The translations under genes were made by a program, and so were the position numbers. From IMG/VR virus record IMGVR_UViG_3300030118_004050, positions 1 to 35,650 of that record: a DNA stretch of 35,650 nt, one strand, 5' to 3'. This DNA comes from a virus. Below, in pieces: positions 1 through 35,650 of the stretch. Numbering within the stretch: the first letter of the stretch is position 1; each line of letters starts with the position of its first letter. The notes under the pieces were generated by a model. The model saw nothing but the letters and a program-made list of their open reading frames with translations, had not been told where the DNA came from and did not search any database.

Positions 1-332
1 CCCGGATTATCGGGCCTGCCATCTGGGATGGCATTACCTTCCGAATCAAACGCGCCAACAATATCGATAGTGTCATAAACCGGATCTGCATATTGAGCCT
101 CGTAAGGATCGGCCCAACCTGTTGTTGAGCTTATAAATGGGTTGATATTTAGCGTTGCACCTTGACAACTAATGCCGCCGCCATAGGTATTCGTGAATTG
201 ACGGCTAGGTACTACTTGTACAGCCTGGTTCGTGACGCTTCCGCTACTGTTTGCGACTGGTGCTGCAGTGCTACTTACTTGCGCCTGCGCTGGAGAAGAC
301 AGCAGCAAAAGCGCTGCAATGACTCGCTTCAT
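1..332 (-). CDS. Exported protein, C-terminus cut by the window edge
   Basis: The minus-strand frame opens with ATG at 332 and stays open to base 1, so at least 110 residues are visible and the C-terminus lies outside the window. Residues 1-18 (MKRVIAALLLLSSPAQAQ) form a typical signal peptide: two positive residues, a Leu/Ala-rich core and an AQA cleavage site. The mature part is rich in Ser, Thr, Gln and Asn, followed by a YGGG..CQG stretch and an acidic YDP.YD region. From memory this resembles a secreted protein common in marine cyanophages. No enzymatic motif is visible. The start overlaps the stop of the upstream gene by 4 nt (ATGA), so it is the last visible gene of a coupled four-gene operon. 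Function unknown; export is well supported. Confidence 0.8.
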   Translation of the reverse strand, partial: MKRVIAALLLLSSPAQAQVSSTAAPVANSSGSVTNQAVQVVPSRQFTNTYGGGISCQGATLNINPFISSTTGWADPYEAQYADPVYDTIDIVGAFDSEGNAIPDGRPDNP

Positions 333-763
333 TGCGTAAACGTACTTGTTGTTTCCATGAGAGATTCGATGTCTGTTTCACGGTTAATTAGCGTATGGTT
401 AACAAGCCCTGGGCCTTGAAGAGTCTCAACAAACTGGAAAGATGCACCTTGATTTACTATTTGCCATTCTGGTTTTTGCGCTGGATCTAGTCCGCGCCAA
501 ACACTTGCGATGCCATTAGCAGTATTGGTAGTTGTGACTAAAGCCATTGGAGCGAGAGGCCCGTCTGGTTCTATGTTTGTTCCGCTTGCGCTGTATTCAT
601 AACCAGTCCTGTATTCGTAAGAGTTTATAACTTCAGTGACTTTTGTTTTAGTAGTTGTCGTTGAAGACAAGACTCCCTGCTGAAAATTTGGCACAACAGG
701 CACCGCTTTTGTTGGAGCGGCAAAAAGGATCAGCGAGAATACAAGCCAATACCAAAGCATCAC
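329..763 (-). CDS. Exported Thr/Ser-rich protein of unknown function
   Basis: This 144-residue protein begins with a hydrophobic segment (MMLWYWLVFSLILFAAPTKA) that reads as a signal peptide with cleavage after TKA near residue 20. The mature part has a Ser/Thr-rich run with TTTTKTKVTE, a tyrosine-rich YEYRTGYEY segment and a C-terminal region rich in Thr and Glu. No cysteine or catalytic motif stands out, which suggests a structural or envelope-interacting protein. The gene overlaps both neighbours by 4 nt (ATGA), so translation of the cassette is coupled. I recall similar proteins beside each other in marine cyanophage genomes, but that is memory, not a search. Function unknown. Confidence 0.8.
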   Translation of the reverse strand: MMLWYWLVFSLILFAAPTKAVPVVPNFQQGVLSSTTTTKTKVTEVINSYEYRTGYEYSASGTNIEPDGPLAPMALVTTTNTANGIASVWRGLDPAQKPEWQIVNQGASFQFVETLQGPGLVNHTLINRETDIESLMETTSTFTQ

Positions 764-1254
764 TTGATTGTAAGTTCTTGAATAACTTGACCGATTGCAG
801 TTGTACCAGCGCCACCAGCAGTGATAGTTAAAGCACCATCAGTTGCAATTGTTCCAGCAAGTGAGCCAGCAACACCGCCTGAAGTTGTTGTTGTGCTGCC
901 AAAAACAGGCAGTGCAGGAACTACTCCTGATGTGACTGTTGTTGAAAGGACTGTTGGGACATCATCTCCTTCTGTATAGCTTTCGCTGTAACTAAAAGCA
1001 TCACCAGCAGTGGTAACGCTAAAAGCGCCAGGAGTGTACCCGAGAGCAGTCCCGGAGCTGAAGCTGCCAAACTCAGGAGTAGTGTCCAAAGTGACGTTAT
1101 TGCCAGATACCGCCAATGAAGACGGGATCCTTGCGGCGACAGATCCCGCTCCATCAACTGACAAAGAAACTGATGACTGAATTCGATGAGTAATGTCTGC
1201 CTGCACTGGAGCGGCAAACAGTGTGATGCCTAATACCAGAGCTAGGCGTTTCAT
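760..1254 (-). CDS. Exported Gly/Ser/Thr-rich protein of unknown function
   Basis: This 164-residue protein has a clear signal peptide (MKRLALVLGITLFAAPVQA, cleavage about residue 19). The mature chain is dominated by Ser, Thr, Gly, Ala and Val with almost no charged residues. A SYSESYTEGDD turn lies mid-protein and a TTTTSGG / TITAGGAGTT repeat-like section near the C-terminus. This composition suits an extracellular or periplasmic beta-rich protein. It overlaps the next gene in the operon by 4 nt and the preceding gene by 4 nt. The signal peptide resembles that of the partial gene at 1-332 (MKR...), so the proteins probably act in the same compartment. The biochemical role cannot be assigned. 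Confidence 0.8.
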   Translation of the reverse strand: MKRLALVLGITLFAAPVQADITHRIQSSVSLSVDGAGSVAARIPSSLAVSGNNVTLDTTPEFGSFSSGTALGYTPGAFSVTTAGDAFSYSESYTEGDDVPTVLSTTVTSGVVPALPVFGSTTTTSGGVAGSLAGTIATDGALTITAGGAGTTAIGQVIQELTIK

Positions 1255-1514
1255 TTTGGTTTTGCCGTAGAGGTCTGTTCCTTGATTGTAGGCTCATCTT
1301 TCTTCTTTCTATTGTTGCCAACAGCTAGTCCAAAGGAAGCAGCTGTGCCGCTCAAGATACTGGCTGGATAGGTTGGGTCTAGGGACTGCTTAAAAACGCC
1401 AAGGTAGTTTGCGGTCAAGATTGCCATTGCCCAGCCAAGCAAGACAACCTTGATCACGTCGCCCAAGCGCGAGTTCGATTCTTCCTGTTCCTGCTTTTCG
1501 GTTGACTCTGCCAT
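1251..1514 (-). CDS. Small membrane protein, possible holin
   Basis: The 87-residue product has a charged N-terminus (residues 1-18, rich in Glu and Gln), a first hydrophobic segment around residues 22-38 (VIKVVLLGWAMAILTANYL), a second weaker one around 51-66 (ASILSGTAASFGLAVG) and a lysine-rich C-terminal tail. Two membrane segments, small size and a basic tail fit a class II holin, but holins are too divergent to prove from this. It is the first gene of the minus-strand cassette of exported proteins. It is divergent from the gene at 1538 with only 23 nt between the start codons, so any promoter must overlap coding sequence. An anchor for the secreted proteins is an alternative role. Confidence 0.7.
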   Translation of the reverse strand: MAESTEKQEQEESNSRLGDVIKVVLLGWAMAILTANYLGVFKQSLDPTYPASILSGTAASFGLAVGNNRKKKDEPTIKEQTSTAKPK

Positions 1515-1537
1515 GATGGAGAAACGCTAGAGGTCGA

Positions 1538-1792
1538 ATGGTGGTTGAAATCTGGGCAGCTGTAGCAGGGGCGTCTGTTGGCGTTGCTTCTGCTGGTCTA
1601 ACGGGTATCAGCCGTCAAAACCAGCAAGGGCGTGATTCCTTGGTGCGTTTAACGACTGCTGTCGATAATTTAGCGAGCAGGATGGACATCCTCCATGCAG
1701 ACATCAGAACTAGAGACCAAGAGATTTTTGCTCGACTATCGAATCTTGAGCAATCAGTGGCTCGACTTGAGGGTCATAGCAATCGGAACTAA
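1538..1792 (+). CDS. Membrane-anchored coiled-coil protein (lysis accessory type)
   Basis: The 84-residue protein has an N-terminal hydrophobic Ala/Gly/Val segment (residues 3-23) followed by a long polar helix with heptad-like spacing (residues 30-78, with VDNLASRMDILHADI and LSNLEQSVARLEGH). The TM-plus-coiled-coil layout resembles XhlA/haemolysin-type or spanin-like lysis accessories that sit at the inner membrane. It lies just before the C39-like peptidase, which fits a lysis role. The ATG at 1538 follows TAGAGGT at 1528-1534, a Shine-Dalgarno-like stretch unusually close to the start. Function is inferred from topology and neighbourhood only. Confidence 0.7.
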   Translation: MVVEIWAAVAGASVGVASAGLTGISRQNQQGRDSLVRLTTAVDNLASRMDILHADIRTRDQEIFARLSNLEQSVARLEGHSNRN

Positions 1793-1819
1793 TGTGTCCG
1801 TGTAGTTAAGAGCAGTCCA

Positions 1820-1993
1820 ATGCTTTTGATTCTCAAGCCCTTTGTGATGGCAATGTGGCGCTCCAAAGCTTTCAAAGAGCTGATTATTGCGATGTTGGAG
1901 CGTGTAGTCCAGCGCACGGATAACGACTTAGATGATTTAGCGGTCAAGCATTTGAAGACTTTGCTGTTTCCTGAAACTCGCGTTGACCATTGA
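1820..1993 (+). CDS. Small helical protein of unknown function
   Basis: This is a 57-residue gene too short for most gene finders. The product starts MLLILKPFVMAMWRSKAFKE, continues with a charged helix (LIIAMLERVVQRTDNDLDD) and ends LLFPETRVDH. Its TGA stop overlaps the TTG start of the peptidase gene (TTGA, 1990-1993), a coupling pattern seen throughout this genome and the main reason to call it real. The amphipathic helix with a hydrophobic N-terminus may bind membrane or the neighbouring lysis proteins. No family was recognised with certainty. Confidence 0.65.
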   Translation: MLLILKPFVMAMWRSKAFKELIIAMLERVVQRTDNDLDDLAVKHLKTLLFPETRVDH

Positions 1994-2712
1994 AACGTCT
2001 GATGGCACTTGGGCTACTACCTTTCTTCCAGTTCTTCAGAGGAACGCCGCATCAACTAGCTGCAATTAAGGAGCTTGAGGAGCGAATGCCTCAAGACCTT
2101 CTACAGGAAGAGGACAACGCATGGTTTGATGCGTGGAAAGCAAGCGGCATTGACCAGGAAGTCTTTATGCCTTATTTCAGCCAATTTGACAATGAAACAG
2201 GCACCGGTTATCGAGAGTGTTTCAGTTCAGCGGCTGCCATGGTGGCAGCGTTTTACAAAAAAGTTAAAACTGACGATGAGTACAACGCTATTCGCGTCAA
2301 ATACGGCGACACCACATCTGTTGACGCTCAGATACAAACTTTGAGAAGTCTTGGATTAAATGCTGAGTTTCGCAAAGATGGCGACTCTGATTTAATCGAA
2401 CTAGAGATTGAAAGAGGTCGTCCAGTATTAGTGGGTTGGTTGCATCATGGTGATGTATTACGAGGTGAAGCGCCCCAATGTAATGGGATGGGTTGCGGCC
2501 ATTGGAGCGTTATCAGTGGATATGCGGGAAAGTATTCCAATGATCCTGAGTGGATTATGCAAGATCCACGCGGTATGCCTGACATGGTGCGTGGCGGTCA
2601 TAAAAATGCCCATAGAGGCCGAAATGCAAGAGTGCGACAGTCTGAGTTTTATCCAAGGTGGTCTGTTGACGGACCTAAAACAGGATGGGTAATTTTGGTT
2701 GATGACCTGTAA
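1990..2712 (+). CDS. C39-like cysteine peptidase, candidate lysis enzyme
   Basis: The 240-residue protein carries the papain-like C39 layout. A YFSQFDNETGTGYRECFSSA segment holds the probable nucleophile Cys77, a GCGHWSVISGY segment holds His171, and a QDPRG motif supplies Asp192. An aromatic, positively charged N-terminal stretch (residues 1-20) may contact membrane. C39-like domains cut peptide bonds and are found in phage lysins and in bacteriocin processing. Placement after a TM/coiled-coil protein suggests peptidoglycan peptide cleavage. The TTG at 1990 is coupled to the upstream stop; an ATG at 2002 is the alternative start. Family assignment is fairly sure; the substrate is inferred. 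Confidence 0.8.
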   Translation: MKRLMALGLLPFFQFFRGTPHQLAAIKELEERMPQDLLQEEDNAWFDAWKASGIDQEVFMPYFSQFDNETGTGYRECFSSAAAMVAAFYKKVKTDDEYNAIRVKYGDTTSVDAQIQTLRSLGLNAEFRKDGDSDLIELEIERGRPVLVGWLHHGDVLRGEAPQCNGMGCGHWSVISGYAGKYSNDPEWIMQDPRGMPDMVRGGHKNAHRGRNARVRQSEFYPRWSVDGPKTGWVILVDDL

Positions 2713-3253
2713 GGTAGGTTTTTGGCAACAAGACGTGGCAGTGCTTTGCGACTGGGAGATTAAAGCCCGGTGTGACAAAAATAATATGGTTGTGCCATTC
2801 AATCCAGAGTTATTAAATCCAGCAAGTTTGGACGTATTGCTAGGCAATCACCTAATGATTGAAAGCATTTTCAGCCCTGACTTGATTCGTGTTGACATCT
2901 CACACTACACAGAAGAAGAGCCGTACAGGCTGGAACCCGGCGAGTTTTGCTTGGCTGAGACAATTGAGTTATTTAACTTGCCCGACGACATCAGCTGTCA
3001 ATTTGTACTCAAATCAAGCCGTGCAAGATCTGGTCTTAATCACTTACTTGCTGGTTGGTGCGATCCAGGGTGGCACGGGTCAAGACTAACTCTTGAGCTT
3101 AAAAATGAAAGAGTACATCATGCGCAAATGTTGTATCCAGGTATGAAAATTGGGCAAATGGTGTTTCATGCAATGTCAAACGTTCCAATAAAAAGTTATG
3201 CAGAAACTGGGCATTACAATAATCACTTAACGGTAATGCCAAACGTTGCATGA
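2702..3253 (+). CDS. dcd: dCTP deaminase / dUTPase-superfamily enzyme
   Basis: The protein of about 183 residues contains the dCTP deaminase hallmark LKSSRARSGLN...GWCDPGWHG..LTLELKNE (about residues 103-136). The Glu in LELKNE matches the catalytic Glu of Dcd, and a C-terminal SYAETGHYNN resembles the nucleotide-closing tail. The family deaminates dCTP to dUTP, or in bifunctional forms makes dUMP, feeding dTMP synthesis; which reaction applies cannot be read here. The first ATG at 2702 overlaps the peptidase gene. A GTG at 2735 would give MAVLCDWEIKARC, which looks more like a family N-terminus, with AAGGTAGG upstream at 2711-2718. It is unusual to find it inside the lysis group rather than with replication genes. 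Confidence 0.88.
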   Translation: MTCKVGFWQQDVAVLCDWEIKARCDKNNMVVPFNPELLNPASLDVLLGNHLMIESIFSPDLIRVDISHYTEEEPYRLEPGEFCLAETIELFNLPDDISCQFVLKSSRARSGLNHLLAGWCDPGWHGSRLTLELKNERVHHAQMLYPGMKIGQMVFHAMSNVPIKSYAETGHYNNHLTVMPNVA

Positions 3254-3492
3254 GCTGGTACGTCGTCTGGAGCTACTTGACTGCGTTCTGGACGACAGTC
3301 GTTATTGGCTGCATGGACCCGTACAACTTTAAATACTGTGTACGGGTTGATCAGTGGCTGTTTCCTGTTGTCGGTGACATCATGCGTGCAAGGGAGCCAT
3401 ACGCTTCTGAACGCCGTTACTTGGATTCACTGGAGCGTTCCAATGGACTGGATGATTATCGAGCCAAGCCTAGAGGCACAGCTAAACCTTGA
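3250..3492 (+). CDS. Small membrane protein of unknown function
   Basis: This 80-residue protein overlaps the dCTP deaminase stop by 4 nt (ATGA). Residues 1-22 (SWYVVWSYLTAFWTTVVIG) form a tryptophan-rich membrane segment. Residues 33-45 are a second amphipathic, aromatic segment and the C-terminal half is charged with many Arg. One N-terminal membrane segment and a basic cytoplasmic tail could suit a holin, antiholin or pinholin-like protein near the lysis genes. No family motif was recognised. Confidence 0.65.
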   Translation: MSWYVVWSYLTAFWTTVVIGCMDPYNFKYCVRVDQWLFPVVGDIMRAREPYASERRYLDSLERSNGLDDYRAKPRGTAKP

Positions 3493-3649
3493 ATACAGTT
3501 GCCGTGGAATAAAAGAGGCAAAAAATTTAGCTGAAGTACGAGACTTATGCGTAGCCCTTATGCAACAAAATTTTTATCAAGGTTTGATGTTGCGTCAAGC
3601 TGTAAACCATATTGCTTCGCTTGACAAGTCAATACTGCCTAGCAAATAA
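3443..3649 (+). CDS. Small conserved-looking helical protein
   Basis: A 68-residue protein from ATG 3443, preceded by GGAG at 3431-3434 with 8 nt spacing. This favours 3443 over ATG 3452 and over the upstream ATG at 3305. The sequence (MDWMIIEPSLEAQLNLEYSC...) is a regular charged helix with EAKNLAEVRDLCVALMQQN and then LRQAVNHIASLDKS. I recall proteins of this kind in cyanophages, function unknown. It overlaps the 3' end of the preceding gene by 50 nt in another frame and is the last plus-strand gene before the convergent minus operon. Confidence 0.65.
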   Translation: MDWMIIEPSLEAQLNLEYSCRGIKEAKNLAEVRDLCVALMQQNFYQGLMLRQAVNHIASLDKSILPSK

Positions 3650-3665
3650 AAAGCCCCGAAAGGGA
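3647..3665 (-). terminator. Weak intrinsic terminator of the minus operon
   Basis: Read on the minus strand, CCC (3664-3662), a TTTC loop and GGG are followed by C and TTTTTATTT. The stem is only 3-4 bp, but the U-rich tail is good and it lies directly after the stop of the 54-residue gene at 3666. It probably stops leftward transcription before the convergent plus-strand genes. Confidence 0.4.
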
Positions 3666-3830
3666 TTAGCCGTTACTGCCTCCATTCCTTGCTCGGTGCA
3701 GCCTGATGCACGATTCAAAATGGTAACGGGCTTGCCAGTCAAATCGAAAATAGCGAACCATGCCGCTGTAGCTGACCTCCCACAGCAAAACACCCTTGCG
3801 GTTTACCTGCTGAATTGCTGGCTTAGCCAT
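3666..3830 (-). CDS. Small 54-residue protein of unknown function
   Basis: The frame starts at ATG 3830 and encodes MAKPAIQQVNRKGVLLWEVS followed by an aromatic/basic section (YSGMVRYFRFDWQARYHF). The alternating hydrophobic pattern suggests a small beta-sheet protein. It sits between two terminator-like structures. The strong terminator downstream of ssb runs its T tract right up to this ATG, leaving no Shine-Dalgarno sequence, so it would be translated only from read-through or from an unseen promoter. A real small gene is likelier than a chance frame given the downstream terminator, but this is not certain. Confidence 0.5.
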   Translation of the reverse strand: MAKPAIQQVNRKGVLLWEVSYSGMVRYFRFDWQARYHFESCIRLHRARNGGSNG

Positions 3831-3854
3831 AAAAAAAGGGAGCCAAAGCTCCCT
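3831..3854 (-). terminator. Strong intrinsic terminator after ssb
   Basis: On the minus strand AGGGAGC (3854-3848), the loop TTTG and GCTCCCT (3843-3837) form a perfect 7-bp stem followed by seven T residues. It lies 17 nt after the ssb stop and is the clearest leftward terminator in the window. Confidence 0.85.
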
Positions 3855-3870
3855 GCCCTGCATTTGCATT

Positions 3871-4188
3871 TTAGAAGGGAGCATCCTCTGTTTCTTTCTT
3901 AGGTGGCAAGGTGAAATCAGACACATTCAGATTTAGCGAAAACCCTTCTGTACCGTCCTTTTTCTCGTAAGTTGTTATCTTGCCAGAACCTGCAACAGTA
4001 ACCTTGTCACCTTTGTGCAGATACTGCTTGACGACATCTGCGCGTTTTCCCCAAACAGCACAATTGATCCAAGTGGTGTCATCTTTGCCGGTTCTTGCTG
4101 CCAAGCTGAACTCAGCAACCTGAGTGTCTTTGACATCTTTGATTTCAGGGTCTTTGCCGAGATTGCCGTGAGCTGTGATGTTGAGCAT
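3871..4188 (-). CDS. ssb: Single-stranded DNA-binding protein
   Basis: This 105-residue protein is a short SSB of the OB-fold type. It starts MLNITAHGNLGKDPEIK, has the strand pattern QVAEFSLAAR and TTWINCAVWGKRADVVKQYLHKGDKVTVAG, and ends with the acidic tip TEDAPF, matching the D-D-x-P-F tail that recruits partner proteins. It protects and organises ssDNA during phage replication and recombination. Its ATG overlaps the stop of the ribbon-helix-helix gene (TAATG). The neighbouring annealing protein, RusA and exonuclease make a recombination set. The strong terminator just downstream closes the transcript. SSB is usually longer in bacteria (about 170 residues); the missing part is the flexible linker. 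Confidence 0.93.
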   Translation of the reverse strand: MLNITAHGNLGKDPEIKDVKDTQVAEFSLAARTGKDDTTWINCAVWGKRADVVKQYLHKGDKVTVAGSGKITTYEKKDGTEGFSLNLNVSDFTLPPKKETEDAPF

Positions 4189-4367
4189 TACTTACCGTTG
4201 AAAAATTTAGAAACGATGGTTGTCAGCGCCATGTTCACAACACCGTTATGGCGTTGGTTAGCATAATGCCGAAGCTGTTTGGCTAGATCAGAATCCAGCC
4301 TGACTTGGAAGTGGCGATTGCGTCGTTCATCATCGCGCAATGCTTGAACTGTTTTTTCATCAGACAT
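4188..4367 (-). CDS. Ribbon-helix-helix type DNA-binding protein
   Basis: A 59-residue protein that longer-ORF scans miss. The section RHFQVRLDSDLAKQLRHYAN, then HNGVVNMALTTIVSKFF, follows the Arc/MetJ/CopG pattern: one beta strand, a helix, a G/N turn and a second helix. Such proteins bind operators as dimers. The ATG at 4367 overlaps the end of the annealing-protein gene by 8 nt and its TAA overlaps the ssb ATG by 1 nt, so it is embedded in the recombination operon. It is a candidate regulator of the palindromic early promoters in this window; that link is a guess. Confidence 0.75.
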   Translation of the reverse strand: MSDEKTVQALRDDERRNRHFQVRLDSDLAKQLRHYANQRHNGVVNMALTTIVSKFFNGK

Positions 4368-5112
4368 ACTTGTGCATGTTGTCGTTCATCCAATCTTGAT
4401 GCTTTTTGCTAGTCAAGGCTGGAGCAACTTTAGCGTTTTCTGCTAAACCAAAACTCCGTCGAAAGTCTGCAAGAAACGAAGCAAGCTTGTCTTCCTGCAA
4501 TTCTTTGATCAAGCCTAGGCAAAGTTCTCGATCGTTTTTGAAAAGTGGCTGGTCTCCATCTGATACGCCTTCAATTTTAGCCGCAGGTTTGGCACTTTCT
4601 GCTCGTGCTGATGAAGAATCACGCATGGGATTCTCAATCTCTTCTCGTGCCCAAAGCTGCCATGCAAGACCAAACGTAAATGCAGCGCAAGCAGCCAAAG
4701 CTCTTCTGTGTGTGTCTGTTAAATCGCGAGCGGTAACTTTTTCGTAGATAACAGGATTGTTCCTGTTGTCCATGATGGCTTGAGGGAAATCAGGAGTACG
4801 CTCACCATTAGGGCCGGTAAAATAACCGACGACATAGCCAGTGCCATTGGGCGCTTTCCAAACGTGGCTGCTGTCTACATAGTGAGCTAAATGAAATTGA
4901 AAGCCTGGAGCGTGGTCCAAAAGCAACTTAGAAACACGACACCAGTTGACGTAATCCGCTTTGTAACTGCCAGTTCCTTTTTGGCTGACATCGTCAGTTG
5001 TGATAACGCTAGATAAATTAGGAAATGGCTGTGACGGTGATGATTGCGCAGGGTTGCTCTGAGTCATTGGCGTAGCGGCGGGAGGCATTGAGGCTGATGA
5101 CTTGTGCGTCAT
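4360..5112 (-). CDS. Single-strand annealing protein, Sak/DUF1071 type
   Basis: The 250-residue protein has a Pro/Ser/Gln-rich N-terminus (residues 1-35). A core follows (about 48-165) with SYKADYVNWCRVSKLLLDH, a FPQAIMDNRNNPV motif and TDTHRRALAACAAFTFGLAWQLW. This matches what I know of DUF1071 proteins, which are Rad52/Sak-like single-strand annealing proteins. It would coat ssDNA made by the exonuclease and anneal complementary strands. A charged C-terminal region (residues 190-250) may bind SSB. The start at ATG 5112 overlaps rusA by 95 nt; later ATGs at 5088 and 5067 would shorten the overlap, but none has a good ribosome-binding site. Family fairly sure. Confidence 0.8.
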   Translation of the reverse strand: MTHKSSASMPPAATPMTQSNPAQSSPSQPFPNLSSVITTDDVSQKGTGSYKADYVNWCRVSKLLLDHAPGFQFHLAHYVDSSHVWKAPNGTGYVVGYFTGPNGERTPDFPQAIMDNRNNPVIYEKVTARDLTDTHRRALAACAAFTFGLAWQLWAREEIENPMRDSSSARAESAKPAAKIEGVSDGDQPLFKNDRELCLGLIKELQEDKLASFLADFRRSFGLAENAKVAPALTSKKHQDWMNDNMHKYV

Positions 5113-5485
5113 CGTTGAAAATCACACCTTCTGAAAGGGCGTCAAGAATACTTCGACTTAACTTGTCAACATCGCCTACACGGGAAGTGCAGTGCTTAGG
5201 TGCTGCAGGTTTCAGTTGACCGTTGGTGCGAAAATGATTTTTTGGTCTGGCAAAAACAAACGTTGCTGTGACTGCCATTGGCTTATCCAGTATGGCATAC
5301 CAGTCGTGAGGGAGCAAGCCCAGCGCAGTGTGCTTTACGTCTAAGCGCCATGGCTTAACCCTGTCAGAGGATTCAACCATGACGCCTTTGCCGATATGTC
5401 TTTTACTGCCCTGCGGCGCAGGTTTGCCAAGAACAGTAAAAGTAAACGAATTACAGGCGGGAGAAGTGTTCGTCGATTGCACCAT
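5018..5485 (-). CDS. rusA: RusA-type Holliday junction resolvase
   Basis: The protein of 155 residues starts its domain with a strand and GKPAPQGSKR (residues 20-29), then an FVFARPKNH strand and the RusA signature GDVDKLSRSILDALSEG followed by FNDDAQV. Aspartates near residues 105, 107 and 125-126 match the three metal-binding Asp of RusA. The enzyme cuts four-way junctions to resolve recombination and replication intermediates before packaging. ATG 5485 was chosen over the TTG one codon upstream; the gene overlaps both neighbours (34 nt upstream, 95 nt downstream). A sigma70-like promoter is embedded in its coding region at 5289-5317. Confidence 0.9.
   Translation of the reverse strand: MVQSTNTSPACNSFTFTVLGKPAPQGSKRHIGKGVMVESSDRVKPWRLDVKHTALGLLPHDWYAILDKPMAVTATFVFARPKNHFRTNGQLKPAAPKHCTSRVGDVDKLSRSILDALSEGVIFNDDAQVISLNASRRYANDSEQPCAIITVTAIS
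5289..5317 (-). promoter_or_regulatory. Internal sigma70-like promoter in rusA with palindromic core
   Basis: On the minus strand: -35 TTGCTC (5317-5312), 17-nt spacer, -10 CATACT (5294-5289) with an upstream TG (extended -10), predicted start near 5282. It contains CTGGTATGCCATACT, identical to the promoters at 9383 and 9695, with the palindrome GTATGCCATAC at the -10. It would boost transcription of the annealing protein, ribbon-helix-helix protein and ssb. Confidence 0.5.
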
Positions 5486-5693
5486 CAAGCAAGCTCTGAG
5501 CTAGCGCAGATGCTGAGATCTTACGCTCACTGGTGCGAATAGTCTTGCCAGCAATTTCGACTTCACCGGTATAGCAAGGTGCTGCATCGACCAATGCTTG
5601 CAGCTTTGCCTGACGATCTTCTGTGAGGTTGATGGAAGCGGATTTCATAGGAAAGAAGTCGATGAACATGGGGCTTACGCGACTGCTGCCCAC
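5451..5693 (-). CDS. Small protein of unknown function upstream of rusA
   Basis: The frame encodes up to 80 residues from GTG 5693, which is 2 nt after the preceding stop. ATG 5669 and ATG 5648 (MKSASINLTEDRQAKLQALV) are alternatives, and the last looks like a natural N-terminus. The body holds a helix (EDRQAKLQALVDAA), a short beta section (TGEVEIAGKTIRT) and a C-terminal helix (SASALAQSLLDGAIDEHFS). Size and layout would suit a small DNA-binding or adaptor protein. The end overlaps rusA by 35 nt. No family recognised. Confidence 0.6.
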   Translation of the reverse strand: MGSSRVSPMFIDFFPMKSASINLTEDRQAKLQALVDAAPCYTGEVEIAGKTIRTSERKISASALAQSLLDGAIDEHFSRL

Positions 5694-5695
5694 AA

Positions 5696-5839
5696 TTACA
5701 GGTCTCTTTTAAAAGCCTCAAGAAAGGCTTTTTCAAGTGCTGTAAGTTTAGGGTTTTTTTGTTTTAGTGCAGCTTTGGCTCGTGCCTTGGCTTCAGCAAT
5801 AAAATCGTCTGTACGGATGTGACGCGAAAGACGGCTCAT
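5696..5839 (-). CDS. Small basic helical protein
   Basis: A 47-residue protein, MSRLSRHIRTDDFIAEAKAR then AKAALKQKNPKLTALEKAFL, strongly basic and almost entirely helical in pattern. The ATG at 5839 overlaps the stop of the membrane-protein gene by 4 nt (ATGA) and its TAA is 2 nt before the GTG of the next gene. This tight packing is the main evidence for a real gene. The high Lys/Arg/Ala content suggests nucleic-acid contact. Function unknown. Confidence 0.6.
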   Translation of the reverse strand: MSRLSRHIRTDDFIAEAKARAKAALKQKNPKLTALEKAFLEAFKRDL

Positions 5840-6042
5840 TGCTTGAGCTTTTCGCAAGCACGCTGCCAACCTTGTTCACAGTGATGCGCTTGCTGCTGAT
5901 CCAAGGTTGAGGTCAAAGAGTACCAAGCAGCTACACCGAACAAAACACAGGCAACAACAGAAACAATCGTGTTGGTTTTTGCGCTGCTGCGTTCTGGGTC
6001 ATAAAAGCCAGAACGCAGTTTGCGGGATTCATACTTGATCAT
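5836..6042 (-). CDS. Small single-pass membrane protein
   Basis: From ATG 6042 the product has 68 residues: a basic N-terminus (MIKYESRKLRSGFYDPERSS), one membrane segment (TIVSVVACVLFGVAAWYSL, about residues 25-43) and a C-terminal part with two Cys and CEKLKQ. The longer frame from TTG 6102 is rejected because a promoter lies across that codon and predicts a transcript start near 6067. The ATG at 6066 would then be nearly leaderless, while 6042 leaves a leader containing ACCTCAAC like other starts in this genome. Topology N-in with an outer C-terminus is plausible. Function unknown. Confidence 0.6.
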   Translation of the reverse strand: MIKYESRKLRSGFYDPERSSAKTNTIVSVVACVLFGVAAWYSLTSTLDQQQAHHCEQGWQRACEKLKQ

Positions 6043-6073
6043 GAGAAGTTGAGGTAGGCGACTCATGCTCTGC

Positions 6074-6102
6074 ACTATGGCTTGGGTGGTATGCCATGTC
6101 AA
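6074..6102 (-). promoter_or_regulatory. Sigma70-like promoter inside the early minus operon
   Basis: Minus strand: -35 TTGACA (6102-6097), 17-nt spacer, -10 CATAGT (6079-6074), predicted start near 6067. The -35 overlaps the stop codon of the gene at 6099-6227. ATGGCATACC, a variant of the palindrome at the other promoters, lies directly after the -35 box, where a repressor could act. Confidence 0.55.
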
Positions 6103-6227
6103 CCTTTTTTCTTGGCCTTAGGTTTTTTCTTTTCTTTTTTAGGTCTACTCCTGACTTTTGCAACAGTTTCCAAATAGCCAGGAGGCTCAGGGATGCCGCT
6201 TTGTTTCAGGATCCTTGCCCAGTCCAT
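6099..6227 (-). CDS. Small Lys-rich-tailed protein
   Basis: A 42-residue protein: MDWARILKQSGIPEPPGYLE, then TVAKVRSRPK and a lysine-rich tail (KKEKKKPKAKKKG). The compact N-terminal helix with a GIPEPPGY turn and basic tail resembles small proteins I recall from marine cyanophages. The tail suggests binding to nucleic acid or an acidic partner. It overlaps the upstream gene by 22 nt, and its TGA lies within the -35 box of the promoter for the next gene. Confidence 0.65.
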   Translation of the reverse strand: MDWARILKQSGIPEPPGYLETVAKVRSRPKKEKKKPKAKKKG

Positions 6228-6424
6228 CGACTTGCTTTTCTGTGGTTATAGTGGCTTCGTATCCTTTGTAACGGATGCACAGAGGTCTCCTGCAGCGGAT
6301 CAGGAGTGAGGGATGCAGGCGCGTGAGCCGGTTCTAGTCCGCATTTATTTAAGCGGTTAAAATGCAAAGCAACCGCTAAGACAAAAATGGCACCCAAGAG
6401 AAGCAACGCGATGAAACGCTGCAT
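6206..6424 (-). CDS. Small membrane protein of unknown function
   Basis: From ATG 6424 the 72-residue product starts MQRFIALLLLGAIFVLAVAL, a strong membrane anchor or uncleaved signal, followed by a polar Pro-rich chain. The longer frame from 6454 adds ten residues without a better start. The C-terminal third is less convincing. After AGGAG at about 6268-6272 another frame reads CIRYKGYEATITTEKQVDG with only a CTG as possible start, so the annotation of 6130-6265 is uncertain. The N-terminal membrane part is likely real. Confidence 0.5.
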   Translation of the reverse strand: MQRFIALLLLGAIFVLAVALHFNRLNKCGLEPAHAPASLTPDPLQETSVHPLQRIRSHYNHRKASRWTGQGS

Positions 6425-6496
6425 GGGATATATGAATGCCGTTTCGAAAAACAAAAAGAAAAGCTCTAAGAAAAAATCTGGCAGAAAAAATAAACT

Positions 6497-6640
6497 TTAA
6501 CTTTTTGTGTTTTTTTGTTTGGAAGCCTCGCGCCTAAATTGACGCGATGTTTTCCCTTTTTCTTGACGTGCGTCTTTGCGGTTACGTTCTTTGTCGAGGA
6601 TGTGTTTTTGAGTCAGGCCGTTAATAGTCATTTTTCCCAT
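6497..6640 (-). CDS. Small very basic protein
   Basis: A 47-residue protein from ATG 6640 (alternative ATG 6631): MGKMTINGLTQKHILDKERN, then RKDARQEKGKTSRQFRREAS and KQKNTKS. Nearly 40% Lys or Arg, predicted helical, 14 nt after the exonuclease stop. Likely binds DNA or RNA; no family recognised. A lysine-rich plus-strand frame at 6432-6500 abuts it and is rejected. Confidence 0.55.
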   Translation of the reverse strand: MGKMTINGLTQKHILDKERNRKDARQEKGKTSRQFRREASKQKNTKS

Positions 6641-6654
6641 AGTTCGAGAGTAGT

Positions 6655-7293
6655 TTAAAAATCAAAAGAAGCAAGTTGTGCTTGGTGGCGTCCGTAAGCC
6701 TCTTCCCATGCGTTGATGCAGTCTTCAGGCTGTTGTCTGATTACCCTGCATTTTTTAGGGCCTGACACAACCGTCACGCATTGTGTAACGGATATATATC
6801 CGAAGTGTTGGCTAAGCATTTTTGTGTAAGCACCAAGCTGGCCTGTCGCTGGTTTTCTGCCTGAAACGGCTTTAACACTGCCTACGGTTTTAAGGTCTCC
6901 AAGAATTACAAAACTAGGATCATCTTTGTGACAAATTAAAAAATCAAAGCTGCCAGCAACACTATTAAATCGATCAACGACGCAAAACTCAGTTGCAAGG
7001 GTCTCAATCCCTTGAAAAAGCTTATCACTGAGTAACGCATCAATCCAAGGGCTCCACCTATCATCATGCGTGTCGGCTTCTCCTTTTAAATAGCGATCCA
7101 AACTGCAATGGATTGCTTTACCTCTTGCAAGCCAGCCATCTTCGCCATGCTTAGTTTCTTCAATTTTTTTCTTAGCAAAAGGATTTAATTCGCCTTGCAA
7201 AACGTCTGAAACATTGTCCAAAATCCAGTTATTGCGCCAGCGGTAACGGTGCTGCTCTTCAAAGAAATCCAGTTCTGGTATTGGTTCGAGCAA
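6655..7293 (-). CDS. PD-(D/E)XK exonuclease (RecB/Cas4-like)
   Basis: The protein of about 212 residues starts LEPIPELDFFEEQHRYRW and carries the restriction-like nuclease core: SVAGSFDFLI with the first metal-binding Asp (about residue 117), VILGDLKTVGS with the D-x-K motif (about 133-135) and TGQLGAYTKML with the conserved Gln (about 152). Such phage enzymes resect DNA ends for the annealing protein encoded downstream. The frame can extend to TTG 7329. However, a promoter predicts a transcript start near 7310, so TTG 7293, preceded by an AC-rich leader, is the chosen start. It is the first gene of the early minus operon. Nuclease family is fairly sure; the start is tentative. Confidence 0.82.
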   Translation of the reverse strand: MLEPIPELDFFEEQHRYRWRNNWILDNVSDVLQGELNPFAKKKIEETKHGEDGWLARGKAIHCSLDRYLKGEADTHDDRWSPWIDALLSDKLFQGIETLATEFCVVDRFNSVAGSFDFLICHKDDPSFVILGDLKTVGSVKAVSGRKPATGQLGAYTKMLSQHFGYISVTQCVTVVSGPKKCRVIRQQPEDCINAWEEAYGRHQAQLASFDF

Positions 7294-7301
7294 GAGGGGG
7301 G

Positions 7302-7330
7302 TTGCGATTCCGGCCCAGTATGGGCACAAT
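7302..7330 (+). promoter_or_regulatory. Rightward sigma70-like promoter of the divergent block
   Basis: -35 TTGCGA (7302-7307), 17-nt spacer, -10 CACAAT (7325-7330), predicted start near 7337, just before the GTG start at 7355. It overlaps the leftward promoter at 7317-7345 and shares the palindrome GCCCAgtaTGGGC (7313-7325) with it. Confidence 0.45.
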
Positions 7331-7345
7331 CTGCAGGCAAATCAA
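7317..7345 (-). promoter_or_regulatory. Leftward early promoter before the exonuclease
   Basis: Minus strand: -35 TTGATT (7345-7340), 17-nt spacer, -10 CATACT (7322-7317), predicted start near 7310. The -10 hexamer and 17-nt spacing equal those of the other promoters found here. The palindrome GCCCAgtaTGGGC covers the -10 and could be an operator. Confidence 0.55.
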
Positions 7346-7354
7346 GCCCAGAAC

Positions 7355-7519
7355 GTGCCAGAACTAGAACAGATCACGAACACTCGCGTTTTGATAGACC
7401 CAAGGGTGATAGCTGAAATTGACCGCAAAAAACCAATTGGTGTCACTCGCACAGGCTGGGTGAACCTGTTGCTGCAAAAAGCCATAGCCTCAGAACCCGA
7501 GCCGCTTTCGCGTGACTAA
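7355..7519 (+). CDS. Ribbon-helix-helix type DNA-binding protein, divergent gene
   Basis: A 54-residue protein from GTG 7355: MPELEQITNTRVLIDPRVIA, then EIDRKKPIGVTRTGWVNLLL and QKAIASEP. Strand (TRVLID), helix (RVIAEIDR), turn (KKPIGVTRTG) and second helix (WVNLLLQKAIA) match Arc/CopG repressors. It is the first rightward gene behind a divergent promoter block, the usual place for an autoregulated switch protein. It overlaps the next gene by 8 nt. The fold is likely; the operator target is inferred. Confidence 0.7.
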   Translation: MPELEQITNTRVLIDPRVIAEIDRKKPIGVTRTGWVNLLLQKAIASEPEPLSRD

Positions 7520-7883
7520 CCCTGACAGCGAGGAACGATCATTTGATCTGCTGCAGTGGATTCCATACTGTCTCCCTGCTGAATATGACGACGATTTAGC
7601 GTTGGTCAGCTATTACAGCAAAACGCAGTCAGAGCGGTCAAATCGCGCTCTGGATGCTTGGGACAAAGAACACCCCTTCAAATCAAGCGATGAGCTAACT
7701 GCTTTTCAAGAACTTGAACGGCTTGGTGTCTACACAAACGACGATTTTTATTCGCCAAGCAAAGCCAAAGATGGACACTACACCAACAGAATCAAGCAGC
7801 TCCGGGATGATTCCCGAAAGCCTGAAGGATCACAAGGAACTTTTAAACAGGCTCGAACACCACGCAAACATCGTCCTCTCTAA
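7512..7883 (+). CDS. Protein of unknown function before the helicase
   Basis: The 123-residue protein starts at GTG 7512, coupled to the preceding gene. It has an acidic, aromatic N-terminal half (DLLQWIPYCLPAEYDDDLAL, YYSKTQSERSNRALDAWDKE) and a basic C-terminal tail. The tail lies in the overlap with the helicase gene (77 nt) and may be constrained by that frame. Position suggests a replication or helicase-loading accessory, but no family motif was recognised. Confidence 0.65.
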   Translation: MTNPDSEERSFDLLQWIPYCLPAEYDDDLALVSYYSKTQSERSNRALDAWDKEHPFKSSDELTAFQELERLGVYTNDDFYSPSKAKDGHYTNRIKQLRDDSRKPEGSQGTFKQARTPRKHRPL

Positions 7884-9393
7884 CGAAGAAGATGCCCTGC
7901 GTCGTTCTCAACTTTTGCGGCTTTATGCCGATGAAGTTGGGCTTCCCATAACGGAAAAAACAGCAGCAATTTTATTGCTGCGGGCGCAAGGTGCAGTTTC
8001 TGGTGTCTGCTTGCCGCGAATGCGTGGCGAAAAAATGGACACAACCCCAACGCCTTGGGCGTGGGAAGGTGTCATTATGGCAGGCACTTTTAACCTGCTT
8101 GTAGCGCCACCAAAGGTGGGTAAGTCTGCACTGATGGTAGGGATGATCAGTGCATGGTTTCACGGTGAAGAATTTTATTTAGGGCAGCGATTGCACGGAA
8201 ATTGCCCAAATATATATATCGTCGGAACAGATCAACCTGAAAGCGATTGGCACACGTTGTTCAAACGTGAGGGTTTAGTTGATCGCGAAGGCAACATGGC
8301 TGGACCTGTTGAAATGCTTTGGCACACAGGAGCGCCTTTGCATCTCACAGAAGGTGGGATTGCGCATCTTGGTGAGATAGCCAAAGCAAACCCTGGATCA
8401 TTTTTTCTGCTGGACAGTTATCACAGCTGTGTTGCTGCTCTCGGAATAGACGAGGCAACCTCAGCATTTGATGGCCCTGCAAGGCAGCTAGCAGAGGCTC
8501 TAGCACCTCATAAAGCCACGCTGGCAATGATCCACCACACCAACAAAAGCGTGAGCGGTGGCAACGCAACTAATGCCAGCAGAGGCAGCAACGCTTTGCC
8601 TGCAGCAGCCAGCCTCACAATCCTCATGAACTGGTTTAAGCAGCCTGCTGAGGGCCAGACACAGAACGATTATCGCGTGGTCTTGAAGACACAAGGCAGA
8701 GCCAAGGGAACAACGCTTCTTATCGAGCTGCAAGACGATGGTTGGATTCACCATGGTGATGGCGAAAGCGTATTGGCTGCAGAAGCCATTCAGGAGGCTT
8801 CAGACGAGCTGCAAGGGCGTCAAGCGGACATCTTTGACTATCTGTGCGACAGATGGGCAGCAGGAGAGTTTCCGGTTACGACGACAGAACTGCAGGACGT
8901 AGCCAAGTGCAATGCAAGCAAGGTCAACCGTGCTTTGCGTGCGCTGGAGAAAAAGTCGCTTGTAAGGCAGCAAGGACAGCTTGAACCTTTGGTTTCTGGT
9001 GGCCGTCCTCAGCTTCTGTGGGTTCCCAATACCCCCTCCTTGGAAAATGGGGAAATAAGGGGAACAAGGGAAACAACCTCGCGCGCGTCATACGAAATAA
9101 GGGGTTATTCCCCTTATTCCCCTTGTTCACCTACTTCTGGGGGAGGGGTAACTGAGGGGTTTTTACCCCCTACCCCTGGAACACCTGTGGAGCTGCATCG
9201 AAACGGTGCCTGGAGCAACGGATGGGTTGTTGTTGACGCAAGCAATGCCAACAGCGTCAGGGCAGCAAAACTGGGCAACTCCAACATCACTGTTGGATCA
9301 CTGCGATGGGATCTGGATGTGCGGCTTTGTCAATCCAGCCCGTTTAGAGCAGCACCTGAAACATCTGATACATCAGACCTGTTTGACTTCTGA
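7807..9393 (+). CDS. RepA/DnaB-like AAA helicase with winged-helix tail
   Basis: From ATG 7807 the protein has 528 residues. An N-terminal helical section (about 1-75) is followed by a RecA-like core with Walker A APPKVGKS (about 100-107), Walker B FFLLDS (Asp about 203) and a MIHHTNKS sensor motif (about 241-248). Next come a SRGSNALPAAAS loop and a winged-helix section (about 340-400). The layout fits the AAA_25/RepA helicases that unwind DNA at phage and plasmid origins. The C-terminal 120 residues are low complexity and encoded by G-run repeats at 9054-9127, followed by a small SH3-like stretch (VELHRNGAWSNGWVVVDAS). No primase or polymerase is visible, so the host probably supplies them. 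Confidence 0.82.
   Translation: MIPESLKDHKELLNRLEHHANIVLSNEEDALRRSQLLRLYADEVGLPITEKTAAILLLRAQGAVSGVCLPRMRGEKMDTTPTPWAWEGVIMAGTFNLLVAPPKVGKSALMVGMISAWFHGEEFYLGQRLHGNCPNIYIVGTDQPESDWHTLFKREGLVDREGNMAGPVEMLWHTGAPLHLTEGGIAHLGEIAKANPGSFFLLDSYHSCVAALGIDEATSAFDGPARQLAEALAPHKATLAMIHHTNKSVSGGNATNASRGSNALPAAASLTILMNWFKQPAEGQTQNDYRVVLKTQGRAKGTTLLIELQDDGWIHHGDGESVLAAEAIQEASDELQGRQADIFDYLCDRWAAGEFPVTTTELQDVAKCNASKVNRALRALEKKSLVRQQGQLEPLVSGGRPQLLWVPNTPSLENGEIRGTRETTSRASYEIRGYSPYSPCSPTSGGGVTEGFLPPTPGTPVELHRNGAWSNGWVVVDASNANSVRAAKLGNSNITVGSLRWDLDVRLCQSSPFRAAPETSDTSDLFDF
9054..9127 (+). repeat. Five 9-bp repeats AAYAAGGGG within the helicase gene
   Basis: Units on the plus strand: AATAAGGGG at 9054-9062, AACAAGGGA at 9063-9071 and AATAAGGGG at 9096-9104. 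On the minus strand: 9110-9118 (CCCCTTATT) and 9119-9127 (CCCCTTGTT). Units 3 and 4 face each other as a perfect 9-bp inverted repeat with a TTATT loop. Further G and C runs continue to about 9180. Iteron-like spacing inside a replication gene suggests an origin or regulatory site; this is untested. Confidence 0.6.
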
Positions 9394-9411
9394 TGGCTGG
9401 TATGCCATACT
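9383..9411 (+). promoter_or_regulatory. Sigma70-like promoter with palindromic extended -10
   Basis: -35 TTGACT (9383-9388), 17-nt spacer, -10 CATACT (9406-9411) preceded by TG, predicted start near A9418. The core CTGGTATGCCATACT recurs at 9709-9723 and inside rusA. The -35 overlaps the end of the helicase gene (stop 9391-9393). It drives the small gene at 9448. Confidence 0.65.
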
Positions 9412-9420
9412 TAATTCATC

Positions 9421-9432
9421 GGGAGAGATCCC
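9421..9432 (+). other. Leader hairpin with GNRA loop
   Basis: GGGA-GAGA-TCCC forms a 4-bp stem with a GAGA tetraloop three nt after the predicted transcript start. A 15-nt AC-rich leader with ACCTC follows before ATG 9448. No Shine-Dalgarno site is present in that leader. Confidence 0.5.
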
Positions 9433-9447
9433 ACAGCCTCAAACCTC

Positions 9448-9681
9448 ATGATCATCGAACGCATTGAAACTGGTCTTTGGACCGCTACCCACAATGGTCA
9501 AACCATCGGTGGCATTTACACGCAAGACGGTGACGGCTGCATAACCCAGCATGTTGGTGGCGGCAGAACCTATCAAGCTGTTTTTCGTCCTAATCCTGAA
9601 TCAGAAGGGTTTTGCTTCGAAGGCAACCTTCGCGCTTGCAAGAAATGGCTGAATGATTGGGCAGGCTTATTTCTTGCTTGA
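9448..9681 (+). CDS. Small beta-rich protein of unknown function
   Basis: A 77-residue protein, MIIERIETGLWTATHNGQTI, continuing with GGIYTQDGDG, TYQAVFRPNP and a C-terminal ACKKWLNDWAGLFLA helix. The alternating pattern suggests a small beta-sheet domain capped by a helix. It has its own promoter and a GNRA-hairpin leader. No family recognised. It is the first of five short genes between the helicase and the terminator at 11286. Confidence 0.7.
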   Translation: MIIERIETGLWTATHNGQTIGGIYTQDGDGCITQHVGGGRTYQAVFRPNPESEGFCFEGNLRACKKWLNDWAGLFLA

Positions 9682-9694
9682 CTTTGGCTAGGGG

Positions 9695-9723
9695 TTGCCT
9701 TTTAACTCCTGGTATGCCATACT
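9695..9723 (+). promoter_or_regulatory. Second copy of the palindromic promoter
   Basis: -35 TTGCCT (9695-9700), 17-nt spacer, -10 CATACT (9718-9723) with upstream TG, predicted start near A9730. From CTGGTATGCCATACTTA through TCATCGGGAG it is nearly identical to the promoter at 9383, including the predicted start region, so one copy probably arose from the other. Confidence 0.65.
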
Positions 9724-9732
9724 TATGTCATC

Positions 9733-9752
9733 GGGAGGCGGGGACGCTTCCC
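9733..9752 (+). other. Leader hairpin with GNRA loop
   Basis: GGGAGGCG (9733-9740) pairs with CGCTTCCC (9745-9752) over 8 bp with one G-U pair, capped by GGGA, a GNRA loop, at the predicted 5' end of the transcript. CAACACCTCAA follows before ATG 9773. Likely a 5' stabiliser or protein-binding site. Confidence 0.55.
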
Positions 9753-9772
9753 ACACCCAACACCTCAAGACA

Positions 9773-10048
9773 ATGTTCCAACGCATCTTCGACACCGAGA
9801 CTTTCAACCCTGCTCTCGGCTTCGCTACCTGCCTCGAAGAAAACGTCGAGACCATCGGAGTTAAAGGCGGCTTCTTTATCGAAAAGGTGACTGTCCGTAA
9901 GGCAGCTGTTGACAGTCTGCACAACACCTGGACCAAGCACGTTGAGACCCGTTTCGTGCTTCGCGACATGGCTACCAACGAGCTTCAGATCAGCGGCACC
10001 CTTGATCGCTGCTTCGCTCACATTGACGCCAAGCTTCTTGCCGCCTAA
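9773..10048 (+). CDS. Small alpha/beta protein of unknown function
   Basis: The 91-residue protein starts at ATG 9773 (MFQRIFDTETFNPALGFATC). The open frame upstream to 9695 covers promoter and leader and is not coding. The sequence has regular strands (GGFFIEKVTVRKA, TRFVLRD) and an amphipathic helix, and no membrane segment. It has no Shine-Dalgarno site and follows a hairpin and an AC-rich leader, so expression is probably controlled by this leader design. No family recognised. Confidence 0.7.
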   Translation: MFQRIFDTETFNPALGFATCLEENVETIGVKGGFFIEKVTVRKAAVDSLHNTWTKHVETRFVLRDMATNELQISGTLDRCFAHIDAKLLAA

Positions 10049-10058
10049 TCACACTTAC

Positions 10059-10076
10059 GGCCCTGGAGACAGGGCC
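10059..10076 (+). other. Intergenic hairpin with GNRA loop
   Basis: GGCCCTG-GAGA-CAGGGCC is a perfect 7-bp stem with a GAGA tetraloop between the genes at 9773 and 10098. No T tract follows, so it is not a normal terminator. It is followed by CAACACCTCAA before ATG 10098, repeating the hairpin-plus-leader design; it may also mark an RNA processing end. Confidence 0.6.
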
Positions 10077-10097
10077 ACCACCATCAACACCTCAACT

Positions 10098-10340
10098 ATG
10101 GACGCATTTACTCAAAGCCTTGACCTCTTCGAGTCTTTTGAACGCTTTCAAGACAAGCTAGAAGCCGACAACCTGCTCAAGCTTCAAGACATGAAGCCCG
10201 CCACTCGCTACTACGTCGAAGCATCACTAAACGGCAACCTTCAATGGACTGAGTGGGCTTATAACCAAGATGAGCTTGATCTCTTGATTGCAGATGCAAA
10301 AGACTCCGGTTGCTCTTACACCGTGGAGTCGGTCAAATGA
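10098..10340 (+). CDS. Small acidic helical protein of unknown function
   Basis: An 80-residue protein from ATG 10098: MDAFTQSLDLFESFERFQDK, then LEADNLLKLQDMKPATRYYV and LDLLIADAKDSGCSYTVESVK. It is acidic, with a helical first half and an alpha/beta second half. The frame open upstream to 9909 is a shadow across the previous gene. The leader has no Shine-Dalgarno site but contains CAACACCTCAA as at 9758. The stop overlaps the next ATG (ATGA), coupling the pair. Confidence 0.7.
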   Translation: MDAFTQSLDLFESFERFQDKLEADNLLKLQDMKPATRYYVEASLNGNLQWTEWAYNQDELDLLIADAKDSGCSYTVESVK

Positions 10341-10582
10341 ACGGCTACAAGTTCCCCCGTACCTATGCAGACCTTGAGGCTGCCCCTTGGTGCGATGGCT
10401 ACATCCCTCCCAAGGGTCAAGTGTCACAGGACGGCGAACACCTTTCGATCTTTATCAAGCTCGACTGGCTACCGGCAGAGTTTCACGATGCCATCAGCCC
10501 TGGCGGTTCAAGCCTGAAAGATGCGCTGGAGCAGCTGAAAGATTATTGGCAAGACATGCGACCACCCACCAAACAGATTTGA
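10337..10582 (+). CDS. Small protein of unknown function
   Basis: An 81-residue protein from ATG 10337, overlapping the previous stop by 4 nt. It has an aromatic/Pro-rich N-terminal half (MNGYKFPRTYADLEAAPWCD, GYIPPKGQ), a strand (EHLSIFIKLDW) and a C-terminal helix (LKDALEQLKDYWQDM). Translationally coupled to the 10098 gene, so the two may act together. Four nt after its stop begins the structured RNA and a possible 13-codon leader peptide. No family recognised. Confidence 0.7.
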   Translation: MNGYKFPRTYADLEAAPWCDGYIPPKGQVSQDGEHLSIFIKLDWLPAEFHDAISPGGSSLKDALEQLKDYWQDMRPPTKQI

Positions 10583-10586
10583 TTCA

Positions 10587-10628
10587 ATGTCGGGGAGCCT
10601 GATGCCTGACTTTCCCCCAGCAGGCTGA
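10587..10628 (+). CDS. Possible 13-residue leader peptide
   Basis: ATG at 10587, only 4 nt after the preceding stop, opens MSGSLMPDFPPAG followed by TGA. It runs through the 5' strand of the closing stem and the first inner hairpin of the structured RNA. Pro-Pro shortly before a stop can slow ribosomes, so it could couple translation to RNA folding. No Shine-Dalgarno site of its own; highly tentative. Confidence 0.25.
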   Translation: MSGSLMPDFPPAG

Positions 10629-10691
10629 AAGCTATAAAATACCGAAAGGGAAGGCAGGGCAGCTTTGAGGTGCTGATCTATCCCCCGACAT
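10587..10691 (+). ncRNA. Structured leader RNA, three-way junction type
   Basis: ATGTCGGGG (10587-10595) pairs perfectly with CCCCGACAT (10683-10691), closing about 105 nt. Inside, AGCCTG (10596-10601) pairs with CAGGCT (10621-10626), and AAAGCT (10628-10633) with AGCTTT (10661-10666). A small CC-GAAA-GG hairpin (10642-10649) lies inside the second arm. A pseudoknot between TTCCC (10612-10616) and GGGAA (10648-10652) is possible. It lies in the leader of the 177-residue gene at 10744. I do not recognise a known riboswitch or cyanophage RNA class, and base pairing was judged by eye only. Confidence 0.5.
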
Positions 10692-10743
10692 AACTACCTC
10701 CACCAGTCCACTACCTCCATCCACCACTACCTAAAGGCAAACA

Positions 10744-11277
10744 ATGGCTTCTGCTGTTTTTTCGCATAAACCAATTCCCTGCACTTGGCTAAGGCCAGGG
10801 AATCAGAAACCACATTTTTGCATTGTTCTTATTGGCGAAGAACATGAAAACTATGGTGAACCTGCTATCTGCAATCTTAATCCAGCTCAATACTGGATTA
10901 AGCATTTAAAGGACGGTAATGTTGTTTACGTCACGAACATTCATCGTAGCGAAGAATCTGGTAAGTTACTTTGTGATGCGTCTCCAAATGCTTTTCAGCC
11001 CTTGTTTCAAGGAGTCGCAGAAGGCTTTGGGGAAAAGGAACACGCTATTCAGGCGGAGCTTCCAACACCAAAATTAGAAATTGTTCCTGACTCAACTCCC
11101 CGCAGAATTGAAACTTACTTAAACGACCCGCAGCAAATTCAAGTCTTTGGGGCCCTTGCTAATCACTTGTCAATCAAGCACGCAGGCCACCTTTTGCTTA
11201 CGTACGCAATCGGATGTCTCCCTAGATCTGGGAAAGGCTGGACCGGTGAAGAAATCCACGCGTATTTAACCAAATAA
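10744..11277 (+). CDS. Protein of unknown function behind a structured leader
   Basis: A 177-residue protein (MASAVFSHKPIPCTWLRPGN...) with an N-terminal beta section (HFCIVLIGEE), a lysine-rich mid region, a Pro-rich linker (about 105-120) and a C-terminal helical part (QVFGALANHLSIKHAGHLLL). Soluble, with no catalytic motif I can name. ATG 10744 has AAAGG 6 nt upstream, unlike the Shine-Dalgarno-less genes before it. Its 160-nt leader holds the structured RNA and an ACCTCC-rich tract, so it is probably the regulated target. The strong terminator at 11286 ends its transcript. Confidence 0.75.
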   Translation: MASAVFSHKPIPCTWLRPGNQKPHFCIVLIGEEHENYGEPAICNLNPAQYWIKHLKDGNVVYVTNIHRSEESGKLLCDASPNAFQPLFQGVAEGFGEKEHAIQAELPTPKLEIVPDSTPRRIETYLNDPQQIQVFGALANHLSIKHAGHLLLTYAIGCLPRSGKGWTGEEIHAYLTK

Positions 11278-11285
11278 AACCTTTT

Positions 11286-11315
11286 GCCCTGCCACTAGCC
11301 CTGGCAGGGCTTTTT
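11286..11315 (+). terminator. Strong intrinsic terminator
   Basis: GCCCTGCC (11286-11293) pairs perfectly with GGCAGGGC (11303-11310), loop of 9 nt, followed by five T. It lies 8 nt after the stop of the 177-residue gene and separates the small-gene region from packaging genes. Confidence 0.9.
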
Positions 11316-11359
11316 ACACATGGCTAAACAAGACTCCCTTCGCGCGAAACAGCGCCAAA

Positions 11360-11563
11360 ATGACCTCAACGCTTTTCGTCGCTATGAACGCCAATACTGG
11401 CTCGCTTACGCCCGTAGCCAAAATCCGCACCCTCCCAACTGGCAATGTGCAAGTCACAGTCGGCAACTTCAGAGGCATTGTCAGCTCGACGCGCTCGACT
11501 GAACACAAAATCCGCCAACTCCGCTCCTATTGGCAAAAAGCTCACCATCACTTCTACCCTTGA
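11360..11563 (+). CDS. Possible small protein before terS
   Basis: The frame from ATG 11360 (or ATG 11384) encodes 67 residues with MNANTGSLTPVAKIRTLPTG, NVQVTVGNFRGIV and a helix (STEHKIRQLRSYWQK). The strand-turn-helix order looks protein-like. A competing plus-strand frame at 11320-11502 overlaps it, and neither has a Shine-Dalgarno site. I prefer this frame because its composition is more natural and its end approaches the terS leader, but the call is weak. Confidence 0.4.
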   Translation: MTSTLFVAMNANTGSLTPVAKIRTLPTGNVQVTVGNFRGIVSSTRSTEHKIRQLRSYWQKAHHHFYP

Positions 11564-11598
11564 TCTACTCTTGCGTTAATTCCCTGTAAGATCGGGGC

Positions 11599-11919
11599 AT
11601 GGGTAAAAAATCAACCAACGCAGAAATTGAAGAGCGCGTAAAAGCTGTCTATGGCTTGTTTATCAAGTCATATTCTCGTTTTGAGATCTTGCAATATGCG
11701 GCAGAACAGTGGGGTGTTAGCGAAAGAACAGCAGACATCTATATGCAGCGTGCTCGCAAGTTGATTCAACAAGACTCAGAGATTGAGCGTCCAGAATGGC
11801 TTGCTGCTGCAATTGCACGGCTTGTAAAATATGAGCAGAAGGCAGGTCGAGACGAAAACCTGCAAGTTGCGATCAAGGCTTTGGAGACTCAGGCCAAGCT
11901 GCTTCGCTTTGACATCTGA
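11599..11919 (+). CDS. terS: Terminase small subunit
   Basis: The 106-residue protein has a helix-turn-helix section (about residues 8-50: RVKAVYGLFIKSYSRFEILQ, then WGVSERTADIYMQRARKLIQ) and a C-terminal helical part for oligomerisation and TerL contact. TerS binds the packaging site and loads the motor. The TGA overlaps the ATG of terL by 1 nt (TGATG), which together with position gives the assignment. Small subunits diverge strongly, so the sequence alone would be less certain. Confidence 0.82.
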   Translation: MGKKSTNAEIEERVKAVYGLFIKSYSRFEILQYAAEQWGVSERTADIYMQRARKLIQQDSEIERPEWLAAAIARLVKYEQKAGRDENLQVAIKALETQAKLLRFDI

Positions 11920-13268
11920 TGCCCTTGCTGACAGGGCTTACAGACGCTGAACCGCTCTTGGCATTTGCAACGCCACCAACGCAAGAGGGCACAGTTGAGC
12001 TGGTCGAACGCATCAAATCTGATCTGCATCCTGGGCAGCTTGCTTTCGTAGAAGATCAAACAACAGAAATTATTGGTCTGTCTGCGGGCTATGGAGCTGG
12101 CAAGACCAGAAGCCTTGTCGCGAAAGCTGTTGTCTTGTCTGCTCTAAATCAAGGTTTCATTGGTTGCGTCATGGAGCCAACAGGCCCCCTAATACGTGAC
12201 ATCTGGCAAACAGACTTTGAATCGTTTTTAGAGCAATACGACATTCCATACACCTTCAGAGCTTCGCCGTTGCCAGAATATGTTTTGCACCTACCAGGCG
12301 GTGATACAAAGATTCTGTGTAGATCGTTTGAGAACTGGTCAAGAATTATTGGCTTGAACCTTGCTTGGGTGTTGGCTGACGAAATTGACACGGTGACGCC
12401 TTCAATCGCTGAAAAGGCATTTCCCAAGATTCTTGGCCGTTTGCGTTCTGGCAATGTTCGTCAGTTCGGTGCAGCATCAACGCCTGAAGGTTTCCGCTGG
12501 ATGTGGAACACGTTCGGTACAGAGCAGGCACAGCATCGCAAAGACAGAAAGCTGATTAGGATGCGGACCGCAGATAATCCACATCTGCCTCAAGACTTCA
12601 TTGAAAGGCTGCAAGCCAACTACGATCCAAGCCTGTTGCAGGCTTACTTAGAAGGCCAATTTTGCAACCTTACAACTGGTCAGGTTTATGACCGGTTTGA
12701 CAGAGCAAAGCACGTAACAACCGATATTCCAGATGTCAGCGGCGAACCTTTGAGAATTGGCGTTGACTTCAATATCGCGAATATGTCAGCTGTTATCGGT
12801 GTTCGTCTTGTGGACAAACTTCTCCTGATCGATGAGATCAGTGGCGCACATGACACCGACGCCATGGCACAAGAAATCCGAAGGCGATTTCCCCACCAAA
12901 CGATATATATGTACCCTGACGCATCAGGCGGAAACAGAAGCACGAATGCCTCGCGGACTGACATTCAAATCTTGGAAACGTACGGGTTCAGCAATCAATC
13001 ACCGAAGGCCAACCCTCCCATACGTGATCGGGTGGCTTCTGTTCAGGCTTTGCTGGAAAACGGAAAAGGGGAGGTAAGGCTGCAAGTTGCAGCCAACTGC
13101 AAGCGCACGATTGAATGCTTAGAGCTTCAGAGCTACACCGAGGCCGGTGATCCTGATAAAGATGCGGGCTATGACCACATGAATGATGCGCTTGGTTATC
13201 TCGTCTACAGAGATTTCTCAATGCTCCATGCCCGCGCTGGTCGTGGTACAGGAATCAGGCTTTACTAA
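11919..13268 (+). CDS. terL: Terminase large subunit
   Basis: A 449-residue packaging motor. The ATPase part has Walker A GYGAGKTR (residues 57-64) and Walker B VLADE (151-155). The C-terminal RNase H-like nuclease has GVDFN (Asp283), MYPDASG (Asp334) and YDHMNDALGY (Asp419 and Asp423). It pumps DNA into the procapsid and cuts concatemers. The order TerS-TerL-portal-MuF is standard. The size is near the short end for TerL but all motifs are present. Confidence 0.95.
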   Translation: MPLLTGLTDAEPLLAFATPPTQEGTVELVERIKSDLHPGQLAFVEDQTTEIIGLSAGYGAGKTRSLVAKAVVLSALNQGFIGCVMEPTGPLIRDIWQTDFESFLEQYDIPYTFRASPLPEYVLHLPGGDTKILCRSFENWSRIIGLNLAWVLADEIDTVTPSIAEKAFPKILGRLRSGNVRQFGAASTPEGFRWMWNTFGTEQAQHRKDRKLIRMRTADNPHLPQDFIERLQANYDPSLLQAYLEGQFCNLTTGQVYDRFDRAKHVTTDIPDVSGEPLRIGVDFNIANMSAVIGVRLVDKLLLIDEISGAHDTDAMAQEIRRRFPHQTIYMYPDASGGNRSTNASRTDIQILETYGFSNQSPKANPPIRDRVASVQALLENGKGEVRLQVAANCKRTIECLELQSYTEAGDPDKDAGYDHMNDALGYLVYRDFSMLHARAGRGTGIRLY

Positions 13269-13294
13269 ACTGCAAGCACTAGGCGGGTCTGGCT

Positions 13295-14737
13295 GTGTAT
13301 TCGGGTTTCTCTGGGCGGCAACGTATTGGCAACGTCACTCAGGTGAACGATCCGAATACCTCTTGGGTAAACATGGAACCTCACTGGGGTTTGATTGAAA
13401 CGCTACTTGGCGGAACGTACAAAATTAGAAAAGGCCATCGCAAGTTTTTGCCGCAAGAACCAAGAGAACTTGACGAGGCTTACGACAACAGGTTGCAACG
13501 GTCAGTGCTTGCACCGTATTACGTCAGGTTGGAGCGCATGTTGGCAGGGATGCTGACGCGTAAGCCTGTGCGCCTTAACAACGTGTCGGACGTTATTCGT
13601 GAGCAGTTGTTTGATGTAGACCTACAGGGCAATGATCTACAAACCTGGCTTTTCGCTACTGCTCGCCAGTGCATCCGCTATGGGCATGTTGGCGTACTTG
13701 TTGATGCTCCCGCAGCTGGTGAAAATGGTCGTCCATATTGGGTAAGTTATACGCCAAGAGATATTTTAGGTTGGCGAACAGAATTAAAAGATGGCAAGCA
13801 ACAGCTAACACAACTCAGGTTGCAAGAAAAAATTATTGTCCCTGATGGTTTGTATGGTGAAAAGCAAGTTGAGCAAGTCAGAGTTCTAACCCCTGGTGCT
13901 TTTGAGATTCATCAAAAAGATCAGCAAGGTAAATTTAAAGTTGTTAATGAAGGCCGCACAAGCCTGAGTGAGATTCCTTTTAGTGTTGCCTACTCAAACC
14001 GCATGGGAGTGCTGGAGTCGATTCCACCTCTTGCAGATATTGCTGAGTTGAACTTGCAGCACTATCAAGTGCAGTCTGATCTGAGCAATCAGTTGCATAT
14101 TAGTGCTGTACCAATGCTGGCGATTTTTGGTTTTCCGCAGTCAGCAGAAGAGATCAGCGCAGGCCCAGGAGAAGCTATTGCACTGCCTGCTCCTGGTGAA
14201 GCTGACGCAAAATACATCGAACCTGCAGGCAACAGCTATGACGCACAGTTCCGCAGGCTTGAGCAAATTGCGTCACAGATAAACGAATTAGGTTTGGCTG
14301 CTGTGCTTGGTTCCAAGCTGGTTGGTGAAACTGCAGAGGCTAAGCGGATTGATCGCAGCCAAGGTGACAGCACGATGATGGTTGTGGCGCAGCAGATGCA
14401 AGACATGATCGATAACTGCTTGCGATTCCATGCTGAATACATGCAGGAGCCAAACGCTGGCAGCAGTTTGGTGAATCGTGATTTTATGGGAACAAGGCTT
14501 GAACCTTTGGAAATTCAAGCGTTGTTGCAGCTCTACACCGCTGGCACCATTACACAGGAAACATTGTTGTTGCAGTTAGAGGCTGGCGAGGTGCTTGGCG
14601 ATGACTTTGACGTTGAGAACGAACTAGAAGCTACGCAAAACGGCGGACTGATTGAGATGAACACACCTGAGCCCACACCAAAGCCAGAAGAAGAAAGCAC
14701 AATGCCAGAAGCGGAGGAAGTTGAGGATGCTGAATAA
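13295..14737 (+). CDS. Portal protein, DUF4055-like
   Basis: The 480-residue protein has the portal layout: N-terminal LLGGTYKIRKGHRKFLPQEP, a LAPYYVRLERMLAGMLTRKP segment, a central wing, a long helix region (LQHYQVQSDLSNQLH, residues about 245-265) and an acidic C-terminal tail (PEEESTMPEAEEVEDAE). It matches what I know of DUF4055 portals, which form the dodecameric DNA gate. The start is GTG 13295; a later ATG at 13373 would remove an ordinary N-terminus. Next to TerL, overlapping the following ATG by 1 nt (TAATG). Confidence 0.88.
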   Translation: MYSGFSGRQRIGNVTQVNDPNTSWVNMEPHWGLIETLLGGTYKIRKGHRKFLPQEPRELDEAYDNRLQRSVLAPYYVRLERMLAGMLTRKPVRLNNVSDVIREQLFDVDLQGNDLQTWLFATARQCIRYGHVGVLVDAPAAGENGRPYWVSYTPRDILGWRTELKDGKQQLTQLRLQEKIIVPDGLYGEKQVEQVRVLTPGAFEIHQKDQQGKFKVVNEGRTSLSEIPFSVAYSNRMGVLESIPPLADIAELNLQHYQVQSDLSNQLHISAVPMLAIFGFPQSAEEISAGPGEAIALPAPGEADAKYIEPAGNSYDAQFRRLEQIASQINELGLAAVLGSKLVGETAEAKRIDRSQGDSTMMVVAQQMQDMIDNCLRFHAEYMQEPNAGSSLVNRDFMGTRLEPLEIQALLQLYTAGTITQETLLLQLEAGEVLGDDFDVENELEATQNGGLIEMNTPEPTPKPEEESTMPEAEEVEDAE

Positions 14738-15015
14738 TGAGTTGGCTTGACAAGCTCCAAAAACCAAGGCCACCACGCAAGCAAGTTTTGTATTTTGCTC
14801 AAGATAAGTTAATAAATCAGTATTTTGCGGTTGTCAGGTTTACTTGGTTTTGTGATGGCAAACTTTGCGGAGTTACCGAAACAGCATTTCACAACTACGA
14901 TGCAGACGTTATAGAGCAGTTAACCGTTGTTGTTAGTGATGCGTTGCGCGATGGTGCAGACGTATCAACTTTGTGTATTGCACCGGCTGACGAACTAGGT
15001 TTTGAGCCAACATGA
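14737..15015 (+). CDS. Small protein of unknown function between portal and MuF
   Basis: The 92-residue protein starts MSWLDKLQKPRPPRKQVLYF. It has a basic Pro-rich N-terminus, strands (FAVVRFTWFCDGKLCGV) and a helix (ADVIEQLTVVVSDALRDGA). It overlaps both neighbours (1 nt with portal, 4 nt with MuF). Head-gene location suggests a morphogenesis accessory; no family recognised. Confidence 0.75.
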   Translation: MSWLDKLQKPRPPRKQVLYFAQDKLINQYFAVVRFTWFCDGKLCGVTETAFHNYDADVIEQLTVVVSDALRDGADVSTLCIAPADELGFEPT

Positions 15016-16208
15016 GTACACCAGCTGCGCTATATCAAAATGCGGTTGATTTAAACCGTTTTAGTAATAGCGTTGCGAAGCGCATTGCCGTCACTTACAA
15101 CGATGTAATTCTGCAAGCTGTTGATCAGCTGCGTGGCATTGATGAACTGTCAGCACCAGCTAAGGCAGCAAGGCTGCGTGCAATTCTCGCTCAACTCAAA
15201 GAATCGCTAGAAGGATGGGCTGGAGCCAGTACTGCACTTGCTGTTGAGGAGTTGCAGGGTTTAGCTGTTCTGCAGTCTGAGTTTGTTGAGGAGCAGCTGC
15301 GTAAGGCGTTACCGATTGAGCTGCGTGATCAGATTCGCAGCATTCAAATCAGTCCGCAGTTTGCTCAGTCTGTTGCGACGGTTGACCCAACAGCAATCAA
15401 TGTTGTTTCGTTAAGCGATGACTTGCAGGCTGCTGTGACTGGAGCGCCTGCAACGTTTCAGTTGACCGCAACGCAAGGAACAGCGATAACGCTGCCTAAC
15501 GGGAAAGTGTTGAACAAGTCATTTCGCGGTCTTGCTGAATCACAGGCTGATCTTTTTGCCAAGACTGTGAGAAATGGTTTGTTGACTGGTGAATCAACAG
15601 ATAAAATTGCGCGACGATTGAAAGGACGATTGCAGTTTGGAGATTTTGGCCCTTTGTCTGTTCGTCAATTAGCTCAAGCTGGCGGAGAGCTTACCTCGGT
15701 TGCAAACCATCAGGTGATGGCGTTGGTGCGTACAAGCGTGAATCAAGTTGCAAACTCTTCCAGCCAGCAAACCTATGAAGCAAACCAAAGCGTTACCAGC
15801 CGGTATCGATATATAGCAACTTTAGACAGTAGAACATCACCTATCTGTCGCGCTCTTGATGGTCAAGAGTTTGATTATGGGAAAGGTCCAGTGCCGCCTC
15901 AACATTTTAATTGCAGGTCTACAACTGTTCCTTTGATTGATTATGAAGGCTTAGGCATCACGCCACCTAAGCCTGGCAAACGTCGTAGCAAAGATGGTTT
16001 AGTACCCGCAGATCAAAGCTACGGCCAATGGCTTGACAATCAAAGCAAGGAAACGAAAGCAGAGGTGCTTGGTCCTGAGAAGGTTCCGTACTTCAATCGT
16101 TTAGCTAGAAAGTACGGCCCAACAGACGCAATCCGCAAATTTGTTAGTCAGGACGGATCAGAGCTAACCTTGGAGCAGCTTCGTGACCGTTATGACTCTC
16201 CCAGCTAA
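15012..16208 (+). CDS. MuF-like minor head protein
   Basis: A 398-residue protein. The N-terminal two thirds are helical. Around residues 245-300 lies the MuF domain with HQVMALVRTSVNQVANSSSQ, the RYIATLDSRTSPICRALDGQ motif and VPPQHFNCRSTTVPLI, where the conserved Cys and His residues sit. MuF-family proteins sit at the portal, are needed early in capsid assembly and may be ejected with DNA. The gene follows portal as usual, and its end overlaps a small basic gene by 17 nt. Confidence 0.88.
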   Translation: MSTPAALYQNAVDLNRFSNSVAKRIAVTYNDVILQAVDQLRGIDELSAPAKAARLRAILAQLKESLEGWAGASTALAVEELQGLAVLQSEFVEEQLRKALPIELRDQIRSIQISPQFAQSVATVDPTAINVVSLSDDLQAAVTGAPATFQLTATQGTAITLPNGKVLNKSFRGLAESQADLFAKTVRNGLLTGESTDKIARRLKGRLQFGDFGPLSVRQLAQAGGELTSVANHQVMALVRTSVNQVANSSSQQTYEANQSVTSRYRYIATLDSRTSPICRALDGQEFDYGKGPVPPQHFNCRSTTVPLIDYEGLGITPPKPGKRRSKDGLVPADQSYGQWLDNQSKETKAEVLGPEKVPYFNRLARKYGPTDAIRKFVSQDGSELTLEQLRDRYDSPS

Positions 16209-16317
16209 ATACAAGTTCAAGGTGCAACAGGAAGAGGCTGCACCGTCTTGTCCTCCGCGTAAGCCTGCTGCTAAAAGCAAAGCTGCTAAAACGGAAGCAT
16301 CTAAGGGAGACGCCTGA
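16192..16317 (+). CDS. Small Lys/Ala-rich protein
   Basis: A 41-residue protein, MTLPAKYKFKVQQEEAAPSC, then PPRKPAAKSK and AAKTEASKGDA, resembling a histone-like Ala/Lys/Pro tail. It overlaps the MuF gene by 17 nt and the next ATG by 1 nt (TGATG). Too short for ordinary gene finding, but the coupling at both ends supports it. First of five basic proteins in a row. Confidence 0.6.
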   Translation: MTLPAKYKFKVQQEEAAPSCPPRKPAAKSKAAKTEASKGDA

Positions 16318-16391
16318 TGCCTCGTTACACCGGACCTAAAAAGCCTCAGTCGTCTATGGGCAAGAAAAAGCCCAAGAAAAAGAAGAAGTAA
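16317..16391 (+). CDS. Tiny 24-residue lysine-rich peptide
   Basis: ATG 16317 encodes MPRYTGPKKPQSSMGKKKPK followed by KKKK, then TAA. The start shares one base with the preceding stop and its stop shares one base with the next start (TAATG), which argues for translation. About half the residues are Lys. Possibly a DNA-condensing or assembly peptide. Confidence 0.5.
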   Translation: MPRYTGPKKPQSSMGKKKPKKKKK

Positions 16392-16633
16392 TGGCACGCA
16401 AGCAGAGACGAACCCCAAAGGACAAGGCCACTGGTCTGCCTAAGAAGTACCTGTCAGGTGCTAAAAATCGTTCTGCCAAAGCGCGTGAAATCAAGCGAAC
16501 TGCTGACGCTTACAAGCGCGGTGAGTTCATTGACATTAAATCCGTCTCTGCATCCAGGACTAAACAAGGTGGCACCAAAAAGAAAACCACTAAGCGAGGC
16601 AACAAAAGCCGCGCTCAAAAAAAAGGCAGATAA
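16391..16633 (+). CDS. Basic protein of the head region
   Basis: An 80-residue protein (MARKQRRTPKDKATGLPKKY...) with about 40% Lys or Arg, an AKAREIKRTADAYKRGEF helix and a long basic tail. No catalytic motif. Position between MuF and scaffold suggests an internal head protein or DNA-binding morphogenesis factor. The 3' part overlaps the next gene by 65 nt. Confidence 0.65.
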   Translation: MARKQRRTPKDKATGLPKKYLSGAKNRSAKAREIKRTADAYKRGEFIDIKSVSASRTKQGGTKKKTTKRGNKSRAQKKGR

Positions 16634-16823
16634 ATCGCGCTTCACCTATGGGCAGCTGGCTGCTGTCTATAGGCGCGGTCAAGGTGCTTACTTGTCGAGT
16701 GGCTCGCGCAATGTGCCAATGGCTGCTTGGGCTATGGGCAGAGTTAACAGCTTTGTGTCAGGCAAAGGTGGAGCCAGAACTGCTGACGCTGATCTGTTGA
16801 AGAAAAAACGCAAGAAAAAGTAA
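16569..16823 (+). CDS. Small basic protein, DUF5872-like
   Basis: The 84-residue protein from GTG 16569 reads MAPKRKPLSEATKAALKKKA, then DKSRFTYGQLAAVYRRGQGA and SSGSRNVPMAAWAMGRVNSF. It ends in a Lys-rich tail. AGGA at 16556-16559 lies 9 nt upstream, so an independent start is well supported and no frameshift from the previous gene is needed. The middle resembles small conserved phage proteins of unknown function that I associate with DUF5872. A head-region role is likely. Confidence 0.72.
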   Translation: MAPKRKPLSEATKAALKKKADKSRFTYGQLAAVYRRGQGAYLSSGSRNVPMAAWAMGRVNSFVSGKGGARTADADLLKKKRKKK

Positions 16824-17107
16824 TGGCCCAAATCAAACGCGGAGGCCACACGTTTCAAGGCTTTGACAAGCCAATTCGTACGCCGAACCATTCAAGCGGC
16901 AAAAGCCACGCTGTTGTCGTCAAAGTTGGCGATAAACCGAAGCTCATTCGGTTTGGTCAACAGGGCGCTAAGACAAAACCCCCGCGCAAGGGTGAGAGTG
17001 ATTCGGACAAGGCTAAACGTGCGTCATTTAAAGCACGTCATGCAAAAAACATCGCGAAGGGCAAAACATCTGCCGCATATTGGGCAGACAAAGTAAAATG
17101 GTCTTGA
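16823..17107 (+). CDS. Basic protein of unknown function, head region
   Basis: A 94-residue protein (MAQIKRGGHTFQGFDKPIRT...) with KLIRFGQQGAK and a C-terminal SFKARHAKNIAKGKTSAAYW, a pattern I recall in many tailed phages without known function. It overlaps the previous stop by 1 nt. A short TAGCC-GGCTA hairpin lies in the 21-nt gap before the scaffold gene. Confidence 0.72.
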   Translation: MAQIKRGGHTFQGFDKPIRTPNHSSGKSHAVVVKVGDKPKLIRFGQQGAKTKPPRKGESDSDKAKRASFKARHAKNIAKGKTSAAYWADKVKWS

Positions 17108-17128
17108 AACCTAGCCTGTGGCTAATTC

Positions 17129-17806
17129 ATGTCCGAAGAACAAAATGCTCCTGTGGAGCAATCACTTGAGCCCAACAAAGACAAATTAGAACTTGAAGCA
17201 ATGAGGCGGAAAAATGCCGAATTGTTGGATGAGTACAAAAAAGCAGTAGCTAAGGCAAAAGCTGTTCCCGATGGCGTTGACATTCAGGAGCTACTGGACT
17301 TCAAAGCTAAGGCGGAGCAAGCAGACCTGGAAAAACAGGGCAAGTACACCGAAGCACGACAAGCTTTGGAGCAGCAATTCCGTGAGGCGACATCGGAAAA
17401 GGACAAGCGCATTGAAGAGCTAGAAGCTCGTGTACGTGAACTTGAGTTAATTGCGCCTGCAAATACTGCGTTAGCTGATGTGGTGCATGATCCAAGCATT
17501 GTTTTCAAAGCTGATTTGCTGAAACCAGATCAGATTGAACGCGAGGCTGATGGCACTGTTGTTGTTGTCAACGGCTATGAGCGCAAGCCGATTGCTGAAT
17601 GGGCTAAGTCATTGCCGAGTTACATGCAAAAAGCACCAAAACCGCAGGGCAGTGGCGCACCTTCTGGCCGCAGCTACTCAGGAGACATTCCTGCAGGCAC
17701 GAAAAACCCGTTTGCCAAAGAAACTTTCAACCTGACTGAGCAATCCCGACTGTTTAGAACAGATCGCGACATGTATGAGAGGTTGAAAACTGCCGCGAAC
17801 CGTTAG
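17129..17806 (+). CDS. Capsid scaffolding protein
   Basis: The 225-residue protein is mainly acidic coiled coil (residues 15-115, with EEQNAPVEQSLEPNKDKLEL and KDKRIEELEARVRELEL). A Gly/Ser/Pro-rich linker and a C-terminal LTEQSRLFRTDRDMYERLK helix follow. Position right before the capsid gene, high charge and coiled coil are typical of scaffolds. No protease domain is visible, so scaffold exit or cleavage is unknown. Confidence 0.82.
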   Translation: MSEEQNAPVEQSLEPNKDKLELEAMRRKNAELLDEYKKAVAKAKAVPDGVDIQELLDFKAKAEQADLEKQGKYTEARQALEQQFREATSEKDKRIEELEARVRELELIAPANTALADVVHDPSIVFKADLLKPDQIEREADGTVVVVNGYERKPIAEWAKSLPSYMQKAPKPQGSGAPSGRSYSGDIPAGTKNPFAKETFNLTEQSRLFRTDRDMYERLKTAANR

Positions 17807-17884
17807 TATGCGGGATAAGGCAAAGCTGTGCTGCGCTTTTTAGGGCTGTGCCCACACCGTAAACATCTTTTTTGAGGATCTGTC

Positions 17885-18907
17885 ATGGCGACTCTTCGCT
17901 CTGACATCATCATCCCAGAGGTATTTACGCCTTACGTCATTGAGCAAACCACTCAGCGTGATGCCTTTTTGGCTTCCGGTGTGGTGCAACCTATGGCTGA
18001 GCTGAATGCTTCGGAGGATGGTGGTGATTTTGTTCAAGTGCCTTTCTACAAGGCCAACCTGTCAGGCGATTTTGAGCGTCTGACGGATAGCTCTTCACTG
18101 ACTCCTGGCAAGATCACAGCAGACAAGCAAGTTGCTGCTGTCCTGCATCGTGGTCGTGCTTTTGAAAGCAGAGATCTCGCAGCTTTGGCTGCAGGTTCTG
18201 ACCCCATGGCTGCTATCGGCAACAAGATTGCTGATTACATTGCTAACCAGCGTCAAAAGGATCTTTTGTCCTGTTTGGCTGGTGTGTTTGGCGCAGTCGA
18301 TGACAACGCCTCTGCTGCATTCCTTGGTTTGACTGTTGATGGTGCAAGTGGCGATACGCCAACTGTGCTTGGGCCACGTCAAATCGTGGAAGCCAAATCC
18401 ATCTTGGGTGATCAAGGCGAAAAGCTGACCGCCATCGCTATGCACCCAAAGGTTTATTACGACCTGATGGAGCGTCGTGCGATCGATATGATCTACGACA
18501 ACACTGGCGCGCCTGACACTGCGGCTGATTCTGGTTCTACCGCTCCTGCCTTTGGCAGTGTGCAGGTTCCAACCTTCATGGGTCTGCGTGTAATCGTGTC
18601 TGCTGATGTGCAGACCACTGGTTCAGGTTCTTCCACCGAATACGCAACTTACCTGTTTACTCAGGGAGCTGTTGGTTCTGGTGAGCAGCTTGGTTTACAG
18701 ACTGAGACTGATCGCGACATTCTTGCCAAGAGCGATGCAATGAGCATCGATTTGCATTATGTCTATCACCCGATCGGCTCTAAGTTCTCCACCTCCGTTT
18801 CTAACCCAACTCGGGCACAACTAGAAACAGTGGGCAACTGGACCAAGGTTTACGAGACGAACAACATCGGAATTGTTCGGATTACCACCACCAGCAACCT
18901 TGACTGA
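17885..18907 (+). CDS. Major capsid protein
   Basis: The 340-residue protein starts MATLRSDIIIPEVFTPYVIE and resembles the gp13-like/coat family with an HK97-type fold. The E-loop region is rich in DGGDFVQVPFYKANLSGDF, with an ANQRQKDLLSCLAGVFGAV helix, a KLTAIAMHPKVYYDLMERRA spine segment and a C-terminal strand (GIVRIT). A GAGGA site lies upstream of ATG 17885 in a 78-nt leader, one of the best ribosome sites here. The scaffold before it and decoration protein after it support the call. Confidence 0.88.
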   Translation: MATLRSDIIIPEVFTPYVIEQTTQRDAFLASGVVQPMAELNASEDGGDFVQVPFYKANLSGDFERLTDSSSLTPGKITADKQVAAVLHRGRAFESRDLAALAAGSDPMAAIGNKIADYIANQRQKDLLSCLAGVFGAVDDNASAAFLGLTVDGASGDTPTVLGPRQIVEAKSILGDQGEKLTAIAMHPKVYYDLMERRAIDMIYDNTGAPDTAADSGSTAPAFGSVQVPTFMGLRVIVSADVQTTGSGSSTEYATYLFTQGAVGSGEQLGLQTETDRDILAKSDAMSIDLHYVYHPIGSKFSTSVSNPTRAQLETVGNWTKVYETNNIGIVRITTTSNLD

Positions 18908-18922
18908 CGGAGGTAACTAATT

Positions 18923-19288
18923 ATGTCATCCATTTTTGAGGCAACAGCAGGCAACTTTGTAGGCCCTGCAACTGGCGGCACTGTCACTCAGGCCACCAGC
19001 AAGGCTACTGCCGTGACTCTTAATGCTGAGTCCGGTCAGATCACCCTCGACGATGCTGCACTTGCAGCAGCCGCTGAGGTTTCTTTCACTGTCAACAATG
19101 ACAAGATCGCCGCCACTGATGTGGTGGTGTGCAACCACGGTTCTGGTGGAACCGCTGGCTCTTACCTTGTGCAGGCAAACAGCATTGCTGCTGGATCTTT
19201 CAAGATCACTGTGGCTAACCTGTCCACCGGCTCACTTGGTGAGGCAATCGTTGTGAACTTCGTGGCTCTGAAGGGCGCTAGCTCCTGA
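18923..19288 (+). CDS. Capsid decoration-like protein
   Basis: The 121-residue protein (MSSIFEATAGNFVGPATGGT...) is an Ala/Thr/Ser/Val-rich beta protein with TLNAESGQITLDDAALAAAA and VVVCNHGSGGTAGSYLVQAN. It is preceded by GGAGGTAA, a very strong ribosome site, 16 nt after the capsid stop. Small beta proteins here usually cement the capsid. I recall similar repeats in phage head and spike proteins. Role inferred from position and expression signal. Confidence 0.75.
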   Translation: MSSIFEATAGNFVGPATGGTVTQATSKATAVTLNAESGQITLDDAALAAAAEVSFTVNNDKIAATDVVVCNHGSGGTAGSYLVQANSIAAGSFKITVANLSTGSLGEAIVVNFVALKGASS

Positions 19289-19458
19289 TGGGTTTATTCG
19301 CATTTAGGCGGATGAAGGAACGTGAGGCTGCTGCGCAAGCGGCAGTCTCTAGTTCTGAAAACCCTGCCCAGAAAACTTCTACTGTGACGCCTGATGGCAG
19401 TAACAATCGACGCAACAGCGGGAGGCGCAAACGCCAACAGCTACATAACGCTGGCTGA
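19288..19458 (+). CDS. Small basic protein after the decoration gene
   Basis: A 56-residue protein, MGLFAFRRMKEREAAAQAAV, then a polar Ser/Thr section and a basic tail (RRNSGRRKRQQLHNAG). The start overlaps the previous stop (TGATG), and the end overlaps the next gene by 65 nt in another frame. I recall small MGLFAF-starting proteins in phage head modules. Function unknown. Confidence 0.62.
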   Translation: MGLFAFRRMKEREAAAQAAVSSSENPAQKTSTVTPDGSNNRRNSGRRKRQQLHNAG

Positions 19459-19954
19459 AGCTGACACTTTTGTGGAGGCGATGATCAGTAGTTCTGATGT
19501 ATCAAACTGGACTACTGGCAACGATGACACGCGCAATCGTGCTTTGACTGCTGCGGCAGAAAGGCTTGATCGAGAAAGATTTTTAGGCGCTCGCGCAACA
19601 GATACGCAAGCAAGGCAATGGCCGCGTACTGGTGTAAGAAAGCCTGACACGTACGTCAATACTTACGCGACTGGCTTTCCGTTTCGGATTTCTGAGGATT
19701 ATTTTACTGATACCGAAATCCCTGATCAAGTCAAACGTGCTCAGATCGAGTTAGCTGTTTATTTAAAAAATAACGTTGACGGCATAAGCCTTGGTGGCTT
19801 GGAAGATTTCAAGAGCGTCAAGATCGGCAACATAGAAGTAACGCCTGACAAGTCTGGAGCGATTGGAGCTGATCGCGTGCCGCCAATGTTTGAAAGGTAC
19901 TTGACAGGTCTTAGAATTAGTGGACCAGGCAACATCGCAATCAAACGGAGCTGA
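19394..19954 (+). CDS. Head-tail adaptor, DnaT-like ssDNA-binding-domain type
   Basis: The 186-residue protein (MAVTIDATAGGANANSYITL...) has the head-completion layout: an N-terminal NSYITLAEADTFVEAMI, helices with RNRALTAAAERLDRERFLG, QWPRTGV, and a late IPDQVKRAQIELAVYL helix. Databases call this family a putative DnaT-like protein, but in phages it is a connector under the portal. Location after capsid genes agrees. Confidence 0.8.
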   Translation: MAVTIDATAGGANANSYITLAEADTFVEAMISSSDVSNWTTGNDDTRNRALTAAAERLDRERFLGARATDTQARQWPRTGVRKPDTYVNTYATGFPFRISEDYFTDTEIPDQVKRAQIELAVYLKNNVDGISLGGLEDFKSVKIGNIEVTPDKSGAIGADRVPPMFERYLTGLRISGPGNIAIKRS

Positions 19955-19956
19955 TC

Positions 19957-20196
19957 ATGCAAGCCATTGCACGCTACGAGCATCTAAACCCGCACTTCAT
20001 CAGCGATACGGCCACGCACACTGGCCGGTTCTGGAAGATCGTGTCACTTGAAGACTCGGAGTTTCACACGCTCGTAGGAGAAAATTTCACTGGTAACGCT
20101 TTGACCACTGTGGTGTTCAAAGCCAGCTGTGAGATTCAAGGCGTTTTCACCAGTATCAAGCTGAATGGTGGCGCTGTCGTTGCTTATCGAATCTGA
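19957..20196 (+). CDS. Small structural-region protein
   Basis: The 79-residue protein has a GRFWKIVSLEDSEFHTLVGE section, GNALTTVVFKASCEIQGVFT and a C-terminal GGAVVAYRI, a beta-rich pattern common in small tailed-phage structural genes of unknown role. The start is 2 nt after the adaptor stop; the stop overlaps the next ATG (TGATG). Probably a head, neck or spike accessory. Confidence 0.7.
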   Translation: MQAIARYEHLNPHFISDTATHTGRFWKIVSLEDSEFHTLVGENFTGNALTTVVFKASCEIQGVFTSIKLNGGAVVAYRI

Positions 20197-20552
20197 TGGG
20201 ATTAGCTCAAGCTTTACAAGGCGTGGTCAGCAAGGCGATAAAGCCTCTTGGCGGTGACGTGACAGTACGTTTTGTGACGGCTAGTGCTTACGATCCTGCG
20301 ACAGGAACTGTGTCTCAAACTTTTTCTGATGAAGAAGTCAAAGGAGTTTTAACAGATGTTGTCGCAAGAAAAGAAAACGACCTAAACCAAACTAAAGACA
20401 AAAAACTTACGGTTGCCGCTGCTGATCTAACCGCAGAACCTGAAACGAAAGATTTAGTTGTTGTCGATAGCGTAGTTTATCAAGTTATTGCAGTCGAAAC
20501 CTATCCACAAGGGACCACTGCACTCAGCTACGAATTGACCTTGAGGGCATAG
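20196..20552 (+). CDS. Head-closure (neck) protein
   Basis: The 118-residue beta protein (MGLAQALQGVVSKAIKPLGG...) has DVTVRFVTASAYDPATGTVS, TDVVARKENDLNQTKDKKLT and DLVVVDSVVYQVIAVE. The pattern matches head-closure proteins that plug the connector. It sits between the adaptor and the gp10-like neck protein, the expected place. Confidence comes from gene order more than sequence. Confidence 0.72.
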   Translation: MGLAQALQGVVSKAIKPLGGDVTVRFVTASAYDPATGTVSQTFSDEEVKGVLTDVVARKENDLNQTKDKKLTVAAADLTAEPETKDLVVVDSVVYQVIAVETYPQGTTALSYELTLRA

Positions 20553-20554
20553 AG

Positions 20555-20908
20555 ATGGCACGTCAAATTAAAATTGACCAAATTGCTGGCTTAATGAAGG
20601 AAGAGATTCAGCATGTTGTTGAGGCAACAGCATTGAGCTGGACGCAGAAGGTAAAACTAGAAACTCCGGTTGACACTAATAGGCTCAGAAGCGCTTGGCA
20701 AACAAATATCAGCGAACTAAAAGCTGAAATTACAAATAATACGGAATATGCCGAGCCTGTAATTTATGGCAATAATTTGCCAAATAGTTGGGGTGGGCGA
20801 TACCGAACACGACAAGGCACGCAGCCGGGCTTCCCAGATCGAATTGCCAAAGAAATTACTGTTAATGAGGTGCCTAGTTTTATTGCGGCATTCAGGAGGC
20901 GCAACTAA
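20555..20908 (+). CDS. Neck/tail protein, HK97 gp10-like
   Basis: The 117-residue protein has an N-terminal helix (KIDQIAGLMKEEIQHVVEAT) and the family motif TPVDTNRLRSAWQTN, ending PSFIAAFRRRN. This family joins head to tail or ends the tail. The start is 2 nt after the previous stop; the stop overlaps the next ATG by 1 nt. Confidence 0.82.
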   Translation: MARQIKIDQIAGLMKEEIQHVVEATALSWTQKVKLETPVDTNRLRSAWQTNISELKAEITNNTEYAEPVIYGNNLPNSWGGRYRTRQGTQPGFPDRIAKEITVNEVPSFIAAFRRRN

Positions 20909-21333
20909 TGGCCGCTGCTGACCTCAACACTATTCGATCTGTATTGGAAGGCAGGCTTGCAACTGAGCTTGCTAACAGCCCAGCAATTCCAGTTGTGTTC
21001 CACAATATGGCCTATGAGCCAACGCCTAATAGCTCATGGGTGCAATGCCTTGTCAGCTTTGGTAACAGTCAATATCTAGGCCAAGGTTTAACGACCAATT
21101 CCCAAAACCGAATGGTTGGTTTAATGACCATCAACGTTTTCAGCGCATTAGGCGTAGGACCAGGCGCTAATTACGTTATCGCCAAGAGGATTCGCGACCT
21201 ATACAATAGGGTCATTGTGTCGGGGGTTTACTTCGACGCTCCAATTGGTCCAGAGGTTTTAGCCAAGGCTTCTCCCGAGGGCTTTTTGCAAACTCAGGTC
21301 CGTGTGACCTTTGAATTTATCGAGGAACTCTGA
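20908..21333 (+). CDS. Tail completion protein
   Basis: The 141-residue protein (MAAADLNTIRSVLEGRLATE...) has an N-terminal helix, a VPVVFHNMAYEPTPNSSWVQ-like section and strands, a layout typical of DUF4128/tail-terminator proteins that cap the tube below the neck. It directly precedes the tail-tube gene. Family match is from pattern and order. Confidence 0.75.
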   Translation: MAAADLNTIRSVLEGRLATELANSPAIPVVFHNMAYEPTPNSSWVQCLVSFGNSQYLGQGLTTNSQNRMVGLMTINVFSALGVGPGANYVIAKRIRDLYNRVIVSGVYFDAPIGPEVLAKASPEGFLQTQVRVTFEFIEEL

Positions 21334-21335
21334 CC

Positions 21336-21758
21336 ATGGCTACCATTCGTGGAGAGCAAGGTTCTGTCCAGTTTGAAACTGGCGGTGGCAGCCTTGCAAC
21401 TGTTGTCGGCACTAGGAGCTGGAGCTTGACAATCACCAAGGAAACGTATGAAACCACAGATCATGGTGATACGTTCAAAAGTTTCGTTGGTGGGTTGGTT
21501 TCTGGCGAAGGCACTGTTGAGCTTGTTTACGATCCTGATGCCACTGGTCAGGCTGGATTGATTGAAGACGTTGTGAAGGTAAATGATGCAACGGACGCAA
21601 GCTTTGAGCTGTTTACAACAGGCAGCACTTCAGGCAGTGATAGCGTTGCTTTTGCCGGGATTATTACCGATGCGGAAATTACTTCCACTGTCGGCGAGTT
21701 GGTGATTGTCTCGTGCAATTTTGTGACCTCTGGCGCTATCACTTCCAACCTAGAGTGA
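21336..21758 (+). CDS. Major tail tube protein
   Basis: The 140-residue beta protein starts MATIRGEQGSVQFETGGGSL and contains a WSLTITKETYETTDHGDTFK section, a GEGTVELVYDPDATGQ turn and a late VSCNFVTSGAIT strand, matching the tube fold. Position between tail terminator and assembly chaperones is the standard place. Two later genes (30250, 30759) share its early motif pattern. Confidence 0.83.
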   Translation: MATIRGEQGSVQFETGGGSLATVVGTRSWSLTITKETYETTDHGDTFKSFVGGLVSGEGTVELVYDPDATGQAGLIEDVVKVNDATDASFELFTTGSTSGSDSVAFAGIITDAEITSTVGELVIVSCNFVTSGAITSNLE

Positions 21759-21775
21759 TGGGGCTATAGTTTAAG

Positions 21776-21793
21776 CAATCACTTTATTGATTG
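21776..21793 (+). other. Hairpin next to the tail-chaperone start
   Basis: CAATCA (21776-21781) pairs with TGATTG (21788-21793), loop CTTTAT, one nt before ATG 21795. No Shine-Dalgarno site precedes this start, so the hairpin may influence initiation. An upstream TATAGT at 21764-21769 could be a weak -10. Confidence 0.4.
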
Positions 21794-21794
21794 A

Positions 21795-22151
21795 ATGGTT
21801 GCTTCTAGTCGCACTGTTGATCTGCTGGTTGAGGCATTTGACCTTAACCAGCGTCGGAAGTTTGCACTAAAAAACGAACAAGGTGAAACCCTTGTTGATT
21901 TGTACTTCAAGCCAATCACACGCGCAGATCGCAAAAAGGCGCAAAGCTTGGCAGGCAATGAAGAAGCTTTAGACGTGAGCACACAAATGCTGTGTCAGAT
22001 CGCAGAACTTGAGGACGGATCAAAAGCCTTTGCACCTGCAGATGCAGCCAAGCTGCAACGACAGTTGCCGGAATCAGTCTTAAATGAAATTGAGCTGTTT
22101 TTGTTTGGTGTTGGAGAAGCCGCTGACACCGAAGAAGCAAAAAACGACTAA
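21795..22151 (+). CDS. Tail assembly chaperone gpG
   Basis: The 118-residue protein (MVASSRTVDLLVEAFDLNQR...) has a short beta section, a helical middle (PADAAKLQRQLPESVLNEIE) and an acidic C-terminus. Tail assembly chaperones coat the tape measure during tail building. The unshifted product ends two codons after the slippery site. It is the abundant form, with the extended gpGT form made by a -1 frameshift. Confidence 0.85.
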   Translation: MVASSRTVDLLVEAFDLNQRRKFALKNEQGETLVDLYFKPITRADRKKAQSLAGNEEALDVSTQMLCQIAELEDGSKAFAPADAAKLQRQLPESVLNEIELFLFGVGEAADTEEAKND

Positions 22152-22327
22152 AGCAGGACAGCTGGCTCTATTTTGAGTTTTTTCTGGCCTGCGAATTAGG
22201 AATGACGGTCAGCAAGCTTCGCACTGAATTGACAGACGCGGAGCTTGTTTACTTCGCCGCTTATTTCCAAGTAAAAGGCGAAAGGGAAGAAAAAGCAATG
22301 GATCGCGCAAAAATGCGACGGAGGTAG
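21795..22327 (+). CDS. Tail assembly chaperone gpGT (-1 frameshift product)
   Basis: At A AAA AAC (22139-22145) a -1 shift joins the first 117 codons to a second frame read from base 22145 to the stop at 22325-22327, giving 177 residues. The T part reads RLKQDSWLYFEFFLACELGM, then TVSKLRTELTDAELVYFAAY and a basic end, matching the small helical T domain of siphoviruses. The T frame has no good start of its own, which supports frameshifting. GCAGG (22153-22157) and CCTGC (22190-22194) could form a stimulating stem. Confidence 0.85.
22139..22145 (+). promoter_or_regulatory. Slippery heptamer for programmed -1 frameshifting
   Basis: A AAA AAC is a canonical X XXY YYZ slip site in the gpG frame, 3 nt before the gpG stop codon (GAC TAA). 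It sets the gpG to gpGT ratio. Confidence 0.88.
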
Positions 22328-22350
22328 ACTTGTGGCATTACTGAGCAGCC

Positions 22351-24627
22351 ATGGCAACTTCAAATGTTACCTTGATTGTCAACGCTGCTCAGGCGGTCAA
22401 TCCTCTTAGGCAGGTAACAGCTGAGACAAAAAAACTTGAAGGAGCAACGCGTGACGTAAACGGACGTTTAAGGGATGTAAATGGGCGTTTTGTTGCGACA
22501 GGTCAATCAGCCACTAAAACCTCACGGGCTTTTGGTGGTTTAAAAAACAAAGTGGTTGCATTGGCTGCTGCTTACGTGGGTTTAAATGCTGCGCAGAATG
22601 CCATTAAATCGGGGATTGATCGTATTGAATCAGAAAGAAGAATTGAATTTCTTGCTAAAGGATATGGAGAAGTTGCTTCCTTGCAAAATGCAGCTACCAA
22701 GGCGGCTAAAAGATTTGGGACAGGTCAAACATCTGCCAATCAAGCTTTGGCAGATGTTTTTGCTCGATTGCGCCCAATAGGCGTAAGTTTAGAAGACATT
22801 GTAAGTGTTTACAATGGCTTTAACACTGCAGCGCGAATTAGCGGATCATCAGCTGTTGAGTCTGCAAGTGCTTTTAGGCAGTTGTCTCAAGCTCTTGGTT
22901 CTGGCGCGTTGCGAGGCGATGAATTTAATAGTATTTCAGAGCAAGTTCCAGGAATTTTGACGGCTATTTCTCAAGAAAGTGGCGTTGCACAAGGTAATTT
23001 GAGAGATTTTGCAGCAGAAGGAGGAATTACAAGCGATATTGTTATTAGGGCTCTTAAACGTATTGAAACTGAAGGTGCTAGCCAGCTTTCAGCGGCTTTA
23101 GGCGGTCCAGCGCAAGCAATTCAAGATTTTCAAAACGCAAGTGAAGAAGTTCAAGTTGCTTTGACAAAAACTATTGTTCCTGAAATGGCTAGGGTTTTTA
23201 CTGGACTTGCAGAGTTAATAATAAATCTCAAGGGTCCAATTGAATTCATTGGAGGTGTTACAGCAGGTGTTTTGCAGCAAATTAATAGTTTAATTACGCA
23301 AGCAACAAAGCCTGCTGCATTCGCTGCACGCAAAGACATAGAGGCTGGGTTAATTCCGACTAATCTTGTTAATGCGCTGACATTCAGAGACCCTCAGCAA
23401 GGCGCAAAAGAATTGTTTGGGGAAGCTGAATTTAATAAACTTTCGCAAAGAGCGCGAGAGTTTGCAAAACTTAGAGGGCAAGGATTTCAGCAAACTTTAT
23501 TGCAGTTTATGCAAGACAGGCTTAAAACGATGGATGCGGCAGGGCAGCCGCCAAGCTTAGTATCTCCTGTCATTCCAACTTTTCTGCCACCTGGCGGCAA
23601 AACATCTACGTCTGCAGCTGCAGTAAAGCCTGATATGTCTCAGAAACTTTTTGACCTAAACAGTAGGCTGCTAGGCCAAGAAGGCGAGATAACAGAGCTA
23701 GAAAAATTGTCTTTGGAGTTTCAAATTGCCAAGCAAAAAATTCTTGAAAATGACCTTAAACCTAGAGAAGAAGCCATTGAACTTTTACGAGCAGAGGTAG
23801 GCTTTGAAGAGCAGCTTTTGGGCTTCAGGCAAAAAGGAATTGATGCCGAAGAAAAACAGAGACAAAAGGCAGAAAAAGAAAGGCAAAAAATGGAAGCTGC
23901 TGAAAAGAAACGCAGGGAGTCTGACCCTGGCTTTCAAATGCAAAAGCAGCTTGACGAGTTGCTCAAACTTGAAAATCAAGTTGCTGCTGGCGCTACCGCT
24001 ATTGGCAGTGCTTTCAGCAACGCTTTTGTTTCTGTTGTAACTGGCAGCAAGAGCGCGAAAGAAGCATTAGCCGACATGATGTCTGCCGTTGCTGAGCATT
24101 TTATGGACATGGCGGCACAGATTATTGCCAAGCAATTAGCAATGATCTTGTACGGGACGATCATGAAAGCGCTTGGGGTAAGTGGGGGAAACATGGGCGG
24201 AGACAACTTTTTTGATCCTTTGACTGGCAAGGGTGTTGCTGGACCTAACTTTGGGTTAGCAGAAGGCGGATATGTTTCAAGTCCAACCAACGCTTTAATT
24301 GGTGAAGGTGGCGAGCCTGAATATGTTATTCCTGAATCTAAAATGCGTACAGCAATGTCGCGTTATTCACGCGGCAGTCGCGGTAATTCTGTTATCCCAG
24401 AATCTGGTGCAACTGAAGCAATGGGAGAAGGAGGCGGAACTGCTGTTGCCGCTCCAATCGATGTTCGATACACCGTGGAGCGGATCAATAGCGTCGATTA
24501 CGTGACTGCTGATCAGTTCCAAGCTGGAATGCAGCAGGCTGCACAGCAAGGTGCTAAACAAGGTGAACAGCAAACCCTGAAGCGTTTACAGATGAGTGGC
24601 AGCACACGTAAGAGGATCGGAATATGA
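22351..24627 (+). CDS. Tape measure protein
   Basis: The 758-residue protein begins MATSNVTLIVNAAQAVNPLR and is mainly helical. A FNTAARISGSSAVESASAFR then QLSQALGSGALRGDEFNSIS section matches the tape measure domain (about residues 150-200). A hydrophobic part lies near 270-315, a long charged coil (residues 480-530, EEKQRQKAEKERQKMEAAEK), and a late Gly-rich AEGGYVSSPTNALIGEGGEP. It sets tail length and is ejected at infection. Directly after gpGT and before tail-tip genes, as expected. Confidence 0.9.
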   Translation: MATSNVTLIVNAAQAVNPLRQVTAETKKLEGATRDVNGRLRDVNGRFVATGQSATKTSRAFGGLKNKVVALAAAYVGLNAAQNAIKSGIDRIESERRIEFLAKGYGEVASLQNAATKAAKRFGTGQTSANQALADVFARLRPIGVSLEDIVSVYNGFNTAARISGSSAVESASAFRQLSQALGSGALRGDEFNSISEQVPGILTAISQESGVAQGNLRDFAAEGGITSDIVIRALKRIETEGASQLSAALGGPAQAIQDFQNASEEVQVALTKTIVPEMARVFTGLAELIINLKGPIEFIGGVTAGVLQQINSLITQATKPAAFAARKDIEAGLIPTNLVNALTFRDPQQGAKELFGEAEFNKLSQRAREFAKLRGQGFQQTLLQFMQDRLKTMDAAGQPPSLVSPVIPTFLPPGGKTSTSAAAVKPDMSQKLFDLNSRLLGQEGEITELEKLSLEFQIAKQKILENDLKPREEAIELLRAEVGFEEQLLGFRQKGIDAEEKQRQKAEKERQKMEAAEKKRRESDPGFQMQKQLDELLKLENQVAAGATAIGSAFSNAFVSVVTGSKSAKEALADMMSAVAEHFMDMAAQIIAKQLAMILYGTIMKALGVSGGNMGGDNFFDPLTGKGVAGPNFGLAEGGYVSSPTNALIGEGGEPEYVIPESKMRTAMSRYSRGSRGNSVIPESGATEAMGEGGGTAVAAPIDVRYTVERINSVDYVTADQFQAGMQQAAQQGAKQGEQQTLKRLQMSGSTRKRIGI

Positions 24628-25121
24628 GCGAAGAGATTACGGGTCAATACGCTTTAGGTCATGCCGTAAGAATTAATGCCATAGGCAAAGATGGATTATT
24701 GAATCAGTTTAAATTTCAGAACTTTTTTATTAACAAGGAGATGACATTTGAAAATGATAAATACGGATTCGTGCCATTTGGATTTTCTGGCGTAACAGTC
24801 AATAGGACCGGCGATGGATTTGAAGCAACGATTGTTTTCCCCAACAACAAGCTGACTCGCGGCTGGGCCGTTACTTCTATCAGGGATCATTACGTCATGG
24901 ATGTAGACGTTCTTATTGTTGATTCAGATTCGGAGACTGGATCACACACCCGCGTGCATGGTTATACCGGACAAGTCGTTGGCGGTAATTGGGACAACGT
25001 GTCTTTGAATTTACAGCTCAGCTCAGTCTTAGATGCGGTTGGCACGGATGTTCCAAGGCGATCATTAACGCGCCAGCTGATTGGTAATTTACCGGTATCC
25101 AATAATGTCCGACTGCAGTGA
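24624..25121 (+). CDS. Tail-tip protein (minor tail)
   Basis: The 165-residue beta protein contains FKFQNFFINKEMTFENDKYG, a FEATIVFPNNKLTRGWAVTS strand pair and a QVVGGNWDNVSLNLQLSSVL end, a pattern of lambda gpL-like/DUF2163-type tail-tip proteins. It overlaps the tape measure stop by 4 nt and precedes the NlpC-like gene, repeating the lambda L-K order. The exact role is inferred from order. Confidence 0.7.
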   Translation: MSEEITGQYALGHAVRINAIGKDGLLNQFKFQNFFINKEMTFENDKYGFVPFGFSGVTVNRTGDGFEATIVFPNNKLTRGWAVTSIRDHYVMDVDVLIVDSDSETGSHTRVHGYTGQVVGGNWDNVSLNLQLSSVLDAVGTDVPRRSLTRQLIGNLPVSNNVRLQ

Positions 25122-25473
25122 TCTGATTGGGATGCCATATCGGCTTGGAGCTGACGGCAGTGATGGCCACATTGACTGTATCCATCTTTGCTATCGGGCA
25201 TTGGAGCGTATGGGTATTGACAAGCCACCGTTTAAGCAGAGTTGGTATGAGGCAAGTAAGTGGGATGTATGCCGGGATCTAATGCGGTGGGGTTTGCGAG
25301 TTGAAAAGCCTGCGTATGATGGGGACATTCTGCTGCTACCGCAGCAATCCTGGGCATTCGCAGTCACATGGCAAAAAGGGATTCTGTATATCGGCCCAAT
25401 GACGCAGAAAGTGCAGTGGTCATTGGTGCAAGCGTTTACGACGTACCACTGCTTCCGTACGAAAGGCAGCTAA
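25105..25473 (+). CDS. NlpC/P60-like tail protein, His apparently lost
   Basis: From ATG 25105 the 122-residue protein has SDLIGMPYRLGADGSDGHID then CIHLCYRAL, where Cys25 fits the NlpC/P60 nucleophile. GDILLLPQQSWAFAV follows where the family normally has a His soon after GD(I/V)LL. Here that segment has Ala and Val instead. The only late His (residue 115) is displaced. In lambda the K protein, an NlpC-type peptidase with a metalloprotease domain, sits at this tail position. It may be inactive or use an unusual residue. It overlaps the previous gene by 17 nt and the next by 106 nt. Confidence 0.75.
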   Translation: MSDCSDLIGMPYRLGADGSDGHIDCIHLCYRALERMGIDKPPFKQSWYEASKWDVCRDLMRWGLRVEKPAYDGDILLLPQQSWAFAVTWQKGILYIGPMTQKVQWSLVQAFTTYHCFRTKGS

Positions 25474-28400
25474 TTGCAACGATTGGGATAACTGAGGAAG
25501 AGTATCGAGCATTTACAGCTGAGGTAAAAAGGCGTGGAGCGGTAAGACCAGCGGCGTATGACCATATTCCTGATGTTCAAGCAGGAGCTACAGGTACAGC
25601 AATTTTAATCAACTTGGCAATCAGCCTTGTGCTGACTGGTGTTTCTTATTTGTTGACACCAAAGCCAAAGATGCCCGCTGCTCAAAAGCAAGGCGGCATT
25701 ATTGATCTTGGTAGTGTTACAGGGGCCAATCGTTTTACCCCGTCACGAGGCTTTGAAACGCTTGCGGAGCTTGCGGATTATGCATCACCTATTCCGCTGA
25801 TTTTTGGTCTTTACAAGGATGACATTGGCGGAATGTTAATTACGCCAAAACTAATTTGGTCGCGCATGTTTAGCCATGGAACGATGCAACGCGCCAAGCT
25901 TATGTTTGTTGTTGGTGAGCAAGGCGTTGGTAGTGCAGGCATTCAACCGCCTGACCTTGAGGGTATATTTCTCGGCAACAATGCGCTTGATGCGGTATTC
26001 AACGATTTATTTGCGTTTTACTGGCACGCAGATAGCAGCGAACAGTTTCGCATTCGTGGAACTGATAAAAAGTATGGTACGAGGGGGAAAGCCCACAGGG
26101 GAGACCCTGACGTACCAAACGACAATAGCGACGCTTTTGCTTTTCCATTATCTGATATTGATAAAGAGCCTTCAGAAATTTTCTGCCATGCTTTTACCCC
26201 TGCAAATAGCACAACATTTGGGGTCTATGGAGCTATTGCCAACGGCACACATTATCGAGTCAACTACCAACTAATTTCTATTCCTAAGGTTAACGATAAG
26301 AAAGCAATGGCAATCAGAACTTTGGAGCGCATCAAGATTGTTGGAGACTCTGGAGTTAAATCAGGTGATAACGATAAAACATTGCAAGAAGAGAATATAG
26401 AGCCGGGCGATGCTGGTAAAGATCGTTTAAACGAGATTCGCGAAAAAGGAAATCATGCAGGCGCAGGTCGAAATTACAGTCCACGAATGGGAATAGTTAG
26501 TTATAAGGGCAATGCTGTGCCGTCTGGTCAACACAGAAAAACGTACGATAATGTTGAAGTTGGCGACAGAGCAGAATTTGTTATTCGCAATACTTCTATA
26601 AGCCCAAATTTTTATAGAAGAGATGGCAGGGGTGCATCTGTTGATGACATCAATTCTACGGTGGAGTCTTTTCAAATTGAAGCTGATTCTGCAATGCAGG
26701 TTGGTGAACATTTTGAAATTGGCGGTTGCATTTGGAAAGTAGTTTCAAGAAGTTTGGCGATGTTTGATCCGCTTGAAGGACCTGAAAGAAACCAAAATAT
26801 TACTCTTGAATGTGTTGACACTCTGTTGTCTAAAAGCAAAAAAATTGGCGTTGTAAGTGAGTCGTTAGTTGTAAATCCAAGCACTCAATTTATAGGAGAT
26901 AGTGCTGTTGGTGAAACAAGCAAAGGAGTTGGAGAAACGTTTTACCCTTTAACTCAGGTTGAGATTGCAACAGTCAAAAACAATCGACCTTCAGTTGCTA
27001 CTGAGATTGGCTTGAAAAGCACTGTTTTTCAGCGGCTAAATGGTCTGTGTAATTTTCAAAGTTTGCCTACTCCTACAGAGCTAAAAGATGCTGAGGAGGA
27101 TGAAATTCAAATGAACAGCGGATCAATTTCTGCAAGTATTTTGCGTTCGTCTATATTTAGAATTTTCATGAGAGACGTGAACAGCGATATTACCGACTTC
27201 ATTGCGCTGCCTCAATTTTTTGTGGTACGGGGGCAAACGCCAGTCGCTCAGTACAACTATATTAGATTCACAAGTAAAGAACCGCGTCAACTTGAATACA
27301 AATTTGTGCCTTTTTCGGGTTCAGAATTTGCAAAATTACCCGATAACACCACTCCAGAATTTATTGTACTATCTCAATCAATTTCAACAGATCAAAACGA
27401 AAAAGGAGCCGGTAATTTTTTTGAATTTAGCGAGACGATTCCAAGTATAGGAAAAGTTAAAGTTCAAGTAACTGGACAAAGAATTTTTGGTAAAACAACT
27501 TTTAGATCAAACAAAGAATTTACAAGAGGAGGGCGGACAGTTTCTGGAGAAGAAACTCTTTCGTACCCAACAGCTGCTGCTTTCGTAACTGCTACCCCTG
27601 AGCCTGAAGTTGGCACGATTGCGGAGATAGGAAGTCAACTTAAAAAAGAAGGAAACATTAGTGATCCTGGAATTACTACAGGCAAAATAGCGGCTTTCCT
27701 CTATAAAGTTGCAGGCAGTGCTGATAGCCATGAAGCTAATGTAGGGTCAAGCGCAACATTTAAGAGCGTAGAATACATTGGGGGAAGTCACGCAAGTTGG
27801 TTGCATTTAAAGTGGACGTTAGGGAAAACAAACGCTCCAGATTACAGCAGTGAATCTACTGCTTGGAAATTTATTAGTGTTGAGGTTATTGGCAGCGGCG
27901 GAGGTTTTAGTGATGGTCAAAAAATTGAAGTTAAAAGAGGCAGCGAAGCAACAAATGTTGTCACCGGGCAGGCTGATTATTCTACCGATCCTAATTCTGA
28001 AAATTACAATCCTTTCGCAGCAAACCATCCCGATGGAACTTTGCGTTTTTCGGGAATGCGCTTAAAAGTTAATGGAGTTACAAAAAATGTAACTTTAGGC
28101 GATAGACTTCAAGCGTGGATGTATGAAGTTGGCTTTGGCGCGGTAGATAGACCGCCAAATGAAAGCAAAACAATTACAAAAACTTTTACTCAAGGCGATA
28201 AGAGCATTAGAGTAAAGCTAACTTCTTCGGTTATATTATTTCCTGGCGTTGAAAGTGCAGGTACAGTAGTTGGAAATGAATTTGGTTGGGTGGCGCCAAT
28301 AGTTACTGAAATTGTTCAAAACGACTTAACATCAAAGACCTGGAACGTAGGCGACACTTTTAGCTCTAGAAGAGCTGTAAGTGCAGATAACCCGTTTAAA

Positions 28401-29819
28401 ACCGGCTACAGCCACGTTGGAGCGACTTACAAAATTACAGACGTTAGCTACGAAAGCACTGAACCAGCAACGTTCGAAGCTGAGTTGTTTTTTGCAGAGC
28501 AAACACAAATTTCAGACATTAGTGCTTATCGTGGCTTTGTTGAAAAATCAAACAGCACAAGTCCGGAGCATGAAATTGTCTACATAAATGAAGCGCAAGT
28601 AAATGACGATAAGGCCAACATGTTAGGTCTTACTATTGCTGGTTTATCTTTAAAAGCAAGTCGTAGTTTTACGGCTCTTGATCAATTGCGTTGTTGGCTT
28701 GGCAGCGGGTTGCCTGTGGAGCGGTTGCATCCAGTTCCAAAAAAAGCTTATGGAGATTCAAGCACTGTCGGACCAAGCAATTTATTTACTGATCTAATCT
28801 ATTTTTTGCTTACAGACCAACGGGCTGGCGCAGGTGGGTTGCTTGGAATAGATGGAGAGAATCATTACTTGGTAGACAAACAAGATTTGATAAATACGTC
28901 TGAATTTCTTGAACACCAAAAATTATTTTTTAATGGTCCTATTGTAGAAAGGACTAATTTGCGTCAGTTTATTAGTGAGCTTGCACCGTATTTTCTGTGC
29001 AATTTTATTATTTCTGATGGCAAGTTTTCGTTAAAGCCTGCTGTTCCAGTTACAAAAGGAGGAGAAATTGACACTGGCGCTGTAAACGTCAAACAAATTT
29101 TTACTGGCGGCAACATTCTCGAAGATTCGTACAAGCTGGAATACCTTGGAGCGGAAGAGCGTCGAGCGTTTAAAGCGGTTGTACGTTACAGGCAAGAGCG
29201 CAAAAATAGGCTGCCAGAAGAGCAAGTTGTTATTGTTAAAGGCACTGATACCACTGACGATTTTGCTTCTCCTGGAACCGACCTTCTTCCTGAAGAACAG
29301 TTTGATTTAACTCAATTCTGCACTTCAAAAGATCATGCTGTAAAAGTTGCTAAATATTTTCTGGCGCTTAGGGCTTACGTTACGCATACAATTAGTTTTT
29401 CAACCACAGCTGAAGGGCTAAGTATTGGAGCGGGTTCTTACATCAAAGTAATAACTGAAGCGAGCCCGTATAATGCAGCCAATACTGGAACTGTTAATAG
29501 CTCAGGCGTTGTTACCAGTGTTGCTGACATGCCAGACGGCTTATACCTTGTAACCTTTTTCAAGGTAGGCAGTGATGATATTGATACTAAGCAAATGCAG
29601 GTAAGCAACGGAAAAGTAGAAAGCTCTACTTTCCACAACATTGTATTTACGGTTGAAGACACTACTGTTTCTGAGAACATTTATATCGTTGAGCAGCTGA
29701 CTTTTTCTCAAGACGGTATTGTTGATATTGTCGCATCTGAGCATCCCTGCAATCCTGACGGCACCAGCAAGGTCGCTGCGTTCATTACCAGCACTTCAGG
29801 CTTTAGTATTCAGTCATGA
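25368..29819 (+). CDS. Central tail-tip/host-specificity protein (gpJ-like)
   Basis: A 1483-residue protein, the largest here. Residues 1-70 have a ITEEEYRAFTAEVKRRGAVR stretch, and 75-95 a hydrophobic segment (GTAILINLAISLVLTGVSYL) as in lambda gpI/J-type proteins. Then a long beta-rich chain with many Ser/Thr and domains around 100-400, 430-530 and 1100-1300. It likely forms the tail hub and touches the receptor. The first ATG at 25368 overlaps the NlpC-like gene by 106 nt, so a shorter start is possible, but no better one is seen. Its stop overlaps the next gene. Confidence 0.83.
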   Translation: MAKRDSVYRPNDAESAVVIGASVYDVPLLPYERQLIATIGITEEEYRAFTAEVKRRGAVRPAAYDHIPDVQAGATGTAILINLAISLVLTGVSYLLTPKPKMPAAQKQGGIIDLGSVTGANRFTPSRGFETLAELADYASPIPLIFGLYKDDIGGMLITPKLIWSRMFSHGTMQRAKLMFVVGEQGVGSAGIQPPDLEGIFLGNNALDAVFNDLFAFYWHADSSEQFRIRGTDKKYGTRGKAHRGDPDVPNDNSDAFAFPLSDIDKEPSEIFCHAFTPANSTTFGVYGAIANGTHYRVNYQLISIPKVNDKKAMAIRTLERIKIVGDSGVKSGDNDKTLQEENIEPGDAGKDRLNEIREKGNHAGAGRNYSPRMGIVSYKGNAVPSGQHRKTYDNVEVGDRAEFVIRNTSISPNFYRRDGRGASVDDINSTVESFQIEADSAMQVGEHFEIGGCIWKVVSRSLAMFDPLEGPERNQNITLECVDTLLSKSKKIGVVSESLVVNPSTQFIGDSAVGETSKGVGETFYPLTQVEIATVKNNRPSVATEIGLKSTVFQRLNGLCNFQSLPTPTELKDAEEDEIQMNSGSISASILRSSIFRIFMRDVNSDITDFIALPQFFVVRGQTPVAQYNYIRFTSKEPRQLEYKFVPFSGSEFAKLPDNTTPEFIVLSQSISTDQNEKGAGNFFEFSETIPSIGKVKVQVTGQRIFGKTTFRSNKEFTRGGRTVSGEETLSYPTAAAFVTATPEPEVGTIAEIGSQLKKEGNISDPGITTGKIAAFLYKVAGSADSHEANVGSSATFKSVEYIGGSHASWLHLKWTLGKTNAPDYSSESTAWKFISVEVIGSGGGFSDGQKIEVKRGSEATNVVTGQADYSTDPNSENYNPFAANHPDGTLRFSGMRLKVNGVTKNVTLGDRLQAWMYEVGFGAVDRPPNESKTITKTFTQGDKSIRVKLTSSVILFPGVESAGTVVGNEFGWVAPIVTEIVQNDLTSKTWNVGDTFSSRRAVSADNPFKTGYSHVGATYKITDVSYESTEPATFEAELFFAEQTQISDISAYRGFVEKSNSTSPEHEIVYINEAQVNDDKANMLGLTIAGLSLKASRSFTALDQLRCWLGSGLPVERLHPVPKKAYGDSSTVGPSNLFTDLIYFLLTDQRAGAGGLLGIDGENHYLVDKQDLINTSEFLEHQKLFFNGPIVERTNLRQFISELAPYFLCNFIISDGKFSLKPAVPVTKGGEIDTGAVNVKQIFTGGNILEDSYKLEYLGAEERRAFKAVVRYRQERKNRLPEEQVVIVKGTDTTDDFASPGTDLLPEEQFDLTQFCTSKDHAVKVAKYFLALRAYVTHTISFSTTAEGLSIGAGSYIKVITEASPYNAANTGTVNSSGVVTSVADMPDGLYLVTFFKVGSDDIDTKQMQVSNGKVESSTFHNIVFTVEDTTVSENIYIVEQLTFSQDGIVDIVASEHPCNPDGTSKVAAFITSTSGFSIQS

Positions 29820-30250
29820 CTTTCCCAATCACCAAAGCAGGAAGAACAGCACCGTTCAACGCGAGGGATTATTTGGTGCCAAGCGCTCGTACTTTTGAGT
29901 CAGGCGACTATCCGGTAAAAACTTATAGGGCTCAAAACGGCGCTGAACACAGGATTTTGTATGGCAGCAGGCGTACTAACATGAAGCTGTCACTTACTTA
30001 TGCAAACATCCCTGATGCAGATGCTGAGCAGTTTTTAGATCATTACGACACGGTTCAAGGCACGTTCCAGACTTTTTCTGTTGGAAGCATCAATGGAGTA
30101 AATCCAACTCGCGGTGGCTGGGAAGGCAACACAAGCGCTTTAGGCGCTCAAGCCCATGGCAACAACTTTCGCTATGAAGGGCCACCACAGGTTACACAAG
30201 TAGCTTCTGGGCTTAGCACTGTTACAGTGAACCTGATTGGCGTTCTCTGA
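29816..30250 (+). CDS. Tail protein of unknown function
   Basis: The 144-residue protein (MTFPITKAGRTAPFNARDYL...) is beta-rich with RILYGSRRTNMKLSLTYANI and QFLDHYDTVQGTFQTFSVGS. It overlaps the tail-tip gene by 4 nt (ATGA) and the next start by 1 nt. Position after the hub suggests a tip accessory or baseplate-like adaptor. No family recognised. Confidence 0.7.
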   Translation: MTFPITKAGRTAPFNARDYLVPSARTFESGDYPVKTYRAQNGAEHRILYGSRRTNMKLSLTYANIPDADAEQFLDHYDTVQGTFQTFSVGSINGVNPTRGGWEGNTSALGAQAHGNNFRYEGPPQVTQVASGLSTVTVNLIGVL

Positions 30251-30759
30251 TGGCTCTTTTCACTGGCGCTTCTGGCAAGCTGTTTCTAAACAACACAACT
30301 AACAACGATGTTGCAGGGACTGAAATAGCAAAGGTTCAAAACTGGAGTCTTAGTACATCAGTGTCACTAGTTAGCACTAAAACACTAGGTCAAACAGATG
30401 ATGTTTTCACTCCTGTAGGAAGATCAACAACCGGCAGCTGTCGAATATTGTATTATCAACAAAATTTAGGAATAAAAAGCTCTAACAATAGCGCAAGCAC
30501 TTTTTTGAACAAGGTGTTTAAACAACGTGACAGCGCAGCTGACATCCCTCAAGGTGGGTCTCTTGACCAAAATGATGATGATCTTCCAGATAAAACATTT
30601 CGTATTCGTTTAAAAATTGACGACGGAACTACTGATGGCAAATATATTGATATGAGGGTTTTCATCACTAGCGCTTCTTTGTCAATGAGCGTTGGCGAGG
30701 TTGCGGCTGCTGATATACAATTCCAGTGCCAAGGCGCTCCAGTCAAGGTTGAAATCTAA
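30250..30759 (+). CDS. Tail-tube-like protein
   Basis: The 169-residue protein begins MALFTGASGKLFLNNTTNND and continues VAGTEIAKVQNWSLSTSVSL, with a TKTLGQTDDVFTPVG loop and TGSCRILYYQ. This resembles the tube-protein pattern in the gene at 21336 (G-x-V...WSL...G...F..G...G). Two tube-like genes in tandem after the tip genes could build a tip collar or side structure. Homology judged by eye. Confidence 0.65.
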   Translation: MALFTGASGKLFLNNTTNNDVAGTEIAKVQNWSLSTSVSLVSTKTLGQTDDVFTPVGRSTTGSCRILYYQQNLGIKSSNNSASTFLNKVFKQRDSAADIPQGGSLDQNDDDLPDKTFRIRLKIDDGTTDGKYIDMRVFITSASLSMSVGEVAAADIQFQCQGAPVKVEI

Positions 30760-31631
30760 TGAGCGTTTACCTTGGAACGCATGGCAAAGTTGAGTTACGT
30801 CGAGAGTTCGACGGTAACGATTTAGTTTCAACGGTAAACGTTAGCGACGTTAATGTAACGCGAAAACGTTTAAGTTTTGATTTTAAACTTGGGCAGCTGA
30901 TAACTGGCGATCAGGTTGAGATTACAAGCACCAACGGCGCTGCTCTTTCTTTTTTTAACAGCTATACAAAAACAGGCATCAAGCGATTTATCAATGTTGA
31001 TGCGCTTGGAGGGATAAGATTTTACACGACATTTGCTAACGCGGTTAACGGTGGAGCGGCAAACGCTGAAACTTTGGCAGCTCCTGGATCAGCCGTTCCA
31101 ATCAAAGTTGTTGTGAAAAACTCTGACTTTCGTGTTATTGCACAGGTTAATAGTTTTGAGCTAAATACTCAAAGAGAAGTTATTGATACGACAAATTTAT
31201 CTGATAATTTTCGCAGCCAAGTTAGCTCGTTGATGTCGGGCTCGGGAAGCATGAGTTGTTTCTGGGAGTACACAGGTGAAACTGTGCAAGATTTGCCAAT
31301 GTATCTTTTGCAGTTAATACTTCGTACAAAAGTTGGCAGTCAATTTAGGGCAAAATTTTATTTAAAGTCTGGCAGCCATAATCCAAGTGGAATTGCAGCC
31401 AATGCAAACGATGAAATTTTTTATGAGTTTGATGGTGTGCTAACTGCGTGCGCTTCACAGTTCAGCCCTTCATCAACGGTCCAGTTCACTGCTGATTTTG
31501 TTACGACCGGTGAAATCAGGCTGAACGTACAGCTTGAAAGCACTGACAAGGTTTTACAGGAGGACAACGACGACATACTCTTGGATCAGGACAGCACAGC
31601 TAAGCTGTTGCTTGAAAGCTCAGACACTTAA
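30759..31631 (+). CDS. Tail protein with tube-like second half
   Basis: The 290-residue protein starts MSVYLGTHGKVELRREFDGN. The second half (about 118-210) has VIAQVNSFELNTQREVIDTT, NLSDNFRSQVSSLMSGSGSM and CFWEYTG, again tube-like. The C-terminus is very acidic and Asp/Leu-rich (KVLQEDNDDILLDQDSTAKL). It overlaps the previous stop by 1 nt and is the last gene before the fibre. A structural role is likely. Confidence 0.65.
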   Translation: MSVYLGTHGKVELRREFDGNDLVSTVNVSDVNVTRKRLSFDFKLGQLITGDQVEITSTNGAALSFFNSYTKTGIKRFINVDALGGIRFYTTFANAVNGGAANAETLAAPGSAVPIKVVVKNSDFRVIAQVNSFELNTQREVIDTTNLSDNFRSQVSSLMSGSGSMSCFWEYTGETVQDLPMYLLQLILRTKVGSQFRAKFYLKSGSHNPSGIAANANDEIFYEFDGVLTACASQFSPSSTVQFTADFVTTGEIRLNVQLESTDKVLQEDNDDILLDQDSTAKLLLESSDT

Positions 31632-31651
31632 GCCCTGGAGGCTAGTCACCA

Positions 31652-34600
31652 ATGGCCGATCTTAAAATCAGTGAACTTTCATCTCTGTCTGGTAGCGACT
31701 TGGTTGCTGCTGATGAGCTTGCCATTGTTGACGACTCAGCGAGCGAAACCAAGAAAATTACGGTTTCAAACCTGATTGCAAACGGTGTCACGCTAATCAG
31801 TGATGACGCAATTCCTGGGGCCAAAATTTTATTTGGTGCGGGGGACATTGCCACAGCAGCATTGGCTGACTCTGCTGTTACGTCAGCAAAAATTGGTGCG
31901 GACCAAGTAACGGCAGCCAAAATTGCTGATAACACCATTGTTAATCTTGTCTCAGACCTACCAGCTTCTGGTGATTACACGGGACAATTGGCTTTAGACA
32001 CTGATGATAATTCTTTGTATGTGTATAGCGGCAGTGCATGGTTAAACACTAAAGCGCCAGGCTCTGTCAATGCTTTTACTGATACCGCATCAGGCATTAT
32101 CAACATAAGTACGGTTGTAAGCAGTGGAACGGCGACAATCACGGCTTCAATTGACAATACCGCTTCTGCAGCGCAATTTTTAGCTGGACCTGTTGGATCT
32201 GGTGGAACGGTTGGTTATCGCACGATTGATGGTGGTGACTTGCCTACAGCTACAACTACCTCAAAGGGTGGCGTTATTGTTAATGGTGGCGGACTTACTT
32301 TAAGTACCGACACGATTCAGATTGATAATACCGTTACTGCAAGCAGCGTTAAACATCTTGTCACGTATGACGCTAATGGTTTGATTAATGGCGGTAGTGC
32401 AATTTCGTCTTCAGACCTTCCTATCGCAACAACTTCTGCTAAGGGTGCTGTTATTGCTAGTGACGGTCTTGCCGTCGATGCAAACGGTAATTTATCAATA
32501 GACAACACAGTTACTGCTGGAACATACACTAAGGTTACAGTCACCTCTAAAGGAGTTGTTTCTGCAGGAGATCTTTTAACTGCAGCAGACATTCCTGATC
32601 ATTCTGCTGCAAAGCTAACTTCTGGAACTATCAGCACTTCGTTAATAGCCAACGATTCAATTACCGCAGATAAATTAGCTAATGAATCTACAGTTAAATT
32701 TGGCGGTGCTTTAGGTAGCGATAACGTAACTATTTTCCCAGATGGCGACTTCAAAGGACAGTTGTTTTGGGATGAAACTAGCCTTGATTTGTACGTTTAT
32801 ACGGGGTCAGCTTTTATCCCCATTACGGTTCTATCTGGCAACCTTGTTAACGCCGGTACTTACAACGCAAACACTAATTTAGTTAGTAGCGTAACAACTG
32901 CTGGATCTTCTGCAGGTTTTAGCGCAGGGTCAGCTTTACCCGCCCCAACTGGTGCAAACTTAAATCACTATCTTGTCGTTGATACGTCTGGTACAGGATC
33001 AGGTGCAGCGCCTGCAGTAGCGCTTGCACCGCCTGACATGTTGCTGTCTAACGGTGTTGGAACGGAATATCGTTTGATCGATGTTTCCAACGCTATTGCT
33101 GGTCAAACAGCAGCCAATATTTCGTTCATTGCGAGTGGAACGATTGCTGCAACAGATGTGCAAGCAGCATTGCAGGAAGTTGATACAGAGAAGCTGCCAA
33201 AAGCTGGCGGCACAATGACTGGTGACTTAAACCTTGGAACAAGCGCCAATGTGGTGTTTGAAGGTTCGTCGGCTGATGATTATGAGACAACTTTAACGGT
33301 TACCGATCCAACGGCTGATCGGACGCTTGCGCTGCCTAATGTTTCTGGCACCCTTGTTTCAACTGGCGATACTGGCAGTGTTACCAGCACGATGATTACT
33401 GACGGCACGATCGTCAATGCTGATATTAACGCTAGTGCAGAGATTGCAGTTAGCAAGCTTGCAAACGGCACTGCGCGTCAATTGCTGCAAACTGATTCTG
33501 GCGGATCAGGCGTTGAATTTACAAGCAACGTTGATGTACCTGGAACGTTAGACGTAACGAGTGCGGCAACGTTTGATTCAACGGTTGATGTTACTGGCCT
33601 GTTGAGTGCGAATGGGAAGTTGGCGTATCCAGCGGGTTCAGCTGCTGCAGTCAGTCTGTATTCAGGGTCTGATACTGACACTGGTATTTATTCGCCGGGG
33701 TCTAATGAGTTTGGGATTGCAACTGCTGGAACGCCGCGCATTGTTATCGACAGCTCTGGAAATGTCGGGATTGGAGAAAACAACCCGATTGCAAAATTAC
33801 AGCTATCAAATAGCACTGTTCAGCCATCTATTCTTCTTGGTAGATCACCATATAACACTTATGGGAGTTTATTGATAGGTAGCGATAACACTTCTGTCAA
33901 TGTAATTTCTAGTCACACTGCACCTAATGGTACTTCTACCGTTCAGTTACAAGCCTCTAGAATCAATGTAGGTAACGGCGAAATAAAATTTCTTCACAGT
34001 GCATCTACTACAGCAGGCGCAGCGCGTACTTTTACCGACCAGATGAAAATCGACAGCTCAGGGCGGTTGTTGGTGGGGTATTCCAGCAACATTCAGAATC
34101 AATCACTTCAGGTTGTCACCAACAATGGTGGAGCACTTGGTCTTTACAAGTACGGAGATAATGATGATGGATCTGAATTAACCTTCTTCACTAGCCGGAA
34201 TGATGCGAAAAACTCACACACACTCGTAGAAGACGGTGACTATTTAGGACGCCTATTCTTTCGCGGCAGTGACGGCAGTTCGTATGAGCGAGGTGCCGAA
34301 ATAGCTGCACGAGTTGACGGCACTCCTGGCACTAATGACATGCCTGGCCGAATTGAATTTCATACGACTGCAGACGGTAGTACAACACCAACCGAGCATT
34401 TTAGAATTGCAAGTAACGGCGACTTAACGGCCACAGATACAGAGATTGGTGGAAACTCAGATAGCAGGCTTAAAACCAACATTGCCGATTTTTCGTATAG
34501 CCTAGAAACCTTTAAGCAGTACCAACCCAAAACCTTTGACTGGAAAAATCCTGAGATTCACGGCAACGCAGCAGGTCAGCGAGGTTTTATCGCGCAAGAC

Positions 34601-34801
34601 GTAGAAGCTATTGACGACTATTGGGTTAGTCAACAAGTTGTTAACGAAGACAGTGCAGATGCTGAGCATCTTGATAAAGATCGTCTTGCTAAAACGCTAA
34701 AACTAGGCAAGAAAGACGCTATGTACGTTTCAGTTATCCAGCAGTTGCTGACCAAAATTGAGACGCTAGAAACCAAAGTTGCAGCTCTTGAGGCTGAATA
34801 A
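31652..34801 (+). CDS. Tail fibre with S74 self-cleaving chaperone domain
   Basis: The 1049-residue protein starts MADLKISELSSLSGSDLVAA, has long Ser/Thr/Ala-rich beta repeats with TTSKGGVIVNGGGL- and ATTSAKGAVIASDGL-like units, and a middle with collagen-like spacing. At residues 935-1049 the S74 domain appears: NSDSRLKTNI, GQRGFIAQDVEAI, and a C-terminal coiled coil (IQQLLTKIETLETKVAALEA). Such domains fold the trimer and cut themselves off, here before Ser936. GGAGG lies 11 nt upstream. It binds the host surface. Confidence 0.92.
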   Translation: MADLKISELSSLSGSDLVAADELAIVDDSASETKKITVSNLIANGVTLISDDAIPGAKILFGAGDIATAALADSAVTSAKIGADQVTAAKIADNTIVNLVSDLPASGDYTGQLALDTDDNSLYVYSGSAWLNTKAPGSVNAFTDTASGIINISTVVSSGTATITASIDNTASAAQFLAGPVGSGGTVGYRTIDGGDLPTATTTSKGGVIVNGGGLTLSTDTIQIDNTVTASSVKHLVTYDANGLINGGSAISSSDLPIATTSAKGAVIASDGLAVDANGNLSIDNTVTAGTYTKVTVTSKGVVSAGDLLTAADIPDHSAAKLTSGTISTSLIANDSITADKLANESTVKFGGALGSDNVTIFPDGDFKGQLFWDETSLDLYVYTGSAFIPITVLSGNLVNAGTYNANTNLVSSVTTAGSSAGFSAGSALPAPTGANLNHYLVVDTSGTGSGAAPAVALAPPDMLLSNGVGTEYRLIDVSNAIAGQTAANISFIASGTIAATDVQAALQEVDTEKLPKAGGTMTGDLNLGTSANVVFEGSSADDYETTLTVTDPTADRTLALPNVSGTLVSTGDTGSVTSTMITDGTIVNADINASAEIAVSKLANGTARQLLQTDSGGSGVEFTSNVDVPGTLDVTSAATFDSTVDVTGLLSANGKLAYPAGSAAAVSLYSGSDTDTGIYSPGSNEFGIATAGTPRIVIDSSGNVGIGENNPIAKLQLSNSTVQPSILLGRSPYNTYGSLLIGSDNTSVNVISSHTAPNGTSTVQLQASRINVGNGEIKFLHSASTTAGAARTFTDQMKIDSSGRLLVGYSSNIQNQSLQVVTNNGGALGLYKYGDNDDGSELTFFTSRNDAKNSHTLVEDGDYLGRLFFRGSDGSSYERGAEIAARVDGTPGTNDMPGRIEFHTTADGSTTPTEHFRIASNGDLTATDTEIGGNSDSRLKTNIADFSYSLETFKQYQPKTFDWKNPEIHGNAAGQRGFIAQDVEAIDDYWVSQQVVNEDSADAEHLDKDRLAKTLKLGKKDAMYVSVIQQLLTKIETLETKVAALEAE

Positions 34802-34810
34802 CGGCTAACC

Positions 34811-34839
34811 GCCCCGTGGCAACGCGGGGCTTCTCATTT
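34811..34839 (+). terminator. Intrinsic terminator after the fibre gene
   Basis: GCCCCGTG and CGCGGGGC form an 8-bp stem with one G-U pair and a GCAA (GNRA) loop (34811-34830), followed by TTCTCATTT. It ends the late transcript before the small genes. Confidence 0.75.
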
Positions 34840-34864
34840 ACACTAATTCTGCATTCGTTTAACT

Positions 34865-35188
34865 ATGGCAAACACCTACGTTTGGAAAGTCGGTCAGTGT
34901 GATCGCACTCTATCTGATGGCATGATCAATACGCTCCATTACACAGTGAATGCAACTGATGAAGATGGAACGTATAGCGTTGGCGCGTATGGCTCTGTTG
35001 GTCTTGAATCTGCAGATGCAGAAAGCATGGTCCCTTATGACGATGTGACTGAAGCTCAAGCTGTTTCATGGGCGCAAGCTGCCATTGGTGGTGCGGACAA
35101 GGTTGCATCGATACACGCAGCATTGGACGCACAGCTTGTCGAAAAGAGAACCCCAACCAAAGGTGCAGGCGTACCTTGGAGCGCCTAA
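34865..35188 (+). CDS. DUF7936-like small phage protein
   Basis: The 107-residue protein starts MANTYVWKVGQCDRTLSDGM and shows strands with INTLHYTVNATDEDGTYSVG, then a VPYDDVTEAQAVSWAQAAIG helix. It resembles the family I know as DUF7936, found near structural genes in many phages and of unknown role. The start follows the fibre terminator; the stop overlaps the next ATG by 1 nt (TAATG). Confidence 0.72.
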   Translation: MANTYVWKVGQCDRTLSDGMINTLHYTVNATDEDGTYSVGAYGSVGLESADAESMVPYDDVTEAQAVSWAQAAIGGADKVASIHAALDAQLVEKRTPTKGAGVPWSA

Positions 35189-35379
35189 TGCAACGACCTG
35201 ATCCAATGATTCCTTGCAAGCCTGGTGCGGAAGATGTCGAATCGATGTTTAACCGCACCACATGGCTAGAGGAGTTGTACTTCTTGGATGGCCGTGATCA
35301 AACAGACCATCCTCAACGTGGTTTGTTTACTGGGTTGGCTGAGAAATATCAAAACTTGTCTTCAACAGACGGGTATTGA
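35188..35379 (+). CDS. Small protein of unknown function
   Basis: A 63-residue protein, MQRPDPMIPCKPGAEDVESM, then FNRTTWLEELYFLDGRDQTD and LFTGLAEKYQNL. I recall similar proteins in cyanophages, function unknown. Translationally coupled to the preceding gene. The 88 nt that follow hold repeats and the start of an exported protein gene. Confidence 0.72.
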   Translation: MQRPDPMIPCKPGAEDVESMFNRTTWLEELYFLDGRDQTDHPQRGLFTGLAEKYQNLSSTDGY

Positions 35380-35390
35380 TGGTCTGCCAA

Positions 35391-35427
35391 CACAGTGACA
35401 CAGTCTGACAACTGTCACAGTGACAGT
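35391..35427 (+). repeat. CACAGTGACA repeats and palindrome upstream of porin-like gene
   Basis: CACAGTGACA occurs at 35391-35400 and 35416-35425. ACTGTCAC (35411-35418) and GTGACAGT (35420-35427) form a perfect 8-bp inverted repeat around one base. Spacing of 25 bp between the direct copies suggests a regulator-binding site for the gene at 35468. Confidence 0.6.
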
Positions 35428-35467
35428 CCCGGTAACCTATCAACGGAAAACGTTAACCCTCTTCCAA

Positions 35468-35650
35468 ATGATCAAATCTCTGATTGTGAGTGGTGCCGTC
35501 GCTACAGCAGCTGCGCTGGCATCTCCTGTTGTCGCAGGTCCTTACGTGAACATCGAAAATAACGGTGGTTACGATGGCGGTGAATTTCTCGGAAGCACCA
35601 CAGATTTCCACGTTGGTTTTGAAGGTTCTAGCGGTGTTTACAGCTATTAC
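35468..35650 (+). CDS. Exported porin-like protein, C-terminus cut by window edge
   Basis: From ATG 35468 the frame stays open to the window end (61 codons). Residues 1-24 (MIKSLIVSGAVATAAALASP then VVAG) form a signal peptide. The mature part PYVNIENNGGYDGGEFLGST, then DFHVGFEGSSGVYSYY, is a strand pattern like outer-membrane porin-like proteins I recall from marine Synechococcus and its phages. It may alter the host envelope. Its promoter region contains the CACAGTGACA repeats. Barrel assignment needs the missing C-terminus. Confidence 0.7.
   Translation, partial: MIKSLIVSGAVATAAALASPVVAGPYVNIENNGGYDGGEFLGSTTDFHVGFEGSSGVYSYY

Follow-up and report, generated by a model that had tools for sequence, protein, structure and literature searches.

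Four promoter-like sequences in a 35,650-nucleotide stretch of viral DNA (IMG/VR record IMGVR_UViG_3300030118_004050; hereafter the window), one of them embedded in the coding sequence of the resolvase gene rusA, share a 10-bp near-palindrome, TGGYATRCCA, which recurs in predicted promoters of related marine phages and accompanies a gene for a predicted 59-aa ribbon-helix-helix protein (RHH59). On balance, we think it likely that a repressor made by the phage, with RHH59 as the foremost candidate, uses TGGYATRCCA as its operator; the targets would include a weak promoter within rusA and, through it, the repressor's own gene. If this is true, the same bases would encode part of RusA and form a switch for transcription of the repressor gene.

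A 10-bp element shared by four promoter-like sequences

The preliminary description of this DNA had proposed, from three exact 15-mers, that several promoters, one of them inside rusA, have a regulatory site in common, and this proposal is supported. A search of the window located the 15-mer CTGGTATGCCATACT at 5289-5303 (-), 9397-9411 (+) and 9709-9723 (+), the first of these within rusA as claimed, and found nothing else even with as many as three mismatches allowed (shuffled sequences average 0.63 matches at the same tolerance). At each copy a TTG-starting -35 element lies 17 nt before CATACT, again as described (TTGCTC at 5317-5312, TTGACT at 9383 and TTGCCT at 9695), and the rusA copy does encode W-Y-A-I-L in frame. 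The two right-hand 15-mers sit in a 43-nt repeat (9383-9425 and 9695-9737, 81% identical) that contains a promoter sequence (TTGACT or TTGCCT, 17 nt, CATACT) ahead of two small ORFs. The variant that had been listed at the 6074-6102 promoter is real: its minus strand reads TTGACA-TGGCATACCA-CCCAAGC-CATAGT, with seven nucleotides between TGGCATACCA and CATAGT, and carries a fourth copy of TGGYATRCCA. The shared functional unit is this 10-bp near-palindrome rather than GTATGCCATAC, which is an odd palindrome; the window contains it exactly at 5293, 6087, 9398 and 9710, within the following elements, the 10-bp unit being meant throughout.

6074..6102, minus strand: left-operon promoter TTGACA-17-CATAGT, its -35 element immediately followed by the candidate operator TGGCATACCA (6096-6087)
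5289..5317, minus strand: predicted internal rusA promoter TTGCTC-17-CATACT with an extended -10 TG; the candidate operator overlaps the spacer and the -10 element
5293..5302, minus strand: candidate operator TGGTATGCCA in rusA, covering codons W63-Y64-A65 plus one base (from motif search and synonymous invariance)
9383..9411, plus strand: promoter TTGACT-17-CATACT, candidate operator at 9398-9407, upstream of a 77-aa ORF (9448-9681)
9695..9723, plus strand: promoter TTGCCT-17-CATACT, candidate operator at 9710-9719, upstream of an ORF starting at 9773

TGGYATRCCA recurs among relatives recruited by rusA similarity, at a frequency far above chance: it is present in 17 of 21 whole records, compared with 0 of 21 for the reversed control, and 72 loci (607 kb) recruited by the RHH protein alone contain 95 copies, as against 0-7 for seven control palindromes. 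With rusA and non-rusA sites separated by coordinates, 65 of the 66 distinct copies found outside rusA in contigs of related marine phages lie inside a TTG-N16-18-xAxxxT promoter, a loose test that 9% of random positions pass; a promoter score of at least 8 is reached by 64 of the 66, compared with about 2% of random positions. Nearly all of these promoters combine a 17-bp spacer with a -35 element whose first base is 6, 7, 8 or 15 nt upstream of the motif. The shared site is thus present at several promoters of one genome, where it is placed to hinder polymerase. Copies are found in both orientations within promoters, as expected for a symmetric dimer; for this reason, and because the motif takes two main positions in the spacer, a sigma-factor contact was rejected. 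A host regulon or prophage was also rejected: 50 genome contigs match the promoter pattern, as against a chance expectation of about 120 in 257 billion bases (our own estimate), and none of them is titled as a cyanobacterium.

Synonymous constraint on the copy within rusA

The gene that contains the intragenic copy encodes a protein with a RusA domain, scoring 42.9 bits against PF05866 (curated cut-off 22.8); a single-sequence search of the PDB for RusA gave no match.

5018..5488, minus strand: rusA, RusA-like Holliday junction resolvase (Pfam PF05866, PHROG 140)

Synonymous variation in the rusA genes of relatives had been named beforehand as a check, and it came out in favour of the site, with the codons of the site invariant and both their neighbours and the clades lacking the site variable. 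Over 39 distinct rusA genes, L58 is TTG in 35/35, Y64 is TAT in 31/31 and A65 is GCC in 34/34 (the denominators being the genes that have those residues), and TTG makes up just 17% of the leucine codons in these genes. By parsimony, none of the three columns has undergone a synonymous change on the tree, compared with 3-12 changes at other leucine columns and 3-11 at other alanine columns, and codon 60, between the informative codons, and codon 68, after them, change freely. Only 7 of 96 testable columns are free of change, and the probability that all three named columns would be so by chance is about 2e-4, a figure in which related sequences are not independent, yet are compared within the same tree.

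The first base of codon 66 is always A in W-Y/H-A rusA genes with an intact site, and some rusA genes have H in place of Y, a nonsynonymous TAT-to-CAT change that makes a perfect palindrome, TGGCATGCCA, out of TGGTATGCCA. In phages recruited by the RHH protein, which were chosen regardless of rusA or motif (some records overlap the rusA-recruited set), W-Y/H-A rusA genes again carry TTG-N12-TGG(T/C)ATGCCA at the usual promoter spacing. The W-D-I, W-N-I and W-A-D types of rusA are without the TTG and show ordinary wobble variation, and one rusA gene (L026/L377) has lost the site (TGGTATCCCA). An overlapping gene was rejected as the source of the constraint, no other frame being open in all relatives. 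The intragenic site is under synonymous constraint and, because silent invariance is found at the informative codons and free variation elsewhere, it looks like selected DNA, held by selection on silent codon positions. The same bases would serve here both as protein code and as regulatory DNA, a clean natural example for which the sister clades act as controls.

A second cluster of synonymously invariant rusA codons, which counts against the operator reading, comprises codons 35, 46, 49 and 50 (GGC, CCA, CAA and GAC), at about 5339-5386 (-).

RHH59 as the candidate regulator

The minus-strand genes run in the order left promoter, 88-aa ORF, 80-aa ORF, rusA with its internal site, sak, RHH59, ssb, the last three being as follows.

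4360..5112, minus strand: Sak-like single-strand annealing protein (PF06378), downstream of the rusA site
4188..4367, minus strand: RHH59, predicted 59-aa ribbon-helix-helix protein and candidate regulator; it has an HFQVRLD strand and follows rusA and sak in the same direction
3871..4188, minus strand: ssb (PF00436), downstream of the rusA site

Two ribbon-helix-helix proteins had been suggested as regulators, and the one encoded at 4188-4367 emerges as the best candidate, whereas the distribution of the other, a 54-aa RHH-like ORF at 7355-7519, does not fit: several phages with the site lack this ORF, and S-CBS1 has it although the part of S-CBS1 examined contains no site. Alone among the small proteins encoded near the site, RHH59 follows the motif. 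It is found in site-bearing contigs wherever the contig includes its region, and in KBS-S-2A, S-CBS1, L299 and L300 the parts examined contain neither motif nor RHH59. The isolated phage S-CBS3 carries two copies of the motif, each in a -15-type promoter, and its gp32 matches a profile built without it (E 2.6e-10). In L298, which has no motif, a homologue of the RHH59 helices (9582-9797, -; 2e-6) has its HFQVRL strand replaced, a single case, possibly of changed or lost specificity. RHH59 and TGGYATRCCA make up a concrete, testable candidate regulator-operator pair for mostly uncultured marine cyanosiphoviruses, and one that can be tested in a cultured system, since S-CBS3 is isolated and has both site and protein.

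Weak matches and the pattern of the strand make RHH59 a candidate Arc/AmrZ-like ribbon-helix-helix protein. Its match to RHH_1 is weak (E 0.016, 15.6 bits, below the 20.5 cut-off), as are the best Arc match among its relatives (E 0.0009) and its own best PDB match, AmrZ, which aligns in register (E 0.21). Across 18 diverse members, Q21 and R23 of the strand do not vary, and neither do R15 and L24. AmrZ reads GGC, contacting G and C bases through Lys18, Val20 and Arg22 (PMC3325190), residues that align with H19, Q21 and R23 of RHH59.

In the mechanism we propose, an RHH59 dimer would bind the 10-bp near-palindrome through the HFQVRLD strand and, once bound, would block host RNA polymerase at the left-operon, small-gene and weak rusA-embedded promoters, a block suggested by the operator, which occupies the promoter spacer or overlaps the -35 and -10 elements. 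Repression at the rusA copy would be autorepression, since sak, the RHH gene and ssb lie downstream of it: a weak internal promoter serving sak-RHH-ssb is probably under the control of the rusA site, and the repressor would shut this promoter, and with it its own transcript, as recombination proteins accumulate. We take the effect to be repression; the regulator may instead activate. More tentatively, and as an account we hold to be somewhat short of probable, an RHH repressor would act on a 10-bp operator in the spacers of early-region promoters, and the whole promoter-operator unit would have been copied into rusA in a lineage-specific manner.

The ORF at 5451-5693 (-), upstream of rusA, was also considered as regulator and rejected, as it is not found in L201, L218, L225 and L247. 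By eye it has a strand-helix-helix-like pattern (SASINLTED...SASALAQSLLDGAI), and it has no Pfam match of that kind.

Alternative explanations

The preliminary description took the recognised unit to be GTATGCCATAC, lying over the -10 element, and although this odd palindrome fits three window copies, its right arm TAC is missing at 6087 and in many relatives, where offsets of -6 to -8 put the motif away from the -10 element and TGGYATRCCA is still intact. We regard such recognition as extremely improbable, and GTATGCCATAC as an accident of the -15 placement, since there the motif runs into CATACT and the -10 hexamer supplies the right arm of GTATGCCATAC. The rusA copy might equally be thought a coding coincidence, W-Y-A-I-L happening to need these bases, given that the W is conserved in the RusA of this group and that chance alone should give about one pair of identical 15-mers in this much DNA (our own estimate). 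This reading is very improbable in view of silent invariance at exactly the informative codons, with free variation between them and in sister clades, and of a spacing to TTG that is the same as at the other promoters. That TGGYATRCCA is a true operator read by another phage protein or by a host factor is improbable too, if less markedly so: a conserved 88-aa ORF (5836-6102) co-occurs with the motif in IMG/VR contigs, but its product has a hydrophobic stretch and no PHROG match, it has no match in S-CBS3, which has the motif, and the distributions of ORFs 5451-5693 and 7355-7519 do not follow the site.

The main rival for the rusA copy itself is an operator without a working promoter, which would serve as an auxiliary site that strengthens repression of the left operon, in the manner of lac O2, or as a roadblock in the manner of L5 stoperators. 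Phage repressors are known to use scattered sites at which elongation is stopped (PMC4557955), and the core in rusA is invariant while the -10 and -35 elements there are weak, with promoter scores of 6-8 of 12 compared with mostly 9-11 for the other copies. Three sequences retain the core and lack the TTG (L201, L225 and L247), two of which (L201 and L225) have lost the -35 element and have a better -10 (CATAAT). Against this, a TTG in the -35 position and the A/T of the -10 are preserved at 31 of 34 distinct rusA sites; the three exceptions apart, the TTG is invariant in exactly that position, and it occurs only with operator-type rusA. The distance to the left operator, moreover, varies from about 600 to 1700 bp with no fixed phasing. 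We consider the auxiliary operator unlikely, though more credible than the alternatives above, and retain repression of a weak internal promoter as the preferred reading. The leader hairpin typical of many right-operon promoters was not found after the rusA sites. On the antisense strand of rusA in L019, L029, L031 and L038, TTGACA-16-CATGTT or a similar sequence adjoins the operator, a possible antisense promoter.

Comparison with known systems

The lac auxiliary operator O2 is a repressor site within the lacZ coding sequence; the rusA copy differs from it in having a -35-like TTG at promoter spacing. Arc/AmrZ-type repressors (P22 Arc, Pseudomonas AmrZ) resemble RHH59 in being short, with an X-F-Q/N-V/L-R-type strand before two helices, and resemble the phage system in having a short site with GG/CC; AmrZ also represses its own gene (PMC3325190). 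The phage system differs in using a single 10-bp site in the spacers of many promoters, and RHH59, known here from sequence alone, has very low sequence similarity to them. TrcR of Anabaena, an autoregulated cyanobacterial RHH repressor, likewise recognises a short site that overlaps or lies close to the -10 element at several promoters (PMC10272220), but it is chromosomal and not phage-borne, and its site is TGTAGTAT-like. Mycobacteriophage BPs gp33 and the L5 stoperators are similar in that one phage repressor has several dispersed sites, the BPs OR being situated between -35 and -10; they belong to other protein families with other sites, and the excerpt of that account describes no coding-sequence site kept by synonymous constraint (PMC4557955). 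A full-text literature search for the site sequence gave no phage paper among the matches listed, all of which were unrelated.

Leaders and other features of the window

Downstream of right-operon promoters, in the region of about +1 to +20, comes a short hairpin whose GNRA loop is GAGA or GGGA; in the window it falls within 9412-9435 and 9724-9755.

9421..9432, plus strand: leader hairpin GGGA-GAGA-TCCC, GNRA loop, first small-gene transcript
9733..9752, plus strand: leader hairpin GGGAGGCG-GGGA-CGCTTCCC, GNRA loop, second small-gene transcript

Such hairpins occur in 30 of 81 downstream stretches, compared with 0.2% of shuffles, and in none of those in rusA; 11 different stem sequences are represented, with pairing kept. 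The hairpin is possibly an mRNA-protecting or translation leader, and no Rfam family scored above its gathering score in the region. The -10 of the left-operon promoter ends 7 nt before the ATG (ATGAGTCGCC) of the 88-aa ORF (6064-6074, -), a spacing that recurs in relatives, and because of this short gap the left-operon transcript is probably leaderless.

No tyrosine integrase was found in the whole window. The head genes (17339-19959) are 73% identical to those of cyanophage KBS-S-2A, and an endolysin and a dCTP deaminase are encoded at 1990-3253. Paired inverted repeats of the GGGGAACAAGGG type (I12, I13) lie at 9050-9132, inside a helicase-like ORF (7714-9393). Upstream of the ORF at 10744-11277, the stretch 10588-10700 has, by eye, long complementary ends (GTCGGGGAG ... 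ATCCCCCGAC), which suggests a structured leader.

Follow-up and report, generated by a model that had tools for sequence, protein, structure and literature searches.

Promoter-early stem-loops (PeSLs) are reportedly found in T4-type phages, and are said to have been described by Arbiol (2010) and Comeau (2014). Other precedents are the 5′-stabilising hairpins of ompA, papA and the T7 gene 10 leader, located at the extreme mRNA 5′ end, and lambda nut/boxB, a short phage-leader hairpin with a GNRA-like loop. In the passages that deal with them, PeSLs are promoter–terminator composites of T4-like myoviruses (PMC4503421, PMC3950731), i.e. short intergenic cassettes of a promoter and a stem-loop that border small variable genes, precede unrelated genes and have been proposed as recombination points. 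The relevant section of the latter source describes a conserved promoter-like box and inverted repeat ahead of many ORFs in the haloarchaeal virus HGTV-1, with a promoter of the archaeal TATA type and no covarying RNA hairpin reported there (PMC3950731). Cluster K mycobacteriophages carry repeated elements of unknown function directly upstream of diverse gene-family starts. These are SAS, a fixed 13-bp asymmetric GGGATAGGAGCCC beside the start, and ESAS, which has 17-bp inverted repeats; neither includes a promoter or a GNRA hairpin (PMC3203893).

The locus presented here shares traits with each of these systems. It lies within a 35,650-base record that is an entire IMG/VR viral contig (hereafter, the window) and comprises two promoters, each leading into a GNRA hairpin, an AC-rich leader and a small ORF, followed by a third hairpin, leader and ORF that lack a promoter (Table 1). 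The likeness to PeSLs, as portrayed in those passages, covers all the traits listed above except the terminator. However, the hairpin of the cassette lies downstream of the −10, at the 5′ end predicted for the RNA, lacks a U-tract and is followed by a leader and start codon. The GNRA loop, covarying stem, AC-rich leader and probable operator also set it apart from PeSLs as described there, and its carriers are cyanosiphoviruses (TerL relatives S-H1, KBS-S-2A, P-HS2/MED4-184) rather than T4-type phages. The cassette works like a T4 PeSL but is not one, on account of the terminator role and the type of phage. The ompA, papA and T7 gene 10 hairpins, which it resembles in its predicted 5′ position, serve single genes, whereas the cassette combines interchangeable stems with a constant loop. 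In contrast to nut/boxB, it shows no conserved boxA upstream of the promoterless hairpin in the window, L094, L161 and L165 as compared by eye, its stems are not conserved within one genome, and no N-like protein is known for it. The 13-bp SAS sequence beside a start codon was not seen in the cassette module sequences, and the cassette is not SAS/ESAS. No earlier description of it was found in the literature searched, which did not extend to Arbiol 2010 or Comeau 2014. At slightly better than even confidence, we read it as a portable 5′ cassette for gene regulation in siphoviruses of picocyanobacteria, uniting an operator promoter, a decay-slowing 5′ hairpin and an open leader without a Shine-Dalgarno (SD) site. 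Its architecture is strongly supported; its function, from operator and transcription start to stabilisation and translation, is inferred.

Table 1 Positions of the cassette features and small ORFs in the window.
Feature	Position	Strand	Description
Promoter 1	9383–9411	+	TTGACT -17- CATACT, extended −10 (TGcCATACT)
Probable operator TGGTATGCCA, copy 1	9398–9407	+	inverted repeat TGG..CCA, overlaps −10
5′ hairpin 1	9421–9432	+	GGGA-GAGA-TCCC, GNRA loop, −6.1 kcal/mol
AC-rich leader 1	9433–9447	+	ACAGCCTCAAACCTC
ORF1	9448–9681	+	77 aa, no known family
Promoter 2	9695–9723	+	TTGCCT -17- CATACT, extended −10
Probable operator TGGTATGCCA, copy 2	9710–9719	+	same TGGTATGCCA motif
5′ hairpin 2	9733–9752	+	GGGAGGCG-GGGA-CGCTTCCC, GNRA loop, −15.9 kcal/mol
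AC-rich leader 2	9753–9772	+	ACACCCAACACCTCAAGACA
ORF2	9773–10048	+	91 aa, no known family
Promoterless intercistronic hairpin	10059–10076	+	GGCCCTG-GAGA-CAGGGCC, about −16 kcal/mol
AC-rich leader 3, before ORF3	10077–10097	+	ACCACCATCAACACCTCAACT
ORF3	10098–10340	+	80 aa, no known family

Judged by TerL, which is 75–81% identical to that of the Synechococcus phages S-H1 and KBS-S-2A and the Prochlorococcus phages MED4-184/P-HS2 and MED4-117, the window phage is a cyanosiphovirus of picocyanobacteria. A gene for a RepA-like ATPase lies on one side of the cassette region and the terminase genes on the other, and the order RepA, cassettes, ORF3, structured RNA (described below), TerS is common to ~50 contigs, with local gains and losses. 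The ORF1–ORF5 proteins had no clear family in PHROGs, Pfam, NCBIfam or PADLOC, and a single homologue of ORF1 was found (contig L156).

The initial annotation had proposed two promoters with shared motifs, a GNRA hairpin and SD-free AC-rich leader opening each predicted transcript, and the same hairpin and leader without a promoter before the gene at 10098; all of these were found in place. No direct repeat in the window is stronger than that between 9383–9425 and 9695–9737 (43 nt, 81% identity). Both promoters share the extended −10 TGCCATACT and an exact GGTATGCCATACTTA, which, allowing ≤3 mismatches, has 4 matches in the window (0.49 expected), whilst TCATCGGGAG occurs in two exact copies. 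The motif said to be identical at 9758 and 10085, CAACACCTCAA, likewise has exactly two copies. A third GGTATGCCATACT (5287–5301, minus strand) was rejected as a module, since it is part of the reading frame of RusA (WYAIL) and neither a hairpin nor a leader follows. From the promoter spacing, transcription starts at A9418 and A9730 are plausible, which would place hairpin 1 ~3 nt from its start. The annotated hairpin design holds for the GNRA loops and needs correcting for hairpin 2, which is longer than hairpin 1 and has a GGGA loop; this type is the commonest among relatives. Compared with shuffled sequences, hairpin 1 was no more stable (z −0.74), so its significance rests on comparison with relatives, whereas z was −2.25 for hairpin 2 and −3.77 for the promoterless hairpin. 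The latter, with a GAGA or GAAA loop, was found in 24 contigs. A search of the window against Rfam gave no family at gathering score, and a DUF3800-XI hit at 9726–9752 (16.6 bits, cut-off 37.8) was taken as chance.

Searching viral contigs for exact GGTATGCCATACTTA matches returned 91 stretches. From these and other fetched loci, 90 distinct TGGTATGCCATA[A/C]T sites were examined without requiring a hairpin. Of these promoter-selected sites, 62/90 had a suitably spaced GNRA hairpin, compared with 0.375 expected from shuffles. Inspection by eye divided the other 28 into seven modules with a pentaloop (GAGAT) or imperfect stem, two RusA coding copies and 19 unrelated sites. Once an AC-rich leader and an ORF were made obligatory, the layout of promoter 1 recurred in 65 modules from 46 IMG/VR loci. 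Sixty of these modules had the hairpin, 59 had CCTC in the leader and about 90% had a −35 beginning with TTG. Because the operator letters were preset by the search, their identity in this set is no evidence; the hairpin, −35 and leader are. The promoter–hairpin–leader order, which the initial annotation had proposed to search for in related phages, is conserved across dozens of contigs, and its proposal of a modular leader is strongly supported by that conservation.

The hairpins bear the mark of selection at the RNA level. Across 26 distinct GAGA-loop hairpins, chosen without a pairing requirement, 99.0% of cells were paired (71.6 ± 3.1 when shuffled; slid controls ≤56%) and 27 double-sided changes were counted versus 9.0 ± 2.0. 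The GAGAT pentaloop forms and L044, with its shortened 3′ arm, were omitted from this alignment as they could not be aligned without gaps. Stems varied between GGGA, GCCG, GCGG, GGCG, GGGG, GGAGG and an 8-bp form, and loops between GAGA, GGGA, GAAA and the pentaloop. In 59/60 modules the stem began 20–24 nt downstream of the first operator base, a predicted distance of about 0–4 nt from the transcript start if transcription begins 6–8 nt after the −10. Leaders were mostly 15–21 nt long and contained 40% A, 43% C and 6% G. In the window, the final 20 nt of these leaders hold 0–1 G and lack any SD-like 4-mer, in which most other window genes differ. An SD concealed in the hairpin was ruled out, the leaders being without SD-like sites. 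The predicted unpaired probability of the last 15 leader nucleotides plus AUG was 0.78, compared to 0.56 with the 5′UTR shuffled (native higher in 57/60) and 0.46 for 27 other window genes. Low leader G and high predicted openness together indicate that the cassette concentrates its G in a closed hairpin whilst the start stays open.

Leaders are shuffled between genes. In surveys that started from the genes, a GNRA hairpin was found in 30/56 distinct upstream regions of the ORF3 family (1.3 expected) and in 6/10 of the ORF2 family (0.23 expected); hairpin-negative regions included starts directly after the stop codon of another ORF as well as short 3-bp forms (GGA-GAGA-TCC). Relatives of ORF3 have the promoterless hairpin in front, have the full module in front, or start immediately downstream of another ORF. 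ORF2 relatives have at least four leader types in front, and ORF2 lies downstream of TerL in L096 (TerL C-terminus recognised by eye) and upstream of TerS elsewhere. In L095 and L100, homologues lie behind another leader and have no hairpin. The 56 modules collected first stand before small ORFs of 34 unrelated families, and 7/13 recurrent families were found behind different stems. One cassette before many unrelated small genes points to a swappable start module.

Hairpin-leader and TGGTATGCCA also occur apart. Contigs retrieved solely through their hairpin and leader (L157, L159, L160, L162, L164) have the hairpin-leader behind promoters without TGGTATGCCA, and L101 likewise retains it behind another promoter. 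They are therefore two separable elements, and TGGTATGCCA behaves like an operator. The motif lies within the spacer, not over the −10, in L094 (fetched via its ORF2), L161 and L165, and is doubled with 11-bp spacing in several contigs; its placement suggests that it is probably the operator of a sigma-70-type promoter. A 54-aa ribbon-helix-helix-like protein (7355–7519) was considered as the operator regulator and rejected for lack of co-occurrence, as it is missing in 4/6 longer operator-bearing IMG/VR contigs (G001, G002, G003, G006) and present in G005, which has no operator.

The initial annotation did not include this probable operator, the exchange of leaders among genes or a larger structured RNA 500 nt downstream. 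The RNA, to which window positions 10588–10690 belong, lies just downstream of the cassettes and is strongly conserved. Pattern search gave 57 stretches; pairing extended to 99.4% of cells, double changes numbered 49 versus 16.4 ± 2.5, and Rfam had no match. At most one copy occurred per longer record searched. Divergent members are present in two Prochlorococcus phages (MED4-184, MED4-117) and, as a shorter version, in the contigs L101, L157, L159, L160, L162 and L164. The MED4-184 member extends into the end of rusA, which is convergent, an overlap that argues against its being a riboswitch for the following gene.

In the reading we favour, a host-type sigma-70 promoter with operator TGGTATGCCA would be read by some phage or host regulator, and we propose from the shared operator that the cassette genes all belong to a single regulon. 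Transcription would begin 0–4 nt ahead of the small GNRA-loop hairpin. The hairpin would cap the 5′ end, hindering 5′ sensing by RNase E and 5′–3′ digestion by RNase J, and would hold G-rich bases apart from the G-poor leader, allowing ribosomes to start without an SD. The promoterless intercistronic hairpin and leader would probably stabilise or insulate the downstream cistron, and the short homologous cassettes could act as recombination points for swapping small genes. Cyanobacteria possess RNase E and RNase J, the latter including a 5′–3′ exonuclease (PMC10989914). Host RNase E rises during infection by cyanophage P-SSP7 (PMC9692554), and antisense RNAs are believed to protect the phage transcripts (PMC9692554; PMC10989914); a 5′ hairpin is plausible as a second shield besides these. 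Against stabilisation, RppH, the E. coli trigger of 5′-end-dependent decay, has no close cyanobacterial homologue (PMC10989914), and a 4-bp hairpin is modest. The absence of the hairpin in L095, L100 and 26/56 ORF3 upstream regions also counts against the explanation as a whole. The initial annotation had suggested either RNA stability, which we infer to fit best, or unusual initiation, which is only partly right: initiation without an SD is common in the window, and the distinctive trait is the open, nearly G-free leader.

Any stable hairpin would give simple 5′ protection and a conserved GNRA would be unneeded, leaving room for a specific binder. Together with the lack of RppH, the constant loop therefore makes a loop-binding protein the main rival. 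The hairpin would then tag transcripts of an RNA regulon for an RNA-binding protein, be it a lambda N/boxB-type antiterminator or a translational regulator. Conservation is higher in the loop than in the stem, more than simple stability would require; the cassettes are directed into the operon leading to TerS and late genes, and the promoterless hairpin (GCCCTG-GRA-CAGGGC) presumably resembles lambda boxB. Nevertheless, stems differ freely within one genome, no conserved boxA-like element was seen by eye upstream of the promoterless hairpin in the window, L094, L161 or L165, and no protein emerged as a candidate binder, so that we consider such a tag unlikely. It appears rather improbable that the loop is a label bound by one phage or host protein with the 10588–10690 RNA in the same circuit, e.g. 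mediating antitermination in cis at the late-operon entrance.

The sharing of a leader by unrelated genes, the different leaders of one gene and the changed position of ORF2 (after TerL in L096, upstream of TerS elsewhere) would equally be expected of a PeSL-like DNA-level recombination site that served gene swapping only, its hairpin being incidental. However, the compensatory stem changes and GNRA loops reflect RNA selection, which lowers DNA identity between cassettes, and the hairpin position is fixed relative to the promoter; we regard this account as quite improbable. Small GC-rich 5′-leader hairpins can pause polymerase, and an inverted repeat lies over the −35 in 38% of modules versus 10% when shuffled, as might suit attenuators or terminators. 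Yet the hairpin is not followed by a U-tract, a terminator scan did not list those of the window and the ORF starts 15–21 nt after the hairpin, making this role very improbable. The ordinary stability of hairpin 1 would agree with two promoters alike by chance and unrelated small hairpins, a view already refuted by the comparative data (promoter-first, gene-first, covariation, 24-contig hairpin) and given virtually no weight here.

As a 5′ regulatory cassette, the shared start marks small phage genes of unknown function, which are usually judged singly, as one probable regulon, lets small ORFs be called and their starts corrected, and suggests how small genes are gained or swapped. If the hairpin protects messages, it would offer cyanophages a second way, besides antisense RNA, to withstand raised picocyanobacterial RNase E, and would provide a compact 5′UTR part for cyanobacterial expression work.

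A host origin of the cassette was considered and rejected; across 84,980 prokaryotic species the strict module pattern had no cyanobacterial match and matched only three unrelated MAG contigs, taken as chance. Longer viral contigs carry 0–4 operator copies apiece. There were no copies in S-H1, KBS-S-2A, MED4-184 or MED4-117 and two in the isolate S-CBS3, one of which precedes the hairpin CCGGG-GCAG-CCCGG, whose loop is not GNRA, and then the leader ATTCATCACTCAGACC. The start of S-CBS3 gp38 appears to be annotated within its own promoter.

A conserved structured RNA was located between the ORF3-type small genes and the terminase gene TerS. It was present in 57 IMG/VR stretches, at no more than one copy in each record searched, with divergent copies in the Prochlorococcus phages MED4-184 and MED4-117. 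Members spanned about 103-117 nt and shared invariant CTGAAAGCTATA and AAGGCAGGGC. Rfam held no entry for this RNA, which we consider a candidate new RNA class.

Coordinates of features in the window and in related viral loci (L-numbers)
Feature	Location	Strand	Remarks
Structured RNA	window 10588-10690	+	P1 GTCGGGG/CCCCGAC; covarying P2-P4
Ribbon-helix-helix-like protein, 54 aa	window 7355-7519	+	judged by eye
GGTATGCCATACT copy in rusA reading frame	window 5287-5301	-	encodes WYAIL
Alternative ORF2 start cassette	L095:6190-6262; L100:3460-3533		CATACT..TCAGTTC..CAACCACCCCA-ATG
gp38 annotated start region	L166:4999-5060 (S-CBS3, NC_015465)		start inside TGGTATGCCATACT promoter

The upstream halves of the promoter-hairpin-leader modules contained an inverted repeat holding the -35 in its loop (GAGGGTTGACGCCCTC, e.g. 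L006:670-700); stems of at least 5 bp spanning the -35 occurred in 38% of modules versus 10% of shuffles. Between -35 and -10, L008, L048, L068, L115, L124, L134, L141 and L149 carried two copies of the putative operator GGTATGCC at 11-bp spacing, a doubling that suggests cooperative binding. The 54-aa protein, which by eye resembles ribbon-helix-helix proteins, was conserved across 19 loci, and its occurrence did not track that of the operator.

The GGTATGCCATACT copy within the rusA reading frame recurs in rusA of L049, with no adjacent hairpin or leader in either sequence; it may be fortuitous, or the promoter motif may have arisen from it. In L095 and L100, the small gene ORF2 was preceded by a different start cassette without the hairpin. 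For gp38 of isolate S-CBS3, the true start is likely the ATG after leader ATTCATCACTCAGACC, rather than the annotated position within the promoter.

Follow-up and report, generated by a model that had tools for sequence, protein, structure and literature searches.

A conserved structured RNA upstream of the terminase genes of marine cyanobacterial viruses, a likely cis element of the late transcript

RESULTS

A structured RNA new to Rfam lies at the early/late boundary

The window, the whole 35,650-base virus record that was analysed, carries AAA/helicase-like, terminase large subunit (terL) and portal genes. In the gap from a small ORF that ends at 10582 to the ORF that starts at 10744, it holds on the plus strand, at 10587-10691, what is almost certainly a real, conserved structured RNA that is new to Rfam. 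A covariance model of the family matches this element end to end with 94 bits, although the window sequence is one of the 30 seeds of that model. The model spans both ends of the element exactly where a sequence-only reading had placed them. Its relatives keep the same position, at the early/late boundary upstream of the terminase block, and the same strand, the late one; we consider the element likely to be a cis element of the late transcript. The larger ORFs 3' of the element are all on the plus strand, through to the end of the window. The parts of the element and its neighbours are the following:

10337-10582 (+): upstream ORF, its stop 4 nt before the 9-bp P1; the gene family at this place varies between phages
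10587-10595 (+): 5' strand of P1, pairs with 10683-10691; compensatory change in 7 of 9 pairs
10597-10603 (+): core strand GCCUGAU, invariant or almost so
10598-10600 and 10657-10659 (+): P5, provisional; CCU may pair with GGG, always pairable, zero double changes
10604-10625 (+): P2 hairpin, GCCUG/CAGGC; compensatory change in 4 of 5 pairs, 97% of cells paired
10626-10630 (+): core strand UGAAA, invariant in the 30-sequence alignment A1
10631-10655 (+): P6 region; 10631-10633 pairs with 10653-10655 and encloses AUAMAA and a short P3
10642-10643 and 10648-10649 (+): P3, short; compensatory change in 5 of 5 pairs of the alignment
10660-10675 (+): P4 hairpin, CAGC/GCUG; compensatory change in 4 of 4 pairs
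10676-10682 (+): joining strand AUCUAU plus one base, 5' of the P1 3' strand; strongly conserved
10683-10691 (+): 3' strand of P1, partner of 10587-10595; covariation in the 30-sequence alignment
10744-11277 (+): cargo ORF, 177 aa, function unknown; many RNA-bearing phages lack it or have another gene in its place
11286-11315 (+): intrinsic terminator, 9-bp stem and TTTTT, between the RNA and the late genes
11599-11919 (+): probable small terminase gene (terS), judged by its place before terL; PHROG of unknown function
11919-13268 (+): large terminase gene (terL), with relatives 3' of the RNA in 133 of 133 loci

Comparative evidence for the fold

The general form of the family is P1, N, GCCUGAU, P2, UGAAA, P6 (enclosing AUAMAA, an optional P3 and AA), ARGG, P4, AUCHAU and P1'. 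Members measure about 90-170 nt, typically about 110, and have six helices including the long closing P1; P3 is absent altogether in some of them. The unpaired invariant core consists of GCCUGAU, UGAAA, ARGG and AUCHAU, with UGAAA changed to UGAGA in one member of a set of copies fetched through terminase. In the window, P1 is the perfect 9-bp closing stem AUGUCGGGG/CCCCGACAU that had already been recognised from the sequence, and it covaries in relatives. The 5' strand of P2 is the second GCCUG copy of the element, and P6 reads GCU/GGC, with C-G/U-A covariation across relatives.

Thirty diverged copies were aligned by MAFFT from sequence alone and then scored against the proposed structure (alignment A1). 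Standard pairs filled 91.5% of the paired cells and compensatory changes occurred at 21 of the 29 pairs, giving a covariation score of 0.42, compared to 0.175 +/- 0.012 for shuffled alignments and at most 0.09 for slid structures. When background-corrected mutual information was computed on a segment-wise alignment of 129 copies, the top ten pairs all fell in P1, P2, P4 or P6. The terminase-fetched copies, retrieved via the terminase protein and independently of the RNA, gave a covariation of 0.303 against 0.123 when shuffled, in an alignment fitted to the model structure. This set doubles as a check on bias of the RNA search strings: GCCTGATG is found in 23 of its 35 copies, and most of the remaining copies vary inside that string. 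Single-sequence folding yielded mixed structures, and the window fold of -36.6 kcal/mol (shuffled, -31.5 kcal/mol; z -1.5; 12 of 200 shuffles equally good) barely beats the shuffles; it proves little alone and was not used as proof. It is the covariation that places the structure far beyond chance.

The conserved inner helices, P2, P6, P3 and P4, differ from those drawn in the sequence-only reading, which had used the first GCCUG copy to form AGCCUG/CAGGCU and had added AAAGCU/AGCUUU. Both of these stems are present in the window sequence, but they are paired in 79% and 57% of cells, respectively, among 30 relatives and show zero compensatory change across them. Compensatory changes in the three stems had been named as support for that reading; the closing stem has them and the two inner stems do not. 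The pseudoknot suggested at the same time would rely on the loop of P2, where conservation is lacking; the pairing is thus unsupported, and our search found no conserved pseudoknot. Two scans for double changes in P5 (CCU/RGG) returned only chance matches elsewhere, and P5 is therefore provisional. RNAalifold offered other core partners (11-12/62-63 and 102-103/141-142), which are not preferred because double changes are absent there, whereas P6 has them.

The element matches no known RNA family

At the gathering score, Rfam 15 gave no match in the window or in eight related loci, and permissive scans of three members returned chance-level matches only. With strong covariation and no Rfam match, the description of a multi-branch structured RNA of no assigned class survives on the two points at which the earlier reading had laid it open to refutation. 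No account of the element was found in the open-access literature searched.

CUGAUG and GAAA strings around a three-way junction give the element a likeness to the hammerhead ribozyme, which is defined by CUGANGA, stem II, GAAA, stem III and an NUH cleavage site. However, the element departs from this definition: all four bases (C, A, G or U) occur at the A9 position, which is paired in P2, the joining strands are unlike those of the hammerhead, and Rfam gives no match. This likeness and a TPP-like one were dropped after the Rfam and core comparison. PhotoRC-II, manA and wcaG are candidate structured RNAs of marine cyanophages (PMC2864571); they go with photosynthesis or metabolic genes, whereas the present element is tied to the terminase block, and their Rfam models do not match it. 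The cabRNA of staphylococcal phages is reported to come from the terminase genes themselves and to activate a bacterial cGAS (PMC10686824). It is likewise a structured phage RNA linked with terminase genes, but the present element is intergenic and lies upstream of terminase.

Distribution among marine phages

DNA-pattern scans of IMG/VR set out from relatives of the window's flanking genes, where the same element was present. Together with GenBank Prochlorococcus siphophages, the IMG/VR contigs contain more than 160 distinct copies among the matches listed, and all 32 records with a match carry exactly one copy. By BLASTN, an element of the AT-rich contig group matches the Prochlorococcus siphophages MED4-184, P-HS2 and MED4-117, while the window locus and a group-1 element gave no match to GenBank phages. 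Partial and weak matches to plasmids were taken as chance.

The element is present or absent as a discrete unit. Among the 41 loci fetched via terL that include 2.3 kb or more of upstream sequence, 26 carry it, and close relatives sharing the same junction occur without detectable RNA. Two of these (L286 and L276) have a clean empty site, the upstream stop codon running directly into the next gene. One contig (L296, 187-260) holds a degraded or replaced copy, scoring 19 bits, with P4 and P1' intact and the 5' half altered. A further RNA-less group with a related terminase was seen (L321, L327, L329 and L331-L333); the gene directly upstream of terS in that group looks like one for a DNA polymerase sliding clamp. 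Close terminase relatives were also found in a gammaproteobacterial and a flavobacterial MAG (L132, PAFU01000001.1, and L133, PACV01000065.1, respectively). Both look like misbinned phage contigs, and L132 carries the RNA.

Strand and boundary are constant while the neighbours change

With the contigs turned so that the RNA is on the plus strand, terL lies downstream on the same strand in 133 of 133 loci and terS in 138 of 138. A helicase gene is found upstream in 67 of 67, and rusA, named by a sequence motif rather than by family search, is on the opposite strand in 102 of 103. The genes upstream belong to many families, yet their stop codon is 5-6 nt from the RNA in most Synechococcus-type contigs; in the window it is 6 nt before the conserved GUCGGGG. 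The gene downstream likewise varies between phages. Since the neighbours change on both sides and the boundary and strand do not, these results suggest an element of the late transcript rather than the leader of one gene. The proposal that it is a regulatory leader of the adjacent gene is not supported, as the downstream families are many and rusA lies on the opposite strand in the Prochlorococcus-phage group.

The rusA stop codon reaches 3-18 nt into the 3' end of the RNA in several groups (for example L134, 13899-14348), and rusA mRNA would thus include a stretch complementary to the RNA. Further downstream in the window, the small ORFs at 11320-11502 and 11360-11563 share sequence in two reading frames, each of which is found again in many related phages (MxKQDSLRAxQRQNDLNAF... 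and ...PVAKIRTLxxGxVxVTVGxFRSIVSS...); they are a possible conserved overlapping gene pair.

Promoters, terminators and rusA around the RNA

The gene geometry suggests that the late transcript runs through the element and, in some phages, starts there. An intrinsic terminator lies within 60 nt upstream of the RNA at about 27 loci. At 17 of these a hexamer matches TATAAT in at least five of six positions, and the distance from its end to the conserved GUC of P1 is 7-8 nt at 11 of the 17. In a group of AT-rich contigs, an intrinsic terminator closes the early block and is followed by the TATAAT-like hexamer and then P1, an arrangement that predicts a transcription start on the first P1 base or beside it. 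The -10 box was sought in all groups and was clear only in the AT-rich one; no promoter was seen beside the RNA in Synechococcus-type phages. In three loci (L017, L061 and L062) an A-run 5' and a T-run 3' flank the hairpin of the terminator that precedes the RNA promoter; this terminator may thus act for the early operon as well as for the convergent gene. A terminator was present directly 3' of the RNA in only 5 of 197 loci, mostly a weak one, which argues against a separately terminated small RNA.

The start codon of the next gene on the late strand falls between -7 and +5 nt relative to the rusA start at most rusA loci. No promoter fits there, and the late-strand transcript must therefore cross at least part of rusA. 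Three loci, the window, L070 and L074, have a GC-rich intrinsic terminator behind the cargo gene; only 3-4 nt separate the end of its T-run from the start codon of the next gene (4 nt in the window, where that ATG is at 11320). This leaves no room for a promoter, and the gene seems to need readthrough. Strict late-strand terminators between the RNA and terS were found in 14 of 139 loci (about 10%). RNA-less relatives had none in 16 from the junction to terL, a difference in the expected direction that is not significant. Terminator density between the RNA and terL is not raised overall, so that the case for antitermination rests on a few well-placed terminators.

Other signals were noted in the course of this survey. 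A perfect 10-bp hairpin followed by TTTTT lies at 22729-22761 of the window, on the coding strand inside the late ORF 22351-24627. A TGGTATGCCATACT-type repeat with the palindrome TATGCCATA occurs at about 9400-9420 and 9710-9730 of the window and also in L276, L281 and L286. It immediately precedes small early genes, in one case with TTGACT, resembling a -35 box, 17 nt upstream of it, and looks like an early promoter or operator site. Five RNA-less relatives (L276, L281, L286, L289 and L305) have in common a conserved GTTGACAYAWGCAGTTATYATT-like block with T-runs behind it, located after the gene corresponding to that at 11320 and possibly a different late promoter.

DISCUSSION

The promoter, terminator and rusA geometry would fit an RNA that gives polymerase resistance to termination, as put of phage HK022 does. 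Put is an RNA antiterminator of a lambdoid phage, about 70 nt long with two stem-loops; its two copies, putL and putR, are on early operons, where they make polymerase resistant to termination (PMC9378689). It suppresses intrinsic and Rho-dependent termination in cis, with no dedicated protein, via the beta' zinc-binding domain. The present element resembles put as a phage RNA near the start of a long operon, in some genomes just after a promoter. It is on the same strand as terL and upstream of it in 133 of 133 loci, on what we infer to be one transcript; a cis action on the elongating polymerase is proposed by analogy. In contrast to put, it is single-copy, belongs to the late operon and has a long P1 and at least four inner helices. 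Compared by structure, its fold is unlike the published put fold, and the likeness is thus one of presumed function and not of membership. The Q/qut system of phage lambda works where the late operon begins, with a terminator that can stand ahead of the late genes; Q is a protein loaded at a DNA site. The position at the late operon start is shared, but here a conserved RNA stands in place of the protein, and a non-exhaustive search identified no Q homologue.

We propose that this phage-encoded RNA would act in cis at the 5' side of the late transcript, which covers packaging and virion genes. Folding while it emerges from RNA polymerase, the RNA, alone or with a phage or host protein, would make the polymerase resistant to termination. 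The resistant polymerase could then read the long late operon through cargo genes with their own terminators and through the convergent rusA. That the element is an RNA antiterminator, put-like in function though not in structure, is our tentative reading, and antitermination as opposed to another cis effect is something we infer only. It is rather doubtful that the RNA by itself reprograms the cyanobacterial polymerase at the head of the late operon, as a second, structurally unrelated class of phage RNA antiterminators, one carried by viruses of marine picocyanobacteria. Several observations speak against antitermination: strict terminators between the RNA and terS in only about a tenth of loci, close relatives with the same junction and no detectable RNA, the lack of a promoter beside the RNA in Synechococcus-type phages, and the different fold of put. 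A late promoter may also lie inside the cargo gene or antisense to rusA.

The position between the two gene blocks, at or near a transcript 5' end in some phages, the stable P1 and the upstream stop codon usually 5-6 nt away would also suit an RNA processing or stability module, at which a host RNase splits early from late mRNA or which shields the 5' end of the late mRNA, the polymerase being unchanged. We consider this unlikely, as the invariant single-stranded core exceeds the needs of a plain RNase site or stabilising hairpin. That same conserved unpaired core, in a compact multi-branch fold, is aptamer-like and would be expected of a leader, riboswitch-like or autoregulated by a phage protein, that senses a ligand or protein and gates late expression. 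However, the downstream gene is inconsistent, the adjacent gene is antisense in a large group, and no consistent expression platform or terminator follows P1' (5 of 197 loci). A riboswitch for the next gene is disfavoured because that neighbour changes or is antisense, and the sensing leader as a whole seems quite improbable.

A trans-acting small RNA that merely stays at this locus would account for the promoter-like box of the AT-rich contig group, but such a box is found in a minority of loci, the 3' terminator is missing and the late-strand placement upstream of terminase is invariable, all of which make it very unlikely. Two junctions with highly conserved unpaired strands and a dispensable P3 might instead point to a new class of self-cleaving ribozyme, by which early transcripts would be cut from late ones; with no Rfam ribozyme match, no conserved candidate cleavage site recognised and a core unlike that of the hammerhead, we give this little credence. 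Inverted repeats upstream of the small terminase gene could also mark a DNA element, either a cos/pac packaging site or a replication origin. Covariation with many G-U pairs and the retention of RNA-like loops argue against this, and the MED4-184 record has its 503-bp terminal repeats at its ends, with the element at 13.8 kb, more than 13 kb away from them. This agrees with the 490-bp terminal repeats reported for P-HS2 (PMC7852597) and disfavours a packaging site. The window ends share no repeat, and GC skew in the window gave no signature tying the element to an origin. Altogether, a DNA element is extremely improbable.

Siphophages that infect Prochlorococcus and Synechococcus occur widely in the ocean; the way in which they switch on their late genes has, to our knowledge, not been described. 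The element marks the early/late switch point in every RNA-bearing genome where this could be checked, and it offers a well-delimited target for mutation. Should it prove to be an RNA antiterminator, control of polymerase by RNA alone would have arisen beyond the lambdoid phages, and the element would give a tool for the expression of long operons in cyanobacteria. Otherwise, it still constitutes a new RNA family with a well-supported fold, absent from Rfam. We conclude that the element probably helps polymerase to read into the DNA-packaging and particle genes in many marine cyanobacterial viruses.
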